Assembly: GCA_024642335.1 (NCBI GenBank)
Contig: JAHEBH010000017.1
Coordinates: forward strand, 1-43,575
Reading direction: 5' to 3'
DNA length: 43,575 nucleotides
Origin: Erythrobacter sp.
GTDB lineage: Bacteria; Pseudomonadota; Alphaproteobacteria; Sphingomonadales; Sphingomonadaceae
Shown here piece by piece: positions 1 through 43,575 of this stretch; position 1 is the stretch's first letter; every line of letters begins with the position of its first letter. Below the pieces are notes generated by a model that made no database searches, was not told the origin of the DNA, and was given only the letters and a program-made list of their open reading frames with translations. Position numbers and translations under genes: made by a program.

Positions 1-1300
1 CGTTCGCCACGACCGGCGGAAGCGATACGCCATCCTTGAGTTCGGTGAACAGGGTGCTTTCACCGGTCATCACATCCGCAGAGCGAACCTCGCCCTCGCT
101 GCTGGCAACCCACAGGCGGTTGCTGGCGAGAACCGGCCCGGTCCAGAAGATCGGGCCTTCACGGTCTTCGGGATCGCGATAATTGGCCAGTTGCTGGACC
201 CAGCGCACGCGGCCTGTTGCGCGCGCAATTGCCAGCAGGCGTGCATCGTCGGTCAGCGTGAAGATCCAGTCACCCGCGAGGGCAGGCGTGGAAATACCCG
301 CCAGCGTCAGGTCCCAGATACGCTGGCCGGTGGTCAACTCGTAGGCGGCCATGCGGCCACCCTGGCCCAGCGCAAAGACCTGCCCGTTCGAGATGATCGG
401 ATCGGCATCGACGTCTGTCAAAGTGCCGACACGCGTGGAAATCGAAGTGCGGGAGAGAGAATCGGACCACAGCACGCGGCCGTTCTCGTAACGATAGGCC
501 ACGACCTCGCCCGAGGAATAGCCGGCGATCAGCGAGCCCTGCGCCGCTGCGGGCGCCGCGACGCCGAACACACCTGACTGGCCCGATGCCGCAGCATCCT
601 GCCAGATCTGTTCGCCATCGAGGATATCGAGCGCGTGGATCTGGTTGTCCTGCGTCATCACATAGACGGCGTTGAATGCCAGCGTGGGCGAACCGCGCAG
701 CGGGCCTGCGGGCTTGCGACGCCAAAGCTCATCGCCGGTCTCGGCGTCGAGCGCCACAACGTCGCCAGTGCCGCTGGTGGCAAAGACCTTGCCTTCGAAA
801 TAGGTCGCGCCCCCGCCGAAAGTGGCATCGCGCAAATCGCCAGACACCTGGATGCGATGTGTCCAGACACGGCTGCCCGTGTCGGCGTTGAAGGCATGGA
901 TGACACCTGTTGTATCGACCGCATAGAGCTTACCGCCACCAACCACGGGAGCGGCTGCCAAGCGGCGTGTATTGGTCGTCCCGTCGATCTGAGTAGACCA
1001 TATGCGCGTGGGCGTGGCCGACAGCGTGACATGGCCGGAAACCTTGGAGGCGGTGCGCCCTGCCTGCGGCCAGTCTTCATTGGTCTCTGCAGTGGGCAGG
1101 ATCACGTTGATGTTGGCAAGGGTGGGGTCCGCGACAATCTCCGTCGCAATGCGCGAAAGGATCGGCGTGCGATTGCCGATGGTCGGCGTGGTGGGATCAT
1201 CGTCGCCACCGCCAAAGGCTCCGCAAGCGCTCAAAGCGAACATGGCCGAAGCTGCCAGGGTGGTTACCCCCACGCGCCGGAAACTGGCAAATCTGGTCAT
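1..1300 (-). CDS. bamB: BamB-like outer membrane assembly lipoprotein (3' end outside window)
   Basis: The frame is open to the left edge, so the C-terminus is missing. I chose the ATG at 1300 because AGGAAG lies 5 nt upstream; ATGs at 1303 and 1315 are in frame but too close to it or lack a site. The N-terminus is a lipoprotein signal (MTRFASF..., hydrophobic stretch, lipobox LSAC followed by G). After it come repeated beta-propeller blades of the PQQ-like type, with phrases such as GGKLYAVD, GKVFATSGTGDVVALDAETG and NQIHALDILDGEQIW. BamB is the propeller lipoprotein of the BAM complex, which inserts beta-barrel proteins into the outer membrane. The gene follows a yfgM-like gene, as in E. 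coli yfgM-bamB; der would be expected next, beyond the edge. The family is clear. That it is BamB rather than another PQQ-repeat lipoprotein rests on context. Confidence 0.82.
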   Translation of the reverse strand, partial: MTRFASFRRVGVTTLAASAMFALSACGAFGGGDDDPTTPTIGNRTPILSRIATEIVADPTLANINVILPTAETNEDWPQAGRTASKVSGHVTLSATPTRIWSTQIDGTTNTRRLAAAPVVGGGKLYAVDTTGVIHAFNADTGSRVWTHRIQVSGDLRDATFGGGATYFEGKVFATSGTGDVVALDAETGDELWRRKPAGPLRGSPTLAFNAVYVMTQDNQIHALDILDGEQIWQDAAASGQSGVFGVAAPAAAQGSLIAGYSSGEVVAYRYENGRVLWSDSLSRTSISTRVGTLTDVDADPIISNGQVFALGQGGRMAAYELTTGQRIWDLTLAGISTPALAGDWIFTLTDDARLLAIARATGRVRWVQQLANYRDPEDREGPIFWTGPVLASNRLWVASSEGEVRSADVMTGESTLFTELKDGVSLPPVVAN

Positions 1301-1314
1301 CATCTCTTCCTGCA

Positions 1315-2094
1315 TTATTGTGCTGCGCCGCCCTCGCCCTGCGTCACTTGCATGCCTTCCAGCGTCACTTCGACATCCTCGATCGCATCGAAGCCATAGG
1401 CACCCGCAAGCTGGCGTGTGCGGGCGCGCAAGGGATCGGGTACGCCTTCATCCTGCGCGATTGCCACCAGCAACGGTCCGGCAAGGTCTTCCTTGCCCTG
1501 GTCGAGATAGGCATGGGCGACCAGTTCACCTGCGCTGCCGAACCAGGCATTGCCCGGCACTGCCAGCGGACCGAGCCGGTCGATCACGTCCTGCGGGTCC
1601 ATATTGTCGAAATTGGCCGCCACCAGCCGCACCAGCGAAGCATCGCGCATCGGCTTTGGCGCACCTTCCAGGGCGATAACCTGCTCGTAGAAGGAAACCG
1701 CATCCTGCGTGCGCCCTTCCATCAGGGCGATACCGGCACGCGTCATGCGGGCAGAAGCCTGCGCGCCCGGGCTGGCATCGCCGCCAATCATGGCAAGTTC
1801 TGTATCGGCGGCCGTCAGATTGCCCGCTTCGAGCTCATCCATGGCCAGTATCAGTGCCTCGGACTGCGCCTCCAGCGCCTGTTCCTTGCTCGAATCCCAA
1901 TAGAGGTATCCGCCAAAGCCGAGCAGGCCGAGCACCAGCAGTATCCCCACGGGCCAGCCATATTTGCGCAAGGCACCGGTAACCTCATCGGTGCGGACGG
2001 CCTCGTCCACCTCGCGCATGAGCATTTCCTGCGACAGGTCGCGCTCCGGGGCTTCCTTGCCGCCGTTTTTCGGATCGTTTGGTGTAGTTGCCAC
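1315..2094 (-). CDS. YfgM-like membrane-anchored tetratricopeptide protein
   Basis: A 259-residue protein with a charged cytoplasmic N-terminus (about 1-45), a single membrane segment around residues 48-68 (VGILLVLGLLGFGGYLY) and a periplasmic helical domain of TPR-like repeats (LEAGNLTAADTEL, GRTQDAVSFYEQVIAL). This is the architecture of the TPR_21/YfgM family. In E. coli YfgM is an ancillary partner of SecYEG and of periplasmic chaperones. The stop codon touches the reading frame of the bamB-like gene (TAATG), so the two are probably co-transcribed and act together in envelope protein handling. The family assignment is good; the exact role in this organism is inferred from E. coli. Confidence 0.85.
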   Translation of the reverse strand: MATTPNDPKNGGKEAPERDLSQEMLMREVDEAVRTDEVTGALRKYGWPVGILLVLGLLGFGGYLYWDSSKEQALEAQSEALILAMDELEAGNLTAADTELAMIGGDASPGAQASARMTRAGIALMEGRTQDAVSFYEQVIALEGAPKPMRDASLVRLVAANFDNMDPQDVIDRLGPLAVPGNAWFGSAGELVAHAYLDQGKEDLAGPLLVAIAQDEGVPDPLRARTRQLAGAYGFDAIEDVEVTLEGMQVTQGEGGAAQ

Positions 2095-2125
2095 GTGCTT
2101 CTTGCAGATCTTGCCTATTGGAGTG

Positions 2126-2155
2126 TGCCGCGCTGTTTAGCGAAAGGGCGCGGCA
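2126..2155. other. GC-rich hairpin between the glycosyltransferase and TPR genes
   Basis: TGCCGCGC at 2126-2133 pairs perfectly with GCGCGGCA at 2148-2155 across a 14-nt loop. There is no T-run on either strand, so it is not a classical intrinsic terminator. It lies in the 104-bp gap between two minus-strand genes, just upstream of the TPR gene start, and could affect termination or the 5' leader. Its function is unknown. Confidence 0.4.
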
Positions 2156-2198
2156 ATTCAATTCTCGATTGCGTCCTGTCCCCCAAAGGGTGAACTGC

Positions 2199-3338
2199 TC
2201 ATGAAGGACGATTGCTGTCCATCAGCCCCCAGTAGAGCGCCCGATAACGCTCCGTCATGCGCAGCGCGTCATATTCGGACCGTGCCTTGTCCCTGTTGGC
2301 ATGACCTATCCGCTTGCGATCCCGCGGCCTGCCGGTGATGTCGAACAATATGTCGGGCAACGCATCGCGATTGTCCGGCACGGACAACAAGGGACCATTA
2401 TCGGTGGAGAGCATCTCCGCCACATCGCCTGTACGGGGAGCAACAACGGGCAATCCCGCCGCCATTGCTTCCGCCACAGCCAGCGGAAAATTTTCGGTCC
2501 CGGATGGAAGCGCAAAGATATCGAACAGGCCCATGACCTTCTCGTGCCGGGCAATGTCACCGGGCAGATGCACCCTGTCCTCGACGCCTTCCTCGATGGC
2601 GAGATCGAGCAGCTTCTGCCTTTCCGGCCCTTCACCCACGATCACCAGCTGCCATTCGGACGGCAGCTTGCGCATGGCGCGGACCAGCAGGTCCAGATTC
2701 GCTTCCGCCTGCAGCTCAGCCACCGTGCCGAGCCAGTACTCACCCTTGCGCTTGATCAGTCCGGGAAGGATATCGCGGGCTGCAGGTGCGGAATACGCGC
2801 GCGAATCGATCCCGTTGGCGATGCGTTGAACGCGCGTGCGCGGCTGCTGCCATGCTTCCAGCGCAATGCGTTCCAGCCTCTTTGACGGCACCACCAGCGC
2901 CGCCGTGCGACCTAGCGCGATCCGGCGATACCATGTGCGCCCGGTCTTGAGCCGAACGGCCTCTTCATCTCCAAGATCGTCCTCGTGATGCACCAGTGGC
3001 GGCAGGGCATGGAGATCGGCAAAGAGCGTATGCGCCATCACCGCATCGATGGCGCCCCAATCATAGGTACAGATCAAGTCATAGCCCGCCATGGCCGCAG
3101 CAATCTTCTTCAATCGTCCGGGCGTCGGCCTGCCTGCAAGCGAGGGAAATTTGGGCCAGCTGATCCTGAACTTCGAGGATATCGCATGCGCCGCGCCGCG
3201 CCGCGCCAGATCGCCGGAGACGATGGCGTGGTGCGCCTCTCCACCCCACTGGTTTATCAGGCGCACACAGCGCATTTCCTTGGGTCCGGCATCGAAGGTG
3301 GAATGCAGGTGCAATATGCGGGGCGTTGTGTGGTTCAT
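2199..3338 (-). CDS. Glycosyltransferase family 4
   Basis: A 379-residue GT-B fold glycosyltransferase that would transfer a sugar from a nucleotide-sugar donor to a lipid or glycan acceptor at the inner face of the membrane. The N-terminal Rossmann domain begins RILHLHSTFDAGP. The C-terminal half carries the donor-binding GT4 features: LVIVGEGPER, DIFALPSGTENFPLAVAEAM with the E-x7-E pair, and GLPVVAPRTGDVAEML. Its ATG overlaps the stop of the hydrolase gene upstream (ATGA), so the two are translationally coupled. No other polysaccharide genes are nearby, so the acceptor and pathway cannot be named. Confidence 0.88.
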   Translation of the reverse strand: MNHTTPRILHLHSTFDAGPKEMRCVRLINQWGGEAHHAIVSGDLARRGAAHAISSKFRISWPKFPSLAGRPTPGRLKKIAAAMAGYDLICTYDWGAIDAVMAHTLFADLHALPPLVHHEDDLGDEEAVRLKTGRTWYRRIALGRTAALVVPSKRLERIALEAWQQPRTRVQRIANGIDSRAYSAPAARDILPGLIKRKGEYWLGTVAELQAEANLDLLVRAMRKLPSEWQLVIVGEGPERQKLLDLAIEEGVEDRVHLPGDIARHEKVMGLFDIFALPSGTENFPLAVAEAMAAGLPVVAPRTGDVAEMLSTDNGPLLSVPDNRDALPDILFDITGRPRDRKRIGHANRDKARSEYDALRMTERYRALYWGLMDSNRPS

Positions 3339-4198
3339 GCCAGGCGGTCCAGCAACTTCCTGATCGCGGCCTGGACTTCGGGTTCATCCAGAGTGGGCAC
3401 ATGGCCGGTGCGCGCCACGGTAAGCGTCTCCAGACCTGCAACATCCGCTTCCATCCGTTGCAAGGTTTCCGCCGAGAGTATGTCAGAGAGTTCCCCGCGG
3501 ATCACCAGCTTGGGAATATCGGGAAGTGACTTCCAGGCATCCCAGAGGTCAGAGGGCGCCGCCTCGCCATGTTCTGCCAGCCGATCGGCGATGCGCATGT
3601 CGTAGTCGTAACCGATACGCCCGCTGTTGCTCACCACCATCAACCGTTTTGCGACCCGCAACCAGTCGGAAATCGTGAAGTCGGGATAGGCATCCGCCAT
3701 GGTCTCGCGCAGTGCGCGGGCGGCGTGCATCCATGTCGGGTAACTACCGCCCTGGCCAACATAGCCGCGGATGCGGGCGATACCCGAAGGCTCGATCACC
3801 GGGCCGATATCGTTGACGATCATGCCGACGAACTTTTGCGGCATGATGTTCGCCAACAGGACGGACAGTATGCCGCCCAGCGAGGTTCCCAGTGCTACCA
3901 CACGGCCCAGGTCGAGCTGGCCGAACAAGGCCAGCAGGTCCTGCACATAGGTTTCGGGCACATAGGTGGAGGAATCCCTGGCATAATCGCTCTCACCACG
4001 TCCGCGCAGCTCGACACAGATCACACGCCATTTTCCGGCAAAGGCTTCTGCAACGGGCTCAAAATCGCGCGCATTGCGCGTCAGGCCGGGGATGCACAGG
4101 ATCGCGGGTCTGCCTGCAGGCCCCGCATAGTCGCGGTAGTGGAGCGTCAGCCCATCTCCGCCTTCCCAAGTGCCGTCCTGCCACGCCTGATCGCTCAT
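3335..4198 (-). CDS. Alpha/beta hydrolase fold protein
   Basis: A 287-residue hydrolase starting at ATG 4198 (MSDQAWQDG). The frame is open further upstream, but that extension lacks family character and runs into the 5' end of the divergent selO-like gene. The core is typical: AILCIPGLTRNARDFEP (oxyanion-hole strand), ELRGRGESDYA, and nucleophile elbow ALGTSLGGIL (G-T-S-L-G). The late ARTGHVPTLDEP supplies the catalytic His. No signal peptide is visible, so it is probably cytoplasmic. The likely substrate class is a small ester or lactone, which the sequence does not resolve. It is coupled to the downstream glycosyltransferase by a 4-bp overlap. No convincing Shine-Dalgarno was seen. Confidence 0.85.
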   Translation of the reverse strand: MSDQAWQDGTWEGGDGLTLHYRDYAGPAGRPAILCIPGLTRNARDFEPVAEAFAGKWRVICVELRGRGESDYARDSSTYVPETYVQDLLALFGQLDLGRVVALGTSLGGILSVLLANIMPQKFVGMIVNDIGPVIEPSGIARIRGYVGQGGSYPTWMHAARALRETMADAYPDFTISDWLRVAKRLMVVSNSGRIGYDYDMRIADRLAEHGEAAPSDLWDAWKSLPDIPKLVIRGELSDILSAETLQRMEADVAGLETLTVARTGHVPTLDEPEVQAAIRKLLDRLA

Positions 4199-4269
4199 GA
4201 TGGAGAATTCGCGTCCCTGAATTTCCGCGCTGCCTTGCGCCGCGCCTGTTCGCCCGCCACTAATGCCAG

Positions 4270-5670
4270 ATGCGCGACGAACCGCAACCTGCTCCCTACC
4301 AGCCAGACCCGCAAATTTCGGCAATTTCCGGGTGGATTGGCGATGAAGTGGCTGCCGTCGCCTTCCCAAGGCATGAATTGCGCTTCCGCAACCGGCGCTG
4401 GGACAAGGCTGTAGGGCTGGATTCGATGAGCGATAGGGATTGGGTCGACCATTTTGGCCGGTTCCTGCCGCTGCCAGACAACCTGCCCCGGCCGCTGGCG
4501 CTCAAATATCACGGCCACCAGTTCCGCGTGTACAATCCCGAAATCGGCGACGGACGCGGTTTCCTCTTTGCCCAGATGCGCGATGCAGGCGGGCGTTTGC
4601 TCGATTGCGGGACCAAGGGCAGCGGTAAGACACCCTATAGCCGCCAGGGCGACGGGCGGCTGACGTTGAAAGGCGCGGTGCGCGAAATTCTCGCCACCGA
4701 ATTGCTCGAAGCTTTGGGCGTCAACACCTCAAAGACCTTCGCCGTTGTGGAGACGGGAGAGGAATTGTGGCGCAGCGACGAACCTTCCCCAACTCGCTCC
4801 GCCGCGCTCACGCGGCTCTCGCACTCGCACATCCGCATCGGCACATTCCAGCGCCTCGCCGCGCGGGGCGAGACGGAACATCTTGCCGCGCTGGTTGACT
4901 ATTGCCTCGAACAATACCCCGGTCCGCCTCCCCCGGAAGATGCCCCCGGTCGTGACGAGCCGGCCATCCGCCTGATGCACCAGGCGGTAGAACGCCTCGC
5001 CGATCTTGCCGCCAGCTACATGGTCGCGGGATTTGTCCACGGTGTGCTCAACACGGACAATATGAACATCACCGGGGAGAGCTTTGACTACGGGCCGTGG
5101 CGCTGGCTACCACGCTGGGACCCGAGCTTTACCGCCGCCTATTTCGACGAACACGGCCTCTATTCCTTCGGTCGCCAGCCGGAGGCAATCCGCTGGAACC
5201 TGGGCCAGTTGGCCATTTCCTTGCGTGTGCTGGTGGAGGCCGAACCGCTGATCGCCGCGCTCGATCGTTTCGGCCCGTGCTATCAGGAGAACATGGTCCG
5301 CCGTTTCTGCTGGCGGTTGGGGGTAACTGGTCGGGGCCTGGAGCATGATACAAGGCTGATCGACGCCGCAGAAGCCACCATGCGCGAAGGCGTGTTCGGG
5401 CCGGACGTCTTCTTCCATGTGCATCGCGGGGGACGCAATGCGACCGGCCCGCTGGCAGAGGCGCTGGACGGCTATGAACCGTCCGCAGACCCGCATGCCT
5501 ATTGGGATCGCGACAAGCCGGAGAGCATGTTGATCGAAGAGGTGGAAGCCATCTGGGATCGGATCGACAGGCACGATGACTGGACAGTCCTGAAGGCAAA
5601 AGTGAAAGCCATCAATGCATTGGGCGCGGCTCTGGGCAATGCACCGGTGCCCGCAGGCGTCATCGCATGA
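4270..5670 (+). CDS. selO: Protein adenylyltransferase SelO (YdiU family)
   Basis: A 466-residue pseudokinase of the SelO/YdiU family. Members bind ATP in a flipped orientation and transfer AMP to Ser, Thr or Tyr of target proteins, linked to redox stress responses. Visible signatures are LKYHGHQFRVYNPEIGDGRG, TKGSGKTPYSRQGDGR (nucleotide-binding Lys), a VREILATE helix, LSHSHIRIGTFQRL, and HGVLNTDNMNITGESFDYGP, which holds the catalytic Asp residues. E. coli YdiU is 478 residues. This copy ends PAGVIA, without the C-terminal Cys (Sec in eukaryotes) seen in many members. It is divergent from the hydrolase gene across 71 bp. No clear ribosome site precedes the ATG. Confidence 0.9.
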   Translation: MRDEPQPAPYQPDPQISAISGWIGDEVAAVAFPRHELRFRNRRWDKAVGLDSMSDRDWVDHFGRFLPLPDNLPRPLALKYHGHQFRVYNPEIGDGRGFLFAQMRDAGGRLLDCGTKGSGKTPYSRQGDGRLTLKGAVREILATELLEALGVNTSKTFAVVETGEELWRSDEPSPTRSAALTRLSHSHIRIGTFQRLAARGETEHLAALVDYCLEQYPGPPPPEDAPGRDEPAIRLMHQAVERLADLAASYMVAGFVHGVLNTDNMNITGESFDYGPWRWLPRWDPSFTAAYFDEHGLYSFGRQPEAIRWNLGQLAISLRVLVEAEPLIAALDRFGPCYQENMVRRFCWRLGVTGRGLEHDTRLIDAAEATMREGVFGPDVFFHVHRGGRNATGPLAEALDGYEPSADPHAYWDRDKPESMLIEEVEAIWDRIDRHDDWTVLKAKVKAINALGAALGNAPVPAGVIA

Positions 5671-5683
5671 ATACGGAAATTGA

Positions 5684-5727
5684 GGTTACATAAGTAACCA
5701 GGCATAGCAATGGGGCGATCTTGCCCC
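5684..5727. promoter_or_regulatory. Two inverted repeats upstream of astD
   Basis: In the 100-bp gap before astD, GGTTAC-ATAA-GTAACC (5684-5699) is a perfect dyad of the size bound by dimeric repressors. GGGGC-gatctt-GCCCC follows at 5712-5727. The first sits 14 nt after the selO stop, the second 44 nt before the astD start codon. The dyad could be an operator for astD, and the GC stem could serve as a weak selO terminator although no T-run follows. No regulator gene is adjacent, so this is pattern-based inference. Confidence 0.35.
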
Positions 5728-5770
5728 TAAGGATAGCACGGCAAATGACTTATCGAGAGGCCTCCCTCAG

Positions 5771-7177
5771 GTGACAGAACTGGTATCCCACGAACCTGCA
5801 ACCGGGGCCGAGCTATGGCGCGGAGCATTCGGCAATGTGGACGATGCCGTGGCGCGCGCGCGCAAGGCCTGGCCGCAATGGGCAGCGCAGCCACTGGCCA
5901 AGCGTATCGAACTGGTCCGTCGCTTCGCCAATGAAGTCCGCAAGGAACTGGATGAGTTCGCGGAGTTGATCGCGAAAGAGACCGGCAAACCCTTGTGGGA
6001 AGCCCGCACCGAAGTGGAAGCCGTTATCGGCAAGGTAGAGATCTCCGTCAGCGCCTATGCCGAACGCACGGGGCAGCGAAAGCTCGACAGCGCACTCCAG
6101 GGAGCGGCAGCGCTGCGGCACAAGCCGCATGGAGTCATGGCGGTCCTTGGCCCCTACAATTTCCCCGCGCACCTGCCCAACGGCCATATGGTTCCTGCCC
6201 TGATCGCAGGCAATGCGGTGATCCTGAAGCCGAGCGAGAAGACTCCCGCCGTTGCCGAGAAGCTGGTCAGCTTCTTTCACAAGGCCGGTATTCCCCAGGA
6301 TATCGTGCAATCGCTCATCGGTGGCCCCGAAGAAGGCAAGGGCCTTGTGGCGCATGACGGGATAGACGGCGTGCTCTTCACCGGCTCTGCGCAGGTGGGT
6401 ATCGCCATCAACCGCAAGCTGGCGACCAATCCTGGCAAGATCCTGGCGCTGGAAATGGGCGGCAACAACCCGCTGATCATGTGGGACACGCCAAAGATCA
6501 ACGATGCCGCCGCGCTGATCGTGCAATCGGCCTTCACCACCGCCGGACAGCGCTGCACGGCCGCACGGCGCCTGATCGTGAAATCGGGCATCTACGACGA
6601 GGTCGTTGCGGCCGTGAAGGCGTTGGCGGACCGCATCATCGTCGGCGCGCCCTTCGACGATCCGCAACCCTTCATGGGGCCGGTGATCGATAACAACACC
6701 GCCGACAATCTGACGGAGAGCTTCCTCTATTTCCTCTCCAACGGGGGCAAGCCGATCAAGCACATGCGCCGCCCGGACGCGAACCTGCCTTTCCTGACCC
6801 CTGCCATCATCGACACTACCGGGATGAAGGATCGTCCCGATGTCGAGCTGTTCGGCCCGCTGCTGCAGGTCATCAAGGTGGACGAATTCGACGAGGCGAT
6901 TGCGGAGGCGAACAACACGCGCTTCGGCCTCTCTGCCGCGCTGATCGGCGGGAGCCCGCAGCAATATGGCCAGTTCTGGGCGCAGATCCGGGCGGGCATC
7001 GTCAACTGGAACCGTCCTACCAATGGCGCCTCCTCCGCAGCCCCTTTCGGCGGCATCGGCCTGTCGGGCAATCACCGCCCCGCTGCCTTCTATGCCGCCG
7101 ATTATTGCGCCTATCCCGTGGCGAGCACCGAAATGGAGCAGCCACGAGCAAGCGTGGGTGTGGGTTTCAAGGTCTAG
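5771..7177 (+). CDS. astD: N-succinylglutamate 5-semialdehyde dehydrogenase
   Basis: A 468-residue NAD(P)-dependent aldehyde dehydrogenase, the last oxidation step of the arginine succinyltransferase (AST) pathway. The ALDH core is complete: GVMAVLGPYNFPAHLPNGH, LKPSEKTP, FTGSAQVG, the general-base Glu in ALEMGGNNP, and the catalytic Cys in TAGQRCTAARR. The ends FTGSAQVGIAINR and GLSGNHRPAAFYAADYCAYPVAS are AstD-specific. The start is GTG 5771, since an upstream ATG at 5745 runs into a stop; GAGAGG lies 10 nt before the GTG. No astA, astB or astC gene accompanies it here, so the rest of the pathway, if present, is elsewhere. Confidence 0.9.
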   Translation: MTELVSHEPATGAELWRGAFGNVDDAVARARKAWPQWAAQPLAKRIELVRRFANEVRKELDEFAELIAKETGKPLWEARTEVEAVIGKVEISVSAYAERTGQRKLDSALQGAAALRHKPHGVMAVLGPYNFPAHLPNGHMVPALIAGNAVILKPSEKTPAVAEKLVSFFHKAGIPQDIVQSLIGGPEEGKGLVAHDGIDGVLFTGSAQVGIAINRKLATNPGKILALEMGGNNPLIMWDTPKINDAAALIVQSAFTTAGQRCTAARRLIVKSGIYDEVVAAVKALADRIIVGAPFDDPQPFMGPVIDNNTADNLTESFLYFLSNGGKPIKHMRRPDANLPFLTPAIIDTTGMKDRPDVELFGPLLQVIKVDEFDEAIAEANNTRFGLSAALIGGSPQQYGQFWAQIRAGIVNWNRPTNGASSAAPFGGIGLSGNHRPAAFYAADYCAYPVASTEMEQPRASVGVGFKV

Positions 7178-7231
7178 GCCTGCACGGCCAAGCTTGCCGG
7201 ACTTCACCTGAAGGCGTAGCTCTTCCAAGAT

Positions 7232-8158
7232 ATGGATGCGGGCAATCAGGGACGGGGCACTGCACTCGCTTATGCGCTGGGTGCCCATGTGTTCTGGGGC
7301 CTCATGCCCGTCTACCTGCTGTTTCTGCAGGATGTGCCGAGCCTGGAGTTTGTCGCCTGGAGGCTGATTTTCACGCTGCCGCTCTGCCTGGCGATCATTG
7401 CAGCCTTCTCCAATTTCAATGAGTTGAGGCGGGTACTTCGCAACCGGAAGGTCATGCTCACGCTGACGGCAAGTTCCGCCATTATCGCGAGCAACTGGTT
7501 CCTCTACATCTTCTCGATCCAGCACGGATATGTCTACGCGGCCAGCCTTGGCTATTACATCCTGCCGCTGACCATGATGCTGCTCGGCCTTGTCTTCCTG
7601 AACGAACGGCTGACCCGCCTGCAATGGGGTGCGGTTGCGCTGGCCACCATCGGTGTCGCCGCATTGGCGACCGGAGCGCTCACCACCATGTGGCTGAGCC
7701 TTTCCATGGCCGTCTCATTCGGCATCTACGGATTGCTGCGCAAGACGGTGGATGCAGGTCCGCTGACAGGCCTGACGGTGGAGGCCATGATCCTGGCGCC
7801 CCTGGCACTCGGCGTCATCGGCTGGTTCTGGCGATCGCCGGAAGGCCTGGCCATCGGGCAAGGCACTGGCGTGGCGCTGGCGCTGGCCGCAAGCGGACCG
7901 ATTACGGCCGCCCCGATGATGATGTTCGCCGCTGCCGCACGGCGCCTGCCCTATACCGTGATCGGCTTCCTGCAGTTCACTTCCCCCACCATCGTCTTCG
8001 TGCTGGGACTGTTCGTTTTCGGCGAGGAACTGAAACCAGCCCAACTGGCCTGCTTCGTCATGATCTGGGCCGCCGCCTTGCTGTTCAGCTGGAGCCTGTT
8101 TCGCGGCGCAGACCCTGCGCCCGCAGACGAAATCACCTCACGCGGCGCAGGCCACTAA
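7232..8158 (+). CDS. rarD: EamA-family permease RarD
   Basis: A 308-residue integral membrane protein of the drug/metabolite transporter superfamily with about ten hydrophobic helices and two EamA repeats. The N-terminus ([19 protein letters not shown]) and [28 protein letters not shown] are characteristic of RarD. Named from a chloramphenicol-sensitivity phenotype, its true substrate is not established. It lies 54 bp downstream of astD on the same strand and could share its transcript. Its TAA stop interlocks with the TAG stop of the convergent pyrC (4-bp overlap), which leaves no room for a terminator between them. Confidence 0.9.
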
Positions 8159-9192
8159 CCGGCAAAGCGCCAGCGCAATGTCTCTCCGGCGTGGAAGGGC
8201 ACAAGCTCTGCCGCGCCGGCATCGATGCTGGCAGGAACCGTGCATTCCACCCGCTCCAGCGTCACCGTCTCTTCATTGACCGGCATGCCGTAAAAAGCAG
8301 GGCCGTGCAGCGAGGCGAAGCCTTCGAACCTGCCGAGAGCGCCCTCCTCCTCGAACACGGCCAGGTAACTCTCCAGCGCAAACGGCGCATTGAAGATCCC
8401 CGCACAGCCGCAAGCGCTCTCCTTGGCCTCACGCGCATGCGGTGCGCTGTCGGTGCCGAGGAAAAACTTCGCACTGCCGCTCGTCGCCGCCTTGCGCAGC
8501 GCCAGGCGATGCTTTTCGCGCTTGGCCACAGGCAGGCAATAGGCATGCGGGCGAATCCCGCCCACCAGCATGGCATTGCGATTGATATGGAGGTGCTGCG
8601 GCGTGATGGTGGCGGCAACATTGGCACCTGCCCCCTCGACAAATTGCACGCCTTCCTCGCTGGTGAGGTGCTCGAAAATCACCTTCAGTTCGGGCAGATC
8701 GCGGATCAGCGGCGCCAGACTGCGGTCGATGAACACCGCCTCGCGATCGAAGATATCGACATCGGCGCTGGTCACTTCGCCATGCACGCACAGCGGCATG
8801 CCCGCCTCCGCCATCGCTTCCAGCACACCGCGGATATTGGCGACATCGGTGACGCCGCTATCCGAATTGGTGGTCGCCCCGGCGGGATAAAGCTTGGCGG
8901 CGGTGAACACGCCTTCGGCATGGCCGCGCACCAGTTCTGCCGGATCGGAATTGTCGGTGAGATAGGCCGTCATCAGCGGCGTGAAATCCATGTCCGCAGG
9001 AACCGCTGCCAGTATCCGCTCGCGATAGGCGATGCCCCTCGCCACATCGGTCACCGGCGGCGTCAGGTTGGGCATGACGATGGCCCGCGCAAACTGCCGT
9101 GCCGTGTAGCCCACCACGCCCTGCAACATGGCCCCGTCGCGCAGATGGACGTGCCAGTCATCGGGACGGCGGATGGTGATGCTGTTGGTCAT
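8155..9192 (-). CDS. pyrC: Dihydroorotase, class II
   Basis: A 345-residue zinc enzyme that closes carbamoyl aspartate to dihydroorotate in pyrimidine synthesis. The metal site is intact: [10 protein letters not shown] (H14, H16), the carboxylated Lys in [24 protein letters not shown], and the catalytic Asp in GTDSAPH. The length matches the E. coli PyrC type. I chose ATG 9192 ([10 protein letters not shown]); an in-frame TTG at 9207 gives a longer form with no conserved residues. It is monocistronic and convergent with rarD. pyrE is encoded at 25095 in this window. Confidence 0.95.
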
Positions 9193-9432
9193 TTCTCTAT
9201 CCGGCAACAGGTGGGTCGGGCGCGGTTTGCTTTACACATTTTACAAGGTCCAGAAGAAGAAAATCCCGCCGTCACATCGATTGCCAAGAGCTGCGCAAGA
9301 AATATGGCGTCGCGAGTGTTCATGCTGCGCGCCATGCCATAGTCCGACATTGTAGGACAGCCCGCCTCTGGCGCCATCCCGCGGGCAATCCCCCTGCTTG
9401 ATTTCACATTGAGACCTGCCAAACCAGATTGC

Positions 9433-10188
9433 ATGAGCCAACCACTGCACAACAGGGCGGTCATCGCCATATCGCCGGCATCGCCAGATCAGGACGTGCC
9501 CGCTTTCCTGCAGGGCCTTGTCACCAATGACGTTATGCAGGCGAGCACGGGGAGGCTGGTATATGCCGGTCTGCTCACCCCGCAAGGCAAGACGCTGTTC
9601 GATTTTTTCGTCTGGCCAGCCAGTTTTGACAATGGCCCGGGTTTCCTGATCGATTGCGAGAAGGAACTGGCGGAAGAACTGGTCAAGCGCCTCTCGCTCT
9701 ATCGGCTGCGTCGGAAGATCGAGATCGCCCCAGCGTCCGAACTTGTGGTCTACTGGAGCGCGGAGCCAAAAGATGGCTATTTTCCCGACCCGCGCCTGCC
9801 TGCCCTCGGTTTTCGCAAGATCGCCATCGCCGGAGAATCGGACCATCCCGCCGACGAACAATATCTCGCCCATCGGCTGTCGCTGGGCGTGGCGGAGGGC
9901 CGCGCGGAGCTGGGCGATGTCTTGTGGCTGGAAACCAACGCCGGAGACCTCAATGGCGTCAGCTTCTCCAAGGGTTGCTATATCGGGCAGGAAAACACCG
10001 CGCGCATGAATTGGCGCGGCAAGATCAACCGGCGGCTGGTCGTGGTCCCGATAGAGTTATCCCAGCCTGATCGCTGCAAGGCGAGCTATCCTGGACTGGG
10101 ACTGGCGGTGGACCACCTGCGGGTGGACGACATCGCGGAATCGGTCAAACCCGCATGGATGGTGCTGGCGAGCGAAGATGGCGAATAG
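9433..10188 (+). CDS. ygfZ: YgfZ-type folate-dependent Fe-S maturation protein
   Basis: A 251-residue member of the YgfZ/GcvT-like (CAF17/IBA57) family, which uses tetrahydrofolate and helps mature or repair certain Fe-S enzymes such as MiaB. The diagnostic K-G-C-Y-x-G-Q-E motif is present as FSKGCYIGQENTARMNWRGK near residue 180, with the conserved Cys. The N-terminal aminomethyltransferase-like domain has FLQGLVTNDV and YAGLLTPQGK. The start is ATG 9433 (MSQPLHNRAV). It is divergent from pyrC across about 240 bp. No other Fe-S gene is adjacent. Confidence 0.9.
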   Translation: MSQPLHNRAVIAISPASPDQDVPAFLQGLVTNDVMQASTGRLVYAGLLTPQGKTLFDFFVWPASFDNGPGFLIDCEKELAEELVKRLSLYRLRRKIEIAPASELVVYWSAEPKDGYFPDPRLPALGFRKIAIAGESDHPADEQYLAHRLSLGVAEGRAELGDVLWLETNAGDLNGVSFSKGCYIGQENTARMNWRGKINRRLVVVPIELSQPDRCKASYPGLGLAVDHLRVDDIAESVKPAWMVLASEDGE

Positions 10189-10222
10189 CGGCGGAAGGCG
10201 AGGCTTGCCTCCCGCCGCCTAT

Positions 10223-10792
10223 TCAAGCGGCCTTGCTGGCGTTTGAAGGAACTACTTGCCCTTCGGCCATGTCCTCCACCTCTTCGAGATCGAGCGCATA
10301 ACGGCGAGCGAGGACGAGCTGCCCGCCCCGCCCCAACGCATGGGTCGGATGAATTTCGCCCGTTTCCCGGAAACCCACCTTGCGCAAGACCGCGCCGCTC
10401 GCCGGATTATCGACGTAGTGGCCGGCCTGCAGGCGGCGAATGCGCAGCGCGCGTGCGATCTGCACCAGGCCGTCCAGCGCCTCGCTGGCAAAGCCCTTGC
10501 CGCGGTAGCCGCGGGCGATCCAGTAACCGACCTCTGGCACATCCTTGCTGCCATCCATGCCGATCTGACCGATCATCGGCGCGCCATCGACGCCCGGCAA
10601 GGTGATGCCCAGCCGCAAGTCCAGCGGGTCGCGCCTGGCGGAGCAGAACTCCTGTGCGTCTTTCTCGCGATAGGGCCAGGGTGCGCTCGCCAGCATGCGC
10701 ACCACGCCCGCATCGTTGATGCCGCGATAGAGCTCGCGCCAGTCTTCGGGGAATGTCGGCCTGAGAAACAGGCGATCGGTGCGCATGAACAT
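10223..10792 (-). CDS. GNAT-family N-acetyltransferase
   Basis: A 189-residue GNAT of the RimJ/RimL type. It begins RTDRLFLRPTFPEDW, has the VGYWIARGYRGKGFASEAL acetyl-CoA loop (R/Q-x-x-G-x-G/A), and closes with NPASGAVLRKVGFRETGE. It would move acetyl from acetyl-CoA to an amine, protein N-terminus or small molecule; the substrate is not evident. The start is ATG 10792, with GGAGGAG 7 nt upstream, so the longer open frame to 10897 is discarded. The gene lies downstream of the rplU-rpmA terminator and is therefore probably expressed on its own. The last 20 residues are acidic to polar and outside the domain. Confidence 0.85.
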   Translation of the reverse strand: MFMRTDRLFLRPTFPEDWRELYRGINDAGVVRMLASAPWPYREKDAQEFCSARRDPLDLRLGITLPGVDGAPMIGQIGMDGSKDVPEVGYWIARGYRGKGFASEALDGLVQIARALRIRRLQAGHYVDNPASGAVLRKVGFRETGEIHPTHALGRGGQLVLARRYALDLEEVEDMAEGQVVPSNASKAA

Positions 10793-10863
10793 GACGATAC
10801 TCCTCCATCGCCCCGCCGCGCTCCTGACAGCGGCGCGTGACGAACATGTTGCGAAGGAGAAAT

Positions 10864-10893
10864 AAAAAAGGAGACGGGTGGCCCCATCTCCTT
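10864..10893 (-). terminator. Rho-independent terminator of rplU-rpmA
   Basis: Read on the minus strand, AAGGAGATGGG (10893-10883) pairs with CCCGTCTCCTT (10878-10868) through one U-G pair. The loop is GCCA, and TTTTTT follows directly (10869-10864). This is a textbook intrinsic terminator 69 bp after the rpmA stop, and it isolates the ribosomal operon from the acetyltransferase gene. Confidence 0.9.
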
Positions 10894-10961
10894 CCAAGCT
10901 CCGGTCCTTGCGGGTTCCGGCGGGGCCATCCTGTGGATGACCCCTTTATCGGATCATCCGG

Positions 10962-11231
10962 TTATTCGGCGGCTTCCGCCATGGCATCTACGGACACATA
11001 CTTGCGACCTAGCTTGCCATCGTGGAAACGCACGCGGCCGGCATCGAGCGCGAACAGCGTGTGGTCCTTGCCCATGCCCACATTGGTGCCCGGATAGAAC
11101 TTCGTGCCGCGCTGGCGCACGATAATATTGCCGCCGATCACTTCCTGACCGCCGAACTTCTTTACGCCGAGGCGACGGCCAGCTGAGTCGCGACCGTTAC
11201 GCGATGAACCGCCAGCTTTCTTATGTGCCAT
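10962..11231 (-). CDS. rpmA: 50S ribosomal protein L27
   Basis: An 89-residue L27, typical in length. It opens [20 protein letters not shown], whose flexible N-terminus reaches the peptidyl transferase centre, and continues [20 protein letters not shown] and [11 protein letters not shown]. There is no N-terminal extension of the cleaved Firmicutes type. It follows rplU by 37 bp in the usual rplU-rpmA order, and a strong terminator ends the unit. A C-terminal MAEAAE adds a few residues beyond the minimal protein. Confidence 0.97.
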
Positions 11232-11268
11232 CTCGTCTTACTCCGTATCCGTAACCGGCAGTGCCGGA

Positions 11269-11754
11269 TTATTCCTTGTCAGCCTTCTTGGCAGCGGCCT
11301 TCTTGGCCGGTGCCTTCTTTGCGGCGGGCTTCTTCTCGGCAGCAGCCTTGGGCGCAGCGGCCTTCTTGGCCGGAGCCGCCTTCTTGGCCGGAGCCGCCTT
11401 GGCTTCTTCAGTGGCCTTGGGCGCAGCTTCCTTCTTCGGAGCTGCAGCCTTCTTGCCTTCGCCAACGCCGGTGATGCGCAGCAGCGTCATCTGCTGGCGG
11501 TGACCAGCCTTGCGGCGATAGTTGTGACGGCGACGCTTCTTGAAAACGATCACCTTCTCGCTCTTCGCCTGGGCGATCACTTCGGCCGAAACCGTAACCT
11601 TGGACGCATCGGCCAGCTTGCCGGCTTCACCGGCCAGCAGGACGTCTTCCAGCACAACCGTGTCACCGGCTTCACCAGCCAGCTTCTCGACTGCGATCTT
11701 GTCTCCTTCGGCGACGCGATACTGCTTGCCGCCCGTGCGCACTACTGCGAACAT
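11269..11754 (-). CDS. rplU: 50S ribosomal protein L21 with Ala/Lys-rich tail
   Basis: The first 100 residues are a complete L21 ([46 protein letters not shown]), which binds 23S rRNA near L20. Residues 101-161 form an extra low-complexity tail of Ala, Lys, Pro and a few Glu (repeats of APAKKAA and AAAKKA), resembling histone H1-like sequence. L21 is usually about 103 residues, so this is some 60 longer. Such tails are known in some alphaproteobacteria and may bind nucleic acid, but a role is not established. The start is ATG 11754, although the frame stays open upstream. It is first gene of the rplU-rpmA operon. Confidence 0.95.
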
Positions 11755-11818
11755 GGTGCTAATTCCGTTCTTCAAGTATGTCCCTGCCGCGGGGCAACCC
11801 CGCTTCAACGACAAAAAA

Positions 11819-11851
11819 GGCGCCCACGAGGGCACCGCCAAGTGGGCCGCC
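11819..11851 (-). other. Terminator-like hairpin in the rplU upstream region
   Basis: Read on the minus strand, GGCgGCCCAC (11851-11842, one bulged G) pairs with GTGGGCGCC (11827-11819) around a 14-nt loop, followed by TTTTTT (11818-11813). It looks like an intrinsic terminator placed before the rplU start and facing the same way. Its 5' arm overlaps the -10 of the candidate promoter, so it could only act on transcription arriving from further upstream. In addition AAAAAGGCGC (11814-11823) and GCGCCTTTTT (11889-11898) form a longer-range inverted repeat that could compete. Confidence 0.5.
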
Positions 11852-11879
11852 CGATAAGGCAGGCAGGCCACTGTGTCAA
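11851..11879 (-). promoter_or_regulatory. Candidate sigma-70-type promoter of rplU
   Basis: TTGACA (11879-11874) and TATCGG (11856-11851) are separated by exactly 17 bp on the minus strand. The -35 is perfect and the -10 keeps TAT. Transcription would start near 11844, giving a leader of about 90 nt before rplU. Predicted from sequence alone. Confidence 0.55.
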
Positions 11880-11963
11880 CAAGCAGAAGCGCCTTTTTGG
11901 GCGGGAACATGCAGTAAATGCATGGCTGGAAACTGCCGCTGGTGGCGGCTAAGGCTGAAGGCG

Positions 11964-12470
11964 ATGAAATTGCTCCGCACCTGCGCCATCATATTGCCCG
12001 CCGTGCTCCTGCTGCAAGCCTGCAGCACGCGCGATGGCTACCCCAGCCTTGCCATCCGCGATTCGGAACGCGTGAGCATGAGCATGGCGACTCCGGACGG
12101 TGGCGGTTTCACGCCCGCACCCATGCCGCCTGCAACTATCGAGAACCTCGATCAGCTTGTGGCCAGCGCCAGGGCGGCAAACGAGCGGTTTCTGGCTGCG
12201 ACAGGCGAGGTTGAGGCTTCGGTGGGTCGTGCTGCCGGTGCCGTGGTCGGCAGCGAGGAATGGGCGGTAGCGCAGGTCGAGATTGCCGGGCTCGAGTCGC
12301 TGCGCAGCGATACGATGCTTGCCCTCGCCGGGATCGACCAGGTCTTTGTCGGCTCGGTGATCGATGGCGAGGAGTTCGAGGCGGCCGAGCGGGCCAGGGA
12401 CGGGGTTTCCCGCCTGGTTGCGGAACAGGACCGCATCATCGCGGCGCTTCTTGCCACTCTGGGTTCGTAA
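11964..12470 (+). CDS. Small predicted lipoprotein, unknown function
   Basis: 168 residues from ATG 11964. A short signal peptide ([20 protein letters not shown]) ends in a lipobox with Cys20, so the mature protein is probably lipid-anchored in the periplasm or outer membrane. A Pro/Gly/Met-rich linker (about 35-60) precedes a helical, Ala- and Glu-rich region ([40 protein letters not shown]) that may form a coiled coil. I do not recognise the family. It is divergent from rplU and ends in a convergent region facing moaE. Confidence 0.72.
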
Positions 12471-12483
12471 CCAGCCAAGATAA

Positions 12484-12517
12484 ATGCGCGGGACCGGCAG
12501 GGACCGATCCCGCGCAT
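12484..12517. other. Perfect 10-bp stem between convergent genes
   Basis: ATGCGCGGGA (12484-12493) pairs with TCCCGCGCAT (12508-12517) around a 14-nt loop, 13 nt after the lipoprotein stop. No T-run follows on either strand, so it is at best a weak or bidirectional terminator. The remaining 200 bp to the moaE stop show no gene I can support. Confidence 0.45.
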
Positions 12518-12735
12518 GCGAGACACAATCTTCCGGAACCGCATCTTGGATCAGGTTCGGCCCGGACGTGGCGGTCAATGGTCACAACCGACACACCACC
12601 AATAACAACTGCGCTGGGAGGATCAGAACCGGCACCGTCGCAATATCGGCAGCTTTGCGCCTCGAAAGGCAGATGCGAGAATTGACCGCATCAGCCCGAG
12701 TCGCCTTGATTCAGGTCAAACTGATACGATTGTCT

Positions 12736-13182
12736 TCAGCCCCAGCGCGCCAGGTCCGCATGATCGCGTGCGCGCGGTTCGATCCAGTGCCAGCCGTCGC
12801 TGCGCTTCTCGCGCTTCCAGAACCAGCTGTCTGACTTGAGGTGGTCCATGGTGAAATCCACCGCATCGATGGCGTCGCGCCGGTGCTTCGCAGCAGCGGA
12901 GACCAGCACGATCGGCTCGCCCACGTGCATCACGCCGGAACGATGCACCACCAATATGCCCATCAGGTCGAATCGCTGCAGGGCCTGGTCGGCCAGTTCC
13001 TCCATGCCCTTGAGCGTCAGCCTGTCATAATGCAGCAGCTCGAGCGCCTCGACTTCCGCATCTCCGCGCACTTCGCCCACGAATGTACACACACCTCCCA
13101 GCCCCGGATGGGCGTTGGTGAAGGGCCCGACATAGGCACCGGGATTGAAAGGTTCGGTCAGCAGGTGAACGGTGCGCGCCAC
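12736..13182 (-). CDS. moaE: Molybdopterin synthase catalytic subunit MoaE
   Basis: A 148-residue large subunit of molybdopterin synthase, which converts cyclic pyranopterin monophosphate into molybdopterin using thiocarboxylated MoaD. The family body is visible: LGGVCTFVGEVRG, LELLHYDRLTLKGMEEL, VVHRSGVMHVGEPIVLVSAAAKHR, and the active-site Lys region KSDSWFWKREKRSDGWHWIE. The start is GTG 13182, one base after the moaD stop (TGACGTG); the open frame further upstream is only moaD read in another phase. It is the last gene of the folB-moaA-moaD-moaE operon. Confidence 0.93.
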   Translation of the reverse strand: MARTVHLLTEPFNPGAYVGPFTNAHPGLGGVCTFVGEVRGDAEVEALELLHYDRLTLKGMEELADQALQRFDLMGILVVHRSGVMHVGEPIVLVSAAAKHRRDAIDAVDFTMDHLKSDSWFWKREKRSDGWHWIEPRARDHADLARWG

Positions 13183-13183
13183 G

Positions 13184-13426
13184 TCAGCCGCCGCTGACAG
13201 GTGGCAGCAGCGCCACTTCGGCCCCGTCTGCGGCGTTGAGCTGCGCCTTGTCGGCCAGCAGGGTGCCATCCACCGCAATGCGCGTGCGATCCTTGCGCAA
13301 TTCTTCCGCCAGCGGGGCTTCGATCTGGCCGAGCAGGCCCTGCCAGTCGAGCGGTGCTGGGACATCGCGTTCGTCAGCGCCTGCCAGATCGGCCAGTCTG
13401 CCGAGGAACACCAGCTTCACCGCCAT
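13184..13426 (-). CDS. moaD: Molybdopterin synthase sulfur carrier MoaD
   Basis: An 80-residue ubiquitin-like sulfur carrier. The C-terminus is VALLPPVSGG; the terminal Gly-Gly is adenylated and thiocarboxylated, then inserted into the MoaE active site. The N-terminus AVKLVFLGRLADLAG is the expected first beta strand. It sits one base after moaA (TGACATG) and one base before moaE, so synthase subunits are made from adjacent, coupled frames. Confidence 0.93.
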   Translation of the reverse strand: MAVKLVFLGRLADLAGADERDVPAPLDWQGLLGQIEAPLAEELRKDRTRIAVDGTLLADKAQLNAADGAEVALLPPVSGG

Positions 13427-13427
13427 G

Positions 13428-14429
13428 TCAGCCGCCCGTCATCGACATATGGCGCGGCTGCGCCGGGAAGGAACCGCGGGCGATTTCGAAATGATGCCGT
13501 TCCGGCTTGATCCTCATCGCTTCGTCCAGCGCAGCGGCCAGATTCGTTTCGGGATCGGCTGAGCGTAGCGCGCTGCGCAGATCGACCTTCTCCGATCCGC
13601 CCAGGCATGCATAAAGCTCGCCCGTCGCGGTCACGCGGATGCGGTTGCAGCCAGCGCAGAAATTATTGGTCAGCGGCGTGATGAAACCGATCCGCCCTCC
13701 GGTCTCGCGCACGGTGACATAGCGCGACGGGCCGCCGGTGCGATAATCGCTCTCTTCCAGTGTCCACATCGCTTCGAGCCGGTCACGGATAACCGGCAGC
13801 GGCAGGTAATGATCGACCCGTTCGCCTTCGACCTCGCCCAGCGGCATGACTTCGATCAGCGTGATGTCATGGCCATTGGCATGCGCCCATTCGACAAGGA
13901 AGGGAATCTCCCCCTCGTTGGTGTCCTTGAGCGCCACGGTGTTGATCTTGACCTTGAGGCCTGCCTCCTTCGCGGCGGCGATCCCCTGCAGCACCTGCAC
14001 CAGCCGGTCGCGGCGAGAGAGCTGCTGGAACAGCTCGCCATCCATCGTATCGAGGCTGACATTGATGCGCTTCACGCCCGCTGCCGCGATATCGTCGGCG
14101 AACTCGGCAAGGCGCGTGCCATTGGTGGTGAGCGTGAGTTCCTCCAGCCCCTCCCCGATCTTGCGGCCCAGAGCCTTGATCAGTTGCACCATGTCGCGGC
14201 GGACCAGCGGCTCACCGCCCGTCAGGCGGATCTTGGTGATCCCGCGATCGATGAAGGCGAGGCCGAGCTTGTGCAGCTCCTCCAGGCTCAGCACGTCCTT
14301 CTTGGGCAGGAACTCCATCAATTCCGGCATGCAATAGGAACAGCGCAGATCGCAGCGATCCGTCACCGACAGGCGGAGATAGGAAATGCGGCGATTGAAC
14401 GCGTCCACAAGGGGGGCTGAACAGGACAT
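13428..14429 (-). CDS. moaA: GTP 3',8-cyclase MoaA (radical SAM)
   Basis: A 333-residue radical-SAM enzyme that starts molybdenum cofactor synthesis by converting GTP to 3',8-cyclo-7,8-dihydro-GTP. The SAM cluster motif is C26-x3-C30-x2-C33 (TDRCDLRCSYC), followed by TGGEPLVRRD and INVSLDTMDGELF. The second [4Fe-4S] cluster is supplied by NNFCAGCNRIRVTATGELYACLG. The C-terminal MSMTGG, with the essential GG dipeptide, is intact. It lies in the run folB, SDR-like gene, moaA, moaD, moaE. moaC is not in this window. Confidence 0.96.
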   Translation of the reverse strand: MSCSAPLVDAFNRRISYLRLSVTDRCDLRCSYCMPELMEFLPKKDVLSLEELHKLGLAFIDRGITKIRLTGGEPLVRRDMVQLIKALGRKIGEGLEELTLTTNGTRLAEFADDIAAAGVKRINVSLDTMDGELFQQLSRRDRLVQVLQGIAAAKEAGLKVKINTVALKDTNEGEIPFLVEWAHANGHDITLIEVMPLGEVEGERVDHYLPLPVIRDRLEAMWTLEESDYRTGGPSRYVTVRETGGRIGFITPLTNNFCAGCNRIRVTATGELYACLGGSEKVDLRSALRSADPETNLAAALDEAMRIKPERHHFEIARGSFPAQPRHMSMTGG

Positions 14430-14438
14430 GCTGCCTAT

Positions 14439-14771
14439 CTAGTGCCTTTCGCCTGATTTTGCATCCACCGTGAGGATTTGACCGGTGATGCCGGGAGCTG
14501 AATCGAGATAATTGATGGCTTCTCCAACTGCTGCATCGTCACCACCAGTAACTGCATTCACTCTTCTTGGTGCAGACTCGCGCGCCAATTCCTGGACCAT
14601 TGCGCGCCGCCAGCCGTCATGCCGGTGGTCAGCCGCCGGAAGGCAGATCGTTACATCGCCATCTCCCATGCGCCGCACTTGTGGAACCCAGCGCTGCATG
14701 AATTGTGCCGCGGCCGCCAGCGGCTCATCCGGCAGGGAACCAACGTGAACCAAGCCGTGGTCCGCCCTCAT
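14439..14771 (-). CDS. Degenerate Rossmann/SDR-like protein
   Basis: 110 residues starting at ATG 14771, overlapping the folB stop (ATGA). The C-terminal half reads like the end of a short-chain dehydrogenase: AMVQELARESAPRRVNAV, EAINYLDSAPGITGQILTVD. It has neither the N-terminal glycine-rich NAD(P) loop nor the Y-x3-K catalytic pair, and is under half the normal SDR length. Its position between folB and moaA suggests a pterin-related role, perhaps descent from a FolM-type dihydromonapterin reductase. That link is inference. The frame is intact and coupled, which argues for a real gene rather than decay. Confidence 0.72.
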   Translation of the reverse strand: MRADHGLVHVGSLPDEPLAAAAQFMQRWVPQVRRMGDGDVTICLPAADHRHDGWRRAMVQELARESAPRRVNAVTGGDDAAVGEAINYLDSAPGITGQILTVDAKSGERH

Positions 14772-15136
14772 CGCCGCTCTCGCGTCAGCGTGATGCCGAT
14801 CCGTTCATCCGCCTCGGAGAGAGCCAGCTTGACGATCTTGACGCTCACCTGCTCGACGCGGTGATCCTGCAGGAACAATGTCTCGCACACGTGATCCGCC
14901 ACGGCCTCGATCAGCTTGTAATGCGTATCGCCCAGCGCATGAGAACAGGCGAACTTGAGATCCATGTAGTTCTTCGACGCATCGAGCGGCGTATCCGCGT
15001 CGTAATGGTCCTGCACCTTCAGCTTCACCTGCACGGTGAACTTGAGCGGCTGCGGCTGGCCGGTTTCCTCCGAATAGATGCCCGTATGGACATCGTGCAC
15101 GAAGTCGGCGAGTTCGAGGATGAGGCTGTCTGCCAT
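14768..15136 (-). CDS. folB: Dihydroneopterin aldolase
   Basis: A 122-residue enzyme of the tunnelling-fold pterin family. FolB cleaves 7,8-dihydroneopterin to 6-hydroxymethyl-dihydropterin and glycolaldehyde on the way to folate. The start region ELADFVHDVHTGIYSEETGQ contains the conserved Glu of the substrate pocket, and PLKFTVQVKLKV is the following strand. VSVKIVKLALSEADERIGITL is the C-terminal sheet. The start is ATG 15136; a longer frame to 15172 adds nothing conserved. It is first in a minus-strand operon leading into the SDR-like gene and moaAD-moaE, and is divergent from the DUF1499 gene. Confidence 0.88.
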   Translation of the reverse strand: MADSLILELADFVHDVHTGIYSEETGQPQPLKFTVQVKLKVQDHYDADTPLDASKNYMDLKFACSHALGDTHYKLIEAVADHVCETLFLQDHRVEQVSVKIVKLALSEADERIGITLTRERR

Positions 15137-15265
15137 GCCCGCCCCACTGGCAAAGGCAATGCCTCTTGGCAAGCAGGCATCGCAAGTCCAGTCGAGGCCA
15201 CTGTTGACCTCAGCGCCAGAATATGAGTTCTTCCCGCGAAATTAGAATTGGGAAGGGATCAGGAC

Positions 15266-16021
15266 ATGGCAAGTTTGGGAGGGCCAGCCGAATCGCGCTG
15301 GATCAAATGGGGCGGCAATTTCGTGCTTGGCGGGGCGATCCTCGCCATGGTGATCGCATTGTGCGGGTTGACCCTCGCCCGCTACGACATGATCGACAAG
15401 ATCCAGGGCTTCTTCGCCTTCGTGATGATGCTCAATCCGGCACGCGTTCTCGCGGCTGTCGGGGTGGTCGTGCTGATCGCCGCCTATGCCCGCAAGACCG
15501 GACCGAAACGCAATGCCGCCATTGGCACCGTGCTCGCTGCCGCGCTGCTCACAGTCATCTATACGCAGGTGATCATCCCCGGCGGCAAGGTGCCGCCAAT
15601 CCATGACATCACCACCAACATCGACAACCCGCCGCAGTTCGCCACGCTCGACGTCGATACGCCGGTCAGCACCGGCCCCTTCAGCGTGGAGGAATGGCGG
15701 GCCTTCCATCAAGGGGCCTACAGCGACATCCAGCCAATCATCGTCAACAAGAGCCCGGTTGAGGTTCTGGCCGATGCCCGCGCCTTGATGGAAAGTCGCG
15801 GCTGGGATGTTGCCGCGTCCGACCCCCAAGCCGGGCAGCTGGAAGGCACTGCCTATGCCGGTTACCTCAAGTTCCGCGACGACGTGGTGATCAAGGCTAC
15901 GCCGATCGAGGATGGCTCCACCCGCGTCGACATGCGTTCGGTCAGCCAGGTGGGCGTAAGCGATCTGGGTTACAACGCCGCCCGCGTGAAGGCGTTCCTC
16001 GCCGATCTGCAGGCGCGGTAG
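15266..16021 (+). CDS. DUF1499 membrane protein
   Basis: 251 residues from ATG 15266, with GAAGGGA 7 nt upstream. Three hydrophobic segments lie in the first 100 residues (FVLGGAILAMVIALCGLTLA, VLAAVGVVVLIAAYA, IGTVLAAALLTVIY). The DUF1499 domain follows, with its typical VPPIHDITTNIDNPPQF and DMRSVSQVGVSDLGYNAARV. The family has no assigned biochemical function. The N-terminal membrane part plus soluble C-terminal domain suggests an envelope-facing role. Its end is 4 bp from the convergent methyltransferase stop. Confidence 0.85.
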   Translation: MASLGGPAESRWIKWGGNFVLGGAILAMVIALCGLTLARYDMIDKIQGFFAFVMMLNPARVLAAVGVVVLIAAYARKTGPKRNAAIGTVLAAALLTVIYTQVIIPGGKVPPIHDITTNIDNPPQFATLDVDTPVSTGPFSVEEWRAFHQGAYSDIQPIIVNKSPVEVLADARALMESRGWDVAASDPQAGQLEGTAYAGYLKFRDDVVIKATPIEDGSTRVDMRSVSQVGVSDLGYNAARVKAFLADLQAR

Positions 16022-16025
16022 TCGC

Positions 16026-17003
16026 CTAGGCGTTTTTCCAGCGGGCAAAGATGGCGGTGGGCAGCAGCCTGCCGCCCTCGCCCTCTTCACGCACTGCCAG
16101 TTCGCCATGCTCGATGGTTCCTGGCAGGCCAGCAAAGGCCTCTGCCAGCAGACCGCCAATCGCCAGCGATGACATGCGTACCGCATAGACGGTCAGGAAC
16201 AGGAAGCGGCTTTCCGCATCGAGCAGTTGGCGGCAATCGCCGATCAGGCCGGGCAAGCTTTCCTCCAGCCGCCAGGTCTCGTTTTTCGGCCCGCGACCGA
16301 ACTTGGGCGGGTCAAGAATGATCCCGTCATAGCGCTTCTCGCGCCGAACCTCGCGCGCGGTGAACTTGGCGGCGTCATCCACCATCCAGCGGATCGGCCT
16401 GTCTTCCATGCCCGAGAGCGCTGCATTCTCGCGCGCCTGCGCGACAGATTTCTTGCTCGCATCGACATGGGTCACCGGGCCGCACTGGCTCAATGCCAAC
16501 GATCCGACACCGGTATAGCCGAACAGATTGAGGGTGGAATATCCTCCCCCTTGGGGGAGGGGGACCGCCGAAGGCGGTGGAGGAGAGCCTGCCCCAAGTA
16601 CCCCTCCACCATGCTGCGCATGGTCCCCCTCCCCGTTTCGGGGAGGTAACTGCGCTCGCATCCATTCCCAAACGGGAGCCATGTCGGGAAAGAAGCCGAG
16701 ATGGCGGAAGGGCGTACATTGTGCGGTGAAGCGGACTTCGTTCCACGCCAGCGGCCAGCCGTCGGCCGGGACATCACGGGAGAATTGCCAGCGCCCGCCG
16801 CCATCCTCGTCGGAACCCGGCACGAATTCACCATGCGCCTGCCAGTCTGCCAATCGCGGTGCCCACATGGCCTGCGGCTCGGGCCGGATGAAGCGATAGG
16901 GTCCGTAGCGTTCCAGCTTGCGGCCATGCCCGCTGTCCACCAGCCCGTAGTCAGCCCAGGCCGCGCCTTCCATGACCACAGGTGATAGGTTGAGTTCTGC
17001 CAT
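16026..17003 (-). CDS. RlmI-like SAM-dependent methyltransferase with repeat-derived insert
   Basis: 325 residues of the COG1092 type (23S rRNA cytosine-C5 methyltransferase RlmI/RlmK-like). Motif I is LNLFGYTGVGSLALS, motif II HVDASKKSVAQARENAALSG, and motif IV YDGIILDPPKFGRG. The likely substrate is RNA, but the usual N-terminal PUA domain is not evident, so the target is open. Residues 120-154, Gly/Pro-rich, are encoded entirely by a 104-bp palindromic repeat (16543-16646) sitting just before motif I, yet the frame continues unbroken. Its ATG overlaps the thrC stop (TGATG), placing it at the end of the oxidase/thrC run. Confidence 0.85.
   Translation of the reverse strand: MAELNLSPVVMEGAAWADYGLVDSGHGRKLERYGPYRFIRPEPQAMWAPRLADWQAHGEFVPGSDEDGGGRWQFSRDVPADGWPLAWNEVRFTAQCTPFRHLGFFPDMAPVWEWMRAQLPPRNGEGDHAQHGGGVLGAGSPPPPSAVPLPQGGGYSTLNLFGYTGVGSLALSQCGPVTHVDASKKSVAQARENAALSGMEDRPIRWMVDDAAKFTAREVRREKRYDGIILDPPKFGRGPKNETWRLEESLPGLIGDCRQLLDAESRFLFLTVYAVRMSSLAIGGLLAEAFAGLPGTIEHGELAVREEGEGGRLLPTAIFARWKNA
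16543..16646. repeat. Composite palindromic repeat inside the methyltransferase gene
   Basis: Four dyads in a row: CCTCCCCC-tt-GGGGGAGG (16543-16560), ACCGCC-gaa-GGCGGT (16564-16578), ACCATGC-tgc-GCATGGT (16608-16624) and CCTCCCC-gtttc-GGGGAGG (16628-16646). The left and right halves are also complementary, so the whole can fold as a cruciform. This is the look of the GC-rich REP/REPIN-like intergenic elements common in alphaproteobacteria; here one lies within a coding sequence. Confidence 0.85.
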
Positions 17004-18403
17004 CAGGCGCTCTCGGTAGCATGCTCCGCGACATAGGCTGCCACGGCATCGTAATCGCCCGGCAGCTGGTCATAGCGTTCCGGCCGTTCGAACAGATCGC
17101 CCACGCGCGAAGGCAGGCCCGGGCGGGTGCCTGTGGCGCGTTCCACCGCGTCGGGAAACTTGGCCGGATGCGCGGTCGCCAGCGTCACCACGGGAATGGC
17201 GGGATCGATGCCGGCATTGCGCGCGGCATGCAGGCCGATGGCAGTGTGCGGATCGATCACCTCACCGCATTTCTCGTTCGCCCAGGCCATCGCGCGGTTC
17301 GTGTCGTCAGCATCGGCACGGGCAGAGGTGAACAGCGCGGCCGCCCCTTCGCGCTGGGCGTTGGTCAGCTGCATCGCCCTGGTTGCCTCGAAACCGCGCA
17401 TCTGCTCGGCCAGTGCCTTGCCGTCCCGACCGCCGCAATCGAACAGCAGCCGCTCGAAATTGGAGGAGACTTGGATATCCATGCTCGGCGCCGCGGTGGG
17501 CGTGACCTTTCCGGCAGAATAGTCACCGGTGGAAAGCGCACGGTGGAGGATGTCATTCACATTGGTGGCGACGATCAATCGCTCGATCGGCAGCCCCATC
17601 TTCGACGCGACATAACCGGCAAAGACATCGCCGAAATTGCCCGTGGGAACGCTGAAGGCGACCTTGCGGTGCGGCGCACCCAGTTGCAGCGCCGAGGCGA
17701 AGTAATAGACCACCTGCGCCATCAGCCGCGCCCAGTTGATAGAATTGACCGCACTGATGCGGAAGCGCCCGGTCATGGCCGTATCGCCGAACATGCGCTT
17801 CACCATGGCCTGCGCATCATCGAAAGTGCCGTCGATGGCGATATTGTGGACGTTGGGCGCGCGCACCGTGGTCATCTGGCGGCGCTGGACATCGGATACG
17901 CGGCCATTGGGATGGAGCATGAAGATATCCACCCGCTCGCGTCCCGCCACGGCGTCAATGGCGGCGGAACCGGTATCGCCGCTGGTCGCGCCGACGATGG
18001 TCAGATGGTCGTCGTTCCTGGCGAGGAAATGTTCGAACAGGCGGCCGAGCAATTGCAGCGCCACGTCCTTGAAGGCGAGCGTGGGGCCGTGAAAGAGTTC
18101 GAGCAGCCACTGCTGCTCGTCAAACTGCTTCAGCGGCGTGACGGCGGCATGGGCAAAGCGGCCATAGGCACGCGTGCACAGATCGCGCAGTTCGTCTTCG
18201 GTGAGGCTGGGCGTGACGAAGGGCAGCATGACCCGCACGGCCAGCTCGACATAGGACAGGCCCGCCATGCCCGCGATCTCGGCTTCGCTGAAACGCGGCC
18301 ATTCGCGCGGCACATAGAGCCCGCCATCGCCGGCAAGCCCCGCCAGCGTGACACCTTCAAAATCGAGCGCTGCTGCGCTGCCCCTGGTCGAAATATATTC
18401 CAT
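17003..18403 (-). CDS. thrC: Threonine synthase
   Basis: A 466-residue PLP enzyme converting O-phosphohomoserine to threonine. It starts MEYISTRGSAAALDFEGVTLAGLAGDGGLYVP, the class-specific N-terminus, at ATG 18403; the open frame to 18442 adds no conserved residues. The PLP Lys is in HGPTLAFKDVALQLLG, the phosphate loop is GATSGDTGSAA, and FSVPTGNFGDVFAGYVA is the conserved mid-region. It lies downstream of surf1 on the same strand, but a palindromic repeat fills the gap, so it may have its own promoter. The start of the following methyltransferase overlaps its stop by one base. Confidence 0.96.
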   Translation of the reverse strand: MEYISTRGSAAALDFEGVTLAGLAGDGGLYVPREWPRFSEAEIAGMAGLSYVELAVRVMLPFVTPSLTEDELRDLCTRAYGRFAHAAVTPLKQFDEQQWLLELFHGPTLAFKDVALQLLGRLFEHFLARNDDHLTIVGATSGDTGSAAIDAVAGRERVDIFMLHPNGRVSDVQRRQMTTVRAPNVHNIAIDGTFDDAQAMVKRMFGDTAMTGRFRISAVNSINWARLMAQVVYYFASALQLGAPHRKVAFSVPTGNFGDVFAGYVASKMGLPIERLIVATNVNDILHRALSTGDYSAGKVTPTAAPSMDIQVSSNFERLLFDCGGRDGKALAEQMRGFEATRAMQLTNAQREGAAALFTSARADADDTNRAMAWANEKCGEVIDPHTAIGLHAARNAGIDPAIPVVTLATAHPAKFPDAVERATGTRPGLPSRVGDLFERPERYDQLPGDYDAVAAYVAEHATESA

Positions 18404-18486
18404 ATCGCCAGCGCGGTTAGCGGGGGGAATGGACGGCTGCAAGCAATCTTGCCCCTACTGGGCGCGCAGGCCGGGTTCTAACCCCT

Positions 18487-18556
18487 CGTGAGTTCCCGCG
18501 CAGGCGGGAACCTTGTGCGTTCCTGCTGGAGGTCCCTGCCTGCGCGGGGACTCACG
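18487..18556. repeat. Palindromic repeat, copy 1 (surf1/thrC gap)
   Basis: A 26-bp arm at 18487-18512 (CGTGAGTTCCCGCGCAGG...) is mirrored, with a few mismatches, at 18531-18556 (...TGCGCGGGGACTCACG) around an 18-nt centre. The same arm sequence and design recur at 30504-30568. The surf1 stop codon (TGA, 18554-18552) is formed by the outer end of this element. Confidence 0.85.
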
Positions 18557-19115
18557 ATTGTTCGCGCTGCCTGCGTCGCAAGGCGAGCACATAGATCGCC
18601 AGCGCAGTGAATGCGAAGAAGAACCACTGCACCGCATAGGCGAGGTGGTTGTTGGGAATGTCTCGCGGATCGGGGGCGGCATTGGGCTCGAGTTCGGCCT
18701 GTGGTGGATCGGCAATGATACGCCAACCGCTCTCCACCGAAGGACCGATCGTGCCAGTGACCTCGCCGCCCAACCACTCCGGCTCTTGGGGCGTCTGCGA
18801 CCAGCCAATCACCACATTCCCTTCCGGACAATGCGCGACATGGGCAAAGCCGGATGCATCTGAGTTGCTGCGGCCTGCAACAGCGCGCCAGCTCGTCACT
18901 TCGCTGCAAGTGAATGGTGTGCGGCGATAAAGATTGTCGAGCGGCTCAGCAGGAAAGGTGGAAAGGATCATCGGATTTTCCGCTGCCGCCTCGTACTGTG
19001 CCAGCAGCGCCTCTTTCTCCGCCAGCCGGTCAAGCTGCCAGAAGCCCAGCCGCACCATCACGGCAACGGCGGCCAGCACGACCAGCGTGGGTATGATCGG
19101 GAGCTTGCGGATCAC
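18552..19115 (-). CDS. SURF1-family oxidase assembly protein
   Basis: 187 residues, membrane protein with one helix near each end (PTLVVLAAVAVMVRLGFWQL and FFFAFTALAIYVLAL) and a periplasmic domain between, the SURF1/Shy1 topology. The family helps insert heme a into subunit I of aa3-type cytochrome c oxidase. GFWQLDRLAEKEALL and NNHLAYAVQWFFFA are the conserved ends. It starts with GTG 19115, overlapping the DUF983 stop (GTGA). It is somewhat short for the family (usually about 220-250). Its last codons and stop lie at the edge of a palindromic repeat. Confidence 0.88.
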   Translation of the reverse strand: MIRKLPIIPTLVVLAAVAVMVRLGFWQLDRLAEKEALLAQYEAAAENPMILSTFPAEPLDNLYRRTPFTCSEVTSWRAVAGRSNSDASGFAHVAHCPEGNVVIGWSQTPQEPEWLGGEVTGTIGPSVESGWRIIADPPQAELEPNAAPDPRDIPNNHLAYAVQWFFFAFTALAIYVLALRRRQREQS

Positions 19116-19528
19116 GATTCGCCCCGGTCATGGTCCGGGTGGATCACGTCCTTCGTATTGGCGGGCTTGGCCTTGCGCCAGTACTCCGCCTGCAGCAGCC
19201 AGCCCTTGGATATCCTCAGCCCATAGAGGGTCGACCCAAGGATCAGCGGCGTGAGCAGAACCGCGAGCAGCCACAGCGGCGGCTCGAAGGTGAAATGCAC
19301 CCACAGGCCCAGCAGCACCGCCAGCGTGCCAATGCCCATGGTGAGGAAGACGGTCGGCCCGTCACCTACATTGAACTGCCCATAGTCGAGCCCGCAATTG
19401 CTGCATTTGGGTGCGAAGTCGGCAAAGCCGGCGAACAGCGTCTTCTCCCCGCATTGGGGGCAGAGACCACGAAGGGCAGCCTGGAATTCTCCGGGCTGCC
19501 CTTCTGGTTTCGGATCTTCCGAAGTCAT
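19112..19528 (-). CDS. DUF983 membrane protein
   Basis: 138 residues with two Cys pairs, GLCPQCGEKTLF and KCSNCGLDYGQF, spaced like a zinc-ribbon, then two hydrophobic segments (TMGIGTLAVLLGLWVHFTF and LWLLAVLLTPLILGSTLYG). DUF983 genes regularly sit inside alphaproteobacterial cytochrome oxidase operons between ctaE and surf1, as here, which suggests a role in oxidase assembly. No activity is established. It starts 11 bp after the ctaE stop and overlaps the surf1 start. Confidence 0.88.
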   Translation of the reverse strand: MTSEDPKPEGQPGEFQAALRGLCPQCGEKTLFAGFADFAPKCSNCGLDYGQFNVGDGPTVFLTMGIGTLAVLLGLWVHFTFEPPLWLLAVLLTPLILGSTLYGLRISKGWLLQAEYWRKAKPANTKDVIHPDHDRGES

Positions 19529-19539
19529 CGACTAATCGA

Positions 19540-20412
19540 TCAATGGATCGGTGCGCCCCATCCGCCCCAGACATAGACGACGACGAAGAGGAACAGCCAC
19601 ACCACGTCAACGAAGTGCCAGTACCAGGCCGCAGCCTCGAAGCCGAAATGCTGCTTGGGCGTGAAGTGGCCCTTGTAAGCGCGGCGCAGGCATACGGCGA
19701 GGAAGATGGTGCCGACCAGCACGTGGAAGCCGTGGAAACCGGTCGCCATGTAGAAGGCGCTGGAATAGGCCACGCCGCCAAAGCCGAACGGGGCATGGCC
19801 GTATTCATAAGCCTGGATCGCGGTGAACAGAGCACCAAGCGCAACCGTCAGCCACAGGCCCTTCTTGAGGCCGTCGCGGTCGCCGTGGATCAGCGAGTGA
19901 TGCGCCCAGGTAACCGTGGTGCCCGAGCACAGCAGGATCAGCGTGTTGAGCAGCGGCAGGTCGAACGCGTCGAGCACATGGATACCCGCATTGGGGAAGA
20001 TGCGCGCGGCGGCTTCCCCGTCTTGTCCTGCAATATTGGTCCAAAGGCCCGCGGCTTCATCATAGGTCAGCGCCGCCGGGAACAGGGCGAAATCGAACCA
20101 GCTCCAGAACCATCCGACGAAGAACATCACTTCCGAAGCGATGAACAGGATCATGCCGTAACGCATGTGCAGCTGCACGATGGGCGTATGGTCGCCGCTA
20201 TGCGCTTCATTCACGATCTTGGAAAACCAGCCAAACATGGTGGCGATAATCCCGGCAATGCCCAGGCCCAGCACCAGATGGCCGACAGAGGACCACTCCG
20301 GGTGCATGAACAGCACCATGCCGGTGGTGAAGGTCAGGCCCGAAATGGCACCTATCAGCGGCCAGATGTCGGGCGGGAGAATGTGATAATCGTGGTTCTT
20401 GGCGCCAGCCAT
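19540..20412 (-). CDS. ctaE: Cytochrome c oxidase subunit III
   Basis: A 290-residue integral membrane subunit with seven hydrophobic helices. It matches CoxIII throughout: KNHDYHILPPDIWPLIGAIS at the start, FIASEVMFFVGWFWSWFDFA, LILLCSGTTVTWAHHSL, YSSAFYMATGFHGFHVLVG, and a final AAAWYWHFVDVVWLFLFVVVY. It stabilises the aa3 core and sustains proton uptake. AGGA lies 8 nt before ATG 20412. It follows ctaG by 69 bp in the standard ctaG-ctaE order. Confidence 0.97.
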   Translation of the reverse strand: MAGAKNHDYHILPPDIWPLIGAISGLTFTTGMVLFMHPEWSSVGHLVLGLGIAGIIATMFGWFSKIVNEAHSGDHTPIVQLHMRYGMILFIASEVMFFVGWFWSWFDFALFPAALTYDEAAGLWTNIAGQDGEAAARIFPNAGIHVLDAFDLPLLNTLILLCSGTTVTWAHHSLIHGDRDGLKKGLWLTVALGALFTAIQAYEYGHAPFGFGGVAYSSAFYMATGFHGFHVLVGTIFLAVCLRRAYKGHFTPKQHFGFEAAAWYWHFVDVVWLFLFVVVYVWGGWGAPIH

Positions 20413-20481
20413 TTTCTCATTCCTGGTTATTCGTTTCAGGCACTGCCCTTAGAGCCCCCTGCCCCAAGGGTCCAGAGCCTA

Positions 20482-21048
20482 TCAGTCGGTTATTGCACGG
20501 TGGAATGTGTAAGACAGTGTGATCTGTTCCACACCTTCCATGTTGGGATCGTCCATCACCTTTGGATCAACGTAATAGAGCACCGGCATGCGGACCTCCT
20601 GGCCCGGCTGCAGCGTCTGTTCGGTGAAGCAGAAGCACTGGATCTTGTTGAAATGAATGCCCGCCTGTTCCGGCTCCACCTTGAAGGTGGCGGTGCCGGT
20701 AATCGGCTCGTCGGAATTGTTGCGGGCGATATAGGTCGCCATATCGCGCTGGCCGACGGAGACCGTATCGGTCACCTGCACCGGGCGGAATTCCCACGGC
20801 ATGCCGACCGCCGTGTTGGCATCGAAGCGAATCGAGAAGGTGCGTCCTCCCGCGCTGGAGGCCAGGCGTTCGGCCAGATCGGCTTCGGCAGCACTCGCCA
20901 CCTGCGTGGTGCCGCCAAAGCCGGTGACCTTGCAGAACAACTCGTAGAGCGGCACCGAGGCATAGCCCAGGCCAAGCATGGAGAGCGCAATGGCAAAGGC
21001 CATCAGCATGGTCCGCCGGTTGCGGTCTTCCAGTGCCAGCGTGCTCAT
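20482..21048 (-). CDS. ctaG: Cytochrome c oxidase assembly protein CtaG (Cox11)
   Basis: 188 residues, one N-terminal membrane helix (TMLMAFAIALSMLGLGYASV) and a periplasmic immunoglobulin-like domain. Cox11 delivers copper to the CuB site of subunit I. The copper-binding IQCFCFTEQTLQPGQEV (C-F-C) and the conserved PLYELFCKVTGFGGTTQ are intact, as is the FYVDP-like strand YYVDPKVMDD. Its ATG shares a base with the stop of the 41-residue gene before it (TGATG). Context within the oxidase operon supports the call fully. Confidence 0.96.
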   Translation of the reverse strand: MSTLALEDRNRRTMLMAFAIALSMLGLGYASVPLYELFCKVTGFGGTTQVASAAEADLAERLASSAGGRTFSIRFDANTAVGMPWEFRPVQVTDTVSVGQRDMATYIARNNSDEPITGTATFKVEPEQAGIHFNKIQCFCFTEQTLQPGQEVRMPVLYYVDPKVMDDPNMEGVEQITLSYTFHRAITD

Positions 21049-21173
21049 CAGTCGCCCATCCTGACGATGGTGATGAAGTAGAACAGCACCACGAAACCGA
21101 AGATCGCCAGCGCCACAGCCAGATTGCGGCCCTTGCGGCGGCGGATGAGTTCCTGTTGTTCTTCAGGGGTCAT
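21048..21173 (-). CDS. 41-residue single-span membrane protein in the oxidase operon
   Basis: A small gene from ATG 21173 to TGA 21048, with overlaps at both ends: ATGA with ctaB and TGATG with ctaG. The product has a charged cytoplasmic start ([17 protein letters not shown]) and one hydrophobic helix ([20 protein letters not shown]). Small unassigned frames sit at this spot in other alphaproteobacterial oxidase operons and are sometimes labelled CoxF. It may be a minor oxidase subunit or an assembly factor for the heme/copper steps around it. The overlaps and the classic one-helix form make a real gene likely. Confidence 0.8.
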
Positions 21174-22078
21174 GCCAGCACCATCCGATCCAGAACAAGC
21201 GCCGTAAACAGCGCAAAGAGATAGAGCACCGACCAGGCGAAGAGGCGCTTTTCGGGCTTCATCGTGTCGCCCTCGCCCGAGATGCGGAAGGCAACGGGCA
21301 GAGAAAGCGCCAGGAAAAGGCCCGACAGCGCCAGCGCCGCCATGCCGTAGATCGCTCCGGTTCCGCCGATCGCCCAGGGCAACAGGCTGACGCCGAGCAG
21401 GGCCACGGAATAGGCAAGGATCTGGCGGCGGGTCGACTTCTCGCCCGCGACGACGGGCATCATCGGAATTCCTGCCTTGGCGTAATCAGTCTTCACGAAC
21501 AGCGCGAGCGCCCAGAAATGCGGCGGCGTCCAGATGAAGATGATCGCGAACAGCAGCACCGGCATGAGCGTGATGTCGCCCGTCACCGCAACCCAGCCGA
21601 TCAGCGGAGGAAATGCCCCGGCCCCGCCGCCGATCACGATGTTCTGCGGCGTGCGCGGCTTGAGCCAGATTGTATAGACCACGGCATAATAGAAAATGGA
21701 GACGGCCAGGATCACGGCGGAGAGCCAGTGCACGGCCACACCCATGACCATCACCGAGAGGCCCGAGAGGAACAGGCCGAAATCGCGCGCATCCTCCCGC
21801 CCCAGCCTGCCCATCGGCAGGGGCCGCTTGGCAGTGCGTTTCATCTGCGCATCAATGTCAGCTTCCCACCACTGGTTGAGCGCGGCAGCACCGCCGGCGC
21901 CCAGCGCAATGCACAGGATCGCGGTGAAGCCGATTACCGGATGGATGGAGCCCGGCGCAGCCAGTAGGCCACACAGACCGGTAAACACCACCAGGCTCAT
22001 CACGCGCGGCTTGGTCAGCGCGAAGAAATCGCGCCAGTCGGCGGGCATGGTGACAGCAGGGGCAGCAGTACTGGCCAT
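21170..22078 (-). CDS. ctaB: Protoheme IX farnesyltransferase
   Basis: 302 residues of the UbiA prenyltransferase superfamily, adding a farnesyl group to heme b to make heme o, the precursor of heme a. The polar prenyl-binding motif is [21 protein letters not shown] (N-x3-D-x3-D), and the second is [16 protein letters not shown]. Eight or nine hydrophobic helices fill the rest. I chose ATG 22078; in-frame ATGs at 22129 and 22150 would add a hydrophilic lead with no family match. It encodes the heme step between oxidase subunit genes, the usual place. Confidence 0.95.
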
Positions 22079-22140
22079 TGCGGTTCTTGCTCTATCGTCC
22101 TTTCGCGCGACCTCGCATTCGGTCGCCATCTTGAGGAACA

Positions 22141-22169
22141 AGGGGCGCAACCGGTTCCGGCGCGCCCCT
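22141..22169. other. Stem-loop between ctaD and ctaB
   Basis: AGGGGCGC (22141-22148) pairs with GCGCCCCT (22162-22169), and the loop holds the palindrome AACCGGTT (22149-22156). It lies between the ctaD stop and the ctaB start in the same operon. No T-run follows on the minus strand. It could attenuate or protect the upstream ctaC-ctaD message, since subunits are needed in greater amounts than heme synthase. That role is inferred. Confidence 0.45.
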
Positions 22170-22205
22170 CGACCTTATCCGTTCAGTCCGCCGGGGACAG
22201 CGCGA

Positions 22206-23888
22206 TCAATGATGATCCTTGTCCTCGATCACCGGAAGCGTCTCGAACTGGTGGAACGGCGGCGGGCTGGACAGCGTCCATTCCAGCGTGGTCGCGCCTT
22301 CGCCCCAATAATTACCTTCAGCCTTCTTGCCCATGGTGTAGGCATAAGCGATGTTCACGAACCAGACGAGCACCGACACAACGGTGATCTCGTACCCCAG
22401 CGTCGAGATACCATTCCAGTAGGCAAACGCTTCAGGATAGTCAGGAATACGCCGCGGCATACCATTCAGACCCAGGAAGTGCTGCGGGAAGAAGATCAGG
22501 TTCACGCCGACGAAGAATATCCAGAAGTGCAGGTGCGCGAGAAACTCGCTGTGCATCTTTCCGCTCATCTTCGGGAACCAGTAATAGAAGCCCGCGAACA
22601 GGCCCGTCACAGCGCCCAGCGACAGCACGTAGTGGAAGTGCGCCACCACGAAATAGGTGTCATGGACATTGTTGTCGATGCCGCCATTGGCGAGATAGAC
22701 GCCCGTCACACCGCCAACGGTGAACAGGAAGATGAAGCCGATCGCCCAGACCATCGGGCTCTTGAACTCGATCGAGCCGCCCCACATGGTGGCGATCCAA
22801 CTGAAGATCTTGATGCCGGTAGGCACTGCAATGACCATGGTGGCCGCGGTAAAATACATCTTCGTGTTCACGTCCATGCCCACCGTATACATGTGGTGCG
22901 CCCAGACGATGAAGCCGACCACGCCGATCGCGACCATGGCATAGGCCATGCCGAGATAGCCGAACACCGGCTTACGGCTGAAGGTCGAGATGATCTGGCT
23001 GATGATGCCGAAGGCCGGCAGGATCATGATGTAGACTTCAGGGTGACCGAAGAACCAGAAAAGGTGCTGGTAAAGGATTGGGTCACCGCCGCCGGCTGCA
23101 TCGAAGAAGGTCGTGCCGAAGTTGCGATCGGTCAGCAGCATGGTGATCGCTGCGGCCAGAACCGGCAGCGCCAGCAGCAGCAGGAAGGCGGTAACCAGCA
23201 CCGACCAAACGAATAGCGGCATCTTGTGCAGCGTCATGCCCGGCGCACGCATGTTGAAAATTGTGGTGATGAAATTGGTCGCGCCCAGGATCGAACCCGC
23301 GCCCGCGAGGTGGAGCGAGAAGATCGCGAAGTCCATCGCCGGGCCAACCGAACCGGTGGTCGAAAGCGGTGCATAGACCGTCCAGCCCACACCGGCGCCA
23401 AGGCCCGTACCGCCCGGCACAAAGGCCGATGCCAGCAGGCTGCAGAAACCGGCCACGGTGAGCCAGAACGAGATATTGTTCATGCGCGGGAAGGCCATGT
23501 CCGGCGCGCCGATCATCAGCGGCACGAACCAGTTGCCGAAACCGCCGATGATGGCAGGCATGACCATGAAGAACACCATGATCAACCCATGCGCCGTGAT
23601 CAGCACGTTCCAGGTGTGCAACGCCTGGTCCATGGTCGGGTTCTCGGCACCGAACCAGGTGGCGAAGGTATGAAGATACTGGATGCCCGGCTCGGCCAGT
23701 TCCATGCGCATCATGCCCGAGAAGGCACCGCCGATGATCCCGGCGAAGATCGCGAAGATCAGATAGAGCGTACCGATGTCCTTGTGGTTCGTGGACATGA
23801 ACCAGCGGACGAAGAAGCCCGGCTTGTGATCGGCGTCGTGGTGATGCTCGTCAGTGTGAGCCTGGAAGGTGTCGGCGGTGGTTGCCAT
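22206..23888 (-). CDS. ctaD: Cytochrome c oxidase subunit I (aa3 type)
   Basis: A 560-residue catalytic subunit with twelve hydrophobic helices. Heme a and a3 ligands and CuB histidines are visible: the first His in [38 protein letters not shown] with the cross-linked His-Tyr, [13 protein letters not shown], and [14 protein letters not shown]. It reduces O2 and pumps protons in the inner membrane. The His-rich N-terminus ([14 protein letters not shown]) is variable in this family. It follows ctaC by 38 bp and begins the run of oxidase assembly genes. Confidence 0.98.
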
Positions 23889-23926
23889 GATTGTTCGACC
23901 TTACCCTAAATAATCTGTTCGTTCGC

Positions 23927-24904
23927 TCAAGCGACCGGAGCTTCTTCAGCTACCGGCGCTTCCTCGGCCACTGCTTCTTCTGCAACGGCTTCTTCCGCAC
24001 CGGGCATGGAACCGCCCTGCGCAGCAACCCACTGCTCGAATCGCTCCATCGGCACGGCTTCGACCGCAATCGGCATGTATCCGTGGCGCGCACCGCACAG
24101 TTCGGAGCACTGGCCGTAATAGATGCCCGGCTCGTCAACCTGCATGGTGGTTTCGTTGATCTGGCCGGGAACCGCGTCAAGCTTGGTCCACAGCGATGGA
24201 ACCGCGAAGGAGTGGATCACGTCCGCGCCGATGATCTGCAGGCGGATCGGAACGCCGACCGGCACAACAAGGCGGTTATCGACTTCCAGCTGGGCGGGGA
24301 AACCGGCGGCGCGCGCCTCGTCTTGCGGCATCATGTTGGAGATGATTTCACCCACCCCGTGGTCGGGATATTCATAACCCCAGTACCACTGGTAGCCCTT
24401 GACCTTTATGGTCACGGCATCTTCGGGCGGGCTGGCATATTGCTTGGAGATCAGCGCGATCGAGGGAACGGCGATCACCAGAAGAATCACGATCGGGATA
24501 CCCGTCCAGATCACTTCCAGCAGCGTGTTGTGGCTCGTCTTCGAAGGCACCGGATTGGCGCGCTTGTTGAAACGGATCATCACGAACAGCAACAGGCCAA
24601 GGATCAGCAGGCTGATCCCGAACATGGTGTACATCAGGATGCCATTGTGCATCCACGCACCTTCCTGGCCGATTGGCGAATATTGCGGCTGGATGTTGAT
24701 CGCGCCGTCCACCGGCTGACCCTTGATCATGTCGGGGCCGTAATATTCGTAGGCCGGAACCTCTGCAGCCACCTCTTCAGCCACGGCATCAACCGATTCT
24801 GCATCCTGCGCCAAAGCGGCACCAGGAGCGGCAAAGAAAGTGAGAGCTGCGGCAAGGATTGTCAGGATATGCAGCCGCTTAAGGGCGTTCTCGCCGAATT
24901 TCAT
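23927..24904 (-). CDS. ctaC: Cytochrome c oxidase subunit II with acidic repeat tail
   Basis: 325 residues. A signal peptide (LTILAAALTFFAAPGAALAQ) is followed by two membrane helices (MFGISLLILGLLLFVMIRF and VIWTGIPIVILLVIAVPSIA). The periplasmic cupredoxin domain carries the dinuclear CuA site in YYGQCSELCGARHGYMP, with the upstream His in DVIHSFAVPS. It accepts electrons from cytochrome c. The last 27 or so residues are a low-complexity Glu/Ala/Val run (VAEEAVAEEAPVAEE) beyond the normal end. It is first gene of the operon, with a promoter at 24980-25008. Confidence 0.97.
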   Translation of the reverse strand: MKFGENALKRLHILTILAAALTFFAAPGAALAQDAESVDAVAEEVAAEVPAYEYYGPDMIKGQPVDGAINIQPQYSPIGQEGAWMHNGILMYTMFGISLLILGLLLFVMIRFNKRANPVPSKTSHNTLLEVIWTGIPIVILLVIAVPSIALISKQYASPPEDAVTIKVKGYQWYWGYEYPDHGVGEIISNMMPQDEARAAGFPAQLEVDNRLVVPVGVPIRLQIIGADVIHSFAVPSLWTKLDAVPGQINETTMQVDEPGIYYGQCSELCGARHGYMPIAVEAVPMERFEQWVAAQGGSMPGAEEAVAEEAVAEEAPVAEEAPVA

Positions 24905-24979
24905 CTGTCCAACGCTTTCCGTTCTGTTGCGGGCGTTCGAAGGGCCCCGTTAGCCTCGCATGAGGCCATATCGGGCGCG

Positions 24980-25008
24980 CCTATACGCCCGCTTGCCCCA
25001 TGCCTCAA
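24980..25008 (-). promoter_or_regulatory. Candidate promoter of the ctaC oxidase operon
   Basis: On the minus strand TTGAGG (25008-25003), a 17-bp spacer, and TATAGG (24985-24980) form a good sigma-70-type promoter about 75 bp before the ctaC ATG. It lies in the 190-bp divergent gap with pyrE. Predicted only. Confidence 0.5.
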
Positions 25009-25094
25009 GCGCTTCTAGGGAGATTTTTCAGAAAGTGCGATGCGTTTGAGCGCGTTGCCTGTTGATGATCCACAAAAAGGTTTACCGCAAAACC

Positions 25095-25682
25095 ATGACT
25101 GACGAAGAAGTCCTGGCCGAATTCCGTAGCTGCCATGCCCTGCTGGAAGGACACTTCAAACTGTCCTCCGGCCGCCATTCCGCCCACTATCTGCAATGCG
25201 CGCGCGTGCTGATGAACCCGGAGCGGGCATCGCGCATGGCGCTGGCCATCGCCCAGAAGATTCCGCGTGATATCCGCAGCCAGATCGATCTCGTCGTCTC
25301 CCCGGCGATGGGCGGCCTCATCATCGGCCACGAGATGGGCCGTGCCCTGGGCAAGGACGCGATTTTCGTCGAACGGCCAACCGGAACATTCGAACTGCGC
25401 CGCGGTTTTTCGATTCCCGAAGGCGCCAAGGTGCTGATGGTGGAAGACGTCGTCACCACCGGCCTTTCGAGTCGCGAGGCAATGGAGTGCGTCCGCGCGG
25501 AAGGGGGCGATGTCATTGCCGAGGCTGCCCTGGTCGACCGGTCGGCCGGCAGCGTCGATCTGGGCGTGCCCTTCTTCCCCCTGGTGGAGATCAAGTTCCC
25601 CACCTATGCCGAAGACGAATTGCCGGAAGAACTGGCCGCGATTCCCGTCACCAAGCCCGGCAGCCGCGCCGAAAAGAAATAG
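25095..25682 (+). CDS. pyrE: Orotate phosphoribosyltransferase
   Basis: A 195-residue enzyme joining orotate to PRPP to give OMP in pyrimidine synthesis. The PRPP-binding motif is [34 protein letters not shown] and [14 protein letters not shown] are the other conserved parts, and [20 protein letters not shown] is the N-terminal hood. The start is ATG 25095 ([10 protein letters not shown]); ATG 25065 and TTG 25062 are in frame but add Lys-rich sequence without family support. pdxJ begins one base after the stop, so the two are surely co-transcribed. Confidence 0.95.
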
Positions 25683-25683
25683 C

Positions 25684-26457
25684 ATGACGCAGGACCTCCG
25701 CCCCGGAAAGCTCCGGCTGGGCGTGAACATCGATCACGTCGCCACCATCCGCAATGCCCGCGGCGGGGACCATCCCGATCCGGTGCGCGCGGCGGAAATC
25801 GTGGCGCGTGTGGGCGGTGACGGCATCACCGCGCATCTGCGCGAGGACCGCAGGCATATTCGCGATGATGACCTCAAGCGCATCCAGGAGGCGACCGACC
25901 TGCCGCTCAACCTGGAAATGGCCGCGACCGAAGAAATGCTTGCCATCGCATTGGCCCACAAGCCGCACGCCGCCTGCATCGTGCCCGAAAAGCGCGAGGA
26001 GCGGACCACCGAAGGCGGTCTCGATGCAGAAGGCCAGCACAACCAGCTCGCACCGATCGTCGCTCGTCTCGGCGATGCCGGCATTCGCGTCAGTCTGTTT
26101 ATCGAGGCGAGCGAGCGGCAGTTGGAAGCCGCCCGGCGCCTCGGCGCACCCGTGGTGGAATTCCACACGGGCGAATATGCCCATGCCCATCTGGATGGCG
26201 ATTCGGAACGTACTCTCCGCGAATTGCGACGTGTCAGCGAGATGGCGGTCCTCGCCGCACAAATGGGAATCGAACCCCATGCCGGCCACGGCCTCACCTA
26301 CGTGAATGTCCAGCCCATTGCCGCCATCCCCCAGCTCGCCGAACTCAATATCGGCCATTATCTGGTGGGTGAGGCGATCTTCTGCGGGCTCGAACAGGCC
26401 GTGCTGCGCATGCGCGAACTGATGGACCAGGCCCGCCCTTCGACAGGCTCAGGGTGA
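25684..26457 (+). CDS. pdxJ: Pyridoxine 5'-phosphate synthase
   Basis: A 257-residue TIM-barrel enzyme that condenses 1-deoxyxylulose 5-phosphate and 3-amino-2-oxopropyl phosphate to PNP. Key stretches are [54 protein letters not shown], and [11 protein letters not shown]; the phosphate-binding end is [13 protein letters not shown]. The last eight codons, giving ARPSTGSG and the stop, are made by a repeat fragment (26436-26457) rather than family sequence. acpS follows after 4 bp, and PdxJ-AcpS adjacency is common in proteobacteria. Confidence 0.96.
26436..26457. repeat. Short dispersed repeat forming the pdxJ 3' end
   Basis: CCCTTCGACAGGCTCAGGG (26436-26454) is a motif I recall as frequent between genes of sphingomonads, with an inverted CCCT...AGGG frame. 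It supplies the final codons and the TGA of pdxJ. A partial match, GCGCCCTTCGACAGG, occurs at 40871-40885 upstream of purA. Confidence 0.55.
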
Positions 26458-26461
26458 TCGG

Positions 26462-26863
26462 ATGATTATCGGCATGGGATCGGACCTCTGCAATATCGAG
26501 CGAATCGCCAATTCGCTGGAGCGATATGGCGAGCGTTTCACGCAGCGGGTCTTCACCGATATCGAGAACGCCAAGGCCGCGCGGCGTCCGCACACGCGCG
26601 CTGGCACCTATGCCAAGCGATTTGCCGCCAAGGAGGCGTTCAGCAAGGCGGTTGGCACCGGTTTCAAGCGCGGCGTCTTCATGAAGGATATTGGCGTGGT
26701 GAATGCGCCATCAGGTGCGCCCACACTTCACCTGCAGGGCGGCGCGGCGGCGCGGCTGGCCGAGCTGACGCCCGAGGGGTATGCGGTGACAATCCATCTG
26801 ACCCTGACAGACGATCACCCCTGGGCGCAGGCCTTCGTCATCATCGAGGCGCACCGGCTGTGA
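26462..26863 (+). CDS. acpS: Holo-[acyl-carrier-protein] synthase
   Basis: A 133-residue phosphopantetheinyl transferase that moves 4'-phosphopantetheine from CoA onto the serine of acyl carrier protein. The Mg-binding Asp is in [20 protein letters not shown] and the Glu in [19 protein letters not shown]; both are intact. The start is ATG 26462, 4 bp after pdxJ. Its TGA stop overlaps the GTG start of lepB. It links cofactor metabolism to fatty acid synthesis and lies in the pyrE-pdxJ-acpS-lepB run. Confidence 0.96.
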
Positions 26864-27774
26864 CTGTCACGGAGACCCAGGCAGAGATTCCCGGCCAGGA
26901 GGACAAGAGCGTCAACTGGGTGGCGGAAATCCGCGGACTGGCGCTGATGCTGTTGGGCGTGCTTGCCTTCCACACACTGATCGCGAAGCCCTTCTACATT
27001 CCTTCCGCCAGCATGGTGCCCAATCTCATGGTCGGTGACCGGCTGATCGTGTCCAAATATCCCTATGGCTGGAGCTGGGTTTCGGCGAGCTTCCATATTC
27101 TGCCACGCGCCAACTGGCGCATCGCACCGGCGACGCCCGAATATGGCGATGTAGTGATTGTCGTGCCGCCCGACCGGGCGGAAGATTACATCAAGCGCGT
27201 GGTTGCCCTGCCGGGCGACACGATTGCGCTGGTCAACGGGCAGATCATCCTCAATGGCGAACCGGTTCCGCAGTCGGTCGAACCACCCGTGCGCCTGCCT
27301 GCCGACAACGACAACCTCTGCCTGAGCGCCGGCGGGTTCGAGCATTCCTGCCTCGATGATTTCGAAGCTTATCGCGTGCGGCTGGAGGATGGCAGCGAAG
27401 TTTATGAGCCGCCGACGCTGCGCGAGACTCTGCCCAATGGCGCCACCTATCTGATCATCGATCACATTCCGGGCAACGCATACGACAATATGGAACCCAT
27501 CACCGTGCCCGACGGCCAGGTGTTCCTGATGGGCGACAATCGCGACCATTCGGCCGACAGCCGCGCACCTTCCGCGTTCGACTTTCCCGGTGGCAACGGC
27601 CTGGGTGGCTCCGTGCCCATTGCCGATATCGGCGGCCGGGCGGAATTCATCACCTTCTCGCTGGACGGCAATGCCACGATCAATCCCTTGACTTGGCTAC
27701 CCGCGCTGAGGCCTGATCGCGCCTGGACCAGTCTGCGGCCCGCATTGGCGGGGGAAGGATCGCGCGATGAGTAA
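26860..27774 (+). CDS. lepB: Signal peptidase I
   Basis: 304 residues, starting at GTG 26860 in a GTGA overlap with acpS. One N-terminal membrane helix ([19 protein letters not shown], about 26-45) anchors the catalytic domain in the periplasm. The Ser/Lys dyad is Ser51 in [14 protein letters not shown] and Lys112 in [12 protein letters not shown]. The C-terminal [11 protein letters not shown] is the family box E. It removes signal peptides from exported proteins. acpS-lepB adjacency is common in alphaproteobacteria. Its stop overlaps the next gene by 8 bp. Confidence 0.96.
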
Positions 27775-28903
27775 CGACACACCGGAAAACCAGCCCGACC
27801 TGGGAGTGGGACCTTCGCGCATTGCCAATGCGGAAGTCCGCCACGAGGTTGCGCGCGCCGGGGTGTGGATCGCCATGGTCAGCCTCGCCTTCCTGGCCAT
27901 CTACATTTCGCAAAGCCTGCTGGTGATCTTCGGCGGCATGGTCTTTGCTACCATGGTCGATGGCGGCGCACGCCTGCTGGGCCGCGTGCTGAAGATCGGA
28001 CGCACATGGCGCATTGCCATAGTGTTGGCAGCTGGCTTGGCCTTTGCGCTGTGGCTGGGCTGGTTTGCGGGCTCCACCCTCTCGCAAGAGGCAGCGCAAT
28101 TCCCCGCCATCATCGAAGAACAGGCGCGGCAGTTCTTTGCCTGGCTGCGCGAACAGGGCTTTCAGATCGAACTGGGCGATGTGCAGGGCCTGATCGGCCA
28201 GGCGTTGAGCGGGTTTGGCACAATTACCCGCGCATTGGGCGGCATATTGGGCGGCCTCGCCACATTGCTGCTCATCGTCATCATCGGCATCTATGTCGCC
28301 ATAGAGCCTCGCCTGTACGAGCGAGGGATGGCGTGGATGTTGCCCCGCGAAAAGCGGCGCGACTTCCATATCCTCCTCGCCCGCATGGGTTTCACCATGC
28401 GGCGGCTGATGTTCGGGCGCCTGGTCGGCATGGTATTCGAAGGCTTCTTCACCTACGCCATGCTCGCTCTTTACGGCGTGCCGATGGCGGCGCTGCTGTC
28501 CATCCTGACCGGCCTGCTCGCCTTCATTCCCAATGTCGGGGCCTTCATTTCGGGCGTGCTGATGGTGATGGTGGGCTTTTCGGGCGGAACCGACATGGGG
28601 CTCTACACCATCTTCGTCTATTTCCTGGTGCAGAACATCGACGGCTACATCATCATTCCGATGATCGCCCGCAAGACGGTGGACCTCGCGCCTGCGCTGG
28701 TGCTCGCCGCGCAGCTCGTCATGGGCATATTGTTCGGCGTGCTCGGCCTGTTCCTGGCCGATCCGCTGCTCGCGATGATAAAGGTGGCGCTGGAGCGCCG
28801 GTCCGAACGAAATGCGGAAGACGATGCCGCAGCCGTTTGCGAAGCCGAACGCCGCGCGCAGGAGGAAGTGGCAGCTGCAAGCGCCAGCACTGCCAATGCG
28901 TAG
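27767..28903 (+). CDS. AI-2E family (PerM-like) permease
   Basis: 378 residues, polytopic membrane protein with about eight hydrophobic helices. Family markers are SLAFLAIYISQSLLVIFGGM near the start, a long amphipathic periplasmic region, FGRLVGMVFEGFFTYAMLAL and LLSILTGLLAFIPNVGAFIS, and near the end VQNIDGYIIIPMIARKTVDL. The family includes TqsA, but substrates vary; autoinducer export should not be assumed. A charged cytoplasmic tail rich in Ala and Glu closes it. It overlaps lepB and the DUF3089 gene by 8 bp each. Confidence 0.9.
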   Translation: MSNDTPENQPDLGVGPSRIANAEVRHEVARAGVWIAMVSLAFLAIYISQSLLVIFGGMVFATMVDGGARLLGRVLKIGRTWRIAIVLAAGLAFALWLGWFAGSTLSQEAAQFPAIIEEQARQFFAWLREQGFQIELGDVQGLIGQALSGFGTITRALGGILGGLATLLLIVIIGIYVAIEPRLYERGMAWMLPREKRRDFHILLARMGFTMRRLMFGRLVGMVFEGFFTYAMLALYGVPMAALLSILTGLLAFIPNVGAFISGVLMVMVGFSGGTDMGLYTIFVYFLVQNIDGYIIIPMIARKTVDLAPALVLAAQLVMGILFGVLGLFLADPLLAMIKVALERRSERNAEDDAAAVCEAERRAQEEVAAASASTANA

Positions 28904-30032
28904 GTTCCTCTATGCCATTGTCGCCGGAATCGTGCTGGTCGCGGCGGCGCTGTTCGCCTTGCGCCTTTATGGTGACGAACTGACCCGGATCGCGCTGGTC
29001 CCGTCCACTCCGTTCGAACCGCAGGCGGCGCTGGCGGACAATGCCTTCAGCGATCCTGCCATGTGGTTCAGCCGCCCGGGCATGGGTGCAATCAATGATC
29101 CCGCGCGCTGGCAGCCTGCCTATCGCGAGGGGTATACGGCCCCGTCCCGACCGGACACAACGCCGCCCCCGTTCGCGGTGTTCTTCGTCCACCCCACCAG
29201 CTATTTCGAAAGCAGCCACTGGAATGCGCCGCTGGGCGATGATCAATCGCAGCAATTCGCGGGCATTTTCGTGCGCGGCATGGGCAGCGCCTTCAACCGG
29301 GCGAGCGAAATCTGGGCACCGCGATACCGGCAGGCCACCTTCGGCTCCTTCCTCGACAATTCGGACGACGCGCGCCTTGCGATGGATGCCGCCTACTCGG
29401 ATATCGGACAGGCCTTCGACTATTTCCTGCTCAATGTGGATGCGGATACGCCCATCGTCCTCGCCGGACACAGCCAGGGAGCAATGCATGTGCTGCGCCT
29501 GCTGCGCGAAAGGATTGCGGGCAGCGAACTCTCATCGCGCATCGCCACGGTCTATGCCATCGGCTGGCCGATCTCGATCGAGCACGACTTGCCCCAATTG
29601 CCGCTACCCGCCTGCACCAAGGCCAGCGAAGGCGGCTGTATCGTCAGCTGGGCGAGCCTTGCCGACGGAGGCGATCCCGGCATGATGCTGCGCCCCTTCG
29701 CTGCGAGCACCGCCTTTGACGGACAATTGCGCGGGACAGGCCCGATCCTCTGCGTCAATCCGCTGAACGGCGTGGTCGGCGGCAGCGCAGAGGCGGTGCT
29801 CAACCTTGGCACGCTGGTACCATCATCCGATCTCACCACCGGCGATCTTGTGCCCGGTGCAATTCCCGCCCACTGCCGCGAGGATGGCATGCTGATGATC
29901 GGCGATCCGCCCGAAATGGGCGCGCACGTGCTGCCGCAGAACAATTATCACGTCTATGACATCCCGCTGTTCTGGGCCAATCTGCAGGCCGATGTCGTGG
30001 CGCGCGTTGCCGCGTGGGAGGCTGCCAGGTGA
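28896..30032 (+). CDS. DUF3089 alpha/beta hydrolase-like protein
   Basis: 378 residues from ATG 28896, which overlaps the upstream stop by 8 bp; the frame is open further left but only in a shadow of the permease. One N-terminal membrane helix (FLYAIVAGIVLVAAALFAL) tethers a periplasmic domain. VFFVHPTSYF and the nucleophile elbow IVLAGHSQGAMHVLRLL (G-H-S-Q-G) mark the DUF3089 hydrolase-like fold, and NNYHVYDIPLFWANL near the end may hold the catalytic His. It is likely an envelope esterase or lipase; the substrate is unknown. The ruvX GTG overlaps its stop (GTGA). Confidence 0.86.
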   Translation: MRRFLYAIVAGIVLVAAALFALRLYGDELTRIALVPSTPFEPQAALADNAFSDPAMWFSRPGMGAINDPARWQPAYREGYTAPSRPDTTPPPFAVFFVHPTSYFESSHWNAPLGDDQSQQFAGIFVRGMGSAFNRASEIWAPRYRQATFGSFLDNSDDARLAMDAAYSDIGQAFDYFLLNVDADTPIVLAGHSQGAMHVLRLLRERIAGSELSSRIATVYAIGWPISIEHDLPQLPLPACTKASEGGCIVSWASLADGGDPGMMLRPFAASTAFDGQLRGTGPILCVNPLNGVVGGSAEAVLNLGTLVPSSDLTTGDLVPGAIPAHCREDGMLMIGDPPEMGAHVLPQNNYHVYDIPLFWANLQADVVARVAAWEAAR

Positions 30033-30496
30033 TTACCGAGGTCGCAGAGGAATTTCGCGACGCCCTGCCTGATGGCGGCGTGCTGCTGGGGCTGGACCTC
30101 GGCACAAAGACCATAGGCATCGCCTTTTGCGATGCCGGCTGGAGCTTCGCCACGGCGGGCAAGACGCTGGCCAAGGGCAAGTTCGGCAAGGACAAGGCCG
30201 CGCTGGAGGCACTCATCGCCGAACGCGGGGTGAAGGGGCTGGTGATTGGCCTGCCGCTCAACATGGATGGCACTGCGGGCCCGCGCGCGCAGGCCAGCCG
30301 CGCCTTTGGCCGCAATCTGGCGGTGCTCAATCTTCCCGTGCTGCTGTGGGACGAGCGCTGGTCCACCACCAGCGCCGAACGCGCCATGATCGCGCAGGAT
30401 TTCAGCCGCGCCAAACGCGCCGAGAAGATCGACAGCCACGCCGCCGCGATCATCCTGCAAGGCGCGATCGACCGGCTGGCAGGGGGTATTCTCTAA
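30029..30496 (+). CDS. ruvX: Putative pre-16S rRNA nuclease / Holliday junction resolvase YqgF
   Basis: 155 residues of the RNase H-like YqgF family. LLGLDLGTKTIGIAFCD carries the first catalytic Asp, VIGLPLNMDGT is the nucleotide loop, LLWDERWSTTSAER holds the Glu, and AEKIDSHAAAIILQGAID contains the final Asp. Members process the 16S rRNA 5' end, and some resolve Holliday junctions. The start is GTG 30029 with GGGAGG about 8 nt upstream, in a GTGA overlap with the DUF3089 gene. It ends the pyrE run, 8 bp before palindromic repeat copy 2. Confidence 0.93.
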   Translation: MITEVAEEFRDALPDGGVLLGLDLGTKTIGIAFCDAGWSFATAGKTLAKGKFGKDKAALEALIAERGVKGLVIGLPLNMDGTAGPRAQASRAFGRNLAVLNLPVLLWDERWSTTSAERAMIAQDFSRAKRAEKIDSHAAAIILQGAIDRLAGGIL

Positions 30497-30503
30497 TCGG
30501 TCT

Positions 30504-30568
30504 TGAGTCCCCGCGAAGGCGGGGACCTCGTGATGCAGGCCTGCGGTCCCCGCCTTCGCGGGGACTCA
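30504..30568. repeat. Palindromic repeat, copy 2 (between convergent genes)
   Basis: A 24-bp arm at 30504-30527 (TGAGTCCCCGCGAAGG...) and its perfect complement at 30545-30568 enclose 17 nt. The outer arms share the GTGAG/CCCGCG design of the copy at 18487-18556. It fills the gap between ruvX and the convergent cupin-like gene and can form a hairpin in either transcript, so it may act as a bidirectional terminator. Confidence 0.88.
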
Positions 30569-30572
30569 CGCC

Positions 30573-31475
30573 TCAACAGGCCTCGGCAAGCTCTCGCCTC
30601 CTTCTGGTCGCCTCGCCCGCAATCAGCCGGCTGCCATTGCCCTCGGCCTGCCGCCACAATTCATCCCGTTTCTCCGCATCGAGAATGCCCGCCTGTGCAT
30701 CAAGCGCGGCCAGCCGCATCCGGTCGCTCACATGGCTGCGGGCGAAATTCTCCGCCAGGTCGCGCGCATCCTCACCGCCCAGGCCCACCGCCACGCGCAG
30801 GAAAATCTCGCCGCAACCGGGGCTGACAATGCCCGAAATCTCGTCCATTTCGACATCGAACTTGTACTGGTCGAGCCAGCCCTGCGCCCCGCCAGAATGC
30901 ATGATGTTGACCGAAACGGAGAGGCTTTCGGGCGGGATTTGCGAATGGACATCCACATGCGCGCGGTAGTGCATCAGCTTTCCGGGACTTAGCGTGGATC
31001 GTTCGATAAAACGCAGCCCTGCCTTTTCGCCGACCACGCCGTCCACCGCAGCGTAATCGTATTCGTAATAGTCCGAAGCATAGCCCGGGCCGAAGTACCC
31101 CACCGTCAGAAAGTGGAAGTTATGGTCATGCGGCAGTTCATAGGAGAATGCCGAACGGCCCGAGGCGCGAAAGGCATATTCGTCGCGGCTGGGCCAGACA
31201 TTGGCGCGCATGAAGAAGTCCCGGCCGAGCTGCGAAAGCATGATGACCTGGGCGCCATAGGCGCTGGCATCTTCCGCACCGCCTGTCCCGCTCTTCAATT
31301 CGTCGAGCATGATAGCGGCCAGGAATTCGCGGTTGTTGCCCAGGCGGCGCAGCCATTGCGCGGCGTGGAGCAGGCTTTCTTCCTCGGCGGGATCAAAACC
31401 GTGTTCTGCCAGCGCGGCTTCGCAGTCGCCCAGCGAACAGGCCGTGTCATCCAGATATTCGATTACCCTCGGCAT
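30573..31475 (-). CDS. Unrecognised cupin-like protein of a peptide operon
   Basis: 300 residues with no family I can name. The first 60 residues are helical. The centre looks like a double-stranded beta-helix with a metal site: PHDHNFHFLTVGYFGPGY gives His116, Asp117, His118 and His121, and PGKLMHYRAHVDVHSQIPPE gives His169, His173 and His177. This suggests a cupin or 2-oxoglutarate oxygenase-like enzyme binding Fe or another metal. The tail is helical and charged. GGAGG lies 7 nt before ATG 31475, which overlaps the preceding gene by 13 bp. It may modify the 53-residue peptide encoded first in the operon; that is inference. Confidence 0.75.
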   Translation of the reverse strand: MPRVIEYLDDTACSLGDCEAALAEHGFDPAEEESLLHAAQWLRRLGNNREFLAAIMLDELKSGTGGAEDASAYGAQVIMLSQLGRDFFMRANVWPSRDEYAFRASGRSAFSYELPHDHNFHFLTVGYFGPGYASDYYEYDYAAVDGVVGEKAGLRFIERSTLSPGKLMHYRAHVDVHSQIPPESLSVSVNIMHSGGAQGWLDQYKFDVEMDEISGIVSPGCGEIFLRVAVGLGGEDARDLAENFARSHVSDRMRLAALDAQAGILDAEKRDELWRQAEGNGSRLIAGEATRRRRELAEAC

Positions 31476-32428
31476 GGGGCTGCCTCCACTTGCAACAATT
31501 GGGGATGGTCATCGATCAATTGCGTGCGCAGGGCACGCGCCGGATCGCCCAGCGGATCGATCCCGCTTGCGGCTATCGCGGACAGCGCCGCGAAACCTGC
31601 TTCGCTATCGAGTGCGAGGCATTCGCGCAGGCATTGCCACCTGAGCGATTCGTCGCTTTCGGTCCGGACCATGACGGCCATGATTGGCGCCGCTTCGCCG
31701 CACTCCATGCGCCCGAGAAGCGCCACCATCATCTCCCGTCGGCTGGTCGCCAGCGATCCGGCGGACTGGTGCAGGAGCTCGCCAGTCTGGCGGCAATATT
31801 CACGTCCGGGTTGCGGATTTTCGCTGGCCTGCAACAGGCGCAATGTGACGAGGCGCCTGCTCACCTCGTGCGCCAGAACAGTCTCGCTCGTGCAATCGAA
31901 GCCGAGCCGCACTCCCGGCCGCAGCACGACCTCTTCCTCGGCAAACCGCACCCGCTCGCGCGGTCCGCGAATGCGCAGGATTCGCGCCTGCGCCTCACCC
32001 GCCAGCGTGGCATCATAGCGCAGCGCATCCGAGAAGGTGGCGCAGGGAAAGTCGAATCGTCCCGGTTCCCGCGCCTGGAGCAGCAATTGCGCCCTGCCCG
32101 ATTTGGCCAGCAGCAGCGTGGACGCCCGCCCGTCGAAGCCGTGACGGAAGGGCGGGTGGGCGAACGGCAGCCGGGCCATGGCCGCGCACAGGTGCCGCGC
32201 CAGCGATTGCGCCAGCGTTTCGGCTCGTCCCTGTCCCGTGAATATTTCGTCCAGTGCCGGGCAATCTTCCAGCGATGCGCCGGTGCCGAACAGCTGGAAC
32301 TGCTCCAGCACCTGCGCAACACTCGCTTCGCCGCACCAGGCATCGCAGGCCTGTTTCACCGCGGCCTGGGCCTGGCGCTGCGGAGCACGATCGCGCCGCA
32401 GCGCCGCGATGGCGGGATGAACTCGCAT
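31463..32428 (-). CDS. Unrecognised helical-repeat protein of a peptide operon
   Basis: 321 residues from ATG 32428; a TTG at 32437, closer to a GAGG, would add three. No family is recognised. The N-terminal part is Ala-, Gln- and Cys-containing helix, and the centre is mixed (RASTLLLAKSGRAQLLLQAR). A TVLAHEVSRRLVTLRLLQ segment resembles an HE-x-x-h motif without the second His. Residues about 230-310 look like HEAT-type helical pairs (MVALLGRMECGEAAPIMAVM, ESLRWQCLRECLALD). It starts 14 bp after the small peptide gene. It might hold the peptide or partner enzyme, as repeat proteins often do. Confidence 0.72.
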   Translation of the reverse strand: MRVHPAIAALRRDRAPQRQAQAAVKQACDAWCGEASVAQVLEQFQLFGTGASLEDCPALDEIFTGQGRAETLAQSLARHLCAAMARLPFAHPPFRHGFDGRASTLLLAKSGRAQLLLQAREPGRFDFPCATFSDALRYDATLAGEAQARILRIRGPRERVRFAEEEVVLRPGVRLGFDCTSETVLAHEVSRRLVTLRLLQASENPQPGREYCRQTGELLHQSAGSLATSRREMMVALLGRMECGEAAPIMAVMVRTESDESLRWQCLRECLALDSEAGFAALSAIAASGIDPLGDPARALRTQLIDDHPQLLQVEAAPCRG

Positions 32429-32442
32429 CGCTGCCAACAGCC

Positions 32443-32604
32443 TCAGATGATGCCGCCGCCCGGAGGCGCGGTTTCGTAGACAACGGTGGCAATCACCACC
32501 ACTGTGTCGTCATGTCCGGGGTTGGGAGTGCGCAGGGATCCGAACAGGCCGGTTACGGTGTTGAGATCGGGCAGGCTTGTCAGATCGATCTTCGGAAATT
32601 TCAT
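32443..32604 (-). CDS. 53-residue peptide, possible precursor of a modified peptide
   Basis: A short gene with a strong ribosome site: GAGGAG, 7 nt before ATG 32604. The product has a lead (MKFPKIDLTSLPDLNTVTG), a centre FGSLRTPNPGHDD, and a hydrophobic, beta-branched C-terminal block TVVVIATVVYETAPPGGGII. No Cys, signal peptide or membrane helix is evident. A lead plus distinct C-terminal core followed by two enzyme-sized genes is the layout of ribosomally made, modified peptides. It could instead be a small structural partner of the two proteins. The ribosome site and operon position support a real gene. Confidence 0.72.
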   Translation of the reverse strand: MKFPKIDLTSLPDLNTVTGLFGSLRTPNPGHDDTVVVIATVVYETAPPGGGII

Positions 32605-32680
32605 CAACAGTCTCCTCTTACCGGCAGAGCACAACGCTCCACCGGCCAGAAGAGATGCCGAGGCACCTGCCTGTTTTGAA

Positions 32681-32710
32681 ATTAAACTATTGTAATCGTC
32701 ATTATTTCAA
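32681..32710 (-). promoter_or_regulatory. Candidate promoter of the peptide operon
   Basis: TTGAAA (32710-32705) and TTTAAT (32686-32681) with an 18-bp spacer on the minus strand, in a notably AT-rich patch (about 32675-32710). The -35 contains the stop codon of the preceding siroheme-type gene. Transcription from here would give a leader of about 70 nt. Confidence 0.45.
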
Positions 32711-33492
32711 TGGGTTGACAGATTTAGAAGGACCACAAGCCCGTCCCATTGCCGCCCGTCTGCCGGCAGCAAAACGCGCTGCGCATCGGCCCTCGCGCGG
32801 TCCAGAATGGCCGCTGGAACCGCCGGGTCATGCAGCACCACATCGGCGCTTCCCAGCAGACGCGCCTGACGCAGGGTCAGGTCCTCTGGATCGGTGCTGG
32901 TGAGGATAATCTCGACCGCTCCGAAAACCGAGGCATCGGCCGCGCTCTCCAGCCATGCCTCGATGCGATCCGCAGCACCTGCCTGCAAGGGATCGAGCAC
33001 ACCGCCACTGGTCAGGGCCCTGTCGAGCGCCTGCCGCCGGTCCGCCATGTGCGGGAACTTCGCCTTGATTTTCCCGCGCAGTTCAGCAAGCCGCGAGGCC
33101 AACGTGCCGAGATCGGCGGGCAGCAGAGCTTCCAGCCGCAGCCGCAACTGCTTGACGAGGCCTGCCGACGCTCCGCCGGTCCCGATGGCCACGATCACCG
33201 GATCGCGCTCGAGCAGGCTGGGGGTGGTGAAATCGCACAGGTCGGGGCGGTCCACGACATTGACGAGCAGCCCCAGGGCGCGGGCCTTTCCGGCATCAGC
33301 CTCGCATCTGCCAGCGTCGTCATGGGCGATGAAGGCCAACTGCGCACCCCGGTCAATCCCCTGCTGGAGGTCGGTGACCACCACGCCACCGGCACGCTCC
33401 ACCAGCCGGCGCTTGGGTTCGGCCATGCCGCCCTCCCCCAGCACCACGACCGGCTTTCGGGCAAGGCGGTGGAAGAGGGGGAGGCTGTGCAT
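32707..33492 (-). CDS. Siroheme-synthase-like precorrin-2 dehydrogenase/ferrochelatase
   Basis: 261 residues from ATG 33492, sharing one base with the lysA stop. The N-terminal 150 residues are the CysG-B fold: PVVVLGEGGMAEPKRRLVER, a Rossmann loop for NAD, then VVDRPDLCDFTTPSLLERDP with the catalytic Asp. VIVAIGTGGASAGLVKQLRLR is the second conserved block. The C-terminal 70 residues (FGAVEIILTSTDPEDLTLRQ ...LLGSADVVLHD) resemble the start of the uroporphyrinogen methyltransferase domain, but with its glycine-rich loop replaced and the rest missing. It would oxidise precorrin-2 and insert iron for siroheme; the methylation step must come from elsewhere. Confidence 0.85.
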   Translation of the reverse strand: MHSLPLFHRLARKPVVVLGEGGMAEPKRRLVERAGGVVVTDLQQGIDRGAQLAFIAHDDAGRCEADAGKARALGLLVNVVDRPDLCDFTTPSLLERDPVIVAIGTGGASAGLVKQLRLRLEALLPADLGTLASRLAELRGKIKAKFPHMADRRQALDRALTSGGVLDPLQAGAADRIEAWLESAADASVFGAVEIILTSTDPEDLTLRQARLLGSADVVLHDPAVPAAILDRARADAQRVLLPADGRQWDGLVVLLNLSTH

Positions 33493-34757
33493 CAGTCGTC
33501 CAGCCAGTCCGGTACGCGCTCGGCAGCGTAGATTTCTTCCGGCAGGATGCGATCGGCCACGCTGGCCACCTTGTCGCCATCCACCATCACCTCCGCCACG
33601 AAGCCGCGCGAGTTGTAGGAGCTGGCCATGGTCGCGCCATAGGCCCCGGCCGTGCGGAAGATCGCAAGATCTCCGCGTTCCACCGCATCCATTTCCCGGC
33701 CCATGGCGAAAGTATCCCCCGTCTCGCAAATGGGGCCGACAATGTTTGCCGTCATCCGATCACCTTTCGGCTTCACCGCGTCGAAATCATGCCATGCGCC
33801 GTAAAGCGCGGGCCGTGCCAGATCGTTCATCGCCGCATCGACGATGACGAAGGGGTCGCGGTTGGCATTGCGCTTCACGCGCACCACCTCGGTCAGCAGC
33901 ACGCCGGCATTACCCGCGATCACGCGGCCCGGTTCGAACATCAGCGTCACGTCCCAGCCCTTGGTCACGCGTGCGACCATGCGGCCATATTCGGCCGGGC
34001 TCGGCATCACTTCGCCCGCCTTGTAGGGCACGCCCAGGCCGCCACCCAGATCGATATGCGTTACCGTGCCGCCGTGGTGACGGATCTGGGAAAGCAGGGC
34101 ACCAACCTTCTCGAACGCCAGTTCGAGCGGCCTCAGGTCGGACAGCTGGCTGCCGATATGCACTGCGATGCCGCGCATGTTCAGCCCCGGCAGGCCGGCA
34201 AGGCGCAGGTACATGGCCACCGCCCGGTCGATCGGCACGCCGAACTTGTTGTCGCGCTTGCCGGTGGAGATCTTTTCATGCGTTCCGGCATCGATATCCG
34301 GATTCACGCGCAGCGCGCAGTTTGCCGTCCGCCCGGTTTCCTCTGCGAGCTGGGCCAGCTCCTCGCCTTCTTCCTCGCTCTCGATGTTGAACTGGCCGAT
34401 GCCTGCATCAAGCCCGGCGAGCATTTCGCGCCGCGTCTTGCCCACGCCCGAGAACACGATGTCCTCTGCAGGCATGCCTGCGGCCAGCGCGCGCGCCATT
34501 TCGCCGCCGGAAACGACGTCTGCACCAAAGCCCTCGCGCTGCATCACGCGCAGAACGGCGAGGTTGGGGTTGGACTTGACGGCAAAGGCAAGGTGGATCT
34601 TGCCCAGCGGCAGCAGCGCCTCGCGGAAAACGCGCGCATGGCGTTCCAGCGTGGCGCGGGAATAGATGTAGACGGGCGTGCCGAATTCCTCGGCAATGCG
34701 CGTCATCGGCACGTCTTCGGCGTGGAGTTCGCCGTTACGGATTTCAAAGTGGTCCAT
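33492..34757 (-). CDS. lysA: Diaminopimelate decarboxylase
   Basis: 421 residues, PLP-dependent, last step of lysine synthesis. FAVKSNPNLAVLRVMQREGFGADVVSGGEM holds the PLP Lys; this is a fold type III barrel. GGLGVPYKAGE, FEPGRVIAGNAGVLL and PICETGDTF (active-site Cys) are intact, with GAYGATMASSYNSRGF near the end. It follows lptM by 11 bp in the argH-lptM-lysA order seen across proteobacteria, and overlaps the siroheme-type gene. Confidence 0.97.
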   Translation of the reverse strand: MDHFEIRNGELHAEDVPMTRIAEEFGTPVYIYSRATLERHARVFREALLPLGKIHLAFAVKSNPNLAVLRVMQREGFGADVVSGGEMARALAAGMPAEDIVFSGVGKTRREMLAGLDAGIGQFNIESEEEGEELAQLAEETGRTANCALRVNPDIDAGTHEKISTGKRDNKFGVPIDRAVAMYLRLAGLPGLNMRGIAVHIGSQLSDLRPLELAFEKVGALLSQIRHHGGTVTHIDLGGGLGVPYKAGEVMPSPAEYGRMVARVTKGWDVTLMFEPGRVIAGNAGVLLTEVVRVKRNANRDPFVIVDAAMNDLARPALYGAWHDFDAVKPKGDRMTANIVGPICETGDTFAMGREMDAVERGDLAIFRTAGAYGATMASSYNSRGFVAEVMVDGDKVASVADRILPEEIYAAERVPDWLDD

Positions 34758-34768
34758 TGTCTGTTTTG

Positions 34769-35011
34769 TCAGCCTTCAGGAGGAAGATCGAAGGGATCGT
34801 CCTCTCGTTCTTCGGATTCTCGCCGCAATTCGACGCTGCGCTCGGGCGCAGCCTGCGGATCGAGTTCGAGCAATTCTTCGGCGGAAAGCGGTTCGCTGGC
34901 ACCATAGGGCGCTTGCGGCAGGCTGGCCCCCTCCTCGGGTTCCAGATCGCCCATGCGCCCGCATGCTGCCAGTGGCAGGGCGAGCGCAAGAAGGACCAGG
35001 GCCCTTCTCAC
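34769..35011 (-). CDS. lptM: LptM-like small lipoprotein
   Basis: 80 residues. GTG 35011 overlaps the argH stop (GTGA). Signal peptide [16 protein letters not shown] ends in a lipobox with Cys17, followed by [11 protein letters not shown]; Cys-Gly-x-x-Gly is the LptM (YifL) mark. The remainder is acidic and probably disordered. In E. coli LptM binds the LptDE LPS translocon and promotes its oxidative maturation. Its place between argH and lysA is the conserved context for this family. The longer acidic tail is typical of alphaproteobacterial forms. Confidence 0.85.
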
Positions 35012-36408
35012 TTCTCGCCGTCCAGCGCAGCGCGCGCTTCCGCCACGCGTTTTCGTACCTCCGCCGGCGCAGTGCCGCCAAAGCTGGCACGCGCGGCGAC
35101 AGATGCTTCCACCGACAACGCGCCGTAGACACGCTCGTCCAGGCGCGGATCGATAAGCTTCAGGTCCTTGAGATCGAGTTGGTCGAGCGCAACGCCCTTT
35201 TGCTCGGCAAGCTTGACTGCGGCGCCGGTAATGTGGTGCGCCTCGCGGAAAGGAATATCCGCCTGCCGTACCAGCCAGTCAGCAAGGTCGGTGGCAGTAG
35301 CAAAGCCCAGCTCTGCCGCTTGCCGCATGCGGTCGGTTCGGAACGTGCTGTCCGCGACCATGCCGGTCATCGCGGCGATAGACAGGCCGAGCAGGTTGGC
35401 CGCCTCGAACACGGGCGGCTTGTCGTCCTGCATGTCCTTCGAATAGGCGAGCGGCAGGCCCTTCATCGTCACCATCAGGCTGGTGAGGCAACCGACGATG
35501 CGCCCTGCGTGGCCGCGCACCAGTTCCGCCGCGTCGGGATTCTTCTTCTGCGGCATGATGGAGGAGCCAGTCGAAAGGCTGTCCGCCATGCGAACGAAAC
35601 CGAAGGGCTGGCTCGCCCAGATCACGAACTCTTCCGCAAGCCGCGACAGGTGCAGGCTGCACTGCGCGGCAGCTTGCAGGTAATCGAGCGCAAAATCGCG
35701 ATCGGACACGGCATCAAGGCTGTTCTTCGTCGGTCCTGCAAAGCCGAGCGCCTGCGCGGTCATTTCCCGGTCGATGGGAAAGCCCGTACCGGCCAAAGCC
35801 GCGCTGCCCAGCGGGCTGAAATTCATCCGCAGGCGGGCATCGTGGAAACGGGAGCGGTCGCGCGCGATCATCTCGTAATAGGCCATCAGGTGATGGCCGA
35901 GCGTCACCGGCTGCGCGGTCTGCAGGTGGGTGAAGCCGGGCATGATGGAATCCGCATGCGCTGCGGCCTGCGTGACCAGCGCATCCTGCAATGCCTTGAG
36001 ACCCACATCCACCTGGTCGGTGGCATCGCGCACCCAGAGGCGGAAATCGGTCGCCACCTGGTCATTGCGGCTGCGCGCCGTGTGCAGGCGCCCTGCCGCC
36101 GGACCGATCAGTTCGGCCAGGCGGCTCTCGGTGGTCATGTGGATATCCTCGAGGTCCCAATTCTCGGGAACGCCATTGGCTTCATATTCGCCGGCAATTG
36201 TCTCCAGTCCGCCCAGGATCGCCTCGGCATCCGCCGCGCTGACGATATCGCAAGCGGCGAGCATGGCGACATGCGCGCGTGATGCGGCGATGTCCTGCCG
36301 CCACAATGCCTTGTCGAAGGGGATCGACGCATTTATCTCTCGCATGATGGCAGACGGTCCTTCCGCGAACCGTCCACCCCACATGGTGTTGGAGGCACTA
36401 TTGCTCAA
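35008..36408 (-). CDS. argH: Argininosuccinate lyase
   Basis: 466 residues, fumarase/aspartase superfamily; cleaves argininosuccinate to arginine and fumarate. [16 protein letters not shown] carries active-site residues, and the signature loop [19 protein letters not shown] contains the catalytic Ser. [24 protein letters not shown] is the conserved start. The most likely initiation is TTG 36408, with GGTAGG 5 nt upstream; ATG 36384 has no ribosome site and would cut the common pre-MWGGRF lead. The start region overlaps the divergent TlpA-like gene by 8 bp. Confidence 0.95.
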
Positions 36409-36994
36409 TTCGACCTACCGTTTCACTGCCATCGCCTGCCTTTTCGCGGGCGTTCTGGCGGGTTGCGATACGCAAGAGGGCGAAAGCGCGCAAGGCGGCG
36501 AAGAAATCTCTTCTGAAAGCGGGACGCATGCCTTCACCGGCTTTGTCGACCGTACCTTTGCCGGAAAGGCCATTCCCGAGGTGGAACTGGTCGATCCGGC
36601 GGGCATCACGATGGCGCTGGCGGATACCGGCGGAAAGCCCGTGCTTCTCAATCTCTGGGCAACATGGTGCGCGCCCTGCGTGGTGGAGATGCCGCTGCTC
36701 GACAAGCTTGCAGGCGAGATTTCATCCAGCGTACGCGTGCTGACCGTGAGCGAGGATATCCAGGGCGCGGACAAGGTGGTACCCTTCTTCGAGAAACACG
36801 GGTTCACCAACCTGCCGCGCTGGATGGACCCGCAGAACGACCTTGCCTTCTCCTTCGGCGGCGGGGGTGCGCTGCCGCTGACGATCCTCTATGATGCAGG
36901 CGGCCGCGAAGTCTGGCGCGTGATCGGCGCCTATGACTGGTCGAGCGAAGAGGCGCGGGCACTGGTGGCGGAAGCAGGAGGCGGTGATGACTGA
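36401..36994 (+). CDS. TlpA-like thioredoxin-fold lipoprotein
   Basis: 197 residues from TTG 36401, chosen because GGAGG lies exactly 5 nt upstream; ATG 36383 would precede that site. A signal peptide ([16 protein letters not shown]) ends in a lipobox at Cys22. The thioredoxin domain has [20 protein letters not shown] with the redox pair Cys90-Cys93 and the cis-Pro in [10 protein letters not shown]. It is a membrane-tethered periplasmic thiol-disulfide reductase of the TlpA/ResA type, used for cytochrome c or copper-site maturation. It overlaps the dioxygenase gene by 8 bp, so the two are coupled. Confidence 0.9.
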
Positions 36995-37781
36995 TCGGAT
37001 CGTGTCGCAACTGGCACAGGACATCGAACGCAGGCGCTTTCTGACGGGAGTAGCGAGTGGCTTGGGCGGCCTAGCTCTAGCCGCTTGCGGAAGCAGCGCG
37101 GGCGCACAAGTCGCTGGCACCGGCAATTGCCGCGCTACGCCTTGGGAAACGGACGGTCCATATCCCGCAGATGGCAGGGGCGGGCGCGACCGGCGCATCA
37201 ACGTGCTCGCCAACAGGGACGTTGTCCGCCGGGATATCCGCCCGAGCTTCGGCGAGTTCGAGGGAGTTGCGGAAGGCGTGGCTCTGGCACTTGAACTGCA
37301 GATCGTGGACGCGGGCTTGGGTTGCAGCTCGCCGCTGGCCGGATATGCGATCTACCTGTGGCAGAACGATGCGGCGGGCGATTACTCGCTCTACAACCGA
37401 CGCGACGTCAACTATCTGCGCGGCTTGCAGGATTGCGATGCGCAGGGAACGGCGCGTTTCACATCCATCCTGCCCGGTTGCTATGGCGGCAGAAGCCCGC
37501 ACTGCCATTTCGAGGTGTTCTCCAGCATGGAGGCCGCCCTGTCCGGCGAACAGAGCCTGCTGACCGGGCAATTTGCCTTCCCCGAAGCGGAATGCCGGCA
37601 GGTCTACCTGTCGGATGCACGCTATGGGGACAGTATCTCCAACCTCGAACGCTGGCCCATCGCGCGCGACTTCGTGTTCAGGGATGGCGATGCGGAAATG
37701 CGCGCCATGCAGACGCTAACCCTCGAAGGATCGCAGGATTCAGGGTTTCGCGGCACGGGAAGAATTGCCCTGCAGGGCTGA
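36987..37781 (+). CDS. Tat-exported intradiol dioxygenase-like lipoprotein
   Basis: 264 residues from ATG 36987. The N-terminus carries a twin-arginine signal (RRRFLTGVASGLGGLALAAC) ending in a lipobox at Cys34. The rest matches the intradiol ring-cleavage dioxygenase beta fold: CRATPWETDGPYPADGRGGR, YAIYLWQNDAAGDYSLYN, ILPGCYGGRSPHCHFEVF. Fe(III) ligands are kept: a Tyr at 133 or 136, Tyr166, His172 and His174. Such enzymes split catechols; export and lipid anchoring suggest action outside the cytoplasm. The natural substrate is unknown. Seven or so mature Cys fit with a co-transcribed thiol reductase. Confidence 0.87.
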   Translation: MTDRIVSQLAQDIERRRFLTGVASGLGGLALAACGSSAGAQVAGTGNCRATPWETDGPYPADGRGGRDRRINVLANRDVVRRDIRPSFGEFEGVAEGVALALELQIVDAGLGCSSPLAGYAIYLWQNDAAGDYSLYNRRDVNYLRGLQDCDAQGTARFTSILPGCYGGRSPHCHFEVFSSMEAALSGEQSLLTGQFAFPEAECRQVYLSDARYGDSISNLERWPIARDFVFRDGDAEMRAMQTLTLEGSQDSGFRGTGRIALQG

Positions 37782-37804
37782 CAAGCGCCGCAGCAATGGA
37801 GTCC

Positions 37805-37880
37805 TGGTGGGCGGTGACGGGCTCGAACCGCCGACCCTCTCGGTGTAAACGAGATGCTCTACCAACTGAGCTAACCGCCC
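37805..37880 (-). tRNA. tRNA-Val (anticodon UAC)
   Basis: A 76-nt cloverleaf. The acceptor stem is GGGCGGT/ACCGCCC with encoded discriminator A and CCA. The D arm reads TAGCTCAGTTGGTAGAGCA, and the anticodon stem CTCG/CGAG holds loop TTTACAC, giving anticodon TAC. The T arm is CGGTTCGAGCCCG. It lies alone on the minus strand between the dioxygenase and host-attachment genes. Confidence 0.97.
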
Positions 37881-38019
37881 CAGCACTCTGGCAAGGGCGC
37901 GCCCCTAGACCATTTCCCGCCACAGCGAAAGTGTGAAATCGCAAAGATTGACCTCGATCACAACCAAGGAGGAATTGTCGGGCTATCATGCTATCATCTG
38001 GCAGTTCAAGGAGATGGAA

Positions 38020-38469
38020 ATGCGGATCAGCAAAGGAACGGTAATACTCGTTGCCAACGGGGCGAAGGCGGTATTTTACCGCAACGATGGCGGGGTCGAC
38101 GACATCGCACTGACGGTTTTCCACCTGGCCGAAATCGAAAACCCTGCGACCCACGAGCAGGGCACGGATACACCAGGGCGGACGCAGGCCTCAGCCGGAA
38201 CAGGCCGCAGCAGCTATTCGGAAACGGACCTGCACCAGGCGCAGGAGGACGCCTTTGCGAAGACGACTGCCGAAATGCTTGAGAGCGAACTTGGACGGAG
38301 CCCCGATGCGGGCGTCATCGTTGTCGCTGCACCGCGCGCCTTGGGCGTGCTCAGAAACCATTATGGCCGCCTGACGCGCGAGCAGCTTGTAACGGAGATA
38401 GACAAGGACCTGACCAACTCACCAAAGGATCATGTTGGAGAACTGCTTGCCGCCCACGGCGAAGACTGA
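38020..38469 (+). CDS. Host attachment family protein
   Basis: 149 residues from ATG 38020, with AAGGAG 6 nt upstream. RISKGTVILVANGAKAVFYRN is the typical first strand of the family first named in Agrobacterium plant attachment, and GVIVVAAPRALGVLRNHYG is the second block. The fold resembles release-factor eRF1/baeRF domains. The middle (NPATHEQGTDTPGRTQASAG) is a polar linker. Attachment roles are not proven for free-living relatives. It is followed by the convergent regulator gene 16 bp away. Confidence 0.85.
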   Translation: MRISKGTVILVANGAKAVFYRNDGGVDDIALTVFHLAEIENPATHEQGTDTPGRTQASAGTGRSSYSETDLHQAQEDAFAKTTAEMLESELGRSPDAGVIVVAAPRALGVLRNHYGRLTREQLVTEIDKDLTNSPKDHVGELLAAHGED

Positions 38470-38485
38470 GCTTTCACCGTGACAA

Positions 38486-39457
38486 TCAGGGGCTGCCCTT
38501 GCCCGTCTCATTGAAATAGCGGGCCATCGCATCCACAGCCTTGTCGGTCAGCTGGATGAAGGCGCGGCGACGATCGGTGTCGTCCTCCACCCTTTCGAGC
38601 AGGCCAGCCTCGGTCATCTGGCTGATCCAGCGCAGCGCCGTGGTGGGCGGAACGCCCGAGGCGATGCACAGCGAGGTGACCGACACGCGGTTATGTTCCA
38701 CCCGCGCGGCGGTGAGATCGAGCAGCATGTCCCACGCCGGATCGGCAAACAGGTCTCCATCGAAGAAGCGTGCGCGCAATTGCCGTTGCTGGATGATCCG
38801 CCGCACCAGGCGCGGATCGGGCAACGGCGGGCGCGGGGACCGCACCAGCCTGTCCCCTGGCTGGCGCAATGTGCCGCCTGCCTCCTCGCCAAAACGAAAC
38901 GCTGCGGCTGGGCTGCGCACAAAGCCATCGTCCTGCGGATCGCCCAGCCGCTCAAGCTTCTGGGCAATCTCGTTCACCTGCTCGGTCAAACGCAGCAGGC
39001 TCAGACGGTCTTCCTCTGACAGTTCCCGCAGCCGCATGTTGGGCATTCTGGCTAACAAACGGCCAAGCGCAATTACGCGTTCCGACCTAGTCGGATTGAC
39101 CAATATCTGCGGGTGAGACTGCGAACAGCAGGCAAAGACATCCTCCAGCCCGTCAACCGTGGTGGAGATTACCAAATGCGCACCCGATCGCGCCGCGCGC
39201 GTATCCAGCCGTATCATGCCGGCCAGGGCCGCAGCATCGGGCAGCGGGCAGTCAATGAGAATGGCCTCCCCCAAGGGACGAGGACCGCCTTCCATCACCG
39301 ATGTCAGAGATCCGCATTCACGCAAGGTCAGGCCAGCCGCCTCCACATCATCGCGCATCTCGCCCCGCACATGGTCCAGATCGGCCAGAATCGAAACGGA
39401 AAGTGGCAGCCCAACCGCATCGGCCACCGCTGCATATGCGAAATTGACCTGTGCCAT
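38486..39457 (-). CDS. Winged-helix regulator with N-terminal receiver-like domain
   Basis: 323 residues from ATG 39457, with AGGAGG 8 nt upstream. The first 150 residues alternate strands and helices like a response-receiver or Rossmann-type domain (LPLSVSILADLDHVRGEM, GEAILIDCPLPDAAALAGMI, AHLVISTTVDGLEDV) but lack a clear phosphoacceptor. A Leu-rich helix follows (LSEEDRLSLLRLTEQVNEIA). The C-terminal MarR-like winged helix is NRVSVTSLCIASGVPPTTAL...LLERVEDDTDRRRAFIQLT. It would bind DNA, target unknown. A LexA-type box overlaps the -10 of its promoter. Confidence 0.8.
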   Translation of the reverse strand: MAQVNFAYAAVADAVGLPLSVSILADLDHVRGEMRDDVEAAGLTLRECGSLTSVMEGGPRPLGEAILIDCPLPDAAALAGMIRLDTRAARSGAHLVISTTVDGLEDVFACCSQSHPQILVNPTRSERVIALGRLLARMPNMRLRELSEEDRLSLLRLTEQVNEIAQKLERLGDPQDDGFVRSPAAAFRFGEEAGGTLRQPGDRLVRSPRPPLPDPRLVRRIIQQRQLRARFFDGDLFADPAWDMLLDLTAARVEHNRVSVTSLCIASGVPPTTALRWISQMTEAGLLERVEDDTDRRRAFIQLTDKAVDAMARYFNETGKGSP

Positions 39458-39482
39458 TGTTCCCGCCTCCTGATTCCTTGTG

Positions 39483-39497
39483 GAACAAGATGGGAAC
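39483..39497 (-). promoter_or_regulatory. LexA-type SOS box GTTC-N7-GTTC
   Basis: On the minus strand GTTC (39497-39494), CCATCTT, GTTC (39486-39483), with TT before each half (TTTGTTC and CTTGTTC). This is the direct-repeat LexA box of alphaproteobacteria. The -10 of the promoter sits exactly in the 7-bp spacer, where bound LexA would block RNA polymerase. The core alone would occur about once by chance in a window this size; position is what makes it notable. Confidence 0.6.
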
Positions 39498-39515
39498 AAA
39501 TGGGGATCGTGTCAA
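39487..39515 (-). promoter_or_regulatory. Candidate promoter of the winged-helix regulator
   Basis: TTGACA (39515-39510), 17-bp spacer, CATCTT (39492-39487) on the minus strand. The -35 is perfect, the -10 poor (three of six). The start would be near 39480, giving a 23-nt leader with the AGGAGG ribosome site. Confidence 0.55.
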
Positions 39516-39542
39516 GAATATCCTGCTTGTGGAGGGGCAGGA

Positions 39543-40835
39543 TCAATCGGCAAACGGATCGCGCACCAATATCGTGTCGTCGCGTTCGGGGCTGGTCGAA
39601 ACGCTTGCCACCGGGCATTCGATCAGTTCCTCGATGCGGCGAATGTATTTGATCGCCTGCGCGGGAAGATCGGCCCAGCTGCGTGCGCCGACAGTGGTGC
39701 CTTCCCAGCCGTCCATTTCTTCATAGACCGGCTCGACCCGCGCCTGCTCCTGCGCATTGGCCGGCAGGTAATCGATCGGTTCGCCGTCGAGCATATAGCC
39801 GGTGCAGATCCTGATCGTCTCGAAGCCGTCGAGCACGTCGATCTTGGTCAGCGCGATGCCGGTGACGCCGGAAATGGCGCAGGTCTGGCGCACCAGGACC
39901 GCATCGAACCAGCCGCAACGGCGCTTTCGCGCGGTGACTGTGCCGAATTCATGGCCGCGCTCACCCAGCTTCTGGCCAACCTCGTCTTCAAGCTCTGTCG
40001 GGAACGGGCCGGAGCCGACGCGCGTGGTGTAGGCTTTCACGATGCCGAGCACGAAACCGGCACTGCCCGGCCCCATGCCCGATCCGCTCGCCACCGTGCC
40101 GCTGACCGTGTTGGAGCTGGTGACAAAAGGGTAGGTGCCGTGATCGACATCGAGCAGCACGCCCTGCGCGCCTTCGAACAGGATGCGCTGCGGACCGGCT
40201 TTCTTCAGGTCGTTGAGCCGCTTCCACACAGGCTGCGCATATTTGAGCACCGAGGGAGCGATTTCCTTGAGGTCAGCAATCAGCCGCGCCCGGTCAATCG
40301 GCGGTTCGTTGAAACCGACGCGAAGCGCATCGTGGTGCGCGCACAGCCGGTCGAGCTGCGGATCCAGTTCGTCGAGATGGGCCAGGTCGCACACGCGGAT
40401 CGCACGGCGGCCGACCTTGTCCTCATAGGCCGGGCCGATGCCGCGGCCGGTGGTGCCGATCTTGCCGGCTCCAGCCGCTGTCTCTCGCATGACGTCGAGA
40501 TCGCGGTGGATCGGCAGGATCAGCGGGCAATTGTCGGCAATCCCGAAATTGTCGGGAGTGATCGACACGCCCTGGCTTTCCAGCTTGGCGATTTCCTCGC
40601 GCAGATGCCACGGATCCAGCACCACGCCATTGCCGATGAGGCTGAGCGTGCCGGTGACGATTCCCGACGGGAGCAGGCTGAGCTTGTAGGTAGTGTTGCC
40701 CACAACCAGCGTATGCCCGGCATTATGCCCGCCCTGGAAGCGCACCACCGCATCTGCGCGGCTCGCCAGCCAGTCGACAATCTTGCCCTTGCCTTCGTCA
40801 CCCCACTGGGCGCCGATCACGGTTACATTGGCCAT
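39543..40835 (-). CDS. purA: Adenylosuccinate synthetase
   Basis: 430 residues; joins IMP and aspartate using GTP, first step toward [23 protein letters not shown] contains the GTP-binding loop with catalytic Asp, [11 protein letters not shown] the catalytic His, and [16 protein letters not shown] the IMP site. Near the end, LPANAQEQ and [20 protein letters not shown] are standard. The start is ATG 40835 with GGAGGAG 7 nt upstream; the longer open frame lacks family sequence. The 207-bp upstream gap holds a fragment of the repeat seen at the pdxJ end. Confidence 0.97.
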
Positions 40836-41042
40836 GGATACACTCCTCCACCTGCCAGGCGGATCCGCAGGCGCCCTTCGACAGGACTCGACGCCGGGAT
40901 GGGACAGAGGGGATTCGCGTCCCCGGATTGCGAGGGCGGACCTAGCGCTGCTGCGTGCAATGTCAACCGGACAACGGTGGATTAAGCCGGCGCTCATCTG
41001 ATCGATGTCAAGCTCGGGCGATTCTTACAAAGGACACGAACC

Positions 41043-41900
41043 TTGCGCCGGATTGCCATTGCCCTGCTTGCTGCCAGCATCATCGCCCTGCCTGCCGCCA
41101 CATTGTCCGCGCAGAGCGGCACGGCGCAGATGGATATCGCCTATGGCGCAGACCCACTACAGCAGCTGGATTACTGGCCCGGCGAGAACGCGAATGCGCC
41201 GCTGGTCGTCTTCGTCCACGGCGGCGGATGGAAGCGCGGCGACAAGAACATGATGCGCGGATCGGACAAGCTCGAACACTGGCAGGAGCAAGGCTATGCC
41301 GTCGCCTCGGTCGACTACCGCCTGGTGCCGGACAACACTGTGGAACAGGAAGCGCAGGATGTGGCCGATGCTGTGGCTTACCTGCGTGACAATGCGCGCA
41401 CTTTGGGCTTCGATGCCGAGCGGGTTGCGCTGGTGGGCCATAGCGCGGGCGCGCATCTGGTCGCGCTGGTTGGCACGGACCCCACCTATTTCCGCGATGC
41501 CGGGCTGGCGATGGATGATGTTCGCGGTATCGTCCCTCTCGACGGGGCAGCCTACAACGTTCCCGACCAGATGGAGGAAAATGCCAGGCTGATGGGCGAT
41601 ACCTACCGGCAGGCCTTTGGTGACAATCCGGAGCGGCAGCGCAACCTCTCCCCCAATCTCCACACCGCCGCGCCCAACGCGCCTGAATTCCTGATCCTGC
41701 ATGTCCAGCGTGACGATGCCCGCCGCCAGAGCAACGAGCTGGCGCGCAATTTGCGGCGCGACGGCACGCCTGCCGAGGTGCAGGGCTTTCCCGGACGCGG
41801 ATTGCGCGGCCATGCGCAGATCAACCGCAGACTGGGCGAAAAAGACTATCCCGCCACGCCCGTGGTGGATGATTTCCTCGCCCGCATCTTCGCGGACTGA
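41043..41900 (+). CDS. Secreted alpha/beta hydrolase (esterase-like)
   Basis: 285 residues. A signal peptide ([22 protein letters not shown]) is followed by a BD-FAE/lipase-like domain: [16 protein letters not shown] is the HGGG oxyanion hole, [16 protein letters not shown] the nucleophile elbow with Ser, and [14 protein letters not shown] the catalytic His. The start is TTG 41043 with AAAGGA 8 nt before; no ATG fits the signal peptide. It is exported and probably hydrolyses a carboxyl ester. It precedes trhO by 41 bp. Confidence 0.86.
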
Positions 41901-41941
41901 GCCAGCTAGGATTTGCCGCGCATCGTGCTAAGGCGCGCGGC

Positions 41942-42958
41942 ATGTCACAGTCCACATTCTGCGTTGCCGCGCTCTACCAGTTCACGCGCTTTGACGATCC
42001 GGCCGCGGTCCAGGGGCCGCTGCTCGCCGTGTGCGAGGCTAATGGCGTGATGGGCACGCTGCTGCTGGCGCATGAAGGGATCAACGGCACCATTGCCGGT
42101 TCCGACGAGGGCATCGCTGCAGTGCTGCAACATATCCGCCGGATTCCCGGCTGCGCCGATATCGAGGTGAAGTTCTCCCGCGCCAGCGAAATGCCCTTCC
42201 ACCGCATGAAGGTGCGGCTGAAGAAGGAGATCGTCACGCTGGGCGAACCGGGCGTCGATCCCACCAGGGACGTCGGCACCTATGTCATGCCGCAGGACTG
42301 GAACGCGCTCATCTCCGACCCCGACACCATCGTGATCGACACGCGCAATGACTATGAGGTGGCGATCGGCACGTTCGCAGGCGCGATCGATCCCGCAACC
42401 CCCACCTTCCGCGATTTTCCCGCCTGGTTCCGCAAGCAGCGCGGCAGGCTGCTGGGCAATACCAACAAGCCCAAGGTGGCAATGTTCTGCACCGGCGGAA
42501 TTCGGTGCGAAAAGAGCACCGCCTTCCTCAAGGCGGAGGGGATCGAGGATGTCTATCACCTCAAGGGCGGGATATTGAAATATCTCGAGGACATCCCCGA
42601 GGAAGAGAGCCTGTGGCGCGGCGAATGCTTCGTCTTCGATGAGCGGGTGAGCGTGGGCCACGGCCTCAAGCAGGGCGAATACGCGCTGTGCCGCGCCTGC
42701 CGCCATCCGTTGACGCAGGAGGAACTTGCCTCCCCGCAATATGCAGACGGCGTGTCCTGTCCGCATTGCTATGCCCAGCGTTCGGCGGAACAGCGCTCCC
42801 GCTATGCCGAGCGCGAGAAGCAGTCCCGCCTCGCCCGCCAGCGCGGGGAGCCGCATGTCGGAGCAAAGCAGGCGGAGCTTCGGGCGGAGAGGCGCGCCGC
42901 GAAACTCGCCCGCAAGGAGGCCGCAAGGCAGGCCGCCGGCCAGCAGGATGACAGCTAA
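41942..42958 (+). CDS. trhO: tRNA uridine(34) hydroxylase TrhO (YceA)
   Basis: 338 residues. An N-terminal domain ([37 protein letters not shown]) is followed by a rhodanese domain: [20 protein letters not shown] and the active loop [19 protein letters not shown] Cys pair region ([10 protein letters not shown] and CPHCYAQRS) may bind zinc, and the end is a basic Ala/Arg/Lys helix. TrhO hydroxylates U34 of certain tRNAs, an oxygen-dependent route to cmo5U/mo5U. The GST gene begins inside its last 11 bases. Confidence 0.92.
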
Positions 42959-43559
42959 ACCGATCCTCTACAGCTTTCGCCGCTGCCCCTATGCCATGCG
43001 GGCACGGCTGGCGCTGGCGGTGAGCGGGGTGGAGCTGGAACACCGCGAAATCCTCCTGCGCGACAAGCCCGCCCACATGCTCGAAATCTCGCCCAAGGGG
43101 ACGGTACCGGTGCTGCTGCTTCCCGATGGCACGGTGCTGGAAGAAAGCCTCGACGTGATGCGCTGGGCGCTGGAACAGAACGACCCCGAAGGCTGGCTGA
43201 GGGGCACTGACGAGGCGCTGATCGCGGCCAATGACGGCCCGTTCAAACACCACCTCGACCGCTACAAATACGCCAACCGTCATGACGGCGCCGATCCGAT
43301 GCAACACCGCGCGGCATGCGAGGAGCATGTGCGCTTCCTCGATGCGCGGCTGGGCGAGCAGCCCTTCCTGTCAGGCATAACCCGCGGCTTCACTGACGCG
43401 GCAATCGCTCCCTTCGTCAGACAATTCGCCAATACCGACAAGCAGTGGTTCAAAACCCGCGACTGGCCTCAATTGCAGAAATGGCTGGCGAACTATCTCG
43501 CGTCCGAACTGTTCGAACAGATCATGCAAAAGCACGATCTCTGGCAGCCAGAGGAATAG
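42948..43559 (+). CDS. Glutathione S-transferase family protein
   Basis: 203 residues from ATG 42948, overlapping trhO by 11 bp, so translationally linked. The N-terminal thioredoxin-like domain starts [19 protein letters not shown] with a Cys in the active position (C-P-Y-A), and the cis-Pro is in [11 protein letters not shown] followed by [10 protein letters not shown] (glutathione gamma-glutamyl site). The C-terminal half is helical ([20 protein letters not shown]). The Cys active site suggests an Omega- or glutaredoxin-like thiol transferase rather than a conjugating enzyme. The substrate is unknown. Confidence 0.88.
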
Positions 43560-43575
43560 GCAAGTCCGAATGTCC

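Follow-up and report, generated by a model that had tools for sequence, protein, structure and literature searches.

The window analysed here, a stretch of 43,575 nucleotides from Erythrobacter sp., carries on its minus strand (30573-32604) three genes in the order P, A and B (Table 1), which look like an undescribed system that chemically changes a peptide. The three frames have the positions and lengths assigned to them in an earlier, sequence-only reading of this DNA. P and A are separated by 14 nt in the window (median 15 nt over 76 loci of named relatives), and the frames of A and B overlap, as they do in 73 of 74 loci of named relatives, which suggests that translation of the two is coupled. 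The good ribosome sites claimed for the unit exist for P and B, but for A the only candidate is a weak GAGG, 12 nt upstream of its ATG. Likewise, the proposal that the unit has its own AT-rich promoter holds as to composition, with 42% GC upstream of P (32640-32710) vs 63% in the whole window, but a sigma-70 consensus scan found no minus-strand site. The inverted repeat between B and ruvX occurs at 21 places in the genome at two or fewer mismatches vs none for a control and is, on that account, a REP-like dispersed repeat by its sequence, perhaps also a terminator; Rfam at a permissive threshold gave two matches over it, far under gathering scores.

Table 1. Features in and around the P-A-B genes (positions in the window)
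Feature	Position	Strand	Details
Gene P	32443..32604	minus	53 aa, ATG 32604, stop 32443; N-terminal module 1-23 conserved, linker and C-terminal end variable, aliphatic block between them containing Asp32-Asp33 and Tyr43
Gene A	31463..32428	minus	321 aa, ATG 32428, stop 31463
Gene B	30573..31475	minus	300 aa, ATG 31475, stop 30573
AGGAGA, likely ribosome site of P	32611..32616	minus	from the sequence
GGAGG preceding B	31487-31483		
A/B frame overlap	31463..31475	minus	13 nt, from ORF coordinates
Inverted repeat GTCCCCGCCTTCGCGGGGAC	30507-30565		two copies
AI-2E-family transporter	27767-28903	opposite to B	1.7 kb from B
Signal peptidase	26860-27771	opposite to B	2.8 kb from B
Dioxygenase_C (intradiol dioxygenase) match	36933-37778		E 3e-7
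Host_attach/baeRF family 12 gene	37933-38466		adjoins the Dioxygenase_C gene

Among 91 distinct P sequences of the window's clade, residues P4, L11, P12, G19 and G22 are invariant, D33 is kept in 90 and Y43 in 88. Conservation is strictest over residues 1-23 and less strict over residues 32-44, while stretches 24-31 and 45-53 are the least conserved. The hydrophobic C-terminal end singled out by the sequence-only reading is therefore not what has been conserved, and its APPGGGII was rejected as a conserved block; rather, the profile indicates that a leader-like module and an aliphatic block (DDTVVVIATVVYE in the window's P) have been kept with a variable linker between them. The dN/dS of P, obtained by a simple counting method, is 0.13-0.30 against eight relatives, similar to the values for A and B, for which dS is high. 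Because of these values, and because P, A and B stay together, P is on sequence grounds a real gene and not a chance frame. No P residue is common to all clades; by eye, the peptides of other clades share a hydrophobic-acidic start with an LPEL or similar motif and a Val/Ile-rich end. As previously noted, the window's P has no cysteine; it begins Met-Lys, and so does not have the N-terminal cysteine of PCO/ADO substrates. Cysteine occurs in only 6 of the 91 peptides, which rules it out as the common target in the window's clade. The motif EVGGxxC or EVAGxxC precedes the aliphatic end in several sister-clade peptides (L033, L039, L040, L044-L048) and ETVGAAC is found in one Alteromonas ORF (L230); these peptides possibly represent a second type of target.

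The three genes occur together. Within 199 genomes of the same family, B was matched in 75 (the window's own included, one match marginal), A in 75 (three of them, G071, G091 and G117, weakly and through the HEAT part only), and P in 72 at E<=0.01 (one match being marginal); for one genome (L049), the marginal B failed confirmation. All 72 strong-A genomes have B and 69 have P by profile, the remaining three (G044, G057 and G076) showing a peptide ORF. P and A are both present in the 30 best B genomes, again including the window. One genome (G018) matches P but has neither A nor B, and in another (G191) P stands beside a B fragment with only a weak, 26-position match to A; both may be decayed copies. 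In named genomes, from Sphingomonadales or broader groups and partly the same as those of the family set, the best 80 of 394 confirmed relatives were kept, and 79 show the order P-A-B, the exception (L120) being cut within A by the end of its contig; short A frames occur in a few (L084, L097). A small peptide ORF also precedes A in 39 of 40 divergent loci (L031-L048, L050, L070, L199-L218), the fortieth (L202) being cut by its contig, although for many of these peptides the evidence is weaker, position, length and pattern having been judged by eye, and the candidate in L195 (G515) is doubtful. The earlier concern that the peptide might be neither conserved nor found with its partners is thus not borne out. 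As in the precursor gene of a RiPP cluster, a short gene stands beside that of a putative enzyme and is conserved with it.

Outside the window's family B is rare. It is found in 98 of 296 genomes of the order, those listed all belonging to the same family, in 5 of 385 genomes of the class (one from another family) and in 12 of 349 genomes of the phylum (two from other families); within the family of one phylum-level outlier, 2 of 54 genomes have it. B also occurs on two plasmids, of Alteromonas stellipolaris and of a Vibrio (L231), in the latter of which no P was identified. Many sphingomonads and a small number of other bacteria thus have P-A-B. A phage or defence origin was rejected: PADLOC and PHROGs searches were empty at E<=10, B matches no phage record, and when viral contigs were scanned for patterns of the Alteromonas B, none of the 17 candidate stretches was confirmed.

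The two histidine clusters pointed out in B are present (H116/H118/H121 and H169/H173/H177). The beta-helix thought likely to carry them was discarded, since the structure model is a cupin barrel between helices, with the predicted fold of cysteine/thiol dioxygenases and a helical C-terminus. H116, H118 and H177 are candidate metal ligands, kept in 142, 142 and 141 of 142 homologues. The likeness to CDO_I (PF05995; 4qma, 4tlf, 8vni, 6xb9) lies in the predicted fold of the middles of both B and A, in the order HxH ... H in B, and in an arginine on the preceding strand, Arg90, kept in 140 of 142 homologues and presumably the counterpart of the carboxylate-binding arginine of CDO. There are also differences. 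B has no Pfam match at E<=10, helical ends have been added to it, and in P-A-B a peptide gene accompanies two copies, one intact and one decayed; moreover, the catalytic triad of CDO is Ser-His-Tyr, whereas B has S186, S188 and N190 at these places. The equivalence of the two sites rests on a profile alignment that is not significant (hhalign E 0.11, probability 0.5%), and the Foldseek match covers the middle of B only, with a query TM of 0.39. When solved structures were searched with the B profile, the matches did not rise above chance; 25 homologues together matched ten families at E<=1, CDO_I not being one of them, and the window's genome has no CDO_I match. The only B in which the third histidine is changed (L204, to Arg) accompanies a P whose aliphatic block is likewise unusual, a hint of joint change in enzyme and peptide. 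Short forms of B, of 225-234 residues and ending after the cupin, occur on the Vibrio plasmid (L231:7974-8651) and in genomes of another family (L227:8001-8702, L233:8001-8699).

A is a paralogue of B in which predicted helices are followed by a cupin barrel and a HEAT-like C-terminus. Its earlier description as HEAT-like holds for the last third, but the middle is, by predicted fold, a second cupin resembling thiol dioxygenases. HEAT_2 matches were obtained for 14 of 20 A homologues at E<=1 (best 6e-9), in the C-terminal part only, and not for the window's own A; a profile search of solved structures matched designed helical repeats. In none of 135 A homologues are all three metal histidines kept together. 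Two homologues have a histidine at the third site, which speaks against loss of the site; nevertheless, the sequences indicate that A has been kept under selection despite a lost metal site. We found no family models for the window's P, A or B, and only HEAT models recur among homologues, so the large proteins remain as unrecognised as they first appeared.

Collectively, the presence, conservation and co-occurrence of the three genes, the A-B paralogy, the predicted folds, and histidines kept in B and lost in A are the basis for reading P-A-B as a dedicated peptide-modification unit in which B oxidises P with A as partner, a reading that we hold to be slightly better than an even bet. From the sequences we infer that B would be a mononuclear three-histidine iron oxygenase of cysteine-dioxygenase fold with extra helical ends, and that A, its sister without a metal site, would pair with it. 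With its own helical ends, A may hold the conserved N-terminal module of P (residues 1-23) and supply a second cupin surface, so that the aliphatic block would be presented to the iron of B and then oxidised; side-chain hydroxylation, or attack at the near-invariant Asp33 or Tyr43, would be the likeliest chemistry. The thiol-dioxygenase fold is known for small thiols and N-terminal cysteines, the latter being oxidised by plant cysteine oxidases and ADO. The window's P and those of most relatives differ from such substrates in having no cysteine, and thiol chemistry would therefore not carry over.

The modification reading has to accommodate several opposing observations: the operon itself encodes neither protease nor transporter, no P residue is common to all clades, and the CDO-like assignment of B faces the non-significant profile, the partial Foldseek match and the Ser-Ser-Asn in place of the triad. 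The earlier statement that neither a transporter nor a protease is nearby is right for the operon, but not for the neighbourhood, where an AI-2E-family transporter and a signal peptidase stand among housekeeping-type genes. Processing of a double-glycine leader by a C39 peptidase was rejected, as the window's genome has none (the same search was positive in 8 of 14 controls). Because the operon has neither exporter nor leader peptidase, the product in the window's clade probably has an intracellular or signalling role. The Alteromonas plasmid carries, one after another, HlyD, MacB ATPase, MacB permease, two small peptide-like ORFs, A, B, an ABC ATPase that overlaps B, and an ABC-2 permease, and here the product is probably exported. 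The gene table of this plasmid is by its own account incomplete, names all genes but one as hypothetical and has no entry for the two small ORFs; the transporter-linked arrangement is a single record, and a second plasmid copy was not found. Two genomes of another family (L227, L233) also have pump-like genes close to P-A-B; these were identified by eye, differ in order and were left uncounted.

In pbs/biphenomycin clusters, peptide oxygenases are reported to work with a non-catalytic recognition partner (PMC12257519). P-A-B resembles these clusters in its small peptide, which has a conserved start like that of a leader and is encoded next to a putative oxygenase and a possible partner without catalysis, and in the transporters of the Alteromonas copy; it differs in that B is not an MNIO, A is a decayed paralogue and not a recognised RRE protein, and the operon has no protease (PMC12257519). 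A peptide with a dedicated oxygenase is thus a known kind of system. The P-A-B set, and a CDO-fold enzyme with a decayed paralogue in such a role, were not found in the open-access literature searched. If B oxidises P, a thiol-dioxygenase fold would have been recruited to modify peptides, one intact and one decayed copy working as a pair, and modified peptides could be sought by a new route; roughly one third of the sampled family genomes carry these genes, which are nameless in the libraries searched. A bolder version, which we advance tentatively, would make P-A-B the founding example of a new class: a CDO-fold oxygenase that has moved past thiols to oxidise an unactivated residue within an aliphatic stretch of a genetically linked peptide, as a heterodimer with its own decayed paralogue that binds the leader, the product being an internal signal read by an OmpR-type regulator in one lineage and exported in another.

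The layout of small peptide and putative metal enzyme that first drew attention to the locus recurs in relatives and gains support from the Alteromonas transporters; new doubt comes from the sister clade and from the chromosomal setting. In 22 of 41 divergent loci with B (among them L202, cut by its contig), a gene for an OmpR-type winged-helix protein occupies a frame on the same strand where B ends (E<=1e-5; two of these genes were checked against Pfam); at the same threshold none follows B in the window-clade loci searched. This gene counts against a modification unit and for an oxygen or redox sensor, in which B would oxidise P, and the state of P, bound to A or B, would set the activity of a transcription factor. 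The two readings share their first step and differ in purpose. We consider the sensor unlikely, given window-clade loci that, where searched, have no such regulator, peptides that usually have no cysteine and the Alteromonas copy among transporters; if true, it would parallel, in bacteria, the oxygen sensing of plants and animals.

The unit has, by gene content, a settled chromosomal place beside housekeeping genes, set against the patchy spread that is usual for antibiotic peptides. Convergent ruvX lies within 1.5 kb after B in 62 of the 71 named-relative loci with enough sequence, and cysG or lysA precedes P in 47 of 63 named relatives; in the window a siroheme-synthase-like gene (CysG_dimeriser) does so. 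Siroheme synthase belongs to sulfur assimilation. This neighbour, the retention of Arg90, and nearest solved folds that act on cysteine, 3-mercaptopropionate, mercaptosuccinate and ergothioneine would suit a B that acts on a small thiol or other metabolite, with P as a small structural or regulatory subunit. We regard this as improbable: the CDO triad is not kept, the two conserved blocks of P around a variable linker look like recognition plus target, and the other steady neighbours (lysA, argH, ruvX and a lepB-like gene) have no thiol role. Least probable is that the cupins A and B bind P as a stable complex without catalysis, with a structural metal at the B histidines; although the selection on A despite its lost site implies a binding role for the fold, the polar residues around the B site are kept as in enzymes (D175 in 141, Q179 in 140, S186 in 142 and N190 in 139 of 142).

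Some other neighbouring genes may be recorded. A YidC-like gene adjoins the unit, by eye, in L031/L196 and L198 and was taken as a shared place. Beyond it, downstream of the divergent A-B pair (L196:4063-6908), lie a CHAT-domain gene (E 5.5e-23) and, in the same place, a 360-residue gene without a Pfam match. In the Alteromonas cluster (L230:615-2318), a 567-residue protein without a Pfam match is followed by a Yip1-like protein and the HlyD/MacB genes. In the window itself, the intradiol dioxygenase match and the Host_attach/baeRF family 12 gene lie next to each other (Table 1).
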